A DNA stretch of 48,684 nucleotides from assembly GCA_937916515.1 (NCBI GenBank), contig CALFSX010000328.1:1-48684 (forward strand), written 5' to 3'. A program made the translations under genes and the position numbers. This document shows, piece by piece, positions 1 to 48,684 of the stretch. How positions within the stretch are numbered: the stretch's first letter is position 1; the number at the start of each line of letters is the position of its first letter. A model generated the notes under the pieces. The model searched no databases and was not told the DNA's origin. It worked only from the letters and a program-made list of their open reading frames with translations. The stretch comes from an uncultured Planctomycetaceae bacterium (GTDB taxonomy: Bacteria; Planctomycetota; Planctomycetia; Planctomycetales; Planctomycetaceae).

Positions 1-38
1 CACCTGCAACAGATCCACCTGCAACTGATCCACCTGCA
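1..38 (+). repeat. 15-bp tandem repeat, about 2.5 units at the window edge
   Basis: The units at 1-15 and 16-30 differ by one base (CACCTGCAACAGATC and CACCTGCAACTGATC), and a partial third unit follows at 31-38. It is in frame and encodes PPATD repeats. It may extend further upstream outside the window. Confidence 0.75.
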
Positions 39-632
39 GGCAAAACCGCGGACATCGAGCCAAACAAACTGAATGAGACCAACGAGCCAGGCAACACGAC
101 GACGGATGCAAACAACGATCAAACTCCTGATTCCGCTGAAGAAAGTGCGACACCACAACCATCACCGGGCATGCCCGAAATTTCAAAGATGATCGACTCA
201 CTAATTCAGGAGGAAAAGGGAGCAAATCCCGCTGCGGGCGAAGAGGCGATTGAAGCGCCCATGTCCGCAACGACCGTTCTGGATACTCCTGTTGATCGTT
301 TAAGGCTTTCCGACAGTCTGTTTGCGACCAAAGAATTCTCATTGGCTCTGCAAATGTACGAATCACTCGAAGCCAAAGATCTGGTGGAATCGGAGAGATT
401 CTGGGTGACCTACCAAAAGGCAAGTTGCCTGCGACGACTGAACGCAATCGGTGAAGCTCAAGGCATCTATCGGCAACTTGCTGGTGATGCGAATGCTGGC
501 TGGCTGGCTGGACTGTCGCGATGGTGGCTGGATCGAATCACAGATCGAATCGAACTTCAAACTGAAGTCGACAAAGTCGCAAGTATATTGAACGCCGTTC
601 AGGAGGTTAAAGATGCTGGAACAACGGAATAG
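1..632 (+). CDS. C-terminal part of a repeat-rich protein with a TPR-like tail (5' end outside window)
   Basis: The reading frame is open from the first base, so the gene starts upstream. The first residues are a PPATD pentapeptide repeat encoded by 15-bp tandem units. A low-complexity Asn/Thr/Glu/Pro stretch follows, then an ordered alpha-helical part from about position 280 onward. That part has alternating hydrophobic and charged residues, with F-A-T-K-E-F-S-L-A-L-Q-M-Y-E resembling a TPR helix pair. This suggests an extended linker followed by a protein-protein interaction module. The stop codon overlaps the next gene by 20 bp, and the next gene's Shine-Dalgarno lies inside this coding region, so the two are translationally linked. 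The function is not recognised. An internal ATG at 171 exists, but the continuous upstream frame argues against it as the start. Confidence 0.7.
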   Translation, partial: PATDPPATDPPAGKTADIEPNKLNETNEPGNTTTDANNDQTPDSAEESATPQPSPGMPEISKMIDSLIQEEKGANPAAGEEAIEAPMSATTVLDTPVDRLRLSDSLFATKEFSLALQMYESLEAKDLVESERFWVTYQKASCLRRLNAIGEAQGIYRQLAGDANAGWLAGLSRWWLDRITDRIELQTEVDKVASILNAVQEVKDAGTTE

Positions 633-1032
633 CACTGAAGCTGAACTGGTCAGTCTGCTGGAACAGCAAGGGCAACTGTACAACGAAGCAATTCAGCTGG
701 TGAAAAGAATTTCACCAGCCAACATAGATCAATCGCTGCGGGTTTCTGAGATAACCGGAAAAGTGCGTCAGCTGATGATCAAAGTGGACGCAATGGGACC
801 ACACATTTCGAACCTTCGCCAGCAGCTACTCACTTCAGGAACGCCACGAAGTCCTCATTTAAAGGCGACAGTTGATCGTCAGGAACAGTTGCTGAAGGAA
901 TTTATTTCCGAAATCGATCGTTCAAAAAACACCGTCAACGGACGGCGTGCAGATCTGGTTCCCTCCCTGGATAGTGAAGCGCAACGCAGCTCAATGCAAT
1001 CGGCCTATAGAGTTTCAATGAGAACCGGATAG
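613..1032 (+). CDS. small helical protein, possibly FlgN/FliT-like chaperone
   Basis: This is a 139-aa, almost entirely helical, Gln/Leu-rich protein with coiled-coil character over residues 1-105 and a polar tail. The start is well fixed: AGGAGG at 601-606 lies 6 bases before the ATG, inside the end of the preceding gene. The size, the heptad pattern and a position before a sigma-54 activator would fit a FlgN/FliT-type flagellar export chaperone. No signature residue proves this and no flagellar structural gene is visible in the window. What I see is a coiled-coil protein in an operon with the upstream TPR-like gene. The flagellar reading is inference only. Other small coiled-coil adaptor proteins would look the same. 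Confidence 0.6.
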   Translation: MLEQRNSTEAELVSLLEQQGQLYNEAIQLVKRISPANIDQSLRVSEITGKVRQLMIKVDAMGPHISNLRQQLLTSGTPRSPHLKATVDRQEQLLKEFISEIDRSKNTVNGRRADLVPSLDSEAQRSSMQSAYRVSMRTG

Positions 1033-1180
1033 ATGAAATAGATCAGCGAAGAACAACTGCTGCTGACTATTCGATTTCTTCGAAGACCACATTTGTAAGA
1101 AACAGCAACGCAATATTCGCGAGCGTTGGTTCGCATTTGGAGGCAAACGAAAATGTTTGCCGATGTTGAGGAGAGTGTTG

Positions 1181-2113
1181 ATGGAAATCATCTTTCAATC
1201 GCAGAGTATGCAGCAGGTAATGGAACGTGCACGATGCTATGCAAAAACTTCGGCGACTGTACTAGTCACCGGAGAAAGTGGCACCGGTAAGGAACTTGTC
1301 GCACGATACATTCACGACCAAAGCAGTCGTCGCACACAACGTTACTGCGCGGTCAACTGTGCTGCATTTTCGACAACTTTGGCCGAAAGCGAATTGTTCG
1401 GGCACGAACAGGGATCATTCACCAGCGCCGATCGACGACGACTGGGACACCTGGAAGCAACCGCAGACGGGACGTTGTTTCTGGATGAAATTGGCGAGTT
1501 ACCTTTGTCGATTCAGGCCAAACTTCTACGCGTGCTGGAACAAAATGAGTTCTATCGTGTCGGCGGCAACGATGCGTGTGTATTCAAGGCTCGAGTAATT
1601 GCGGCCACCAACCGCGATCTGGACGCTGAAGTGAATGCTGGCAGATTTCGTGATGACCTGTTCCACCGTCTGGATGTACTTCCGCTTCGAATTCCGCCGC
1701 TGCGAGAACGCCCCAATGACATTCCTGCATTGGTTAATCATTTTCTTCGAGTGCTATCTCGCGAAGTTTCATCACCTGCATTGACAGTCAGCAAGCAAGT
1801 TATGGAAAAGCTTCGAACGTTTCATTGGCCGGGTAATGTAAGACAACTAAGAAACGTTTTGCATCGCGCGTGCGTACTGACACCGACAGCAATGGTTACG
1901 GAATGCGAACTTCCCGCAGAAAAACCAAAGCTGCTGCAGATGCCGCAGCAGTTCTATTCGATGCCGCTGGAAGAGATTGAACGCCAGATTATCATGGCCA
2001 GAATTCAACACTGTCAGGGAAACAAAACAGCTGCCGCAAACGCTCTGGGGGTCACCGCAAGGACTTTGCGAAACAAGGTCGCAAAGTATCGCGAAGACAC
2101 CAAGGCCGCATAG
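1181..2113 (+). CDS. sigma-54-dependent transcriptional activator, AAA+ plus Fis-type HTH, no receiver domain
   Basis: This 310-aa bacterial enhancer-binding protein uses ATP hydrolysis to open sigma-54 RNA polymerase promoters. Visible motifs are Walker A GESGTGKE (about 31-38), the sigma-54 contact loop as GSFTSA (78-83) in place of GAFTGA, Walker B LFLDE (99-103), sensor I ATN (142-144), the arginine-finger region FRDDLFHRL, sensor II G-N-V-R-Q-L, and a C-terminal Fis-type helix-turn-helix around G-N-K-T-A-A-A. The start chosen is ATG 1181, with GAGGAG at 1168-1173 spaced 7 bases; an in-frame TTG at 1157 and ATG at 1163 are weaker. There is no N-terminal receiver, GAF or PAS domain, so activity must be set by abundance or by a partner. 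The altered contact loop is odd. It lies about 150 bp after the preceding operon and may share its transcript. Confidence 0.9.
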   Translation: MEIIFQSQSMQQVMERARCYAKTSATVLVTGESGTGKELVARYIHDQSSRRTQRYCAVNCAAFSTTLAESELFGHEQGSFTSADRRRLGHLEATADGTLFLDEIGELPLSIQAKLLRVLEQNEFYRVGGNDACVFKARVIAATNRDLDAEVNAGRFRDDLFHRLDVLPLRIPPLRERPNDIPALVNHFLRVLSREVSSPALTVSKQVMEKLRTFHWPGNVRQLRNVLHRACVLTPTAMVTECELPAEKPKLLQMPQQFYSMPLEEIERQIIMARIQHCQGNKTAAANALGVTARTLRNKVAKYREDTKAA

Positions 2114-2427
2114 CCGAAACCAGACGCCCGATGAACTTGACACGATCAATTACTCTTACGTGATCCGATCAACGTCATACGTTGTGTTAGAGTCTAATTC
2201 AAAATGATGCGCACGGTGCGCGCAGGTTGTTCGTAGCGACAACGGAGCGGCTCGGCGATTCCAGCGTTCTATGTCTGGTAGGCAACCACGCCACTGGGTC
2301 AAGGGCGAAGCCCTTGTTAGGCTATCAGCACGTCCGAAAACAGCCGTTCCATCCCGCACAGCTGCTTGCGGCCCAATATTAAGTTTGGCTTAACAACATT
2401 GAGTCTGGCTAACCATCCTGAGTTCCA
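2114..2427. other. convergent intergenic region with a short hairpin
   Basis: About 310 bp lie between two converging genes. A perfect 7-bp stem with a GAA loop (CAAGGGC GAA GCCCTTG, 2300-2316) is present without a T-tract. The stretch around 2205-2350 looks denser and more GC-rich than its flanks and could be an interspersed repeat. No convincing gene is seen. Confidence 0.5.
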
Positions 2428-3582
2428 CTAACGGGGACAAATTGCTGTATCGTTGGGATTCAAACATGGCACGGGTGCCATGATTGCCGGACGACTCATG
2501 GCATACCCCTGAACCAGATCGAATCCTACATCGTGGCAGATTTCCACCATCAAATCCGATTCAACACCTTCCGCAACAGTAATCGCACCTTCGTTGCGAA
2601 CAGCGGTGATGATTGAGCGGAACAGGGCAATTTGTTCCCTTGAAACATCCTGCAGGTCGTGGATCAACGCTGCATCAAACTTGATGTAGTCCAGCGGAGC
2701 ACAGATCAATTCCCGAATTCTCGCCTGCCCAGCTCCAAAATCATCAAACGCCAGCCTGACGTCAAATTCATGCAAAGCATCGCGCAGCTGCCGAACAAAG
2801 CGAGGCTCAGTTACTGACTTCTCGTGAATCTCAAGCACCAAAGGTCTGTTGGGATAGCGTTCTCGCAGCAACCGCATCTGAGGAACAACCGATTCCATCA
2901 GTGGTTCGCTGGGATGCGTATTCAGAAACAGAGGTAACTTCTGAGGCAGACAGATGCTGTGTTCCAGCCCCATTTCCCGGCAAAGCATCGACAATTCGAC
3001 TTCTCTGCCAACGGCTTCTGCCGCCTGAAACATCAGCCCCGGATTGGTGACTCCGTCGACTTCGCTTCTGGCCAGAAATTCGTAGCCGTGAATATCACGA
3101 TCCGACAAATAATGGATCGGCTGGAAACAAGCGCCCAGAGCACGCCTGGCAAACAAGTCCATCAGTCCTTTGGAAGACTTCCGCTGATTGTCAGCGTTGA
3201 TGAACTGAGTCTTTAGAAACGGCTGATCCTGCTTTTCCTGAGCTGTCGAACCTTTGTAATCAACTCGCAAATGCACATCGCCGACTTCAATCCAATCACC
3301 TTCAGACAGCAGAGTGTCCTGATAGATTCGATTGCCGTTAACGTAGGTTCCATTTGTGCTGGACAAGTCTCGAATACAAAGCAGTCCGGCGGATTCAATC
3401 ATTTCAGCGTGTCGAGCGCTCACCACTGACGAAGCCAAAGAAAGCTCAAGCTCAGGACGGCGTCCAATTCGAAAAGGCAGAACCGATATATCTATCGTCT
3501 GCGGCGTCGATTCCTTTTCGATGCTGCCTTTCAATGTCCACGTCGTTTTCGTGGACTTGGATTGGATAAGACTGGTACTCAT
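2428..3582 (-). CDS. FHA-EAL protein (phosphothreonine-binding plus c-di-GMP phosphodiesterase domain)
   Basis: This is a 384-aa soluble protein. Residues about 30-108 form a forkhead-associated domain: R-I-G-R-R, S-x-R-H at 56-59 and S-T-N-G-T at 75-79. FHA domains bind phosphothreonine peptides. Residues about 148-370 form an EAL domain, which hydrolyses c-di-GMP to pGpG. The residues expected for metal and catalysis are present: E168 (as Y-E-F-L), N221, E251, D280 and D281 in FDDFGAG, K301, E338 and Q358, so it is probably active. No GGDEF domain, membrane segment or signal peptide is visible. A paralogue with the same architecture lies at 34767-36023. The gene is divergent from the channel operon that starts near 4154. 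The likely input is phosphorylation by a Ser/Thr kinase (inference). The ATG start begins M-S-T-S-L. Confidence 0.92.
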   Translation of the reverse strand: MSTSLIQSKSTKTTWTLKGSIEKESTPQTIDISVLPFRIGRRPELELSLASSVVSARHAEMIESAGLLCIRDLSSTNGTYVNGNRIYQDTLLSEGDWIEVGDVHLRVDYKGSTAQEKQDQPFLKTQFINADNQRKSSKGLMDLFARRALGACFQPIHYLSDRDIHGYEFLARSEVDGVTNPGLMFQAAEAVGREVELSMLCREMGLEHSICLPQKLPLFLNTHPSEPLMESVVPQMRLLRERYPNRPLVLEIHEKSVTEPRFVRQLRDALHEFDVRLAFDDFGAGQARIRELICAPLDYIKFDAALIHDLQDVSREQIALFRSIITAVRNEGAITVAEGVESDLMVEICHDVGFDLVQGYAMSRPAIMAPVPCLNPNDTAICPR

Positions 3583-4153
3583 TGTTGTAGCTCATTGATG
3601 TAGTATGTTCGGTCACGTGTCTCGTGCTGCTTTTCGTGCGTCTCCGTTTCCGATCGCATGTGTCAGTTCTGATGCCAAATGACACTCAGGGCAAAATCCC
3701 TACCAATGAACGTAAAGCGCCGTTGGCAAAACGGCGAGCCAGTTCTTTGCCAAAGATGCTAAAACTCAACAACGCAATGAACAACTGTGCTGATTAATCT
3801 GCCAAATACGGGATGTTACCCATATCTGAACAAGCCCTATGAAGTATCAAGACCTAAGGCAGGGCGCACGCAGAGTTTGCCGATTCCTCCTCAGCATTTA
3901 GTGAATACAGCTTGCAGACCCCCACCAAAGTACGTTCGTTCCGGTTATTCCGGATTTTCGCTCTCAACCGAATGTGACGATTCTGACGAACAAAGAAAGC
4001 AGCGTACTGGTCGGGGGGCTCGGTGCGCAGGTTGATGACCCCGCGCATTTGTGTTGGCTGTTCCTGGAACAAACCAACATCATGAATGGCAACTGAACGT
4101 CATTCTGTGCGAAACATTCGCCCCCGGTTTGAATGAGATTTTGGGGCGCTACG
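3583..4153. promoter_or_regulatory. divergent intergenic region between FHA-EAL and the channel operon
   Basis: About 570 bp without a credible gene. It must hold promoters for both divergent units. A perfect 7-bp inverted repeat with a 5-base spacer (CGCCGTT GGCAA AACGGCG) lies at 3718-3736. Overlapping short frames on both strands here lack ribosome sites and domain content. Confidence 0.45.
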
Positions 4154-5446
4154 ATGAGCAAGCGAGCATCTTCTGCGGCGGCAATGCGAACAGCCATTGG
4201 TGCAACGATTGGCACGGTTACCTTTTACGCAATTGCCCCAAAGCTGCCACAGGTTGGTGATTTTGTCACACGCTACTTTTGCAGTCACCCTCTGGAATAC
4301 ATCAGCACGGTCATGTTCTTTACCGGCATGACAATTCTGCTGCAGAAGTTCTTACACGTTCGTGGTGAACGACAGGTTCTGGCAAACCTGCGTGAGGCGG
4401 TATCTTCCGGTCTCATGGAAAAATCGAACGACGCTTCTCGCGAAGCGGTTCTTCGGAACTGGTGCGAACAGCTTCCACGAGGCCTGAAGTCAACTCAACT
4501 TTACCAGCGCAGTGCTGACACGTTGCATTACCTGCGTGGTTCCGGGCATCGTGGAGTTGAAGAGCATCTTCGATACCTGGCAGAACTTGCCAGCGAACGA
4601 CTGCACCAGACCTATGCCACTATTCGCACGATCACGTGGGCCATTCCAATTCTGGGTTTTCTGGGTACCGTCATCGGTATCACCATGGCAATCGCCAACG
4701 TGACTCCCGAACAACTGGATTCATCACTGGTTGAAGTGACAGGCGGCCTGGCCGTGGCCTTCGACACGACCGCACTGGCTCTTGGCATGTCGATTGTCCT
4801 GGTGTTCGCCTCGTTCATTGTTGAACGTAGTGAGCAGAACGTGCTGAATGACGTCGAAGAGTTCGGAATCAACTCCATACTGCCATGGTTTGGCAGTGAC
4901 GCCAGTTCAAAAGAACTACGCGATTCCAGTCCCACCGAAATGGCAAGTCAATTGATTGGCTTCCAGTCCGGGATTTGGGCCGAACAACTGGCATCCGTCA
5001 GAGAAACATGGACCGAAGTTTTGCAGCAGCATGCTCGCCAGCTGGCTGCCGGACTGGATGACGAAATTCAGCGAAGTCTGAAGATTCATCGAATGACCAC
5101 TTCTGAAGCCAGAGACGCCTACACTGAAGCGTTGCAGGTCTCCTCGCAGGCCGTCGTTCAGCAGACTGAACAGATACTGGCCAGGTTCGAAGATCGCGTG
5201 GCTTCGTGGCAGGATGCAATACAGCACAGCAGCCTTGCCTCTGCCGAACAAAGTGAAGCGCTGCATCAGCTTGGGGCTATCCTGCTGCGAATGACAGAAT
5301 CTGAGGAACGCCTGGCCAACCTGCAAAAGCTGCTGAACGAAAACCTTCACAGCCTGCAACTGGCCAATACGATGGAACAGTCAGCCAACAGCCTGACGGC
5401 AGCAGTACATATCCTGACGGCTCGCACGACTCACAGAGCCGCATAA
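4154..5446 (+). CDS. MotA/TolQ/ExbB-family proton-channel subunit with long C-terminal helical tail
   Basis: This 430-aa inner-membrane protein has predicted membrane segments at about 14-30, 48-67, 159-183 and 196-224. The third contains G-F-L-G-T-V-I-G-I-T, matching the G-L-L-G-T-V-x-G-I segment of TolQ/ExbB. The fourth contains A-F-D-T-T-A-L-A-L-G, matching the Thr-bearing pore helix of the family. After the last membrane helix come about 200 residues of polar, Gln/Glu-rich coiled-coil sequence facing the cytoplasm, longer than usual for TolQ or ExbB. ATG 4154 is preferred because a GGGG purine run at 4143-4146 precedes it; ATG 4133 would add 7 residues. It is followed after 57 bp by two single-pass proteins that look like its B-type partners. 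It is probably the pentameric A subunit of an ion-driven motor. The work it drives is unknown. Confidence 0.85.
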   Translation: MSKRASSAAAMRTAIGATIGTVTFYAIAPKLPQVGDFVTRYFCSHPLEYISTVMFFTGMTILLQKFLHVRGERQVLANLREAVSSGLMEKSNDASREAVLRNWCEQLPRGLKSTQLYQRSADTLHYLRGSGHRGVEEHLRYLAELASERLHQTYATIRTITWAIPILGFLGTVIGITMAIANVTPEQLDSSLVEVTGGLAVAFDTTALALGMSIVLVFASFIVERSEQNVLNDVEEFGINSILPWFGSDASSKELRDSSPTEMASQLIGFQSGIWAEQLASVRETWTEVLQQHARQLAAGLDDEIQRSLKIHRMTTSEARDAYTEALQVSSQAVVQQTEQILARFEDRVASWQDAIQHSSLASAEQSEALHQLGAILLRMTESEERLANLQKLLNENLHSLQLANTMEQSANSLTAAVHILTARTTHRAA

Positions 5447-5503
5447 TACGACTGGCAGTCCGGTAGTTACGTATCCGATACGCAGGGGCACTGAAGAACA
5501 GCT

Positions 5504-8380
5504 ATGGCTCGTCAACGAACGCAAAACGCAATCTCATTGTTTCCATTTCTTGCAGTACTTGTCTGCACGATGGGTGCGCTGATTTTGTTGCTGCTGGTGA
5601 CGACACGCCGCATCCGCAACGACCAGATGGTGGTCGCGAACGTAGAAGCTTCTGAAACGAGTGACCAGACCGACGCCAACGTTCCTGCCGATGACGACAC
5701 CGCAACAGCGAAAGACTTCGTCAGCTCAACATCTGACACCGAAAAGGCAGTCGGCGATAACAAGCTGCTTCCTTCGCCCACAATTCCACGATTGTCGCTG
5801 CAGGTTCCAAACAAGAATCCATTTGCCGAGACGAATTCAGCTCAGGAAGCCACGCCTGTTGTATCAGCCACACTGTTTGACCTTCGCAGTAACGTAGACC
5901 GACTGCAGGCCGAACTGAACAAAGAAACGGCGCGACATGTAGATCTGCTGAAACAGATTGAACTCACTCGACAGGAACTGCTGGCGGCAGACACCATTGA
6001 ACAATCCGGCAAAGAGATGCAAAAGCTGGCATCACTGCGGCGCGAAGAAGCTGATCTGAACAATGAACTATTACGCCGTGCTGAAGAACTTGATCAACTT
6101 CAGGACGATCTTGAACTGGCGTCGAAGTCGACCGAAGATGGTGAACTAATTCTGCGTCAGCGAGAATCCGCGTTAATCAGTCTACGACAACTGGCAAAAG
6201 AAACTGGACAAAGCGAAATCGCCGGAACCGATAAGACGATTGTCGAATTCACCAACGCAACGGGCACACAGCGAGTTCCAATTATTGTGGACGTCACAGC
6301 GGATGGTTACGAATTTCTGCCATCCGGCATTCGACTGACCAAGTCCGACATGGAAGGCTTCCCGGGCAACGACAATCCGTTGCTGTCCGCCGTAATGGCC
6401 GTTTATCAGCACCGTTTTCCTAATGCAATTTCGGCCAGACCCTACGTTTTATTGCTGGTTCGACCAGACGGAAGTCTTCCCTTCTATACGGCTCAGCGAG
6501 TTCTTACTGAAGGCAACGTACATTTCGGCTATGAACTGCTGGAGCAGGATCGCATCATCGATGCCGGACAACGAAGCCTCGAAGAAGCTCAGGCAGCTCG
6601 TGAATCGGTACTGGCCGCGATCGATCGACGATCAAGACTTTACGGCGGCCTGATGGCTGAAGTGCGAGAATTGCTGCAACGGCAGGAAGATGCACAGTCT
6701 CCACAGCCACGACAGGCTCGCGTTCTTCCTGATGGACGGATCGTGATGGCCGGTGAAGACGCCGACGGCTATGACGGCAAGTTCTATGCAGGCGGTACTC
6801 CGAAGCCGACACAATCAATAGAAAACAGAAGACAAAATTCACCGCCATCCCGCTCTCCGTTCTACGCCGAAGCGACAGAAATGGATCGATCGCTGGGGGG
6901 CGCTGAGGGCCAGTCAGCCACAGGTCAGGCATTGCCACCAGAAAACGGCGAACGAGAGCTTGCAGACTGGATGAAGCTGCTTGACAAAAGCCAATCAACC
7001 AAATCACCTGATGCGACAGTTGCTGCGGGCGACTCAGCGACAGCAACAAGCAGCAATTTCAACAGCGACAATCCGTTTGCGACAACTGCCACAGACGCTC
7101 AATCTGCAGACGCTCCGCATACGGCTAATTCGCTTGCAGCGGCTTCCACAACAAATGGCTCGCTGCCGATGTCGCTGGATGACGTGCCAACCAACGCGAT
7201 GGGCGAAGCCAACTTTGGCGATGCAGTTACGCCACAAGGTATACCCGCAGGCGACTTCCGATCCAACATGTCAGCCATCCTGGGGCGATCGGAAGCGATT
7301 TCTGGAAATATGGGAGTTGGCGGCACAGTTCCTTCCATAAACCACGGCCAATTGGGTGTTGATGTTGCAGGTGAACCACACAACACAAGCCCTGGCTTTG
7401 AAAATCCGCTCATAACGTCAAACACAACTGCAAATCCTTCAGCCGCCGAATCCAGTCAACCATCGTGGCTTCAAACGCCAACCGCAGAGTCGGATCCTGA
7501 CAGTGAAAATCCCGCCCGTGACAATTCTCAACCAGCGTTCGGCTGGCCAGGTCTGGACGCCGCAACGTCCGGACAGGCAACCCGCACCGCCGATGCTGCT
7601 GAGAGTTCGTCACATGTCAACTTCGCGGACGAGTCTGCGGCGACCGCATTCGCCGCACCGTCCGCTGAAGTTGCTTCGCCCGGACAGACGCCGCCTGCAG
7701 CAGTCAGCCCCCTAAACACCACCGCGTCCACAGAACCGGGTGGAAGCAGCGTCACCGTTGGATCAGCGGTCGGTGACAACATGAGTGGCCCCAATCGTGG
7801 CAACGCTCCTGTTTCTGAAGCACAATTGATGCTGCAAAAATTCCTGCAGCAGGCTGAACAGGAGAAAGAACTCCAGCAAGCACAAACTCAAGCACAGCAG
7901 CCGGATCCGTTTCTGCTTTCACTGTTGACACAAAGTCGTCAAACGCATCAGACAAGGTTAGCAGGACGTTATCCCGTTACCGTTGCTCTGGATCAGAATC
8001 AATTGACGATTGGTCGTTACGAAGCCATCGACGTCAGTGAATACGATGACCAACAGATTCTGGCGGTTACGCTTGAAGGCCTGGCAGCTGAAATGGATCA
8101 GCAAAAACCTGCGGATACTGAATTCGCTTTGCCTATGGTCGACTTCCGTATCGGTCGCGATGCCTGGCAGCGTCAGAATCACCTGGCCAGACAGCTCGAT
8201 GAGATGAACGTGCCGACGCGTTCCGTCCAAAACTGGTTCGATCAGCAAAACCGCGATTCATCAGTGGACGTTAAACCACCAACGCTAAAACGCGCCGCAG
8301 ATAGTCCCTCCATCTCACCTTTGCATGATCCAGCCGAACCGATCGAAGTCAACGCACCTCAGCGAAGGAATTCAATATGA
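5504..8380 (+). CDS. large single-pass envelope protein, putative B-type partner lacking the membrane Asp
   Basis: This 958-aa protein has a very short cytoplasmic N-terminus, one membrane helix at about 11-33 (F-P-F-L-A-V-L-V-C-T-M-G) and a long outside portion. That portion contains a coiled coil at about 120-230, a folded domain at about 235-360, a low-complexity Ser/Thr/Ala/Pro/Asn region at about 400-790, and a C-terminal domain from about 820. The membrane helix aligns with that of ExbD/TolR/MotB, but alanine stands where those families carry the proton-carrying Asp. The segments near 312-350 and 877-915 resemble each other and the end of the next protein. The gene sits 57 bp behind the channel gene, and its stop overlaps the next start (ATGA). 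No known family is recognised. It is likely a structural B subunit of the motor, reaching across the periplasm or to the cell wall. Confidence 0.82.
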   Translation: MARQRTQNAISLFPFLAVLVCTMGALILLLLVTTRRIRNDQMVVANVEASETSDQTDANVPADDDTATAKDFVSSTSDTEKAVGDNKLLPSPTIPRLSLQVPNKNPFAETNSAQEATPVVSATLFDLRSNVDRLQAELNKETARHVDLLKQIELTRQELLAADTIEQSGKEMQKLASLRREEADLNNELLRRAEELDQLQDDLELASKSTEDGELILRQRESALISLRQLAKETGQSEIAGTDKTIVEFTNATGTQRVPIIVDVTADGYEFLPSGIRLTKSDMEGFPGNDNPLLSAVMAVYQHRFPNAISARPYVLLLVRPDGSLPFYTAQRVLTEGNVHFGYELLEQDRIIDAGQRSLEEAQAARESVLAAIDRRSRLYGGLMAEVRELLQRQEDAQSPQPRQARVLPDGRIVMAGEDADGYDGKFYAGGTPKPTQSIENRRQNSPPSRSPFYAEATEMDRSLGGAEGQSATGQALPPENGERELADWMKLLDKSQSTKSPDATVAAGDSATATSSNFNSDNPFATTATDAQSADAPHTANSLAAASTTNGSLPMSLDDVPTNAMGEANFGDAVTPQGIPAGDFRSNMSAILGRSEAISGNMGVGGTVPSINHGQLGVDVAGEPHNTSPGFENPLITSNTTANPSAAESSQPSWLQTPTAESDPDSENPARDNSQPAFGWPGLDAATSGQATRTADAAESSSHVNFADESAATAFAAPSAEVASPGQTPPAAVSPLNTTASTEPGGSSVTVGSAVGDNMSGPNRGNAPVSEAQLMLQKFLQQAEQEKELQQAQTQAQQPDPFLLSLLTQSRQTHQTRLAGRYPVTVALDQNQLTIGRYEAIDVSEYDDQQILAVTLEGLAAEMDQQKPADTEFALPMVDFRIGRDAWQRQNHLARQLDEMNVPTRSVQNWFDQQNRDSSVDVKPPTLKRAADSPSISPLHDPAEPIEVNAPQRRNSI

Positions 8381-9735
8381 GTCGTCGCAGAGCAACGGGC
8401 GACCAGGAATTCGGGTCCGATTCGTTTTTGGATATTATCGCCAACATCGTCGGCATTCTGATTATTCTTATCGTCGTCGTGGGCGTAAAGGTTGCTCGCC
8501 AACCGCCGTTGACGCCTGAGCTTTCAACGTCGACGGCGGCGGTGGTTGCACTATCGGAACCGACGAACAACTGGGACGACGATCTGCTGATTGATCTTCC
8601 AGATGTTGAACCGATTCAAGTTTCCGAACAAGCTCTGGAACTGCCAGATCCATTTGCGATGCCAAACCTTTCGGATGCAGGCAACGCAGCTTCCGAAAAG
8701 AATGCCCAGGAAGACGTCCACGACGACACCACAGACTTCACGCCATTAGCCGCCGCCCTGGAATCTCTGACGGAACCGGAAATCGCCAAGGCCACAGAAA
8801 AATCGCTTAGTGACGAAGCTCAACTGAATCAGCAAATCGAATCGCTGACGCTGGAACTCAACTTTGTCCAGAACAGCATTATTGACTCAGAACGCACGCT
8901 GGAAGAACTGCAAGCCGAGCTGCAAAACCTGCATACCTATGCTCAACTTGCAGAAGCCCGAACGGAAGGCATCGCCGCCGAAGAACTGCGACTCACAAAC
9001 CAGATCAGCACTTTAAAAGATGAGCTATCATTGAAGGAGAAGACGGCAACTTCCATAAATGCCACGTTAACATCGCTCACAAGTCGCCAGAAATACGTTT
9101 CGGACGCACTGGACCAGGTCACCGAAGAAACCAGACAACTAAGAGAATCGCTGGAGCAATCGGAGGCGACAAAACCGATCGGAGAACGAATCAATCATCG
9201 ACTTTCTCCGGTAAGCCGTTCGGTTCAGGAAGGCGAACTTCACTTCCGTATGGCGGCAGGTCGGATCGCCCACATACCGCTGGAAGCACTTCTGGAACGA
9301 CTTCGCAGTCAGGTAGCGTCACGCCGCAGCGTGGTCGCGAAGTTTCATCGGTATGAAGGCATGGTTGGTCCCGAAGGTGGCTTCCACATGAAGTACACCG
9401 TCCAAAGGGACTCCATGCCGCCTTTGCAGGCTTTGCAGCAGGGGCAAAGCGGTTATCGAATCAGCGTTTCGCGATGGTCCGTGCTGCCAGCAGAAACATT
9501 GAACGCCGAAACAGTCGACGCCGCCGTAAAAGTTGGCAGCCGCTTTCGTCAGATACTTGAAGCGACTGAACCAGATACGGTAGTAACAATCTGGCTATAT
9601 CCGGACGACTTTCAATACTTCCATCAAATCCGCGAACTCGCTCATCGGCTGAATCTAAGAGTAGCCGCTCGCCCGTTGCCGGAAGGTGTTGAAATTGCGG
9701 GGTCACCCAATGGAAGTCGTTCTTCGTCGCAATAG
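8377..9735 (+). CDS. single-pass envelope protein, putative ExbD/TolR/MotB-like subunit with conserved membrane Asp
   Basis: This is a 452-aa protein. The N-terminus carries S-D-S-F-L-D-I-I-A-N-I-V-G followed by a strongly hydrophobic helix ending near residue 40. D19 sits at the place of the essential Asp of ExbD (P-F-I-D-V-M-L). Then come an acidic linker, a long coiled coil at about 140-275 and a C-terminal folded domain at about 290-445 with V-T-I-W-L-Y-P-D-D. That segment resembles the ExbD/TolR periplasmic fold and two segments of the preceding 958-aa protein. The start overlaps the upstream stop by ATGA, so translation is coupled and stoichiometry probably matters. There is no OmpA-type peptidoglycan-binding domain, which separates it from MotB and ZorB. 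It is probably the proton-conducting B subunit. Confidence 0.82.
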   Translation: MSRRRATGDQEFGSDSFLDIIANIVGILIILIVVVGVKVARQPPLTPELSTSTAAVVALSEPTNNWDDDLLIDLPDVEPIQVSEQALELPDPFAMPNLSDAGNAASEKNAQEDVHDDTTDFTPLAAALESLTEPEIAKATEKSLSDEAQLNQQIESLTLELNFVQNSIIDSERTLEELQAELQNLHTYAQLAEARTEGIAAEELRLTNQISTLKDELSLKEKTATSINATLTSLTSRQKYVSDALDQVTEETRQLRESLEQSEATKPIGERINHRLSPVSRSVQEGELHFRMAAGRIAHIPLEALLERLRSQVASRRSVVAKFHRYEGMVGPEGGFHMKYTVQRDSMPPLQALQQGQSGYRISVSRWSVLPAETLNAETVDAAVKVGSRFRQILEATEPDTVVTIWLYPDDFQYFHQIRELAHRLNLRVAARPLPEGVEIAGSPNGSRSSSQ

Positions 9736-9761
9736 TGGCAGCGACGGAACAACACACCAGT

Positions 9762-10451
9762 TCACCCAACAGAATCTGGATCCCCACCACCATTGGGTGA
9801 TTCCACACAGCGAAGCAGTTCGTGCCCTCGCTCTTTTAACAGTTGGCGAGCGTATCCTAAAACGACAATACACGCAGCGTCCATCAATGGCAGGTTGACT
9901 CGGGTTAAAACCTGATTCAACCGAAAAAACATGCCATCATCCTGCCGGTAATCGTAAAGAAAACGTTCCTCGCGAAATCGATCAATAAACCACGCCAACC
10001 TGTCCGTTGTTTGTGTCGCCATCTGATTCACGGTCGCTTCCACCAGCCGCGAATCGACTTTGCCCATCGCTTCGTAAAAGCCATCCAGCAACAAAGGGTT
10101 GGCAGCATCGATCGACGCATCCAACATCAGTTCGACGACGATGTGCCCAAGAAAACCAGGCCTGTGGTCGAACTGGTCGGGCATGTGCCGGCGAAACTCT
10201 GCGGCCACCAGACCTTCCATTTCCATAAAAGGTTCGCAACGATGAAATACGTCATCGTCTTTATGATGCTGCAGAATTCCTTGACCAATTTGCCGCACAT
10301 CGGCTGATTCCGTCGCCTGAACAACCGGCGTCACCAACCGAACTCTCGCACGCACCTTGCGATTCACAACGCTTAACCAGTCCGGCACTGCTGTCCCGGC
10401 CACGTACAGTGGCTGATCCAGAAATCGGTATCCGTGAGCAAGATAATTCAT
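9762..10451 (-). CDS. acyl carrier protein phosphodiesterase-like protein (AcpH family)
   Basis: This 229-aa soluble protein begins M-N-Y-L-A-H, as AcpH proteins do (M-N-F-L-A-H). That is why ATG 10451 is preferred over the upstream GTG at 10499. Family-like metal-site features are A-V-P-D-W-L near residue 23, H-H-K-D-D-D-V-F-H around 63, and L-G-H-I-V-V-E-L-M-L-D around 100. AcpH enzymes remove 4'-phosphopantetheine from acyl carrier protein in a Mn-dependent, HD-like reaction. The remote similarity leaves open another HD-like phosphohydrolase activity. Its end faces the end of the 452-aa motor gene with only 26 bp between them. It is followed upstream, on the same strand, by the M32 carboxypeptidase. 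Confidence 0.6.
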   Translation of the reverse strand: MNYLAHGYRFLDQPLYVAGTAVPDWLSVVNRKVRARVRLVTPVVQATESADVRQIGQGILQHHKDDDVFHRCEPFMEMEGLVAAEFRRHMPDQFDHRPGFLGHIVVELMLDASIDAANPLLLDGFYEAMGKVDSRLVEATVNQMATQTTDRLAWFIDRFREERFLYDYRQDDGMFFRLNQVLTRVNLPLMDAACIVVLGYARQLLKERGHELLRCVESPNGGGDPDSVG

Positions 10452-10567
10452 GGTTCCTGTTTCAGCTGCCCCTGCAGCGTTTTCAATTCCGGTCTGCACA
10501 CGCCGCTATAGTTAGCAGCTGACTAAGCTCGACAGACCAAAGCCTGAACAGTGAACGCACAACCAAA

Positions 10568-12088
10568 TCAAATTCCGTACAGTGGTCGAAATCGGTTGTT
10601 TAGTTGTCGCGTAAGCGGCTGATCAGACAGCGGTTTGCCGGTCACGACTTCAACCAATCGGCTGGCAGAAAATCTCTGTCCGTGGTGATGAATGTGCTCT
10701 CTCAGCCATTGCAGCAATGGTTGGAAATCGCCTTTGGCAAACGTTCCCTGCAGATCGCCAATCTGTTCTTCCGCAGCTTCAAAAAACTGAGCGGCATACA
10801 TGTTGCCCAACGCGTATGTCGGAAAGTAACCGAACAGCCCGGCGCTCCAATGAACATCCTGAAGACATCCATCCGCATCCGTGGGCGGAGTAATTCCGAA
10901 GTCCGAAGTAAAACGCGAATTCCATGCTTCGGGCACATCTTCCGCCTGCAGTCTGCCCGCAATCAGATCTCGTTCCAGATCAAACCGCAACATAATGTGA
11001 AGGTTATACGTCACTTCATCGGCCTCTACGCGAATGAATGACGGGTTGACGGCGTTGATCGCAAAATGAAAGTCCTCGCGGGAGGTGTTGCCAAGAGCCT
11101 GAGGGAAGAACGTTTGGGCGTGCGGATAAAAGTGTGTCCAGAATGCCGAACTTCGTCCAACCAGATTCTCCCACATTCGCGATTGCGATTCATGAATCCC
11201 CAAAGACACAGCGCTGCCCAACGGAGTACCGAAGGCGGATTCAGGCAAACCCTGTTCATAGATTCCGTGCCCGGATTCATGCAGCGTTCCGAAGAATGCG
11301 GACGAGAAGAAATTTTTGTCATAGCGTGTGGTCAGCCGGCAATCGCCGGGGCCAAATCCACTGCAAAACGGATGCGTCGTGACATCCAGTCGACCTTTAT
11401 CAAAATCGAAACCAATCGCAGCAGACGCCATGCGACCGAATTTCGCCTGCTGTTCCACAGCATATTCACGCGAAAGAATGCTGGTGTCCGGCTGTTTTGT
11501 CGATCCCTTAACGGCGTCCAGCAACGGGACCAATTCCGACCGAAGTCCGGCAAATACAGTTGCTATGCCTGCACTGTTGGCTCCTGGTTCGTATTCATCC
11601 AACAGAGCATCATAGGGCTCGCCGCCTTCGGAAAAGCCAACGGCCGACGCTTCTTCTCGCTTAAGATCAATAATCTGCTTCAGCCACGGCACGAATACGG
11701 TGAAGTCACCATTTGAACGAGCCGTCGCCCAATGGTGTTGAGCCAGCGCTGTCACTCGTGAAATTTCTTCCACCAGCCGCTGCGGTAGTTTGCGTGAACG
11801 CTGATAGCTGCGACTGATTTCGCGAATATTGGCGGCAGAATCGGAATCCGGGGCGTCGTTAAATTCACTGTCCTGTAACTGCCCCAGCAATTCGCCGATC
11901 TTTGGATTAACGGACCATTCATGAGCCAGTCCAGCCAGCATGCTAAGCTGATTCGCTCTGTGTTCGTTGCCGCCGACCGGCATATACGTTTCGCGATCCC
12001 ATCCCAAAACGGATCCACAAGACCCCAGCAAAGCGGCTTTACGAACGAGTGTAAGAAGATCCTGATAGATCGTATTGGGAGCTAACAT
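10568..12088 (-). CDS. M32 family metallocarboxypeptidase (Taq carboxypeptidase type)
   Basis: This 506-aa protein matches the family's usual length of about 500. The zinc motif HESGH is at residues 270-274 within L-H-E-S-G-H-G-I-Y-E-Q-G, followed by H-E-S-Q-S-R-M-W-E-N, the second signature of M32 peptidases carrying the third ligand. The C-terminal half keeps the family's D-V-H-W-S-A-G-L-F-G-Y-F-P-T-Y motif. These enzymes remove C-terminal residues from peptides in the cytoplasm; no signal peptide is present. ATG 12088 (M-L-A-P-N-T) is preferred over the TTG at 12109 because the family begins near there. The gene lies upstream of, and on the same strand as, the AcpH-like gene. A 216-aa frame opposite this gene is a shadow. 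Confidence 0.95.
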   Translation of the reverse strand: MLAPNTIYQDLLTLVRKAALLGSCGSVLGWDRETYMPVGGNEHRANQLSMLAGLAHEWSVNPKIGELLGQLQDSEFNDAPDSDSAANIREISRSYQRSRKLPQRLVEEISRVTALAQHHWATARSNGDFTVFVPWLKQIIDLKREEASAVGFSEGGEPYDALLDEYEPGANSAGIATVFAGLRSELVPLLDAVKGSTKQPDTSILSREYAVEQQAKFGRMASAAIGFDFDKGRLDVTTHPFCSGFGPGDCRLTTRYDKNFFSSAFFGTLHESGHGIYEQGLPESAFGTPLGSAVSLGIHESQSRMWENLVGRSSAFWTHFYPHAQTFFPQALGNTSREDFHFAINAVNPSFIRVEADEVTYNLHIMLRFDLERDLIAGRLQAEDVPEAWNSRFTSDFGITPPTDADGCLQDVHWSAGLFGYFPTYALGNMYAAQFFEAAEEQIGDLQGTFAKGDFQPLLQWLREHIHHHGQRFSASRLVEVVTGKPLSDQPLTRQLNNRFRPLYGI

Positions 12089-12320
12089 AGTAAAAACGGA
12101 CCGGTTCAAGTGGCACGGCGGATGAACGAAGTGGTCGGCGGTAAATCCAGGGATTTTGCCGTCGAGCTTTAATTATGTCTGCGCCGATGTTATCAGGCTG
12201 ACCCAATATTGAACAACGACAAACTCCCTTTGGCGGAACACTGGAATTTTTTGAATGCACGTTTCCGGAGCTTAGCCGTTGCTGCTTGTGCTCGCGTGGG
12301 GCTGAATAATCCAGGACGGC

Positions 12321-12369
12321 AAAAAAAGAAACCCGACGAATTGCGGTTTCGCAGTTCATCGGGTTCTTT
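12321..12369 (-). terminator. strong intrinsic terminator of the Spy-like gene
   Basis: A 15-bp stem with two G-U wobbles (12331-12345 with 12350-12364) closes a 4-base loop. On the minus strand it is followed by seven T (A-run 12321-12327). A shorter T stretch on the other side could make it weakly bidirectional. It separates the gene ending at 12480 from the M32 gene. Confidence 0.85.
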
Positions 12370-12479
12370 GATTTACAAACACTGGTTTAGATTCAGGTTT
12401 CATTCGCCGGGCATCGACCAGCCATTATTGGCAAGCGGTCGCTGGACGAAAACCAGGCGTAGGTCAGTGGCATTGAAAA

Positions 12480-12998
12480 CTAAGCCGCGTCTTTTTTCTT
12501 CTTTGGCTTCTTTTCACCAGCAGCCGGGCCGCGTGTTTTAGGCAGGCTTTCCTGCTGTTCAGCTGTAAGAACCTTCTTCAGCTCGACCAAAACGTCGGCG
12601 TTCAACTTAGCCTGAGCCTTGGTGTGTTCTTTCATTTTGCCTGATTGCTCATCAGTAAGCTTCAGTGCATCCTGAACAGCCTTGCGAGCTTCAGCACCAG
12701 TCTTGCCAGCGTCTTTAGCTGCCTTGCCGGCGTCTTTTTGAGCCTGCCTCTGTTCATCTGTCAAAATGTCGTCACGTTGCTTGTTCAGTTCTTTTGCCTT
12801 GGCAGCGAACTGCTTGTCGATAGCCGCAACCTTTTCTTTTTGCTCTGGTGTCAATTCCAGCTTCGCAACGAATCGTTGAGTAACGCCTGGGGTTTTCTTG
12901 CCAGCGCCCTTGCCTTTGGCTTTCTTCTCGTCAGCGATTCCGCTGGCACTAACAACACAAACCAATGCAAGGCAAACAACAGTTTTGAACAATTTCAT
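12480..12998 (-). CDS. secreted Lys-rich Spy/CpxP-like (LTXXQ) protein
   Basis: This 172-aa protein has a clear signal peptide: M-K-L-F-K, a hydrophobic core, and cleavage after about A-S-G-I-A. The mature part is Lys/Ala/Glu-rich and helical, with L-T-P-E-Q, L-T-D-E-Q and L-T-A-E-Q elements. These are the LTXXQ motif of Spy/CpxP-like periplasmic proteins. It ends in a basic K-K-P-K-K-K-K stretch. Spy-type proteins act as ATP-independent periplasmic chaperones; here only the helical motif and secretion are seen, so the role is inferred. GGAG lies 8 bases before the ATG. The gene is monocistronic, with its own terminator downstream. Confidence 0.75.
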   Translation of the reverse strand: MKLFKTVVCLALVCVVSASGIADEKKAKGKGAGKKTPGVTQRFVAKLELTPEQKEKVAAIDKQFAAKAKELNKQRDDILTDEQRQAQKDAGKAAKDAGKTGAEARKAVQDALKLTDEQSGKMKEHTKAQAKLNADVLVELKKVLTAEQQESLPKTRGPAAGEKKPKKKKDAA

Positions 12999-13148
12999 TC
13001 ACAGTACTCCAACACGAAAAATTTCTTTGGAAATCAAAAGACACTCGGCCAGAACATGCGACTCGCCTGTTCCGTCTTATGAGGATGATCTGCTGACAGC
13101 AGATATTTCAACTATTTTCCGTTGCCGCCGAAACGAACATCACGCCCA

Positions 13149-13337
13149 TCATTCGGGACTCGCCCAAACTCGAACATCACCATCGCTGACCTCTACGTTA
13201 ATCACACTGGGACTACAGCAAACGGGACAATCTTCCACGTATTCCTGAGTCGGCCCGGCCGCCAGATCAATTGGAATTACAATTTCCTCGCCGCAATGGT
13301 CACAAATGTAGGTCGCGTCGTCTTCCACAATATTCAC
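13149..13337 (-). CDS. CPXCG-motif cysteine-rich small protein
   Basis: This 62-aa protein has cysteines at 12, 15, 37, 40 and 41 (I-C-D-H-C-G-E and E-D-C-P-V-C-C-S-P). It shows the Q-x-Y-V-E-D-C-x-V-C-C pattern of the Cys_rich_CPXG family, a predicted zinc ribbon with no known function. Here the first pair reads C-D-H-C rather than C-P-x-C. The track start is GTG; no ATG fits better. It is divergent from thiC, with 412 bp between them. Confidence 0.85.
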   Translation of the reverse strand: MNIVEDDATYICDHCGEEIVIPIDLAAGPTQEYVEDCPVCCSPSVINVEVSDGDVRVWASPE

Positions 13338-13749
13338 AATCCGATTTCACATGAATCTGGGCTAAGAAGATAAGGTCGTTCGCAGATCTCATCCCCGAAA
13401 ACTTGCCGACGTTGTTTTTGGGGCACGGATCGGCAGAACGGAATACGCAAGATGGTAGTCAGCATGACGCCGGGTTCCCAGCAATCGAAGTCGCCGAAAA
13501 TACTCCGGCAGGCATGCTGCAAACATGCTGCGGCTCAACTTACTTACGCGGCCCACACGTTGGATTTTCACAGAATCTGTTTGGTCTGAACAAATCAGGA
13601 AACCCGAAGAGTCGCAAAAAACGATCAACAATTGAAAAAAGCTGAGCGAATAATACGATTCGTGCCCCTTCGTCGGCCCATTTTTGGTGTGAGTTCGTCA
13701 AACTGTTGTCTGGCTTTCGAAGATTCATGAATGTGTTGAGGTAGTTTAG
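13338..13749. promoter_or_regulatory. thiC upstream region, no TPP riboswitch recognised
   Basis: About 410 bp lie between divergent genes. I looked for the conserved CUGAGA and ACCUGAUCUGG elements of the TPP aptamer on the plus strand and did not find them. GAGG at 13738-13741 is the thiC ribosome site, 8 bases from the ATG. No gene is supported. Confidence 0.5.
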
Positions 13750-15555
<1,806 letters not shown>

Positions 15556-15609
15556 ACCTGCAAACATCAGCGTTTTTCGCGGTTCAATACTGCGTTCGCC
15601 GCTCAAAAA

Positions 15610-15633
15610 GGCCGAACATGTAGATGTTCGGTC
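15610..15633 (+). terminator. hairpin downstream of thiC
   Basis: The 10-bp stem GGCCGAACAT / ATGTTCGGTC (one G-U pair) has a GTAG loop. It has no immediate T-tract, so it may be a weak terminator or an RNA-stabilising hairpin. Confidence 0.5.
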
Positions 15634-15771
15634 TGCGATAACCCGTTGATTTTATATGCTTCGGCGTTATTCTTAGCGACTTGACGTCAATTTACGGCGT
15701 CCGAATTTGTCCGTGTCGGCCAACTGCTCGACTCAATTGAAACTCAAAAATTTTTCCGAGATCAACGCGAA

Positions 15772-16290
15772 ATGGCAAAAAGCCGATTAAGCATGCGACG
15801 TGAAGTCGAGGCGGCCGAAGCAATCGAAGCAACACCAGCGAAGAAAAAGGTTGCCAAAAAGAAAGCTGTCAAGAAGAAGAAGACAACGGCAACTCGAACG
15901 CGCAAGAAAAAGGCCGATGTTCCTGCTCGTCGTCGACTGATCTGGGTTTTGTACAGTAGTACAATGCGTGAAGAAGGTCGATTTCTTTACCACGAACGCG
16001 ACAAGGCCGAAGAAAAACTTCAGGCACTTCTGTCCAAGGGCAAGCGTCGCTACTTCCTGCAGCCCATCAAAGAAGCATTGGATGCTGACGGCAATCCAAT
16101 GATTCCTGATGATGACGATTCAATCCGCAGCCTGAAGAAGGGTGCAAAAATTGATGATGATGATGATGACGACGGTCCGGTCGCAGCAGATGCTGACCCT
16201 GATGCAGACGCAGACGTGGATGTCGATCTGGATGTTGACGTCGATGCAGAAGCGGACGTTGATGACGCCGATGATCCGTCGGACGACTAG
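15772..16290 (+). CDS. charge-segregated protein: Lys-rich N-terminus, Asp-rich C-terminus
   Basis: This is a 172-aa protein in three parts. Residues about 20-50 are a Lys-rich stretch (K-K-K-V-A-K-K-K-A type) like histone H1 or Hc1 tails. Residues about 55-105 form a compact domain containing R-L-I-W-V-L-Y-S-S-T-M-R-E-E-G-R-F and later K-R-R-Y-F-L-Q-P. Residues about 110-172 are almost pure Asp/Ala/Val, with alternating D-V-D-V and D-A-D-A repeats. No catalytic motif is seen. The basic segment could bind DNA or RNA and the acidic tail could compete with it; that is inference. The gene is alone, with a hairpin downstream (16325-16366). The Asp-rich tail is encoded by GAT/GAC-rich repetitive DNA, so length variation between strains is likely. 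Confidence 0.8.
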   Translation: MAKSRLSMRREVEAAEAIEATPAKKKVAKKKAVKKKKTTATRTRKKKADVPARRRLIWVLYSSTMREEGRFLYHERDKAEEKLQALLSKGKRRYFLQPIKEALDADGNPMIPDDDDSIRSLKKGAKIDDDDDDDGPVAADADPDADADVDVDLDVDVDAEADVDDADDPSDD

Positions 16291-16324
16291 CTTTCATTAA
16301 CAGTCGTCGTCGAAATTCACAGAC

Positions 16325-16387
16325 ACTGGACGACGGATGCTGAAACCATTCGATCCGTCATCCAGTTGACTGGCATGAATTTCATGC
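16325..16387 (+). terminator. two consecutive inverted repeats after the Lys/Asp-rich gene
   Basis: The first stem, 16325-16338 with 16353-16366, has 14 positions and one C-A mismatch. The second, GCATGAA T TTCATGC, is at 16373-16387. Neither has a T-tract. It may be a terminator for the upstream gene and/or an operator ahead of the ECF sigma gene at 16481. Confidence 0.45.
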
Positions 16388-16480
16388 TTGCTTCATTTGC
16401 CCTATCAGATCAGTGAAGCATTCGCATTTTATTGATTCAGGTTTTCTGAGTTTGAGGCCTTACTTCGGACGGGCGCAACT

Positions 16481-17101
16481 ATGACAAGCGAATCAGAGAG
16501 TAGCGAATCAGACGATCTCAGTCGCCAGAATAGATTTCGAAACCTGCTAGAACGCGTCTCCAATGGCGATGAAGCAGCGTCGGAAAAGATTGTCGAGGAA
16601 TACGGCAGCCATATCCTTCGCGCTGTTCGCCGAAGGATGAACCGCGCCATTCGAGACCGATTCGATTCGGAAGACTTTGCTCAGGCTGTTTGGGCAAGCT
16701 TCTTTGGCCATATTTCCGTCGTCGAACGGATTGGATCTGAAGGCGAATTGGCCGGATTTCTGTGCCGCATGGCGTCAAACAAGGTCATCGATGCAGGCCG
16801 CCGTCAGCGATCTCGAAAAGAGCCTCCGTCTGGAACCGAGCAGTTGCCAGCGGTTCAAAAAGACAATCGCCTGCGATTCAGCCAGCCGACCCCAAGCCAG
16901 TTTGCCGCCGCTAATGAGCAATGGGACAAGTTGACATTGGACGAAGAAGATAGAAACCTGAAACTGCTGCAACTTCGCAGAGACGGTGCGACCCAAGCTG
17001 AGATTGCAGCTTCAATGGGCGTTTCAGAACGCCACGTGCGACGCATTTTGAATCGGATTGCCAGAAAGAACGACTCGGACGTTGAGTCTGCAACCTCATA
17101 A
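16481..17101 (+). CDS. ECF-type RNA polymerase sigma factor
   Basis: This is a 206-aa protein. Sigma region 2 spans about residues 24-110 (F-D-S-E-D-F-A-Q-A-V-W-A-S-F-F) and region 4 about 150-198, with a helix-turn-helix T-Q-A-E-I-A-A-S-M-G-V-S-E-R-H-V-R-R-I. The linker of about 40 residues is Gln/Pro-rich and longer than in most ECF factors. It directs RNA polymerase to a regulon not identifiable here. No anti-sigma factor gene is adjacent. Instead a Ser/Thr kinase follows 255 bp downstream on the same strand, an association common in planctomycetes and suggesting control by phosphorylation (inference). A dyad lies between the two genes. The ATG start has no strong ribosome site. Confidence 0.93.
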   Translation: MTSESESSESDDLSRQNRFRNLLERVSNGDEAASEKIVEEYGSHILRAVRRRMNRAIRDRFDSEDFAQAVWASFFGHISVVERIGSEGELAGFLCRMASNKVIDAGRRQRSRKEPPSGTEQLPAVQKDNRLRFSQPTPSQFAAANEQWDKLTLDEEDRNLKLLQLRRDGATQAEIAASMGVSERHVRRILNRIARKNDSDVESATS

Positions 17102-17216
17102 GAAAATCCGCCACGTTCCAGCGACACAAAAGTAGTCGCCCCCCAAACAGGCATGGACACCTGTTTGTTTTACCAGAACATTGTACGCCATAACGCCAAT
17201 GCCCACTTGGTAATAC

Positions 17217-17241
17217 CCACGTGGTGACGCCGGCGTGCCAC
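17217..17241. promoter_or_regulatory. GC-rich dyad between ECF sigma gene and kinase gene
   Basis: CCACGTGG (17217-17224) is a perfect 8-bp palindrome. It merges into GTGG TG ACGCCGGCGT G CCAC (17221-17241), whose centre ACGCCGGCGT is a perfect 10-bp palindrome with matching outer arms. Candidate operator or hairpin. Confidence 0.45.
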
Positions 17242-17356
17242 ATTTCGAATTCGACGGCTTGGTAAAAATTGTCACCAACGGTCTGATTTTTACGTTCGGT
17301 TTTGCGATCTAATTCAAACCTTCGTATGCTGAATCATCGCAGACCTCTTTCCCGCA

Positions 17357-19702
17357 ATGTTCGATCGACTGCATTTTACGATGGGCACGGTAGCTCCTGA
17401 TTCAGATCTGGATGACTCACCTGCAATGCAGAGGGAGGATGCCAGGTTGTTGGTTGCCAACATTCTGGATGGGGAACTCAGTGAAGACTTTTCAGCAAAA
17501 CAGATTCTCGACCAACATCCGTGGCTGAATCAGTTTCCCAGTTGCGTCATTGATCTGGCCTACGAAGAGTACTGTCGCTATCGTGAAAAGGGCTCACCGG
17601 TTGCGGCCAGCGAATTTGCAGGGCAGTTCTCCGGAGTTGAACAGTCGCTTTATCGAGTGATCGAGTTCGATCAGGTGCTGCACGATCATCCGTCGCTGGT
17701 TGAAGAGATTCCAGAAGAACGCTGGCCTAAAATCGGGCAAATGTTCTGCGGCTTCTACCTGACGGAACAGATTGGTAGAGGGGCGTTGTCGCGTGTCTTC
17801 ACCGCAAGGCAAGTTGATCTGGGCAATCGCGATGTGATCGTGAAAGTCTGCATTCGCGGAGAGCGAGAAGCAGATCTGCTGGGGATGCTGGAATTTGAAG
17901 GCATTGCCAAAGTCTATTCCATTCATCCGGATCACAACTCTGGATTGGTCGCGATTTGCATGCCGCTGGAAACCCGCGTCACCATGGACCACATGGCAGA
18001 ATGGGCGGCGACCAGGGAAAAGCAGGGCGGAACAAGCAAAATCAACGGACTGGAACTTCGTCGATTTGTGGCGGATGCGAACGCTGACAATGCGAAGAAA
18101 AAAGACACATCCAGAGCTACGGAAGAGCGCAGCACAAGTCGACTTCTGATCGCGGACAAAGATTCGTATATAACCGCAGTCGTGAAGTGGGGAGTTCAGC
18201 TTAGTAACGCGCTGCAGCACGCTCACGGAAACAAGGTGCTGCACTGTGATATAAAGCCGGGCAATGTGCTGCTGCTGCCTGACCTGTCTGCGGCTCTTCT
18301 GGATTTCAACCTGGCTGCTTCGGAAAAAGACGCGGTCCGGCTTGCGGGAGGCACGCTTCCCTACATGGCTTCGGAACAACTACGACTGCTGTTGAATTCC
18401 GATCTCTCCGGACAAAAACAGAATGACCAGGATGAAAGCCACGTCCAGCCTGAGCAACTGTGTGGCGAAACAGATGTGTTTGGATTATGTGCAACTCTTT
18501 GGCACCTGATTACAGGCAGCCCGCCGTTCGGTGTAACGGTTGATACGCGCAGCAGAGCCGAAGCGGCTAATCTGTTACTGGCTCGCCAGATGAAGGGCGT
18601 TTCGCCTGAAGATCTGACGCAAATTGGCAAACAACTGCCAGCAGGGCTTGTCAACGTTCTGTTAAAAGGACTCTCATTCAACCCGTCCGACAGACAAACC
18701 AGCGCAGCAGAACTATCGTCAGATCTGGAATCGCTGTTGCCGCGCAGACGGTTCTATCAAAGTTCTCTGTTCTATTGGTGCCTAAGCCTTTTCGTCGCCT
18801 CAGCGGCTATCACGGTCCTTGCCGTCAATGCGAACGTTCCCGTGCCAGTCGATCCGGTTCGGGCAGCAGAACTTGCAGCGGAATCGGCGGCCAGCAAAGC
18901 TCATGCACTGCTGAAGAACGGCGACATTCTGGGGGCGGAGCGAGCGCTGGCCAGTTTTCAAACGGCCAATTCTGCTTGCCAATTTCTGGATTTATTTCGG
19001 CGAACCTGCGTCCATCAAACCACAATCCATCCGTTTCCCGGAATACAGCAAACGCAACAACAAATTGAAGACCACGCTGCGTGGCAGGCAATTCAAACAG
19101 AATGGAGCACCTTAGCGGAACAAAGTCCGTTTGCGGCAGAAGCATGGGCAAACTGCTTCTATGCAAGTCTGGAACTATCCGACTTTACAGGTGCAATCGA
19201 CGCTTACCAAAAGTCTGTGCACGCAGGACTGGATCCAGAACAGCATCCTCGCCTGAAATTGGCTTACACACTGATTGCCCGATACCCAGGCCAATATGGC
19301 ACTGAAGGCACAAAACTGGATGAAATGGAACAACGTATAAGCACTGACGGAACTCGCGCAGAACTGCTGGCATATGCTAGAGGCGTCTATCTGGAGTATC
19401 AGTTGAACCAGCAATTGACTGACGACAGAGCGATTAGTCTGGCCAAAACAGTGCTCTCGTTTGTCGATGGAGATCATGTGACGGTCGCAGAAACAACTCT
19501 GCTTCAGCTTGTGCTGCTCTCACCCAAAAGCCGCATAAATATCGAAGTTCGCGACCAGATGCTTTCGCTGTGCAGAAGAAAACAATTCGACCAGTTTAAT
19601 CGCCTCGCACGCGTGCTGTTGCTGCCGCCACTGCCAGCTGAAAGTTCTCAGGAAAATCCAGAAAACCTGGTCCGCTTGCCAGCCCGTAATGCGATCCATT
19701 GA
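17357..19702 (+). CDS. membrane-anchored Ser/Thr protein kinase with TPR-like extracytoplasmic tail
   Basis: This is a 781-aa protein. An N-terminal helical region of about 125 residues precedes the kinase domain (about 132-455). Motifs are the glycine loop I-G-R-G-A-L-S-R-V (139-147), Lys163 in V-I-V-K-V, the catalytic loop H-C-D-I-K-P-G-N-V-L (296-305, Asp298), the metal loop D-F-N (316-318) instead of DFG, and G-T-L-P-Y-M-A-S-E-Q (332-341). An insert of about 60 residues sits between the hinge and the catalytic loop. One membrane helix lies at about 467-487, followed by ~290 residues of helical TPR-like sequence outside the membrane. Both catalytic aspartates are present, so activity is expected despite D-F-N. 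It stands behind the ECF sigma gene, so it may relay envelope signals to that factor (inference). A 261-aa frame opposite it is a shadow. Confidence 0.93.
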   Translation: MFDRLHFTMGTVAPDSDLDDSPAMQREDARLLVANILDGELSEDFSAKQILDQHPWLNQFPSCVIDLAYEEYCRYREKGSPVAASEFAGQFSGVEQSLYRVIEFDQVLHDHPSLVEEIPEERWPKIGQMFCGFYLTEQIGRGALSRVFTARQVDLGNRDVIVKVCIRGEREADLLGMLEFEGIAKVYSIHPDHNSGLVAICMPLETRVTMDHMAEWAATREKQGGTSKINGLELRRFVADANADNAKKKDTSRATEERSTSRLLIADKDSYITAVVKWGVQLSNALQHAHGNKVLHCDIKPGNVLLLPDLSAALLDFNLAASEKDAVRLAGGTLPYMASEQLRLLLNSDLSGQKQNDQDESHVQPEQLCGETDVFGLCATLWHLITGSPPFGVTVDTRSRAEAANLLLARQMKGVSPEDLTQIGKQLPAGLVNVLLKGLSFNPSDRQTSAAELSSDLESLLPRRRFYQSSLFYWCLSLFVASAAITVLAVNANVPVPVDPVRAAELAAESAASKAHALLKNGDILGAERALASFQTANSACQFLDLFRRTCVHQTTIHPFPGIQQTQQQIEDHAAWQAIQTEWSTLAEQSPFAAEAWANCFYASLELSDFTGAIDAYQKSVHAGLDPEQHPRLKLAYTLIARYPGQYGTEGTKLDEMEQRISTDGTRAELLAYARGVYLEYQLNQQLTDDRAISLAKTVLSFVDGDHVTVAETTLLQLVLLSPKSRINIEVRDQMLSLCRRKQFDQFNRLARVLLLPPLPAESSQENPENLVRLPARNAIH

Positions 19703-19775
19703 AGTAGACGTCGGCCTCCGATTTCTACGTAAAATGTAGTGAACACCTGCTACCTACCAGAAGCGGCAACTTGCA

Positions 19776-20093
19776 ATGTCCTTATCCAAAATATTTCCGG
19801 GCGGATCCACGGACTTTCCAATTGGTTTGAATTCACTGGACACTTCCGGCGAAGATCGGCGAGCCACTCGTCATGCATCCGTCGTCCTGAACAGGGCGAT
19901 ACGTTCATCCCAAGAATGCGATCAGATTTTGCAGGAACGTATCTATAGAGCTGTAAACGTGCTGGAAAAGACCAACTCAACGGAAACAGCTCTGCTCAAC
20001 AGTCGCTCGGGCGACGTTGTTTTACGGCTTGCTGCTCGCGTTGTGAAAGCCATGTGCCGCGCAACACTGGGGAAGTTTTCCGAGCGAAACTGA
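19776..20093 (+). CDS. possible small hypothetical protein
   Basis: This is a 105-aa frame, 73 bp after the kinase gene. The N-terminal 35 residues are polar. The rest is amphipathic helix with a protein-like composition (V-V-L-N-R-A-I-R and V-V-L-R-L-A-A-R-V-V-K-A). No motif, signal peptide or strong ribosome site is seen. It could be a real small gene co-transcribed with the kinase, or chance. Confidence 0.35.
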   Translation: MSLSKIFPGGSTDFPIGLNSLDTSGEDRRATRHASVVLNRAIRSSQECDQILQERIYRAVNVLEKTNSTETALLNSRSGDVVLRLAARVVKAMCRATLGKFSERN

Positions 20094-20740
20094 GCAGGAC
20101 TCGGCGATGCCGCTTAGCGACAGACTCGCCAACGTGTCTTGCTTACCTCTGCCGACAACTGCATGTTGCGTGTTGCAACCGAAACTCAAACGACATGTCG
20201 CAGCCCCAAAGTATGTTATCGCCCCAATCGCCACACCGCTGCTGATTTCACGACGGTGGCGGCTACCCGGTTGGGTTCCCTGTTTTTGCTCCGCGGCTGT
20301 TAATCAATTCATTGGAGTGCTTCGACTCGCCGAAGCTTTTGATTGGTGAACCCTCGCGAATTGGAAAACCTGGCACTTTGAAGAGCTGCGGGTAAAGAAA
20401 AGCGGTAACACGTCACCGCACACCATAGATCCACGACCTCTCAGATAATTTATCGTCGCGGGTGGCTAAGAAGCCTGTGTTGACTTACGATCTTCGTCGG
20501 AAAGCAACCAACCGTTGTGAATCGCGGCGCACGTAATCAGCGAGCTTTGCGTTTGTCTTTAAGCAATTTACGTTTTGCCATGGATAGTTTTGACTTGTGG
20601 GAACCAGCCCGCGTAGTCGCGTTCTCTGCGGCCACAAGTCAGCAAAATTCGCTGTTGCGAGTCTCAAGCTGTTGGATCGCTTCGCCACTTCAATTCCTAG
20701 CAGCTGTATCCAGGTCGCCAATAAAGAATCGCACCGTCCC
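20094..20740. other. intergenic region, nothing convincing
   Basis: About 650 bp precede the PEP-hydrolase-family gene. Short overlapping frames occur on both strands without ribosome sites or recognisable domains. The in-frame extension back to 20597 is rich in Arg/Ser/Cys and unlike the family, so it is treated as untranslated leader. Confidence 0.5.
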
Positions 20741-21568
20741 ATGGCAGAAACCAGAGATTCCATTCTGAAGCGTTTTCGCAGCAAGATCGCAGCCGGACTA
20801 CCGATTATCGGCGGCGGTGCGGGAACAGGCATCAGCGCAAAGTGCGAAGAGGCGGGCGGCATTGACTTAATCGTCATCTACAATTCCGGTCGCTATCGCA
20901 TGGCGGGTCGAGGATCTTTGGCTGGCTTGTTGCCCTATGGCAATGCAAACGACATCGTCAAAGATATGGCGAAGGAAGTCATTACCGCAGTCAAGCATAC
21001 TCCCGTGCTGGCCGGAGTTTGTGGAACCGATCCATTCATGCTTCGTACTTCGTTTCTGAAGGAACTTCAGGATCTGGGATTTGCCGGCATTCAAAATTTT
21101 CCAACGGTCGGACTGATCGATGGAGTCTTCCGAGCAAACCTTGAAGAAACGGGAATGGGCTTTAACCTGGAAGTGGAATGCATTGCAGAAGCACATTCGA
21201 TGGGACTGCTGACAACGCCGTACGCATTCGACGCCCAGCAGGCGGCAGTGCTGACTTCCGCCGGCGCTGATATCATCGTGGCTCATATGGGCCTGACCAC
21301 CAGCGGTTCCATCGGCGCACAAACGGCGCTCACTCTGGACGACAGCGTCACCCGAGTTCGCGAAATCGCGGAAGCAGCTCGCGCTGTTCGCGACGACGTT
21401 CTGGTTCTATGTCATGGTGGCCCGATCGCGATGCCGGAAGACGCTCAATACGTGCTTGACCGCGTTACAAACATCGACGGCTTCTACGGCGCAAGTTCAA
21501 TGGAACGCCTGCCGACTGAGATCGCTCTCACAGACCAGGTGAAACGCTTCACGCAGATTCGCCGCTGA
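20741..21568 (+). CDS. phosphoenolpyruvate hydrolase family TIM-barrel protein
   Basis: This is a 275-aa soluble protein. I choose ATG 20741 (M-A-E-T-R-D-S-I-L) because the family begins about ten residues before [11 protein letters not shown]. Family landmarks are [54 protein letters not shown] and the C-terminal L-C-H-G-G-P-I and [11 protein letters not shown]. This matches the TIM-barrel proteins annotated as PEP hydrolase-like, related to the C-terminal half of Tm-1/UPF0261 proteins. The true substrate of most members is unknown. No UPF0261 N-terminal partner is adjacent. Confidence 0.88.
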
Positions 21569-21598
21569 TAAACAGCCAAACTGCGTCCTCAAATCAGC

Positions 21599-22786
21599 TT
21601 ATTGATCCAATTGAGTCAGAACTGCGTCCAACTCATCGCGTAGTTGTTCAAACGATTCCAACCCGACAGAAAGGCGAATCATTTCGTCGACAATCCCCAA
21701 CGCGGTACGTTCCTGTTTGGTCATGAAGCCATGAGACGTGGTGGCCGGATGTGAAATCGTTGTGCGAGAATCCGCCAGCGTTGGTGAAAACGGAATCGTT
21801 GCCAGTAGCTGCATAAACTTTGTCACGGCTGCCTTTCCGCCACCGTTTAACACAAACGAAACGATACCACCTGTGCGAATTTCTCCATTAGCCCCTGATG
21901 CATACAACCGTGCAGCCGTTGCATGAGTGCCATGTGCAATCAGTGACGGATGGTAGACCTTGCTGACTTGGGGATGAGTACTGAGGTACTCCGCCAGCCC
22001 GGCTGTTGTTTCGCAAACCTGCCGAACTCGCAAAGGCAAAGTCCGCAAACCTCGCTGAGTTAACCAACATTCAAACGGATTCGCGTTTTGACCTAATACA
22101 CTTGATGTCGCTCGAACGGCTTTCATGTGAGCCGCACTTCCAGCGGCCACACCCAGCATCACGTCACCATGACCGTTCAGGTACTTCGACGCACTGTGTA
22201 CAACAATCGCTGCGCCTTGTTCCAAAGGACGAACCAGTTCCGGAGTCGTAAAGGTGCTATCAACAACCAGCGGAACAGATCCAAGTGCAGTCGCGATGGC
22301 GGCAACGTCCGCGACTTCCAAAAGTGGATTGGAAACGGTTTCGATCAAACAGAACTTTGTATTATCCCTTACGGCAGCCGCAACAGAATTGGGAACGCAC
22401 GCATCGACGTAGGTCACGTCCACAGCAAACTGCTGCTGCAACCGGCTCATCAGTTTCAACGTGACTCCGTATAAAGACCGTCCGACAATCACATGATCGC
22501 CGCAGCCCGCAAGCGTCATTGCGACGGCAGCAATTGCCCCCATGCCTGATGAAAAAACTGCGCCCGCCTCAGCGCGTTCAAGCATTGCGATTGACTCTGC
22601 CAGTGCCGAATGGTTTGGATTGCTGTCTCGGGTATAAATATGGCCAACCGTAGAACCAGCATAAATTTCCGCCAGGACATCCAGATCCGGAATATCAAAC
22701 GCGGTCGTTTGATAAATCGGCGGAGCACTGGGGGAAGTTGAAAAACCGGCAATGTGGCCCATGCGGGCAGGATGTGGTTCCGACAT
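21599..22786 (-). CDS. Cys/Met-metabolism PLP-dependent enzyme (cystathionine/methionine gamma-lyase or O-acylhomoserine sulfhydrylase class)
   Basis: This 395-aa fold-type I enzyme has the PLP lysine K201 in H-S-A-S-K-Y-L-N-G-H, the ring-stacking tyrosine Y106 in R-S-L-Y-G, the PLP-nitrogen aspartate D176 in V-V-D-S-T-F, and S-S-G-M-G-A at 79-84. Y51 and R53 in H-I-Y-T-R-D are the phosphate ligands from the neighbouring subunit. The class catalyses gamma- or beta-elimination or replacement in the transsulfuration and methionine pathways. Motifs alone do not separate the lyase from the synthase or sulfhydrylase members. ATG 22786 is preferred over a start at 22834, as the extra 16 residues are unlike the family. 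The end faces the TIM-barrel gene with about 30 bp between them. Confidence 0.93.
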   Translation of the reverse strand: MSEPHPARMGHIAGFSTSPSAPPIYQTTAFDIPDLDVLAEIYAGSTVGHIYTRDSNPNHSALAESIAMLERAEAGAVFSSGMGAIAAVAMTLAGCGDHVIVGRSLYGVTLKLMSRLQQQFAVDVTYVDACVPNSVAAAVRDNTKFCLIETVSNPLLEVADVAAIATALGSVPLVVDSTFTTPELVRPLEQGAAIVVHSASKYLNGHGDVMLGVAAGSAAHMKAVRATSSVLGQNANPFECWLTQRGLRTLPLRVRQVCETTAGLAEYLSTHPQVSKVYHPSLIAHGTHATAARLYASGANGEIRTGGIVSFVLNGGGKAAVTKFMQLLATIPFSPTLADSRTTISHPATTSHGFMTKQERTALGIVDEMIRLSVGLESFEQLRDELDAVLTQLDQ

Positions 22787-23066
22787 GAAAGGACGTTCCA
22801 ATTTCACGATGAATAGGCAGATGCGCAATGGCACAAGTCTATCCAGGAAAACGAAAACAGTCGCGTGCGTGGCTGAAACAGTTTGCTCAAACTGGCAGCG
22901 ATCCGCAGATGTTTAACATTGAACACTGCTGAAACAGTCGGGCAACACGCAGGTCGGGAATTTTAAAAGACAAATGACTGATTGCCCCGCTGTTTTACCA
23001 AACAGCCCAAAACCTGTGGCCTGCTGCACGCAGTCAACAACCATGTCGGCCTGAATTAACACTCAA

Positions 23067-23315
23067 TCAGGTGTAAACCTGCAACCTGTTGCGGATCTCT
23101 CGGCGGCCACTAAGGCCACGGATTCCTTCCTGAACATTTTGTTTCTCGTGCCAGCTACGAACGCTGCCTGTCAGCATGACTCGCTCTTCAGCAATCTCGA
23201 TACTGACACGCCCGGAAGTGAGTCGTCCAACGGCGTTTTGCATCATTTCCAGCAACTGATGTTGTGGATCGATACGAAAATACGGTGTGCTGGGTTGAGC
23301 TGGATTTGAAGACAT
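23067..23315 (-). CDS. small BON-domain-like protein
   Basis: This is an 82-aa protein. Residues about 20-82 fit one BON domain: alternating short helices and strands with S-I-E-I-A-E-E-R-V-M-L-T-G-S-V-R-S-W-H-E-K and ending N-R-L-Q-V. BON domains bind membranes or hydrophobic ligands in secreted proteins, but no signal peptide is present here, so it may be cytoplasmic. It lies between the PLP enzyme and pstB on the same strand, about 230 bp after pstB. The ATG start is clear but has no strong ribosome site. Function unknown. Confidence 0.7.
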   Translation of the reverse strand: MSSNPAQPSTPYFRIDPQHQLLEMMQNAVGRLTSGRVSIEIAEERVMLTGSVRSWHEKQNVQEGIRGLSGRREIRNRLQVYT

Positions 23316-23544
23316 AATCGCCGGAAAACCGTGGGGGGGGGCAAGATCAAAATCGAACGCTCCACCATGAGCTCTTCAGCTTCTCCCGTTACGGTCGTAT
23401 CGGTCAATACCGGGCGGACATTCTGCAACATTCGGGTGCAAGTGCAGGATTGCGAGGTTCGCGGTTCAAACCGATCGAATATTCCGGTTCGTCACACTGT
23501 TTCGACGCCGTTGCGGGAATCTACTACAGGCAATGCAGCTCGCA

Positions 23545-24372
23545 CTAACCAAAACGGCCAGTGATGTAGTCTTCAGTTTGTTTTTGTTTTGGGTTGGTGA
23601 ATATCTGCGTGGTGCGAGCAAGTTCAATCAGCTTGCCTTCAAAGAAGAAGGCTGTCTGATGACTGACTCGTGAAGCCTGCTGCATGTTGTGAGTCACGAT
23701 AATAATGGTGTACTCATTGCACAATTCGCCGATCAGGTCTTCAATGCGCGAAGTGCTTGCTGGGTCCAGCGCGGAAGCGGGCTCGTCCATCAGGATGATT
23801 TTAGGCTTCGTCGCCAGAGTTCGAGCGATACACAATCGCTGTTGCTGACCACCAGACAGCGCCATCGCGGAATCCTGCAAACGATCCTTCACTTCGTCCC
23901 ACAATGCTGCCTGCCTCAGGCACGATTCGACCAGATCTGCAAGATAGGCACGATTCCTTTGCCCAGCGATTCTGGGGCCGTAGGCGACGTTATCGAAAAT
24001 CGATTTAGGAAACGGAGTCGATTTTTGAAACACCATTCCCACATGCTTGCGAAGCAGAACGACGTCGACGTCTTTGGCATTGATATCCTGACCTTCAATC
24101 TGAAGCTCACCGGTAATCCGAGTACCTTCGATCAGGTCATTCATGCGGTTCAGACAGCGAAGGAAGGTGCTTTTCCCGCAGCCGGATGGCCCAATAAAGG
24201 CGGTCACGGACCTTTCAGGAACCTGCAGACTGACATCAAACAGAACCTGATTATCGCCGTACCAAAAGTTTACGCCTTTGCTCTCCACATTAATGGGGTG
24301 CGAAGACATATCTTTGTCTCGATCGACGCCCTTCACAGATGGAGGCACGTTTGATATTGATTCAGAAGACAT
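23545..24372 (-). CDS. pstB: phosphate ABC transporter ATP-binding protein PstB
   Basis: This 275-aa ATPase of the Pst high-affinity phosphate importer has Walker [10 protein letters not shown] at 61-69, Q-loop Q116 in V-F-Q-K-S-T-P-F-P, signature L-S-G-G-Q-Q-Q-R at 172-179, and Walker B I-I-L-M-D-E-P at 192-198 followed by the PstB-typical A-S-A-L-D-P. The N-terminal 25 residues are an extra polar extension compared with usual PstB. It is the last gene of the transport operon, 24 bp after pstA. A 221-aa frame on the opposite strand is a shadow. Confidence 0.98.
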
Positions 24373-24396
24373 CTTTTTTCCACGCCTGTCAGAAGG

Positions 24397-25395
24397 CTAC
24401 CACTTCAATTTGTTGCGAGCTCGCTGACGTATATAGACGGCGATGCCGTTAAAACAGGTCAGCACAAACAGCAGCACGACAATTCCAGCTGCAGCCACAG
24501 ACATGAATGGCGGCCCGCTGGTGATCCATCCGTAAATGGAAATCGGCATTGCTGTATATTTATCAAAAGGTGCCGCCAGCACTCTTTGAGGATCTGTTAA
24601 CAATGTTTGAACAGATTCAATTCCACCCGGGCAAATTCGGCAATAGGTCACGGCTCCTACCATAATTAAGGGAGCTGTCTCACCAATTGCTCTTGAGATT
24701 GCCAGGATTGCTCCCGTGGTAATTCCAGGTAACGAAGCAGGCAGGATCTGAGACCAAATGGTCTGCCAACGAGTTGCACCAAGAGCCAACGATGCCGTAC
24801 GAATCGTCCCCGGAACGGCACGAAGCGCTTCCTGAGTGGTAATAATCACGACAGGCAGGATCAGCAAAGACATGGTCAACGCACCGGCAATGACACTTTT
24901 TCCAAACGGAAGCGGAACCACCAGCCATCCGCTTAGAAGATTCAGCTGAATGCCTCGACCAAACATCCCGAACATTCTGACAAAAACCGTCAGCCCCAGC
25001 ATTCCGTAAACGATCGATGGAACGCCAGCAAGGTTCGAAAGATTAACTTTGATCAACCGAGTTAACCTGGTGTCTGAAGCATATTCTTCCAGATAAACGG
25101 CAGCGCCAATTCCGACCGGCAAAGAAAAAATTGCCGTCAAAGAAATCAACCAGAACGATCCCCAGATACCCGCCTTAATTCCCGCTCGATCGGGAATTAA
25201 CGAAAAGCCTCGCTGAAAGAATTGCAGAGTGAGGCGTTCCATGGCCAGCCACAAAACGACGGACAAAAGCGTGACCAGAACCAGAATGGCCGAATACACG
25301 GCAACTCGACAAATCAGCCGAAAAGAACTCGACAGCAACAGACGCCGTCGCATGAACGCGTCACCTGAAGACGTGAAATTGGGAGCGGATATCAT
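24397..25395 (-). CDS. pstA: phosphate ABC transporter permease PstA
   Basis: This is a 332-aa integral membrane protein with about six membrane helices. The ABC permease coupling loop region contains [20 protein letters not shown], the EAA motif, followed by [12 protein letters not shown] typical of PstA. With PstC it forms the channel that PstB drives and PstS feeds. The start ATG overlaps the pstC stop as ATGA, so the two are translationally coupled. An N-terminal polar tail of about 25 residues precedes the first helix. Confidence 0.96.
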
Positions 25396-26375
25396 TCGTA
25401 CACTTCCCGATACCGTCTAAGAATCATCTGGGAAATCACGTTGATCGTCAGTGTTATCAGAAACAGCGAAAGAGCGACCGCGAACGCGCTTTTGACGACA
25501 ATTCCCTGAGCATCATCTTCTCCAAAAGATGCATCCACAATGAAGCCTGTCATCGTCTGCATGCTTTCAAACGGATTAACGCCAATCCGACGAAATGTAC
25601 CACAGGCAATCGTAACCGCCATGGTTTCACCGATTGCCCGAGCAAAGGCCAGCAACACGGACGCCAGAATTCCGGATAAAGCGGCTGGCACCACAACACG
25701 CATCGACACGTCAAACTGAGTTCCACCCAGCGCGTAGGAAGCGTCGCGTAAAGACCGAGGAACAGAACGCAAAACGTCTTCGCTCATCGAAGCAACCATC
25801 GGCGTCACCATGATCCCAACCACGATTCCGCCGCTGGCAACATTGAACGTATCAACTTCGAAACCAAGCAGGGTTTCAAACAGCGGCTTAAGAACGTAGG
25901 GCGTCACAAAGACCAGGCCAAAATACCCGTAGACCACCGTCGGCACACCAGCCAGCAATTCCAGAACGGGCTTCAGAACTGAACGTTCTGCCGGGCCGGC
26001 GTATTCACTGAGATAAACCGCAGAGCAAAGTCCGAGAGGCACGCCGATCATGCATGCAATACCCGAAACCATGAATGTCCCGTTAACCAGCGGCCAAATG
26101 CCAAACCGCGGCTCGGGGCTGTCTGGCAGCCACTTTGAATCGAACAGGAACTGCTTCAGCGAAACCTGCTGAAAAAAAGCCTTCTCGCCGACGAAATTGA
26201 AAATGCCGTCGTTTACCAGGACCAGGATGATACTGATGGTGGTTCCCACGGACACCAGCGCACATAAGAGTAGTAAAAAGCCAATAGCTTTTTCGTGCGG
26301 TTTGTCTGAGCCTTTTCTGGTGCGTCCCTTTCTTAGAAACGCGGGAACAGAGGGCTTCATCGACGATGTATCCAT
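25392..26375 (-). CDS. pstC: phosphate ABC transporter permease PstC
   Basis: This is a 327-aa integral membrane protein with about six helices. The EAA-type loop is [20 protein letters not shown], and the motif [13 protein letters not shown] marks PstC. A long outside loop of about 65 residues between helices 1 and 2 ([10 protein letters not shown] to P-R-F-G-I-W-P-L) is also PstC-typical. I prefer ATG 26375, with AGGA just upstream, over the GTG at 26462, which would add 29 non-conserved residues. It overlaps pstA by 4 bp. Confidence 0.96.
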
Positions 26376-26587
26376 TGATCCTACAGGCTGCGTTAAACAG
26401 TCGGTCGGTAAAAACGACAATTGTGGTGGCGGCGTTCGAAATTGCCACTCGGGGACACTCACAAGATTGCAAAACTGAAGAATGAGATGATTAAATCGTC
26501 ACTTTCAATTCGTACAGCCCCTGCCATGGACGGTCGGGCCCTGATCAGATGATCAAGGCCGTCACCACCGATCAAACGTCTAAAGCA

Positions 26588-27544
26588 CTATTTCAGTGCT
26601 TCAGCCAGGGCCGCATTGGCTGCTTCGAGGTCTTTTGCAGACATTTTCACGCAACCAACCTTGGGAATCGCTTCCTGACCTTCGCCTAGATAGAACGTCA
26701 AAAACTCAGCGACTTCCGGGCGTTTCAGGGAAGCTTTATTCACATAGATAAAGACGGGTCTTGCCAATGGAGCATATGCGCCAGACTGGATGACTTCCGG
26801 GCTGGGAGCTACGCCGGCAGCTGGGTCGTCTGTTGAGCTCACTTTCAGCAGCTTCAACTTGTCTTTGCTCATTTCATAGTAGCCGTAGCCGAAGTAACCC
26901 AGGGCGTACTTGTCGCCTGAAACCCCAGTCACCAACTGATTGTCGTCGCCACTGGAACTGTAATCGTCTCGGGTCGCTCCTTCTTCGCCGTTAATCGCCT
27001 TGGTGAAGTAGTCAAATGTGCCGGATTCTCTGCCCGGACCGAACAGCTTGATATCTTCGTCCGGCCATGTCGGATCGATATCTTTCCACTTTTTCACAGT
27101 GCTGTCGGGTTCCCACATTTTCTTCAACTGGGCAACAGTAATGGAATCGATGAAGTCGTTATCCTTGTTAACGACGACGGAAATACCGTCCATCGCCACC
27201 ATCAGTTCGACGTATTCAATGTTGCCTTCTTCGCATTTCGCTTTTTCGGAATCCTTGATTCGTCGAGAAGCGTCGTTGATATCAATTTCGCCAGCAGCAA
27301 AGCGACCGAAACCGGTTCCTGTGCCTGTAATGGTCACTGGCACTTCAACATCTGAATGCAACTCTTCAAACATTTCGCCAACCAGGCCGGTGATTGGACC
27401 AACTGTGCTGGATCCGTCAGCGACAATCCGCTTGGCACTGCCAACGGCGTTTTCGCCAACATCTCCACCATTGTTGGCTGATTCGACAGAACAGCCAATC
27501 AGGCTTCCGAGCATAAGCGCGAAACACAAACGAAAATTCATCAT
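26588..27544 (-). CDS. pstS: phosphate-binding lipoprotein PstS
   Basis: This 318-aa substrate-binding protein of the Pst importer starts with a lipoprotein signal ending L-I-G-C, so it is lipid-anchored at about Cys18-19. Phosphate-site signatures are D-G-S-S-T-V near residue 44, D-A-S-R-R-I-K, M-D-G-I-S-V-V-V and G-P-G-R-E-S-G-T-F-D-Y-F. It belongs to the longer PstS-like group (PBP superfamily) common in marine bacteria rather than the E. coli type. ATG 27544 or 27541 is likely the start, with AAGGA close upstream; the TTG at 27547 is unlikely. About 210 bp separate it from pstC, so transcription may continue through or start again. Confidence 0.96.
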   Translation of the reverse strand: MMNFRLCFALMLGSLIGCSVESANNGGDVGENAVGSAKRIVADGSSTVGPITGLVGEMFEELHSDVEVPVTITGTGTGFGRFAAGEIDINDASRRIKDSEKAKCEEGNIEYVELMVAMDGISVVVNKDNDFIDSITVAQLKKMWEPDSTVKKWKDIDPTWPDEDIKLFGPGRESGTFDYFTKAINGEEGATRDDYSSSGDDNQLVTGVSGDKYALGYFGYGYYEMSKDKLKLLKVSSTDDPAAGVAPSPEVIQSGAYAPLARPVFIYVNKASLKRPEVAEFLTFYLGEGQEAIPKVGCVKMSAKDLEAANAALAEALK

Positions 27545-27770
27545 CAATTCCTTGTCGTTTAAACTTCTGTTACGCCGCCAAACGGAACAGCGCCTGACCT
27601 GAAATCAGCGTCTGAAAGCCACGCGTGCCATGCTTTGGTAAACGTAACAAAGCGGTGCAAAAGTCGTGCGGCTGACCTGGCCAACAAAATACTCACCCAA
27701 CAAACAGATCCTGCCGGGTCTGGCAAGTTCCTGCGTAAGGCGTTTCCAATGGCCGAATCACAGTGTTGAA

Positions 27771-27789
27771 GTGTTAAGATTGCGTTAAC
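27771..27789 (-). promoter_or_regulatory. candidate Pho box upstream of pstS
   Basis: Read on the minus strand, the site is GTTAACGC AAT CTTAACAC: two 8-base TTAAC-type repeats with an 11-bp period. This fits PhoB/PhoP-family boxes, especially the cyanobacterial CTTAACCT-N3-CTTAACCT form. It is about 230 bp upstream of the pstS start on the coding strand. Confidence 0.45.
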
Positions 27790-28021
27790 TTCCTGCGTGA
27801 TTTCAGTTGTGAATTGGAAACTGAATTGAGACAAGTATTCCCCAAATTTCAGAAACCCCAAACACACACGCCGTTTAGACGCAGTTCTCTACAAGTGAAC
27901 GTTTGTGAAATTGCATTTCAGCAATAACAGACGGTTACGGACAAAAAATTACGGGGCATGCGACAACTTCGCCAGGCACGCCTCGCTGTTGTCCGCGTCG
28001 TTTCTGGAAGACGAAACGCGA
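27790..28021. other. remainder of the phoU-pstS intergenic region
   Basis: Together with the box and leader it makes a 477-bp gap, unusually large inside a pst-phoU set. No gene is supported. Frames on either strand have low-complexity or Ser/Thr-biased shadow composition. Confidence 0.4.
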
Positions 28022-28681
28022 TCACTTTTTCAAGCGATGTCGAATAATCTGCCCTTCAGTCAGGTAAACCACGTCTTCTGCGATGTTTGTGGCGTGATCG
28101 GCAACCCGCTCGATGTGTCGAATCACAGAAAACAGGTGCATTCCCGGTTCAACTAACTCGGAAGTGCTGACCATCCCCTTACGCAACTCTTCAATAAGCT
28201 TGTCATTCAGGTCGTCAACGATGTCGTCGCGAGTTACGACGGCTCTGGCCTTTTCGGCGTCCATTTCGACGTAGGAATCGATACTGTCGTGCAACATTTC
28301 CAGCGATTCGGTAGCCATTTCATCCAGGCCAACGGGCATTGAAAAGCCGGGAAACATCGACAACGATGCCGAACGTTCAGCAATATTGACCGCCAGGTCA
28401 CCCACACGTTCCAGTTCGACCGTGATCTTCATGACTGCCGCCACTCGACGCAAATCGTTGGCCACCGGGTGGTACAATGCCAGAATTTTCAGGCACTCTT
28501 CTTCCACTCGAATATCCAACGCGTTGACTTCACGATCGCGCACTGCCAATTCTTCTGCAAGCCCCGCACTACGATTTTGCAGTCCACGAACAGCCTCGCT
28601 GATGTTCTCTTCGACGGTCGAACACATTGAGACAATGTCTCTGTGCAACCGTTCCATCTCGTTAAAAAAGTGGATACTCAT
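28022..28681 (-). CDS. phoU: phosphate-specific transport accessory protein PhoU
   Basis: This is a 219-aa all-helical protein made of two repeated PhoU three-helix units. Each carries the metal-cluster type motif: E-x-x-R-V-G-D-L-A-V-N-I-A-E in the first half and H-I-E-R-V-A-D-H-A-T-N-I-A-E-D in the second. PhoU damps signalling from the Pst transporter to the PhoR kinase and limits phosphate uptake. ATG 28681 (M-S-I-H-F-F) gives the usual length; the longer frame to 28798 adds an unlikely Cys-rich leader. It lies upstream of pstS rather than after pstB, the reverse of the common order. No phoR/phoB genes are in the window. Confidence 0.96.
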   Translation of the reverse strand: MSIHFFNEMERLHRDIVSMCSTVEENISEAVRGLQNRSAGLAEELAVRDREVNALDIRVEEECLKILALYHPVANDLRRVAAVMKITVELERVGDLAVNIAERSASLSMFPGFSMPVGLDEMATESLEMLHDSIDSYVEMDAEKARAVVTRDDIVDDLNDKLIEELRKGMVSTSELVEPGMHLFSVIRHIERVADHATNIAEDVVYLTEGQIIRHRLKK

Positions 28682-29794
28682 GACGCTCTTTTTATACCTT
28701 CCGCTTGTGCAGCTATAGTGTTTGACAGCGATCAGCCCGGCATGAAAGCTTGCTATTGGATTGCACCAGTTAACTCGTAAAACGCTCTGGTTGCCCATCT
28801 GACACGCGACAGAATCAGCGTTGGGGCGAGGTCACTGCACGCCCCGAAAACACCCTCAGGCTTCCACGCGATGGATGTTACGGGGTCAGCCTCCTGTTGT
28901 GAAGGCATGGAAAATTGCCGTTAAGCCCTCACGCCTGGCTCGCGAAAATTTGTATTCGCGACTCAAAATTCAAAGTCTGCGGGAACAAACAACGCCAATC
29001 TCACATCGAAACCGCATTCCCCTGGGACCGAACAAGCAGGGAATTTGCAGAGTTCACATGTTGCACTGCAGACATCATTACATGGTCCGCATCATGCAAG
29101 TAGTTTTAAAAGCCCTCGAGTTTTCACCGCCCTAAAAAGGAGCAGGCACATCGAACGAAAACCGCGTTTCACGGCATCGCGATCTCCCAATTTCACATAA
29201 AAAGTCTCATCATTTCGATTAAATCAGTTCCAGCTAACAGCTATTACGCAAACCAGACAAACCATATTACTGAGTGCCCATCGTCCAATTTGAATTCGTC
29301 GTCACCGCCCGCACAGCGAAATTCGCCCGATAATTGCATCAAAAATTCCCCGTATCGACAGGGCAGAAAACACCACGCCAAATCAAATAGCGGGTTTATG
29401 TTTTAAACTTTGACTTCGTTTTGTTACAAGAAAACCAGAATTTTGCAGACCACACCCTGTCAGGTACGTGCCATCATTCCGCGAAAAACCGGAACAATCG
29501 TTCTTGACGAATGTGCAAGCTGGGCGAACGGTCCTTCATACGCCCAAAAACCCGTCTTTTTCTCATCTGTGTTCATATCTCATTCTGGACGTTCCCCGTC
29601 CGACCTGTCATTCTAAGCAAACGCTTGTTCTCCGTTAGTTGTTGATCACTCTCCACTTGCAGTAAATTTTCCACAGAAGATCTGCGGTTTTGCGAGTATG
29701 TTTGATTCGCCGGAATTCCGTGCCAGATTCGTGTTGGCATTGGATGAAGGGCAATCGTAGAGACATTGACGTCTCAAAGAAGTGGTGCGAATTT
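28682..29794. other. about 1.1-kb gene-poor region between divergent genes
   Basis: No frame here has a plausible start, composition or domain. Frames at 28821-29135 and 29410-29616 look random. A perfect 7-bp dyad TCGCGAA / TTCGCGA lies at 28940-28961. The region must hold the phoU promoter and that of the secreted protein at 29795. The later half is AT-richer. It could contain a small RNA or regulatory RNA that I cannot identify by eye. Confidence 0.4.
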
Positions 29795-31120
29795 ATGCCG
29801 GTTCAGTATTCCGAAAGAAACCTGGTGACGGAACTTAGAAACCCATCTCGCATAGCGGGATTTGCAATCGTCATTCTGTTTTCATCGTTCGCGGCTGCTC
29901 AACAGCCCACGAATCAACAGGACTACGACATCGCTCAACGCAAGGCGGTCACCGCCGTAAGACGCATCGACGGCGGGCTTATCACGCCGGAAGTCTTCGC
30001 AAACTATAATAAGCATCTGAAGGCCTACCGCAGTCTCTTGTCGAGCGGTGCCAATCCTCGAAACCAGGGCGAAATGGAAACGCTTCGAGCCGGCCTGAAG
30101 TACCGAATTCTGGTTTTAAGCGATTCGACTGTCCAAGGGGGCGGCAGCGCGTTTGGAATCGCATTTTCAAACGTAGAACGCGACCTAAGCAGCGCAGGAA
30201 ACCTGATCCAGAACGCCATCGACAAGAAATCGTTTCGCGAACTCGTTTATCGCGAGTCGCTTCCATTTATCAAACAGCTACTTCAGGACAACCTTCTGGC
30301 CCGATCTGCAGGGCTGGAACTGGCACTGGAAATGGAAGTCGTGGCTCCACGTGGTGGTGCCCGAATTGAGATGTTTGATCAGGTTGAAGACCTGATTCTG
30401 TCGGTACTAAACGACGCGAATCAACCAGACGCGGTCAAAATTCGCGCGGCAAATTCGGCTAAGCGGTACCTGATCAAAGCCAACGCGATTCCACAAATTC
30501 AAAACGCTTTGGCAGAAGCTCTTATTGCAGAGCTGAATCGACCGTTTGCCGGTGTCGCACTACAGAACGCTGTTCTGATGGCATTGGAATACGTAACTTC
30601 GCCTCGCCAATTAGTCGGTGAACGAAAACCGATCGTTTTGGAAGCGGCCGTGAATGTCATGTCAGATCAAACACGAGAATTGAGACTTCGATGCCGTGCC
30701 GCTCGCGTCGCGGGACGTACTGGCTACGACGCTCAAGTCAACTTTGAACCAATTGCGTGGAAGGTGGCTGAATTGACACTGGAAACCGCTGCCAGGTTTT
30801 CTCAGGATCAAAACAAAGATAAACCCGACTGGGACTTCTGTGGCTGGTACTTGTACACCGCATTTCACCACGAAAACAAGCAGGAAACTCAGGGACGTCC
30901 ACCTGGAGAGCCCAAGGGATTTCTTAATCGAGATGCCAGGTCTGAAGTGATCCGCAGCGCATATCTGGCGGCTGTCGGGCCAATGGGACAGATGATGTTC
31001 GAAAACAGCGCTGTCGATGTGCGTCAGTTGACATCACTGGCAAAATGGACGGATAAGAACATTCCGTCCAACATGAAGTTCGACCAGACCTGTGATGAAA
31101 TCAAGCCCGCTGGCAGGTAA
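29795..31120 (+). CDS. secreted helical-repeat protein of unknown function
   Basis: This is a 441-aa protein if started at ATG 29795. That start places a signal peptide (I-A-G-F-A-I-V-I-L-F-S-S-F-A-A-A) about 20 residues in, with cleavage after A-A-A before Q-Q-P. A longer TTG-started frame (29690) would bury the signal. The mature protein is helical, with repeating A-A-R/A-L-E-L-A units that read like HEAT/ARM-type repeats (around 190-330), and ends in a conserved-looking Trp/Tyr-rich part (W-D-F-C-G-W-Y-L-Y-T-A-F). No catalytic motif is seen. Secreted helical-repeat scaffolds are common in planctomycetes. Its end converges on the PQQ-propeller gene with 46 bp between them. Confidence 0.75.
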   Translation: MPVQYSERNLVTELRNPSRIAGFAIVILFSSFAAAQQPTNQQDYDIAQRKAVTAVRRIDGGLITPEVFANYNKHLKAYRSLLSSGANPRNQGEMETLRAGLKYRILVLSDSTVQGGGSAFGIAFSNVERDLSSAGNLIQNAIDKKSFRELVYRESLPFIKQLLQDNLLARSAGLELALEMEVVAPRGGARIEMFDQVEDLILSVLNDANQPDAVKIRAANSAKRYLIKANAIPQIQNALAEALIAELNRPFAGVALQNAVLMALEYVTSPRQLVGERKPIVLEAAVNVMSDQTRELRLRCRAARVAGRTGYDAQVNFEPIAWKVAELTLETAARFSQDQNKDKPDWDFCGWYLYTAFHHENKQETQGRPPGEPKGFLNRDARSEVIRSAYLAAVGPMGQMMFENSAVDVRQLTSLAKWTDKNIPSNMKFDQTCDEIKPAGR

Positions 31121-31166
31121 CGAGCTGATCCATTGATCAGCCCGGAACCGCAAACCGGCCTTGCTG

Positions 31167-32456
31167 CTAGTTTTCGCCGATGCAGTACAGATATTCCTGA
31201 CGAATACCATCCTGCACGAAGGCCACTCTAGAATAGATTCTGCCGCCACAGATGGTGGGTGTTGAAAAGACATTGTCACCAAGTTGATTTGACGCCAATT
31301 TAATGAAGTCGGTGCCTCCAGCCTTCATCACAAACGTTGTGCCATCTTCGTTGGTTACGTAAATCCGGTCTCCCACAAGCACGGGCGAACTGCTGAAGGT
31401 GCCTGCAAGTCGTCCTTTCCAGACTTCTTCGCCCGTTTCGCTGTTGAAACAAACGGCGACGCCTGCGTCCATGATCGCGTACAGCAGCCCATCCTGAGAC
31501 AGCATGGATGGCACGTAAGTGCGAACGTTGTTTTCCCAAACAACCTTGCCAGAACCATCAGCGGCAACGGCGGAAATGTGATTTTTCGGGTAGCCTCCGC
31601 TGGTAAAGATTCGCACCCCGTCCGTAACCGTTGTGGTCACGCATTCTGTTGTCGCGCCTTCCATTTCCCAAAGCTGTTCGCCGGTTAACGGATTCAAGCT
31701 GGTCACCAGATCACAGCCCGTAAATAACAATTGATCACGTCCATCGATATTCAGAATGGCTGGCGATGCGTAGTTCGGTTTGCTGGGGCGTTCGCGTTCC
31801 CAGACAACGTCGCCGGTAGCTCGATCCAACGCTGCTATCGCGCCGCCGCCTTTGTTGTCTGCGGACACAATTACAAGGTCTTCGTAAACAGTCGGTGACG
31901 ATCCGTATCCCTGATGAATGACATAATCCGTGATCTTTGTCTGCCAAACCTGTTCACCGTCCATTGTCAGTGCCGTCGTAAATACGGCTTTATCGTTGAG
32001 GAAATTAATAAACACGTAAGTTCCATCGCATGCAACCGATGAAGAAGCCAACGACGCTTTTTCGTTGCCACCGGATTTCTTCTGGTTTGCATCGGGAAAG
32101 CCAGCCTGATGGACGACGGTTTCCCAAAGCTGCTTGCCGGAATCTTTATGCAGGCAAACAACCGCCTGTTTCTGGGATTCATGATCTGCGGTTGCCAGAA
32201 AAACGCGATCGCCAACGACTGTCGCAGAACCATGTCCACGCCCCGTCACTTTTGCCTTCCACAAAACATTCCTGGTTTCACTCCATTCCAGAGGTGGCAT
32301 TTGATCGGCGTTGGCGATGCCATTCCGATTCGGCCCTCGCCACCATGGCCAGTCATCGGCAGCAATACGAATGCCTGCTAATTTCGTCGCAGGCTCAGCG
32401 GCCAGGGCAATACAGGGGAACAACATTGCGAAAAGAATGACGGTACAACGAAGCAT
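31167..32456 (-). CDS. secreted PQQ-binding-like beta-propeller protein
   Basis: This 429-aa protein has a signal peptide (M-L-R-C-T-V-I-L-F-A-M-L-F-P-C-I-A-L-A-A). The mature N-terminus shows the planctomycete signature W-P-W-W-R-G-P-N-R-N-G. Repeated blades follow with the tryptophan-docking pattern D/T-G-x-x-x-W (K-D-S-G-K-Q-L-W, A-T-G-D-V-V-W, L-T-G-E-Q-L-W, E-T-G-E-E-V-W), which mark BamB/PQQ-like propellers. These proteins are periplasmic, and most lack a bound PQQ or proven catalysis. The start ATG 32456 has AGGAAAG 7 bases upstream; the longer frame to 32663 is rejected because it would bury the signal peptide. It is divergent from recJ. Confidence 0.92.
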   Translation of the reverse strand: MLRCTVILFAMLFPCIALAAEPATKLAGIRIAADDWPWWRGPNRNGIANADQMPPLEWSETRNVLWKAKVTGRGHGSATVVGDRVFLATADHESQKQAVVCLHKDSGKQLWETVVHQAGFPDANQKKSGGNEKASLASSSVACDGTYVFINFLNDKAVFTTALTMDGEQVWQTKITDYVIHQGYGSSPTVYEDLVIVSADNKGGGAIAALDRATGDVVWERERPSKPNYASPAILNIDGRDQLLFTGCDLVTSLNPLTGEQLWEMEGATTECVTTTVTDGVRIFTSGGYPKNHISAVAADGSGKVVWENNVRTYVPSMLSQDGLLYAIMDAGVAVCFNSETGEEVWKGRLAGTFSSSPVLVGDRIYVTNEDGTTFVMKAGGTDFIKLASNQLGDNVFSTPTICGGRIYSRVAFVQDGIRQEYLYCIGEN

Positions 32457-32836
32457 AAGAAACTTTCCTGTCAAAAACCGGGCAAAGCAGGCCATCGAAA
32501 GTCGAACAACTCCGTTCGCAGAAGCAACCTCGCCGCAGCTCAGACCAACCAAACTACCGACAAATCTGCCCACCTGAAAGCATAAACGGTAAGCACCTGA
32601 TGTGCGAATGATCGAACCGTCACTGTTTGAATCATCGGCCCCGCCACGTTGAAAATACGGCATTCAGCTCCCGTCGAAAATGAGAAACCAGCGTGAAAGA
32701 CGACTGACTACAAATGAAATGCATTGACGCATAGAATCTGGCAATGAGACGTATCGAATGAAGATAAGTCCGTCACTGTTTTGCGTCATCCACGGACGCA
32801 CGGACAATCGCCTGGTTTTAGCAGCGGAAGTAATTT
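32457..32836. promoter_or_regulatory. divergent intergenic region, PQQ-propeller gene / recJ
   Basis: 380 bp with no supported gene. It holds the promoters of both divergent genes. GGAAG at 32825-32829 is the likely recJ ribosome site, 7 bases before a GTG. Confidence 0.45.
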
Positions 32837-34594
32837 GTGTCTCGGAAATGGACTTTTCATCCTCACGATGAATCTGCAATTACACGACTTAGCGCTCAAT
32901 TGAAGGTCACGCCGTTGGTGGCTCAGGTGTTGATTGCTCGAGGGTACACAACGCCGGAAACGGCCCGGCACTTTCTGGAACCGAAGCTATCCAACCTGCA
33001 CGATCCAACTCTGCTTCCCGGCGTTAACGAAGCGGCTGCAAAGCTGGTTGAAGCCATGAAATCCAAACGGAGAGTCACCATTTATGGAGACTACGACGTC
33101 GACGGAGTTACCTCAACCGCGCTACTGTGGCATTGCCTGAAGCTAACCGGTGCCAACGTTGACTATTACATTCCCTGTCGAATGGAAGAAGGCTACGGTT
33201 TAAACGAAGCTGCTTTGCGTCAACTTCACGAAGAAGATCCGTCGCGGCTTGTGGTGACTGTTGACTGCGGCATCGCCAGTGTTAACGAAGCCGCTCTGGC
33301 CAAAGAAATTGGCCTGGAACTGATTATCAGTGACCACCATCATATCGGCGAAGAACTCCCCGATGCATCTGTACTGGTTCATCCGCGACTTCCGGGAACC
33401 GAGTACCCCTTCGGTGAATTGTGCGGCGTCGGCGTTGCCTTCAAAATCGCCTGGGCCGTGTGCCAATTGCTCGGCGACGGCAAGCGAGCGTCACCGAGAA
33501 TGCGTGAGTTTCTAAAATCCGCCGTTGGGCTGACAGCGATCGGGACCGTTGCCGATGTCGTTCCGCTGGTTGACGAAAATAGGATCATCGTTCGCTATGG
33601 GCTTCAAAGCCTTCGCGAAAACCCGTCACCAGGTTTGCAGGCCCTGCTTAAGATCTCAGAGCTTTCCGACAAGCCGACTTTGTCAGCAGAAGACATTGCC
33701 TTCGGCATCGCACCTCGCATCAACGCAGCCGGACGACTGGGCCAGGCAAGACTGGCGGTTGAAATGCTGACCACCGACAACGCAGAACGAGCTATCGCGT
33801 TGGCGGCCTACGTCGATGAACTTAACAAGAACCGTAAAACGGTTGAGCGTCGCATCACAAAACAAGCGAAAGAAATGGTGGAAGCCAACCCGGAATGGGT
33901 GAATCATAAAACGCTGGTTCTGGCTCATCATGACTGGCATCCGGGAGTCATCGGCATTGTGGCCAGTCGAGTTGCGGAGACGTTTGAGAAGCCAACAGTG
34001 ATGATCGCCCTCAAGGAAGACGGCACTGGTGCAGGCAGCGCACGAGCGTATGCGGGCTTCGACATGTATGCCGGACTGGAATCCGGAAAAGACTCACTTC
34101 TGGGTTTTGGGGGCCACCAGGCGGCTGCCGGCCTGCAGATCGAAGCGACCAAAGTTGACGAATTCCGCACCAGCCTCGCTAACTGGGCTGGCACCAATTT
34201 TATGCCGTCGGAAGAAGCAACAGCACTGCGAATTGACGCGGAAGTACACCTGTCGGAAGTCACCAGGCGAGCCGTTACAGAACTTCAACATCTCGGACCA
34301 TTCGGAGCAGCCAATCCCAAGCCTAGATTTGTTTCGAATCGAGTAGACCTTGCGGAGCCACCCAAAACGATGGGAGAAGGCGATCGCCACCTGGCGATCA
34401 AAGTTCGTCAAAACACAACCAGCCTGAGAGCCGTTGCGTTTGGCAGAGGCGAATGGGCTGAAGAAATCGCAGCGACTGAAGGACCATTGTCAATCAGTTA
34501 CGCCCCGCAGATCAATTCGTTTCGCGGCTTCGAACGCGTTGAATTGCAACTGCACGACTGGAAGGGCCGCAGCGAAAGTCTGGACAAGGCCTAA
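32837..34594 (+). CDS. recJ: single-stranded-DNA-specific exonuclease RecJ
   Basis: This 585-aa 5'-3' exonuclease acts in recombination (RecF pathway) and mismatch repair. DHH-family motifs are D-Y-D-V-D-G (85-90), V-D-C-G-I (142-146), S-D-H-H-H (165-169) and V-H-P-R (181-184). The DHHA1 region has G-F-G-G-H-Q-A-A-A-G near residue 424. A C-terminal OB-like part follows (H-L-G-P-F-G-A-A-N-P-K-P). Length is normal for RecJ. The start is GTG with GGAAG 7 bases upstream; no in-frame ATG precedes the conserved region. It is transcribed alone, converging on the second FHA-EAL gene about 170 bp away. Confidence 0.98.
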   Translation: MSRKWTFHPHDESAITRLSAQLKVTPLVAQVLIARGYTTPETARHFLEPKLSNLHDPTLLPGVNEAAAKLVEAMKSKRRVTIYGDYDVDGVTSTALLWHCLKLTGANVDYYIPCRMEEGYGLNEAALRQLHEEDPSRLVVTVDCGIASVNEAALAKEIGLELIISDHHHIGEELPDASVLVHPRLPGTEYPFGELCGVGVAFKIAWAVCQLLGDGKRASPRMREFLKSAVGLTAIGTVADVVPLVDENRIIVRYGLQSLRENPSPGLQALLKISELSDKPTLSAEDIAFGIAPRINAAGRLGQARLAVEMLTTDNAERAIALAAYVDELNKNRKTVERRITKQAKEMVEANPEWVNHKTLVLAHHDWHPGVIGIVASRVAETFEKPTVMIALKEDGTGAGSARAYAGFDMYAGLESGKDSLLGFGGHQAAAGLQIEATKVDEFRTSLANWAGTNFMPSEEATALRIDAEVHLSEVTRRAVTELQHLGPFGAANPKPRFVSNRVDLAEPPKTMGEGDRHLAIKVRQNTTSLRAVAFGRGEWAEEIAATEGPLSISYAPQINSFRGFERVELQLHDWKGRSESLDKA

Positions 34595-34766
34595 TACAAA
34601 TCCCGAATTCAGTTCGTATCGAAAGTCGCAGAAGCCTTCAACGCTTCGGTGCATTAGAACTTGCGACAGGTATCACGGTGAACTTATCACGGGACGATAC
34701 CATTGTGTCGTTCCTACAACGAACTGGGCTCAGCATGAGTCAACGTCACCCTTTGCTCGTCACTTG

Positions 34767-36023
34767 CTACAGCACAAACTTCTCAGCGCTGAGGCTCTTC
34801 GGAATAACTTTCGACGTCGGGATCGCCTGAGTGTTAGCCGTCAGCATTTTCGCCTGCCAATAGTGCACAGGATTCGGCCGCCCGAAGAAGTATCCTTGAG
34901 CCGTATCGAATCCAAGATCCGTACAAATATCAGCCTGAACCTGAGTTTCGACACCTTCCGCCAGTGCCACAACGTCAAGATTATGCACCATATTGATCAG
35001 TGCGCGAACACTCGCTCTATGCAACTTTGACGCGTTTTCAAGACCACTCACAAATGAGAGATCAAACTTCAAATACTTGGGTGGCACTTCAAACAGTTCA
35101 ATCAGCCGTGCCTGCCCGGCACCAAAATCGTCGAATGCCAAATCGATATTCAAATGTTTCAGTTCACGAATCAACTGTGTCAGATAGTGCACAGAAGTAA
35201 TTGCCGCTTCGTGAATTTCCAACACAATTGCCATGTTGGGAAAGTCGTCACGCAGTTCGTGAAGTGACTGAATCAACCGAGGCGTATCCAGTTCAGTTGC
35301 GTGGGTATTCAAAAAGTACTGGCTGCCGGGGTCCAGCTGAATTGCGCTCAACAGCCCTTCAGAACGGCAAACTTCGCTAAGTCGCGATTCCGCTTTTCGC
35401 ATTGCTGCAATGTTGAAGATCTTGTCAGGGTATTCCAGCCCCTCAATAGAGCTGCGGACAAGGACTTCATATCCAATGGTTTCAACGTTTCCAAGAGTCA
35501 CAATAGGCTGAAAATACGGGATGATCTCCGGCACATTCAACAGTCTATCGAACCCCTGATACAGGATTGCGTTTTCGGGCATTGATGCAACACAGGTTTT
35601 GTCGCCAAACGCTCCACCGTTTGACAGGACTTCAACAGTCTTCTCTACAGAAAACACAACCTGCCCGAAGTGAACAACGTCTCCCCCCTGCAGAACATTT
35701 GATCCTGTGACACGTGTTCCATTAACCAATGTGCCGTTTGTGCTGTTCAGGTCCGTGAGGATCAATTCTCCATCAACAATCGAAAGTTCAGCGTGTTTAC
35801 CTGAGACTGTCGGATCACTGAGACAAAGTAGATTTGTGGGTCGACGTCCCACCGTCAGCGTTTCGGTCGAAATCGCGGTGCGATGCTTGACATCTCCACT
35901 GCTTGAACTTCGAACAATCGCCCACGAACATGATCGAACGATCGCCCCTGACTCGCGAGCAAGCTCTTCCAGCTTGCTGAAGTCGAGCATCGCTCGTTTC
36001 GGTGTTGGCGGTCTTTCTGTCAT
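34767..36023 (-). CDS. FHA-EAL protein, second paralogue
   Basis: This 418-aa soluble protein has the same architecture as the 2428-3582 product. An N-terminal leader of about 50 residues precedes the FHA domain (about 57-128: V-G-R-R-P at 58-62, S-G-K-H at 74-77, N-S-T-N-G-T at 93-98). A linker and a complete EAL domain (about 165-390) follow. Catalytic-site residues are E186 (Y-E-V-L), N239, E269, D298 and D299 in F-D-D-F-G-A-G, K319, E356 and Q376, so c-di-GMP hydrolysis is expected. It differs from the first copy by its longer leader and a different C-terminal tail. The ATG start begins M-T-E-R-P-P. It is monocistronic, converging on recJ. Confidence 0.93.
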   Translation of the reverse strand: MTERPPTPKRAMLDFSKLEELARESGAIVRSCSWAIVRSSSSGDVKHRTAISTETLTVGRRPTNLLCLSDPTVSGKHAELSIVDGELILTDLNSTNGTLVNGTRVTGSNVLQGGDVVHFGQVVFSVEKTVEVLSNGGAFGDKTCVASMPENAILYQGFDRLLNVPEIIPYFQPIVTLGNVETIGYEVLVRSSIEGLEYPDKIFNIAAMRKAESRLSEVCRSEGLLSAIQLDPGSQYFLNTHATELDTPRLIQSLHELRDDFPNMAIVLEIHEAAITSVHYLTQLIRELKHLNIDLAFDDFGAGQARLIELFEVPPKYLKFDLSFVSGLENASKLHRASVRALINMVHNLDVVALAEGVETQVQADICTDLGFDTAQGYFFGRPNPVHYWQAKMLTANTQAIPTSKVIPKSLSAEKFVL

Positions 36024-36782
36024 TTCAGTATGCCAGGGACGTCTTTGTTAAAACGATCAGGATGTGACTTCAATCCGTCTTTGGCCCCAATGGAACAAAT
36101 CAAAGCCCTGGTTAGTAAGCAGAACACTAAGGCACCAGTGGTTCTTAACAAAGAGGCCAAAACCCACGGGATGCGACACTTTCAAAATGTTCATACAACA
36201 ATCCAGTTCCATCCCGACCATAGCCCCAGTTGCGAAGCCGTGATTCAAGAACACAACACACAGCGAACCAGAACTGCAACAAATCACCCATAAGCGTTCG
36301 ATTTGTTCGATTGAGTGGAATATGCGGGGATCTTTTTCCACACAGAAAACAGGTTTGGCGCAACCTTTCAGCCGGTGACCTCCCTTAGAAACACAAGATC
36401 ACAGTAAAAAGCGCGCTCAATAGAACGCCCCGCATTCCGATGGCAAAGTCGTTTTCCCTTCCCACCGAAACCTTCAGCATACGCACAGTAGATCACAGAA
36501 CTCGTGACCTCTCGGCCCTCAACAACCACTCCAACCTTCAGATTGAAGTTCTAGTTTTCTAAACCTGCCAAATGCGGCCAACTGCCAAATCGACGGTGTG
36601 GAAGCCACCGAGGTATTGGGAGGCATAAACGGAATCGCCACAAATCCATTCACAGAAACAACTTAAATTCCTACCAACAATTCTGGCACACAGTTCGCTA
36701 CTACAATTAACTACGGCAGATTGCTGCCAGTTAGACACTCAACGTGTGCAGACCCGTATCGGTTGTAAATCGAGGAGAAACC
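36024..36782. promoter_or_regulatory. long upstream region of groEL1
   Basis: About 760 bp lie between divergent genes with no credible coding frame. I found no CIRCE element (TTAGCACTC-N9-GAGTGCTAA). A sigma-54-type site lies at 36685-36700. GAGGAG at 36772-36777 is the groEL1 ribosome site. Confidence 0.5.
36685..36700 (+). promoter_or_regulatory. candidate sigma-54 (-24/-12) promoter for groEL1
   Basis: TGGCACACAGTTCGCT compared with TGGCAC-N5-TTGCW keeps GG and GC at the required 10-base spacing and differs at one core position (TCGC for TTGC). It lies about 85 bp before the groEL1 start. One match by eye could be chance. Confidence 0.4.
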
Positions 36783-38477
<1,695 letters not shown>

Positions 38478-38534
38478 GCCGCGTCTTCCGCATAACCTGC
38501 TAAACGCTGTGAAATCTGTAACCGACAGACCATG

Positions 38535-38548
38535 CTCACAATTGTGAG
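38535..38548. promoter_or_regulatory. perfect 14-bp palindrome between groEL1 and groES
   Basis: CTCACAATTGTGAG is its own reverse complement. It lies 58 bp after groEL1 and 73 bp before groES, a good place for an operator of a dimeric regulator. It is not the CIRCE element. Confidence 0.5.
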
Positions 38549-38565
38549 ACCTTTATTCAAACAGC

Positions 38566-38586
38566 CGCCCGTTTCGGGCGCTCTTT
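38566..38586 (+). terminator. hairpin after groEL1
   Basis: CGCCCG TTT CGGGCG (38566-38580) is a perfect 6-bp stem followed by CTCTTT. It may be an intrinsic terminator or partial attenuator separating groEL1 from groES-groEL2. Confidence 0.55.
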
Positions 38587-38620
38587 ATCATAAACCTGAA
38601 TTCGTACGGAGTAGACGATC

Positions 38621-38908
38621 ATGAAAATCAATCCTCTTGATGACCGAGTTGTCGTAAAAGCAGACGAAGCTGAAGAAACCACAGCTGGCGGAATCGTGCT
38701 GCCAGACGCTGCCAAAGAAAAGCCTCAACGCGGTACCGTGATTGCCGTTGGCCCAGGCCGACTGCTGGACAGTGGCGAGCGAGCTGGCATCAGCGTTGTT
38801 GTTGGCGACAAGGTTCTGTTTGGCAAATACGGCGGAACAGAAATCGAAGTTGATGGCGAAGAAGTCAAAATTCTTCGCGAAAGTGATATCCTAGCAAAGG
38901 TTGTGTAA
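38621..38908 (+). CDS. groES: co-chaperonin GroES
   Basis: This is a 95-aa Hsp10, the heptameric lid of GroEL. Landmarks are [13 protein letters not shown] near the N-terminus, the mobile loop [17 protein letters not shown] (the GroEL-binding I-V-L), the V-G-P-G-R segment and the C-terminal I-L-R-E-S-D-I-L-A. Length is normal. GGAG lies 9 bases before the ATG. It lies between the two groEL genes, about 140 bp from each, and its stop is followed by a long-range inverted repeat. Confidence 0.98.
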
Positions 38909-38927
38909 CGGCCGGGTTTTCAGTTGG

Positions 38928-39020
38928 CAGTGTTCGGTTTTCAGCGAATCGCAGCAGGCGACCTGAAAGCACAAAGACTGCCACGCTGAGACGTGTACTG
39001 AACAACGAAACTGAACACTG
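38928..39020. repeat. long-range inverted repeat between groES and groEL2
   Basis: CAGTGTTCGGTTT (38928-38940) pairs with AAACTGAACACTG (39008-39020) with one G-U-type exception, leaving a 67-base loop. It could form an mRNA stem between the two cistrons, or be a remnant of a repeated element. Confidence 0.45.
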
Positions 39021-39043
39021 AAGACTCCCGAAGGGATTATATA

Positions 39044-40660
39044 ATGGCTAAACAACTTTTGTTTGACGACCCGGCACGGCTGAAGCTGCAAAGCGGCATT
39101 GAAACGCTGGCCAAAGCGGTCGCCGTTACGATGGGGCCAACCGGTCGCAACGTGATTATTGATAAGAGCTTCGGCAATCCTGTCGTCACCAAAGACGGCG
39201 TGACTGTCAGCAAAGAAGTTGACCTGGAAGACCCATACGAAAACATGGGCGCTAAACTGGTTAACGAAGTGGCCAGCAAAACCAGCGACATCGCTGGTGA
39301 CGGAACAACCACTGCCACCGTTTTGGCACGAGCGATCTTTCAGGAAGGACTTCGTGGGATTTCTCTCGGAGCCAACCCAACTGTCGTTCGTCGCGGTATA
39401 GACAAAGCTGTGGAAGCGGCTTTGGTCAGCATCAAAAAGCTGGCTCAGCCAGTTAAATCAAAGCAGCAGGTTGCTCAGGTTGGTGCTATTTCTGCCAACA
39501 ACGATTCTGAAATCGGCAACATGATTGCTGACGCTATGGAACGCGTTGGACGCGATGGCGTTATCACCGTGGAAGAAGGCAAAGCCAACGAAACCACGCT
39601 GGACTTCGCTGAAGGTATGCAGTTCGACAAGGGATACATTTCTCCTTACTTCGTCACCAGTGCCGAAGACATGAAATGCGTCATGGAAGACTGCCTGATC
39701 CTGCTGTTTGAAAAGAAGGTCAGCAACCTTCGTGACCTTGTTCCATTGCTGGAAAAAGTCGCTCAAACCGGCAAAGAACTTCTCATCATTGCCGAAGACG
39801 TTGACAGCGAAGCTCTGACAGCTTTGGTGATCAACAAGCTGCGTGGTATCCTGAAGATCTGTGCTGTGAAGGCTCCAGGCTTCGGCGATCGACGCAAGGC
39901 AATGCTGGGCGACATGGCTGTGCTGACCGGCGGAACTTTGATTTCCGAAGATCTCGGAATCAAGCTTGATACAGTTGAACTGTCACATCTTGGCAAGGCT
40001 CGCAAGGTCGAAGTCAGCAAGGACAGCACAACGATTATCGAAGGTGCTGGCGATACGAAAGCGATCAAGGCTCGAGTGCAACAGATCCGCGATCACATCG
40101 AAAAGACAGACAGCGATTACGATCGCGAGAAGTTCCAGGAACGTCTTGCCAAGCTGACCGGCGGCGTTGCAGTTATTTCCGTTGGTGCTGCCACCGAAGC
40201 GGAAATGAAGCAAACCAAGGCTCGCATGGAAGACGCTCTACATGCAACTCGTGCTGCTGTTGAAGAAGGAATTCTTCCTGGTGGTGGCGTCGCTTTGCTG
40301 CGAGCAATCACCGATGTGGAAAAAGTGAAGGCTGAAGGCGATGAAGCCATCGGCGTCAAAATCGTCGCCAAGGCATTGGAAGCTCCCATTCGTCAGATCG
40401 CGTCAAACCGCGGTATGGACGGAGCTGTCATTGCTGACGAAGTTCGACAACTAAAGGGATCTGAAGGCTACGATGCATCAACCGGTGAATACACCGACAT
40501 GCTGAAGGCCGGCATTCTGGACCCAGCCAAGGTCGTTCGCAGTGCACTGTCACATGCGGCCTCCATCGCTGGCCTGATGCTGACAACTCAGGTTCTGGTA
40601 ACACGAACGGACGACGCAGACGGCGGCAAGAAGGCGAAAGTCGCTGGAGCTATTCGCTAG
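39044..40660 (+). CDS. groEL: chaperonin GroEL, second copy without Gly-Gly-Met tail
   Basis: This 538-aa Hsp60 subunit has intact ATP-site motifs ([28 protein letters not shown]) and apical substrate-binding region. Its core sequence is closer to the common GroEL pattern ([15 protein letters not shown]) than the first copy. Its end is unusual: after the final helix it stops at [12 protein letters not shown], with neither a Gly-Gly-Met tail nor a His cluster. AAGGG precedes the ATG by about 9 bases. It follows groES and probably shares its transcript. Confidence 0.98.
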
Positions 40661-41204
40661 TTCTAATACCGCTTAGGTGACCCCGATTCCTGTGGTGTGC
40701 AGAACTCTGCCCGCAACAACGAATCGGGCTCAACCATTCAATTCAGGCCCAGATGGCAACGCCGCACTGGCCGGGATTGAAAACGGAAAGTCGGTTCATA
40801 TCGAACCGGCTTCCTGAACACGACAAAACCTGGTTGACCAGATTTAATCAACCAGATCGGTGCTTTACTTAAAAGTCAACACCGTCAGAAAGTGTCAGAC
40901 TTGATTGGCGAGATGTACTGAAGGTGTGAGATCACGCTTTCTGATTTAAGCTTCGCCAACCTTTCTGTTGCGGCCTGTGATATATCGATGTTGCTTTTAA
41001 GCGTTGTGAAAACAGATCACGGGGCACCTGCTTGGGTGTCCCGTTTTTGTTGGTTGACAGACAAATCATGTCCAATTGCGGCTATCAGACTTTCAATTGA
41101 TTTCTTCAGACAGTCGATACTCACATCATATTGTGGCAAACCCCATTTCAATAGATACATACGGCCAGGTTTAGGGTCGTTACAACCAGGGACCGGATGT
41201 GACA
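40661..41204 (+). ncRNA. structured intergenic region between groEL2 and dnaJ
   Basis: About 540 bp without a gene but with several stems in a row. CCCGATTC/GAATCGGG (40682-40689 with 40721-40728) encloses GCAGA..TCTGC. AAGTCGGTTC/GAACCGGCTT is at 40788-40812, CTGGTTGA/TCAACCAG at 40830-40855, and TTGGCGA/TCGCCAA at 40905-40911 with 40953-40959. No T-tract follows any of them closely. It could be an RNA leader of dnaJ, processing sites or terminators. Whether it is a defined RNA is unproven. Confidence 0.35.
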
Positions 41205-42362
41205 ATGGCAACTCAGACTTGCTACTATGAAGTCCTCAGCGTGTCACGAACCGCTTCGGGTGATGAAATCAAGAAGGCTTATCGCAAGCTTGCCTTGAAA
41301 TACCATCCCGACCGAAATCAGGGAGACGATGCCGCCGTTGAAAAATTCAAGCAGGCTTCTGAAGCCTTTGATGTGTTAAGCGACGACACGAAACGATCAC
41401 GCTACGATCAATACGGCCACGCTGGGGTATCAGGTGCTGCCGGTCGAGGTGGTGGCGGATTCGGCGACGTCAACGACATCTTCAGCGCCTTTGGAGACAT
41501 CTTTGAAGGCTTCGGATTCGGCGGTGGTGGCGGAGGAGGAGGTCGAAGTCGAGGCGGTGCTGGAGCTCGCCGAGGGGCCACTCTTGAAACGACGATCGTG
41601 CTTGAACTTCCGGAAGCCGCATCCGGGTGCAAGCGAGAACTGGAAATCTCTCGCCGAGAAACCTGCGACACCTGCAGCGGTTCCGGTGCCAAAGCGGGCA
41701 GCAAGCCAGTCGCCTGCAAAACTTGTGGCGGCCATGGGCAAGTCATTCAGTCTCAGGGATTCTTCCGAGTTCAAACTGCCTGCCCTGCCTGCAAAGGTGA
41801 AGGTAAAACGATCAAAGATCCGTGCGAAAGCTGCTCCGGCAGTGGTCGAACGATGAAGAAGTCCACATTGGAAATCAACATTCCTGGTGGCGTCGACAGT
41901 GGCATGCAGATGCCCATTCGCGGAGAAGGCGAGGCAGGCATCAAGGGAGGCCCACGAGGCGACCTGCACGTCAATTTCAAAGTCAAAGAACATCCGTTGT
42001 TTCAGCGAGACGGACAGGATCTTTTGTGCCGCGTGCCAATATCATACTATCAGGCCGCACTTGGTGCTGAAATTGAAATCCCAACGCTAACCGGACGTGA
42101 ATCGCTAAAGATCAAACCAGGTACTCAGCCGGGAGAAGTTACTCGGCTGCGACATAAAGGCATGCCCGATCCTAACGGGCGGCACAGTGTCGGCGACCTG
42201 CTGGTGGAAATCCAGATCGAAGTGCCTCGCAAAGTTGACGGACGTCAGGAAAAACTACTTCGCGAACTGGCCGAACTGGAAGAAGCCAACGTCATGCCGC
42301 ATCGCAAATCGTTCTTCGACCACGTGAAAAATTTCTTTGCTGGCGACGACGAATCAGAATAG
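41205..42362 (+). CDS. dnaJ: co-chaperone DnaJ
   Basis: This 385-aa Hsp40 stimulates the DnaK ATPase and delivers substrates. The J domain (about 4-70) contains K-Y-H-P-D-R-N with the essential HPD. A Gly/Phe-rich linker (about 75-125) is very glycine-rich. The zinc region has four CxxCxGxG-type repeats: [24 protein letters not shown] and C-E-S-C-S-G-S-G. C-terminal substrate-binding domains and a short acidic end follow. I take ATG 41205 (M-A-T-Q-T-C-Y-Y-E); a GTG two codons earlier is possible. dnaK is not adjacent. grpE follows 115 bp later, so the two are likely one operon. Confidence 0.97.
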
Positions 42363-42477
42363 ACACTGCCTCTTTCACCATTTGCCACAGCAACCAACAC
42401 ATTACTCAAGCGTTAAGTCCATTGGGATTGCCTCCCAATTCAACTGCCACATCCAACCTAACGATCGTGAGCCAGAT

Positions 42478-43056
42478 ATGAGTGCCACAGACAACAACGA
42501 AAATCAGAACGAAGTGCCAGCCGACGATTCCACCACACAGGCGTCTGCAGAGGACACTCAGACGACATCCGCCAGCGACGAAACCGAACTTCAGCGACTC
42601 ATTGCAGAAAACGCTGAACTTAAGGACCGATTGTTGAGAAGCCATGCAGAGCTGGAAAACTTCCGACGTCGAACTCAAAAAGAAGCACTCGACGCCATGA
42701 AGTATCAGGCCACAGGTGTAATTCGAGACATGCTGCCAGGAATCGATAACCTGAAACGAGCGATTGAAGTTACTGAACAAACAGGCGACACCCAAAAACT
42801 GCTTGATGGAATCAAGATGGTTTTGCCTCAGTTCGTGGATGCTTTGAAGTCAAATGCCTGCGAACCGATTGACCCAACAGGCCAACCGTTCGACGCCAAC
42901 TTCCACGAAGCACTCGCACAGGTGCCATCCGCGGACCACGAACCGATGACCGTGTTACAGGTCGTTGAGCAGGGGTATAAAATTCACGATCGAGTCATTC
43001 GGCCGGCCAAAGTGATGGTCACGTGTGCTCCACCTGCCCCCGCCACTGAAGAGTAG
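42478..43056 (+). CDS. grpE: nucleotide exchange factor GrpE
   Basis: This is a 192-aa protein that releases ADP from DnaK. An acidic, Asn/Thr-rich N-terminus (about 1-35) is followed by the long dimerisation helix (L-K-D-R-L-L-R-S-H-A-E-L-E-N-F-R-R-R-T) and the C-terminal beta domain with F-D-A-N-F-H-E-A-L and V-V-E-Q-G-Y-K-I-H-D-R-V-I-R-P-A-K-V. ATG 42478 is chosen; the frame extending back to 42337 reads through dnaJ and gives an unlikely leader. It lies directly behind dnaJ. Confidence 0.97.
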   Translation: MSATDNNENQNEVPADDSTTQASAEDTQTTSASDETELQRLIAENAELKDRLLRSHAELENFRRRTQKEALDAMKYQATGVIRDMLPGIDNLKRAIEVTEQTGDTQKLLDGIKMVLPQFVDALKSNACEPIDPTGQPFDANFHEALAQVPSADHEPMTVLQVVEQGYKIHDRVIRPAKVMVTCAPPAPATEE

Positions 43057-43149
43057 CTTCAGTACGACCGCAGTTGTTCGCCAAAGCAACTGCTGGCATT
43101 CAATTATACTGTGCATTGACTTCCACAACTTCAAGAACAAGAGCTTTCG

Positions 43150-43434
43150 ATGCCAACTTACGAATACCGCTGCAACGCCTGCGAACACACCTGGGAAGAA
43201 TTTCAGTCGATCACCGCCAAGCCAACGAAGAAATGCCCAGACTGTAAGAAAGCCAAAGCCGAGCGAATTATCAGTGCTGGCGGTGGCATTATTTTCAAGG
43301 GTACTGGCTTCTACCAAACAGATTATCGCAGCGATTCGTACAAGAAGGCCGCGAAAGCTGACACGCCATCAAGCGATAGTTCCAGCAGCTCCAAGTCTGA
43401 CTCAAAAAGTAGCTCATCTGGTTCCACGGAGTAA
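43150..43434 (+). CDS. FmdB-family zinc-ribbon protein
   Basis: This is a 94-aa protein. The N-terminus M-P-T-Y-E-Y-R-C-N-A-C-E-H-T-W-E and Cys8, Cys11, Cys29 and Cys32 form the FmdB-type zinc ribbon. G-G-G-I-I-F-K-G-T-G-F-Y-Q-T-D-Y-R, the second conserved block of the family, follows. The last 25 residues are a Ser/Lys low-complexity tail. The family is named as putative regulators, but the molecular role is not established. The gene is 93 bp after grpE on the same strand, with AAGAG upstream, and may be co-transcribed with the chaperone genes. Confidence 0.92.
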   Translation: MPTYEYRCNACEHTWEEFQSITAKPTKKCPDCKKAKAERIISAGGGIIFKGTGFYQTDYRSDSYKKAAKADTPSSDSSSSSKSDSKSSSSGSTE

Positions 43435-43770
43435 ACTCTGGCCAGCCGGAAACGCAGTCGACCATCGCCAGTGAAGACTGTGCTCATGGATGATTTTTTG
43501 TTTGGCCATGGTGCCTCGGGTTGGAGTGAGGTACGAGCAAAACACCGAGGTTTCCGTCGCTTCGCTGAGCCCAACTCCAGCCACCCAAACCAGAAACCTA
43601 AATCCATCATCGCACCCGCCGGTGAGCGACCTTTCCTTTCAGGCTGTACATTTGCCGGCCAAAAAGTAAAAATCCAGCTGTGGTTTCGGAAGCTTCAGTT
43701 ATGCGTCAGCATATAACAAGAAGCTTCAAACCGAATGGCGACGTCACAATTACAGTGAAAGGATTCTTAC
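43435..43770. repeat. intergenic region with fold-back element
   Basis: About 335 bp without a supported gene. CCTCGG (43514-43519) pairs with CCGAGG (43545-43550), and GGTTGGAGT (43519-43527) pairs with ACTCCAGCC (43574-43582, one G-U). This makes a compact self-complementary block of about 70 bp. It could be a terminator for the fmdB-like gene or a small interspersed element. AAAGGA upstream of 43771 is the next gene's ribosome site. Confidence 0.4.
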
Positions 43771-44547
43771 ATGGCATCTTCGGAATCACGTCGGCGGAAG
43801 CAGCTTGAAAAGAAAAAGAAAAAAAGAGACGAGAAGCGTCACTCGCTTGTACTTCGGCGCAACATGAGCCTCGCCGACAAACTTAAATCGAAGTCGAAGT
43901 ACCCCATCTACGAATGCTATGTGTCAGAATCACTTTTAGATGCCGAACTTGGAGAAGTGATTTTCACTCGGCGTGCCCCCACGGGCGAAATTGTGATGGG
44001 CATGTTCCTGATTGACCGAATGTGCATGGGGGTCAAGAACTGCTTTGGCACGTTCCGTTCGATGATGGAATTCCGTGACGTTCTTGAAAAACTGCAAGCC
44101 AATGGTCGCGTACTCCGCCCGATAGAAGCCTCAACGGCTCGGCAGACGGTTGAACGTGCGGTGCAATTCGCCGCAGATTGTGGACTTTCGCCACATGCAG
44201 ACTACGCATCCTGCAAGTTCATCTTCGGCGATACGCCAACCATCGATTCTGACGACATTCCTGAATTTGGCATAAACGGCAAGCCGCACTTTATACCCGG
44301 CCCGTTTGAATCCGGTCCCAAGATCCAGTTGATTCTTGCCAGGCTGCAAAAGCACTGCGGAGCAGGGAACTATCATTTCACATTGCCGTTAGGCGTTCCT
44401 GCTGAAGACTTTGACCTGTCAGACACCGACTTCAGCGACGATGAGGAATTTCTGGATAACGATGGGGCCGATGAAGAGTTGCTCGAATCAGAAACCCCAA
44501 GCGTAACGGTAATCGACCCGATCCAGCGCCAATCAGACACTTTCTAA
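43771..44547 (+). CDS. planctomycete-type protein of unknown function with Lys-rich start and acidic end
   Basis: This is a 258-aa protein. Residues 1-30 are strongly basic (K-K-K-K-K-R-D-E-K-R). The central domain at about 40-200 includes G-E-I-V-M-G-M-F-L-I-D-R-M-C-M-G-V-K-N-C-F and later C-G-L-S-P-H-A-D-Y-A-S-C-K-F-I-F-G-D, then P-H-F-I-P-G-P-F-E-S-G-P. I remember this pattern (F-L-V-D, G-V-K-N, P-H-x-D-Y) from uncharacterised bacterial proteins, some near SEC-C-motif proteins, but I cannot name the family. The last 50 residues are Asp/Glu-rich. No signal peptide or membrane helix is present. A good ribosome site (AAAGGA, 7 bases) supports the ATG. It is 30 bp upstream of the C39-like gene, so probably an operon. 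Confidence 0.82.
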   Translation: MASSESRRRKQLEKKKKKRDEKRHSLVLRRNMSLADKLKSKSKYPIYECYVSESLLDAELGEVIFTRRAPTGEIVMGMFLIDRMCMGVKNCFGTFRSMMEFRDVLEKLQANGRVLRPIEASTARQTVERAVQFAADCGLSPHADYASCKFIFGDTPTIDSDDIPEFGINGKPHFIPGPFESGPKIQLILARLQKHCGAGNYHFTLPLGVPAEDFDLSDTDFSDDEEFLDNDGADEELLESETPSVTVIDPIQRQSDTF

Positions 44548-44577
44548 AACACTTCAACGAAATCTGATTAAGCGATC

Positions 44578-45450
44578 ATGGAACACCTGCGACTTGCAAT
44601 CGGACTTATGGGTTTCCTATCGGTCGCCACGTTTTTTGTGACAAAGCGGGTGGTTCACAAGGCATCACATACCACGCTTGACCTGTTGGCGGTGATGGTG
44701 CTGTGTCTTGTTGCTGCGTATTTCTACCTGGTTTGGGGGCAGCTTTGGATCGTTAAATGGATCCCGCTGCCTTCAGTTATCGTGCTTTCCAACTGGTTCC
44801 CAATTCTGCTGGCGATGCTGGCGGCCATATTGTGGACGCGACAGCAGACTTTGACAATTGCTCGCAAGCTTCCCATTCAGCTGGCGCTGCTGGGAGTCAC
44901 AGTATGGTCCGTTATTTACGTGATTCCACAAACGCCGCCTGAATGCGAAGATCTGTGGATTCCAGCGACTGCGCCAATCCCATTTCGGATTTGCCGGCAA
45001 ACAACCGACCACACCTGCTCTGCTGCGGCGGTCGCCACAATTCTGGAATCGCTTGGCGAAGAAGCCACCGAAGCGGAAATGGCAAAGCTGTGCCTGACAA
45101 CAAAAGGCACAAAATGGTTAGGAATGTATCACGGGCTATCCATCAAACTTTGGGGTACTGGCTTCAAAGCGAAGTTCTTTGAAGGTTCAGCAAATGACCT
45201 GCAACGGCTGACCAAAGATCACCCCGTATTGCTTTGCTGCCAGCTAAGCAATGAAGTTGCCCGAGCAATCCCCAAATACAAAGACGACGATGGCTGGATT
45301 CCAGGCGTGCAGCATTCTGTCGTCTGCTTTGCCGCCACAGATGACGTGTACCTGATTGGTGACCCATCTCAAAAACGCATGGAACGCTGGAGCCGCAAAG
45401 ACATCATCAACCTTTGGACAGGCACCGGCTTGATGGTCACGACACCGTGA
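44578..45450 (+). CDS. membrane protein with C39-like cysteine peptidase domain
   Basis: This is a 290-aa protein. Four membrane helices at about 5-24, 34-56, 68-89 and 101-120 are followed by a papain-like C39 domain (about 135-288). Visible catalytic residues are Q141 (oxyanion), C147 in D-H-T-C-S-A-A-A, H246 in V-Q-H-S-V-V-C-F and D262 in I-G-D-P-S. C39 domains cleave double-glycine leader peptides when fused to ABC exporters. Here no ABC transporter domain is present, and the domain follows a four-helix membrane module. It could process a secreted peptide or act in envelope turnover. It is co-directional with the unknown at 43771, 30 bp away. No obvious double-glycine substrate gene is adjacent. 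Confidence 0.85.
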   Translation: MEHLRLAIGLMGFLSVATFFVTKRVVHKASHTTLDLLAVMVLCLVAAYFYLVWGQLWIVKWIPLPSVIVLSNWFPILLAMLAAILWTRQQTLTIARKLPIQLALLGVTVWSVIYVIPQTPPECEDLWIPATAPIPFRICRQTTDHTCSAAAVATILESLGEEATEAEMAKLCLTTKGTKWLGMYHGLSIKLWGTGFKAKFFEGSANDLQRLTKDHPVLLCCQLSNEVARAIPKYKDDDGWIPGVQHSVVCFAATDDVYLIGDPSQKRMERWSRKDIINLWTGTGLMVTTP

Positions 45451-46053
45451 AGACAATTCGAAGCGTGAGAGAGCATTGGTCACGCTGAAATCAGCAAGTT
45501 GGCATTTCAATTCCGAGAGAGTCAGCAACTTCGCCCCCCCCAAACCACCACATCATTGCAGCGCATTTTCCAGAAATCCCAAACGGCATTTCCCTGAACA
45601 AATGGTGGCCCCCAACTTGAAACAGGAGCTGTTGTCCACAGGACATGTTTGTCGTTCGAGGAGGGACGTAAATCCCATTGAGTGCGGTGACTTATCATTG
45701 TTTTTCTTCACATGCCGCACTTGAAAGTGCCTGTTTCTTCCCCTTTGTGAACGCCCATAAGTCGAAGCACTCCAAAGAATTGATTCACAGCGAAAGGCGA
45801 CCCGCTTCAACCGCGAGAATTGCTCCAAGAGCCTGTACGTCCAACTTGCGATTACTCTATGTTTACGACTGTTAATCACAGATTTTAGCTGAAGGCCCCA
45901 ACCAAGTCCCATCGCGGCAAATGGTGCTAGATCTTCAACTGGTTCAGAATTCGGCACTAAGGCGAAAAACAATTGCCCGCAAATTCTGAGCTGAATACGT
46001 CCATTTCTATGAAAAAAAGGTCGTGGATTCAGAAGTCAACCCGATAATGGGAA

Positions 46054-46081
46054 TTGACACAGTCTTTCCAGACGATAGCCT
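46054..46081 (+). promoter_or_regulatory. weak sigma-70-type promoter candidate for the DUF1559 gene
   Basis: A perfect -35 hexamer TTGACA at 46054-46059 is followed at 16 bp by a poor -10 (TAGCCT). It lies about 75 bp before the start codon. Confidence 0.3.
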
Positions 46082-46085
46082 TTCT

Positions 46086-46122
46086 AACAGACAGTACGTT
46101 TCTACGTGGTCACCTGTCTGTT
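46086..46122 (+). promoter_or_regulatory. stem-loop in the 5' leader of the DUF1559 gene
   Basis: AACAGACAG (46086-46094) pairs perfectly with CTGTCTGTT (46114-46122) around a 19-base loop that itself contains two ACGT boxes. It ends 34 bp before the ATG. It may stabilise the mRNA or regulate translation. Confidence 0.5.
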
Positions 46123-46156
46123 CTATCCTTTCTTCATTAGTTTCTGAGGTGTTTTC

Positions 46157-47155
46157 ATGGTGAATTTGGTTAAACGTCGTAAGGGCTTCACGCTCATTGA
46201 ACTGCTGGTAGTAATTGCAATTATTGCTATTCTCATTGCTTTACTGCTGCCTGCGGTCCAACAGGCTCGAGAGGCAGCTCGACGAACTCAGTGCAAAAAC
46301 AATTTGAAGCAGATCGGCTTGGCACTTCATAACTACCATGACGTGTATGGTACGTTTCCTCCCGGTCGAACTCGCAAGGCCTCTGCGTTCGTGAATGGTT
46401 CAGCATGGTACAGCGGAAATATCTCATGGCTGCCACGCCTGTTGCCGCAGATTGAACAGACTGCTATTTACAACAAAATCGATTGGAACCTTGGAAACGG
46501 CACCTCGGGCACTGATGGTCACGGTGGCGTTAACGGGACAAACCCAACCGGTGCTCGACGTCAGATCATTCCGGCATTCCGCTGCCCGTCAGATCCAGGC
46601 ACTGGTGGAGTTCCATGGACAACACCAACAGGCCAGAAGGTAACAGGTCAGGCTGGAAACACGGGCTACGCCAGCGGAAACTATGCGGCCAGCGTCGGGG
46701 ACGCAACTCGCATTACTACCAAACCCCCAGGCATTTTTGGCCAGAACACTCGTACAAAGTTCCGAGACATTACGGATGGAACGTCAAACACATTGGCGGT
46801 TGCAGAAAACATCATCGGCTTTTACCGTCAAGGCGTGAATGACTCTGGCAACCGTACGGTTTGCGTGGCTGGATCTAAAGACACGAACTCGTCACGTCAG
46901 GCTGGATATTCATGGTTCTATGCGTATTTCCCACAAGCCGCGTTTATCAACACATACGTTGGCCCGAATGCCAAGGCAATTGACTGTGGAGTTAACTCAG
47001 ACAGAGTGAACCAGGCAGCTCGCAGTATGCACGTTGGAGGCGTTCAGGGAGCTCTTTGTGACGGTTCAGTTCGATTCTTCAGTGAAAGCCTTGACCGAAC
47101 AACCTGGTCGAATTTGGGCAACAAGTCTGATGGAAATCCACTGGGCGAGTTCTAA
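46157..47155 (+). CDS. DUF1559 family pseudopilin-like protein
   Basis: This is a 332-aa protein. The type IV prepilin-like signal K-G-F-T-L-I-E-L-L-V-V-I-A-I-I-A-I-L is cleaved by a prepilin peptidase before F and gives a hydrophobic N-terminal helix. Then come Q-Q-A-R-E-A-A-R-R-x-Q-C-x-N-N-L-K-Q-I-G-L-A-L-H-N-Y-H and the C-terminal H-X9-DG motif (H292, D302-G303). This is the large planctomycete-specific family usually annotated as DUF1559 or type II secretion system G-like. Planctomycetes carry dozens of copies, and their function is unproven; pilus-like or envelope fibres are suggested. GAGGTG precedes the ATG by about 6 bases. A strong terminator follows. Confidence 0.97.
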   Translation: MVNLVKRRKGFTLIELLVVIAIIAILIALLLPAVQQAREAARRTQCKNNLKQIGLALHNYHDVYGTFPPGRTRKASAFVNGSAWYSGNISWLPRLLPQIEQTAIYNKIDWNLGNGTSGTDGHGGVNGTNPTGARRQIIPAFRCPSDPGTGGVPWTTPTGQKVTGQAGNTGYASGNYAASVGDATRITTKPPGIFGQNTRTKFRDITDGTSNTLAVAENIIGFYRQGVNDSGNRTVCVAGSKDTNSSRQAGYSWFYAYFPQAAFINTYVGPNAKAIDCGVNSDRVNQAARSMHVGGVQGALCDGSVRFFSESLDRTTWSNLGNKSDGNPLGEF

Positions 47156-47211
47156 GTTGCTGATGTCTCAGCACAATGTGTTGAACAACTGCACAATGAA
47201 TTAAAATACGG

Positions 47212-47246
47212 GGGTCGGAAAGCAATCGCTTTCCGATCCTTTTTTA
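47212..47246 (+). terminator. strong intrinsic terminator of the DUF1559 gene
   Basis: A 12-bp stem GGGTCGGAAAGC / GCTTTCCGATCC with one G-U pair and an AATC loop is followed by TTTTTTT (47240-47246). Confidence 0.95.
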
Positions 47247-47571
47247 TTTTGCCCCAACCCAATCAAGCCACATTGCGGCAACGGTTACGGCGACTGCACC
47301 TCAAACCTGATGGTAGTGTAGTCCCAACGAATCGTTCTTAGACAGACTCAATGCAACAGCCGCCGACGATGAACAAACACCTGGTGATCCGACCCATCAT
47401 TGGCGAAATATCAGCTAAAAATTTACTCGCAACTACCTCACATATCCTGCCTGCGTGGTAGCGTCGCACTTGCTGTGCCTTTATGCTGTTGGAATACTAC
47501 AAATCAACTGCCCGGCGGTGATTTGTAAAGTGGATTTGATTGACTATTCTTGAGCGAAGAGAGCTAAAGCC
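47247..47571. promoter_or_regulatory. upstream region of the small lipoprotein gene
   Basis: About 325 bp after the terminator with no coding frame. It should contain a promoter for the 58-aa lipoprotein. No clear hexamers are seen. Confidence 0.35.
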
Positions 47572-47748
47572 ATGCTATTTAAACGAGCCTTCCTGTATTC
47601 CATGTTGTCCGTACCGTTGTTCCTTTCTACTGGCTGTGGCGGCGGCGTTGAACCCGGCGTAGCTGATGGAGCAGACGAAGTCGAACCAGTCCTGACCGAA
47701 GAAGAAGAAGCTTCGGAAGCTGAAGCGGCCAAAACTGCAGCACAGTAG
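47572..47748 (+). CDS. small secreted lipoprotein (58 aa)
   Basis: This short gene encodes 58 residues. It begins M-L-F-K-R-A-F-L-Y-S-M with a hydrophobic core and a lipobox L-S-T-G-C (Cys22), followed by G-G-G and a Glu/Ala/Asp-rich acidic tail. The lipid-anchored mature peptide would be about 37 residues. A purine-rich AAGAGAG run precedes the ATG by about 10 bases. Terminators lie on both sides (47212-47246 and 47887-47915), so it is probably its own transcript. Small lipoproteins of this kind often follow DUF1559 genes in planctomycetes. Function unknown. An opposite-strand 62-aa frame is a shadow. Confidence 0.8.
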   Translation: MLFKRAFLYSMLSVPLFLSTGCGGGVEPGVADGADEVEPVLTEEEEASEAEAAKTAAQ

Positions 47749-47886
47749 TAGTGCGTTGCGAAAACACGATCACAGCGTGTGGTCGAACTTACGGCAGCGC
47801 TCTTGCTGAATGGAACATCTCAGACCGCACAAGTATCATCGTGATGTCGCACACATTTAGTATAGTCATTGCTGCTAATTGAATTT

Positions 47887-47915
47887 CGCGTCCGCTCACC
47901 AGGCGGACGCGTTTT
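47887..47915 (+). terminator. intrinsic terminator of the small lipoprotein gene
   Basis: A perfect 9-bp stem CGCGTCCGC / GCGGACGCG with a 7-base loop, followed by TTTTCGTTTT. Confidence 0.92.
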
Positions 47916-47949
47916 CGTTTTAGAAGGCGCCAAGAGTTATTGGCCTGGC

Positions 47950-47969
47950 GTTTCAGTCACGACTGAAAC
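47950..47969. promoter_or_regulatory. 20-bp dyad upstream of the last gene
   Basis: GTTTCAGTC AC GACTGAAAC has perfect 9-bp arms with a 2-base centre. It lies about 120 bp before the GTG at 48089. This geometry fits a dimeric DNA-binding protein better than an RNA hairpin. Confidence 0.45.
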
Positions 47970-48088
47970 TGCAGCGGAACAGCATGCGGAAATTGGACAA
48001 CAGAGTGAGTCACGATAATGATGCACAGCGGCATTGATGCACATTGTCGTTGCAGCAGCGACAGCCTAACAAGCCGGAGGCCAGGCGA

Positions 48089-48684
48089 GTGAGTTCAAGG
48101 ATCGTCATCGTCTGGTTGGTTTCGTGCACTCTACTGCTTGCCCAGCGACAGATTTCATCACCTGACGTGTGGTGGGACATCGCTAAAGGACGTGAAGTCG
48201 TAGCAGGCAGTGTTCAGCCAAGCTCACAGATTCTAAGCCTTGATACCACACCTGAGGCTGACTGGTTTGGCGGCGTCCCGCTTTACCTTGCGTGGACAGT
48301 GGGAGGCGTGCATCTGCTAAGCGGCATGCCGATTCTTGCCTGCTTACTAATTTGGCTGCTGATCGGCGTCAAACAACTACAGCATCTTGCACCGTCAAGC
48401 CTACTCATTTATTCAGTGCTGCTGCTTTGCGCAGCCCGCGACATCATCCAACCCACGGGTGCCGTGTTCGATTTGATTGGCCTTGTTGCGATCTGGCGAA
48501 TTTCTGGCTCACACTGCAAAACCATCACGCGACTGGCCGCCACGTTTCTGACATTTCTTGTCTGGGCGAATATTGGCCCCACACCAACATGGGGGCTGAC
48601 TTTCCTGTGTGCGTTTGCATTCACACCAGCCCCCCAGCGTGGCTTAGCGTCAATTTCCAGCGCGACGACTTCCAGCGCGACGAC
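48089..48684 (+). CDS. N-terminal part of a polytopic membrane protein (runs off the window)
   Basis: The frame is open to the window end (about 198 residues seen). The start is GTG 48089, with a perfect GGAGG at 48076-48080, 8 bases upstream. A first membrane helix (I-V-I-V-W-L-V-S-C-T-L-L-L-A) is followed by an outside segment S-P-D-V-W-W-D-I-A-K-G-R-E-V-V-A-G-S-V. This recalls the D-x-W-W-H-L-x-x-G motif of large planctomycete and actinobacterial membrane proteins of the glycosyltransferase-39-like kind. At least four further hydrophobic segments follow. It could be a lipid-linked sugar transferase, but only the first third is available. The visible part ends in a 15-bp tandem repeat. Confidence 0.75.
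   Translation, partial: MSSRIVIVWLVSCTLLLAQRQISSPDVWWDIAKGREVVAGSVQPSSQILSLDTTPEADWFGGVPLYLAWTVGGVHLLSGMPILACLLIWLLIGVKQLQHLAPSSLLIYSVLLLCAARDIIQPTGAVFDLIGLVAIWRISGSHCKTITRLAATFLTFLVWANIGPTPTWGLTFLCAFAFTPAPQRGLASISSATTSSAT
48655..48684 (+). repeat. 15-bp tandem repeat at the window end
   Basis: TTCCAGCGCGACGAC is repeated exactly at 48655-48669 and 48670-48684. It is in frame (S-S-A-T-T) in the membrane-protein gene and may continue beyond the window. Confidence 0.8.

Follow-up and report, generated by a model that had tools for sequence, protein, structure and literature searches.

The window, by which we mean the whole 48,684-nt stretch of DNA analysed here, carries three forward-strand reading frames encoding a ring subunit of the MotA/TolQ/ExbB type (A) and two large single-pass proteins (B1 and B2), all of them present in the ORF coordinates. 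The start at 4154 previously given for A is an internal methionine (Met8). The features of the locus are as follows:

4133..5446, forward strand: A, 437 aa, MotA/TolQ/ExbB-type ring subunit with a C-terminal tail of ~200 residues (PF01618 match)
4622..4831, forward strand: TM3-TM4 of A, residues 164-233, containing Asp211, an acid in TM4 (codon 4763-4765), and two conserved threonines, Thr179 and Thr213
4832..5443, forward strand: tail of A, residues 234-437 (partial ZorA profile match, PDB profile match)
5504..8380, forward strand: B1, 958 aa, large single-pass B-type protein without a TM Asp
5537..5611, forward strand: TM helix of B1, about residues 12-36 (hydropathy, AF2 helix 15-50, profile alignment with the B2 TM)
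5552-5554, forward strand: codon of B1 Ala17, at the Asp site
5852..6211, forward strand: predicted coiled-coil stalk of B1, residues 117-236 (AF2 helices 117-161 and 165-236)
6233..6562, forward strand: predicted alpha/beta domain 1 of B1, residues 244-353 (AF2)
7964..8227, forward strand: predicted alpha/beta domain 2 of B1, residues 821-908, strand order b-b-a-b-a-b (AF2)
8377..8380, forward strand: ATGA in which the B1 stop and the B2 start overlap (ORF coordinates)
8377..9735, forward strand: B2, 452 aa, single-pass B-type protein with a TM Asp
8416..8499, forward strand: TM helix of B2, residues 14-41, with the Asp19 codon at 8431-8433 (AF2)
8773..9165, forward strand: predicted coiled-coil stalk of B2, residues 133-263 (AF2 helix 133-263)
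9184..9732, forward strand: predicted C-terminal globular domain of B2, residues 270-452 (AF2)

The MotA/TolQ/ExbB-like character of A, suspected in the earlier note, held up in the Pfam scan (PF01618 at 50.5 bits, cut-off 22.9, E 2.3e-13), as did its long tail, with ~200 residues beyond the last hydrophobic stretch (residues 204-233). Another such stretch spans residues 164-192, and the expected first two TMs fall below the same hydropathy limit. Thr179 and Thr213 were each conserved in 100/101 A proteins, and A combines the PF01618 fold with the pore Thr residues that characterize rings of the 5:2 motor superfamily. Residue 211 was Asp in 90, Asn in 10 and Gly in 1 of these proteins. The C-terminal block is conserved in the alignment of A homologues, and by analogy with the MotA/ZorA fold the tail probably lies on the cytoplasmic side. 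The partial ZorA profile match covers residues 154-404, and a PDB profile match to 8vvn extends through the tail, which helical apolipoproteins match about equally well; 8vvn and 8vvi, which we take to be Zorya structures, were the sole ring-protein matches of A in this search. Relatives of A did not appear in a viral contig scan. Translational coupling by ATGA had been proposed for the locus, and it applies to the B1-B2 junction (the same -4 junction occurs in 37/109 non-redundant loci) but not to the A-B1 junction, which has a gap of 57 nt.

B1 and B2 each have a single hydrophobic stretch close to the N terminus. Neither is recognized by PF02472, PF13677 or PF00691, and Pfam, NCBIfam and PADLOC gave no family for either protein beyond what looks like coiled-coil noise. 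The absence of an OmpA-type wall domain from both was likewise upheld, with no Pfam match above cut-off and with OmpA, MotB_plug and ExbD not among the weak Pfam matches listed. Profile alignment of the two TM helices pairs B1 residue 17 with B2 residue 19 (probability 94%, score 35.9, compared to scores of at most 15.3 for 40 column-shuffled control profiles), which indicates that the helices are homologous. Foldseek searches with the AF2 models found no PDB match at E <= 0.001 for B1 or B2 (TolR 5by4 ranked 32 for B1 with a non-significant E of 0.26), and a B2 profile search of the PDB matched coiled coils. The C-terminal domain of B2 is modelled with most 10-residue blocks at pLDDT 94-98. 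Domain 1 of B1, in which blocks score 80-97 from residue 261 on and 50-67 earlier, resembles domain 2 in profile comparison (probability 74%, E 2.7e-5), and residues about 420-770, N-terminal to domain 2, are largely disordered in the model. The strand order of domain 2 is like that of ExbD/TolR, and we considered an ExbD relationship; the likeness is no more than a resemblance, as profile comparison between the B domains and seven ExbD proteins encoded in this genome gave nothing significant.

The earlier note saw an Asp at the proton site in the 452-aa protein alone, and this is what the window has: Asp at B2 residue 19, Ala at the homologous B1 residue 17. Comparison across 114 readable non-redundant loci, 52 of which were found by a pattern that includes the B2 Asp, gave Asp in B2 in 114/114 and, in B1, Ala in 97, Asp in 12, Thr in 3 and Ser in 2. 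The other 62 loci, free of this selection, gave the same picture (B2 Asp 62; B1 Ala 52, Asp 6, Thr 2, Ser 2). An N-terminal TM with a mid-membrane Asp, as in B proteins of the 5:2 superfamily, is a property of B2 in every one of these loci, and B1 is without the Asp in 102. The one-Asp state is general in the class.

The earlier note had made its proposal depend on the two B genes co-occurring with the channel gene in other genomes, and a neighbourhood survey found the trio conserved across the class. B2 was detected in 95/100 genomes of the same family. Among 40 same-family loci chosen by B2, B1 was adjacent in all 40 and A was nearby in 36, with A present but unlinked in the genome for the remaining 4; among 24 further class loci chosen by the B2 profile, B1 was found in all 24 and A lay close by in 19. 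B1 and B2 were neighbours on the same strand in 114/114 loci, with open-frame gaps of -319 to 314 nt. The three-gene unit is widespread in class Planctomycetia. A conserved protein of ~1350 aa, encoded on the opposite strand near A in 20/69 named loci, was considered as a further partner and not counted in. It also occurs in genomes without detected A or strong B2 (G070, G309, G318), is missing from two genomes of a family that we label f81, and is unlinked in the window's genome.

The spacers between TM and folded domain in B1 and B2 covary in length (r is 0.90 uncorrected and 0.85 with independent contrasts, n=114), compared to contrasts r of 0.06-0.14 for the controls, the B1 internal linker and the A tail (n=112 and 101). 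Raw r was 0.85 in the 62 loci outside pattern selection and 0.95 among the 52 that the pattern had picked. Splitting the spacers with a simple coil score, we found that the linkers by themselves covary (contrasts r 0.74) and the coiled-coil lengths do not (contrasts r -0.02), where standard deviations in length are 16 and 22 residues for the coiled coils and 28 and 29 for the linkers. A split by proline-free runs had been a failed proxy (run r -0.11, linker r 0.36) and was replaced by the scored one. The spacer correlation drops to r 0.53 once the 30 largest contrasts are removed, and close pairs carry unmatched indels of up to 15 vs -4 residues.

Ring type, known in 107/114 loci, is associated with the B1 residue: B1 has Asp in 1/92 loci with a type I ring and in 11/15 with a type II ring, while 4 type II loci retain Ala or Ser. 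On the A tree all type II rings fall in a single clade (support 100), yet the B2 tree requires 10 changes, which implies that ring type has been exchanged repeatedly. The 7 independent pairs divide into 3.7 in which B1 Asp accompanied type II, 0.0 with the opposite association and 3.3 without difference; this tree-corrected test is underpowered (median p 0.125). The tree behind the corrections is a quick one, in which 38/111 inner branches have support <80. In two loci of the short-trio kind (L171, L177), ring residue 211 is Asn and B1 is without Asp, so this residue does not by itself act as a simple compensation. A was upstream in 2/12 loci with B1 Asp vs 93/102 others (Fisher 7.6e-8), and we considered an operon effect as the explanation. 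The swap of ring type explains this better: 14/15 type II rings are not upstream, and the link between displaced A and B1 Asp is not significant on the tree.

Family f81 has A in the read stretch of 0/22 loci. Both B proteins are retained and still have a hydrophobic stretch at the N terminus, but at least 21/22 loci have lost the motif Asp (Glu occurs in 7/22 of the B2 helices, by eye at other positions). Four f81 genomes were searched and gave only remote A matches; in 4/4 the remote ring homologue has a B-like neighbour of its own. A strongly altered ring could still serve B1 and B2 in this family.

From these sequence comparisons, we consider it probable that A, B1 and B2 form one ion motor of the 5:2 kind with a B1-B2 heterodimeric axle, usually with Asp19 of B2 as its single site. 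A B1-B2 heterodimer within the ring is favoured by the spacer covariation, by the link between ring type and B1 Asp, and by the Asp loss in f81 where no A is close. The earlier idea of a one-sided heterodimeric motor gains to this extent, with covariation and the ring-type link on the side of the heterodimer and the one-Asp state extending beyond the window. In such a motor, A subunits would ring around an axle of one B1 helix and one B2 helix, which would place the B1 TM in the pore at a predicted 5:1:1 stoichiometry, and in the periplasm the B1 and B2 stalks would pair into a heterodimeric coiled coil. For most of the class, B2 Asp19 would be the single proton carrier, and B1 would offer a permanently neutral Ala. 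Proton flow may then turn the axle as a one-site turnstile that passes a proton every 72 degrees, or five in a full turn; the published two-site turnstile model has a proton every 36 degrees, or ten in a full turn. The unequal periplasmic ends would transmit force to different targets, and the cellular role would presumably be to energise some envelope process. More tentatively, and with somewhat less confidence than doubt, we propose a class-wide rotary motor with an obligate heterodimeric one-site axle (72 degrees per proton, five per turn), in which the axle acids are tuned to the ring, the silent partner tends to gain Asp on ring exchange, and relatives form a zero-, one- and two-acid series.

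An axle of the MotB/ExbD kind, a B2 homodimer with two Asp, would leave B1 as a ring-edge transducer like TonB/TolA or as a dead paralogue. Homodimeric B proteins are the rule in the known solved structures of 5:2 motors, and B1 lacks the Asp, has a transducer-like periplasmic part with large disordered and alpha/beta regions in the AF2 model, and is the less conserved protein (mean column identity of 20% vs 37% for B2). This arrangement nevertheless appears unlikely, because the B1 TM is homologous to that of B2 and keeps its own conserved motif (LFPFLAVLxCxMG), the B1 spacer follows the B2 spacer, and B1 Asp recurs in several scattered lineages, mostly alongside the type II ring. Matched spacer lengths could also reflect a common distance bridged by two separate homodimers, as expected of a periplasmic ruler, if A serves as a shared ring for two motors, one with B2 homodimers and one with B1 homodimers. 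The lineages with B1 Asp could hold an active B1 homodimer, but in 97/114 loci (102 when Thr and Ser are included) a B1 homodimer would be without an acid at the proton site, and B1 and B2 are adjacent on the same strand in all 114, which makes a pair of motors very improbable.

A B1-B2 heterodimer might instead be non-rotary, a gated channel or an envelope scaffold that senses or leaks ions at its membrane end. The retention of B1 and B2 in f81 without close A or the motif Asp speaks for this, as the periplasmic parts seem useful without a ring. Yet B2 Asp is invariant in the 114 readable loci (with 52 selected for it by pattern, and A not in view in every one), and the pore Thr residues are conserved. 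Conserved pore Thr residues usually mark the proton-coupled members of the superfamily (MotAB, ExbBD, TolQR), and we regard a non-rotary complex as rather improbable. If the heterodimeric motor is real, a one-site machine with two- and zero-site relatives would provide natural proteins for testing site number, and an axle with differing ends could deliver force with polarity. The proposal thereby offers a testable mechanism for three genes whose B2 member occurs in nearly all searched genomes of one planctomycete family.

ExbBD, TolQR and MotAB share with the trio the PF01618 ring, the conserved pore Thr, and an N-terminal single TM with mid-membrane Asp (in B2). The trio differs in having two B genes, both outside PF02472, PF13677 and PF00691; it has neither the PF02472 B protein and TonB/TolA partner of ExbBD/TolQR nor, in either B, the PF13677 plug and PF00691 wall domain of MotAB. 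As the earlier note had stated, Ton/Tol partners are absent, with no Ton, Tol, TonB, TolA or Pal component among the 16 window proteins in the Pfam scan. Ring position 211, which is Asp in 90 and Asn in 10 of the 101 A proteins, is L, I, F or W in six ExbB/MotA homologues encoded elsewhere in this genome. ZorAB of Zorya resembles A in its long-tailed ring protein, and the claim that the locus is not ZorAB stands for the B proteins, which have no ZorB match in Pfam or PADLOC, and less cleanly for the ring, which has partial ZorA matches (PADLOC, E 2.8e-9) but scores far under the cut-off of curated ZorA2 (16.6 vs 700 bits). The OmpA-type ZorB is absent here, and the presence of B2 in 95/100 family genomes is unlike a mobile defence island.

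The closest layouts have paired B genes. The gliding motor AglR-AglQ-AglS of Myxococcus xanthus (PMC3169522, PMC9389320) consists of one MotA/TolQ/ExbB ring gene and two different B genes, an arrangement that the window trio shares. Both AglQ and AglS have the Asp and are short proteins of PF02472 (PMC3169522, PMC9389320), whereas the B proteins here are long, outside PF02472 and usually have Asp in B2 alone (Ala17 in the B1 of the window). PMC9389320 gives the Agl dimer as not known to be homo- or heterodimeric, which qualifies the earlier statement that known motors use a B homodimer. Clusters of vWA, tolQ-like and paired tolR-like genes in PVC bacteria share the phylum and the layout of a ring with two B proteins; the window differs in lacking vWA (16 proteins scanned), in its much longer B1 and in its one Asp. 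The window's own genome has two short-trio loci of this look (C262 and C339) with vWA genes present; their ring and B proteins are distantly related to the window trio, and both B proteins have Asp by eye. Paired TolR-like genes are already in print; literature searches limited to open-licence papers turned up no account of a B axle that has one Asp or is heterodimeric.

The window corresponds to contig C328 (genome size 8.33 Mb). It carries a trio of a ring gene (A) and two B-type genes, whose three open reading frames run in the same direction:

4133-5446, + strand, open reading frame of A, the MotA/TolQ/ExbB-type ring protein
5504-8380, + strand, open reading frame of B1 (958 aa)
8377-9735, + strand, open reading frame of B2 (452 aa)

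A and B1 are separated by a gap of 57 nt, and B1 and B2 overlap at an ATGA junction. By Pfam scan A is a PF01618 ring protein with a long tail, and B1 and B2 had no match above cut-off; hydropathy gave one hydrophobic stretch in each. In the AF2 model of B2, a transmembrane (TM) helix is joined by a linker to a helix of 130 residues, followed by a C-terminal domain modelled with confidence. The B1 model (mean pLDDT 62) has a TM helix, then a coiled coil, then two alpha/beta domains with a long stretch of disorder between them; profile comparison finds these two domains alike at a probability of 74% (E 2.7e-5). No solved fold in the PDB matched either model at E <= 0.001 using Foldseek. The gene divergent from A (2428-3582, - strand) encodes an FHA-EAL fusion protein (Pfam).

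The earlier note read the three genes as one unit, and we found B1 and B2 together with the channel gene in other genomes as well. B2 occurs in 95 of 100 same-family genomes. Within the class its profile matched 212 of 248 genomes; for the phylum the figure was 57 of 246, many of the matches outside the class being weak and covering the coil. In the 40 same-family loci picked by B2, B1 was always present and A was nearby in 36, with a full-length A elsewhere in the remaining four genomes; of 24 loci read in the class outside this family, all had both B genes and 19 had A nearby. Scanning named genomes yielded 327 confirmed loci, and of the best 80, 78 carry planctomycete names (titles read by eye); the nearest B2 relatives among these 80 are Fuerstiella MAGs (49% identity; phylum Planctomycetota, class Planctomycetia). 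Five contigs with a Planctomycetia-type trio are labelled Candidatus Kuenenia or Candidatus Nealsonbacteria (L210, L242, L244, L256, L259) and are probably misnamed or misbinned. G070, a same-family genome (one contig, 99% complete), seems to have lost the trio, with no A match and only a weak B2 match, and retains a ~1350-aa protein.

The TM profiles of B1 and B2 are homologous, and their alignment pairs B2 Asp19 with B1 Ala17. To count residues at this site, 145 loci (window + 40 + 24 + 80) were reduced to 129 groups at 95% identity, of which 114 had both TM sites readable; two loci without the motif from f81, a family lacking a close A, were left out. All 114 have Asp in B2; in B1 the residue is Ala at 97 loci, Asp at 12, Thr at 3 and Ser at 2. 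Because the 80 named loci were found by the pattern DSFLD[VI][VIL][AT]N, which includes the B2 Asp, they are unable to reveal its loss; the 62 non-redundant loci from other searches have Asp in B2 in all 62, and Ala (52), Asp (6), Thr (2) or Ser (2) in B1. On the B2 tree (quick method, unrooted, 38 of 111 inner branches with support <80) B1 Asp is scattered and needs 7 changes; for example, a six-locus B1-Asp clade adjoins Ala loci within a nine-locus clade (supports 97-100). Given these counts and this scatter, one Asp per B1-B2 pair is, judging from sequence, the prevailing state, and B1 Asp looks like a repeated gain, a direction we infer on an unrooted tree.

Spacer lengths, counted between the TM site and the first folded domain, bear on whether B1 and B2 pair. 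They range over 148-292 residues in B1 and 140-291 in B2 and are correlated (raw r 0.90, tree-corrected contrasts r 0.85, n=114; taken separately, raw r is 0.85 for the 62 loci and 0.95 for the 52 found by the pattern), whereas control comparisons of spacers with the B1 internal linker (n=112) and A tail length (n=101) gave contrasts r of 0.06-0.14. With a simple score split, contrasts r between B1 and B2 was 0.74 for linkers (sd 28 and 29) and -0.02 for coils (means 107 and 98, sd 16 and 22), and a cruder split showed little (run r -0.11, linker r 0.36). Unmatched B1/B2 indels are frequent in closely related pairs, the spacer correlation drops to 0.53 once the 30 largest contrasts are taken out, and f81 spacers gave r 0.59 (n=20, not tree-corrected). 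This covariation argues strongly but not conclusively for B1-B2 pairing, because a common distance to span could also yield matched lengths.

Two ring variants bear on whether B1 sits in the ring. Type I rings typically have Gly182, Ile183, Thr184, Gly205 and Asp211, and type II rings have His182, Phe183, Gly184, Asn211 and usually Glu205. On the A tree all 15 type II rows form a single clade (support 100), and on the B2 tree type II needs 10 changes, which implies repeated exchange of this A gene; in 14/15 cases it does not lie upstream of B1. Ring type was known for 107/114 loci, and B1 Asp occurs in 11/15 with type II and 1/92 with type I, this last locus (L049) also having an unusual ring (Met172, Ala212). 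Seven independent pairs (3.7 with the association, 0.0 against, 3.3 with no difference; median p 0.125) are too few to decide. The simplest reading of the association is some contact of the B1 TM helix with the ring. Residue 211 alone is no rule: in two short paralogous trios (L171, L177), Asn211 occurs although B1 lacks Asp.

In f81, A was absent from 22/22 loci within the stretch read (mostly ~5 kb upstream, less at contig ends, and little downstream for most). The four f81 genomes searched gave remote A matches alone (E 2.9e-21 to 5.8e-24); for six A-less loci, by comparison, the unlinked A genes matched at E 1.4e-64 or better. B2 was found in 22/22 loci and B1 in 21/22; 22 of the B2 and 20 of the B1 proteins have a hydrophobic stretch at the N-terminal end, and the motif Asp is missing in at least 21/22. 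Gly replaces it in two loci with the remaining motif almost intact, and seven have a Glu in the helix elsewhere than at the Asp site (by eye). The family may be a natural knockout, with the caveat of the remote ring homologue, which might be a strongly altered ring serving B1-B2. This homologue has its own B-like neighbour in 4/4 genomes (L280, L282, L284, L285), with the look GEDSFVAVVVTKLTG and Ala at the Asp place (by eye); together they look like a separate unit, perhaps a further ring-plus-B unit. At one f81 locus (L160:5876-8038, - strand) the gene upstream of B1, at A's usual place, encodes a 720-aa protein that is by eye kinase-like at its N terminus and contains several hydrophobic segments.

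In the published turnstile model two axle sites swap protonation, so that each 36 degrees of rotation takes one proton and a full turn takes ten, and in one version rotation occurs solely with both sites protonated (PMC9389320). Ala in one axle helix would resemble a permanently neutral site, and the single Asp could take up, carry past and release a proton at each ring subunit, which would give one proton per 72 degrees and five per turn. No Ton, Tol or vWA partner was found by Pfam among 16 window proteins scanned. The ~1350-aa protein (L206:92-4525, - strand, and 19 similar loci; own-genome copy on C200) lies near A on the other strand in 20/69 named loci and was present in 22/24 genomes searched; it was rejected as a partner, as its distribution does not follow the trio's, and the one copy scanned had no Pfam match.

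No report of a one-Asp or heterodimeric B axle was found in the open-licence literature searched. The layout of a ring gene plus two different B genes is already known from AglRQS, where both B carry Asp (PMC3169522, PMC9389320), and from the tolQ-like gene with paired tolR-like genes described for PVC bacteria (PMC12204202). The window's own genome has two loci resembling the latter, the short paralogous trios L166 (C339) and L176 (C262); in each, both B proteins have Asp, and a vWA protein and GYF_2 domains are encoded close by. In the same genome, L183 (C38, ORF 250-1890) is a 547-aa frame with a kinase-like N-terminal half and a C-terminal ExbD domain (by eye). Relative to these systems, the novelty appears to lie in B families that are long and unnamed, in an axle with one Asp as the prevailing state, in stalks of matched length and in the exchange of the ring.
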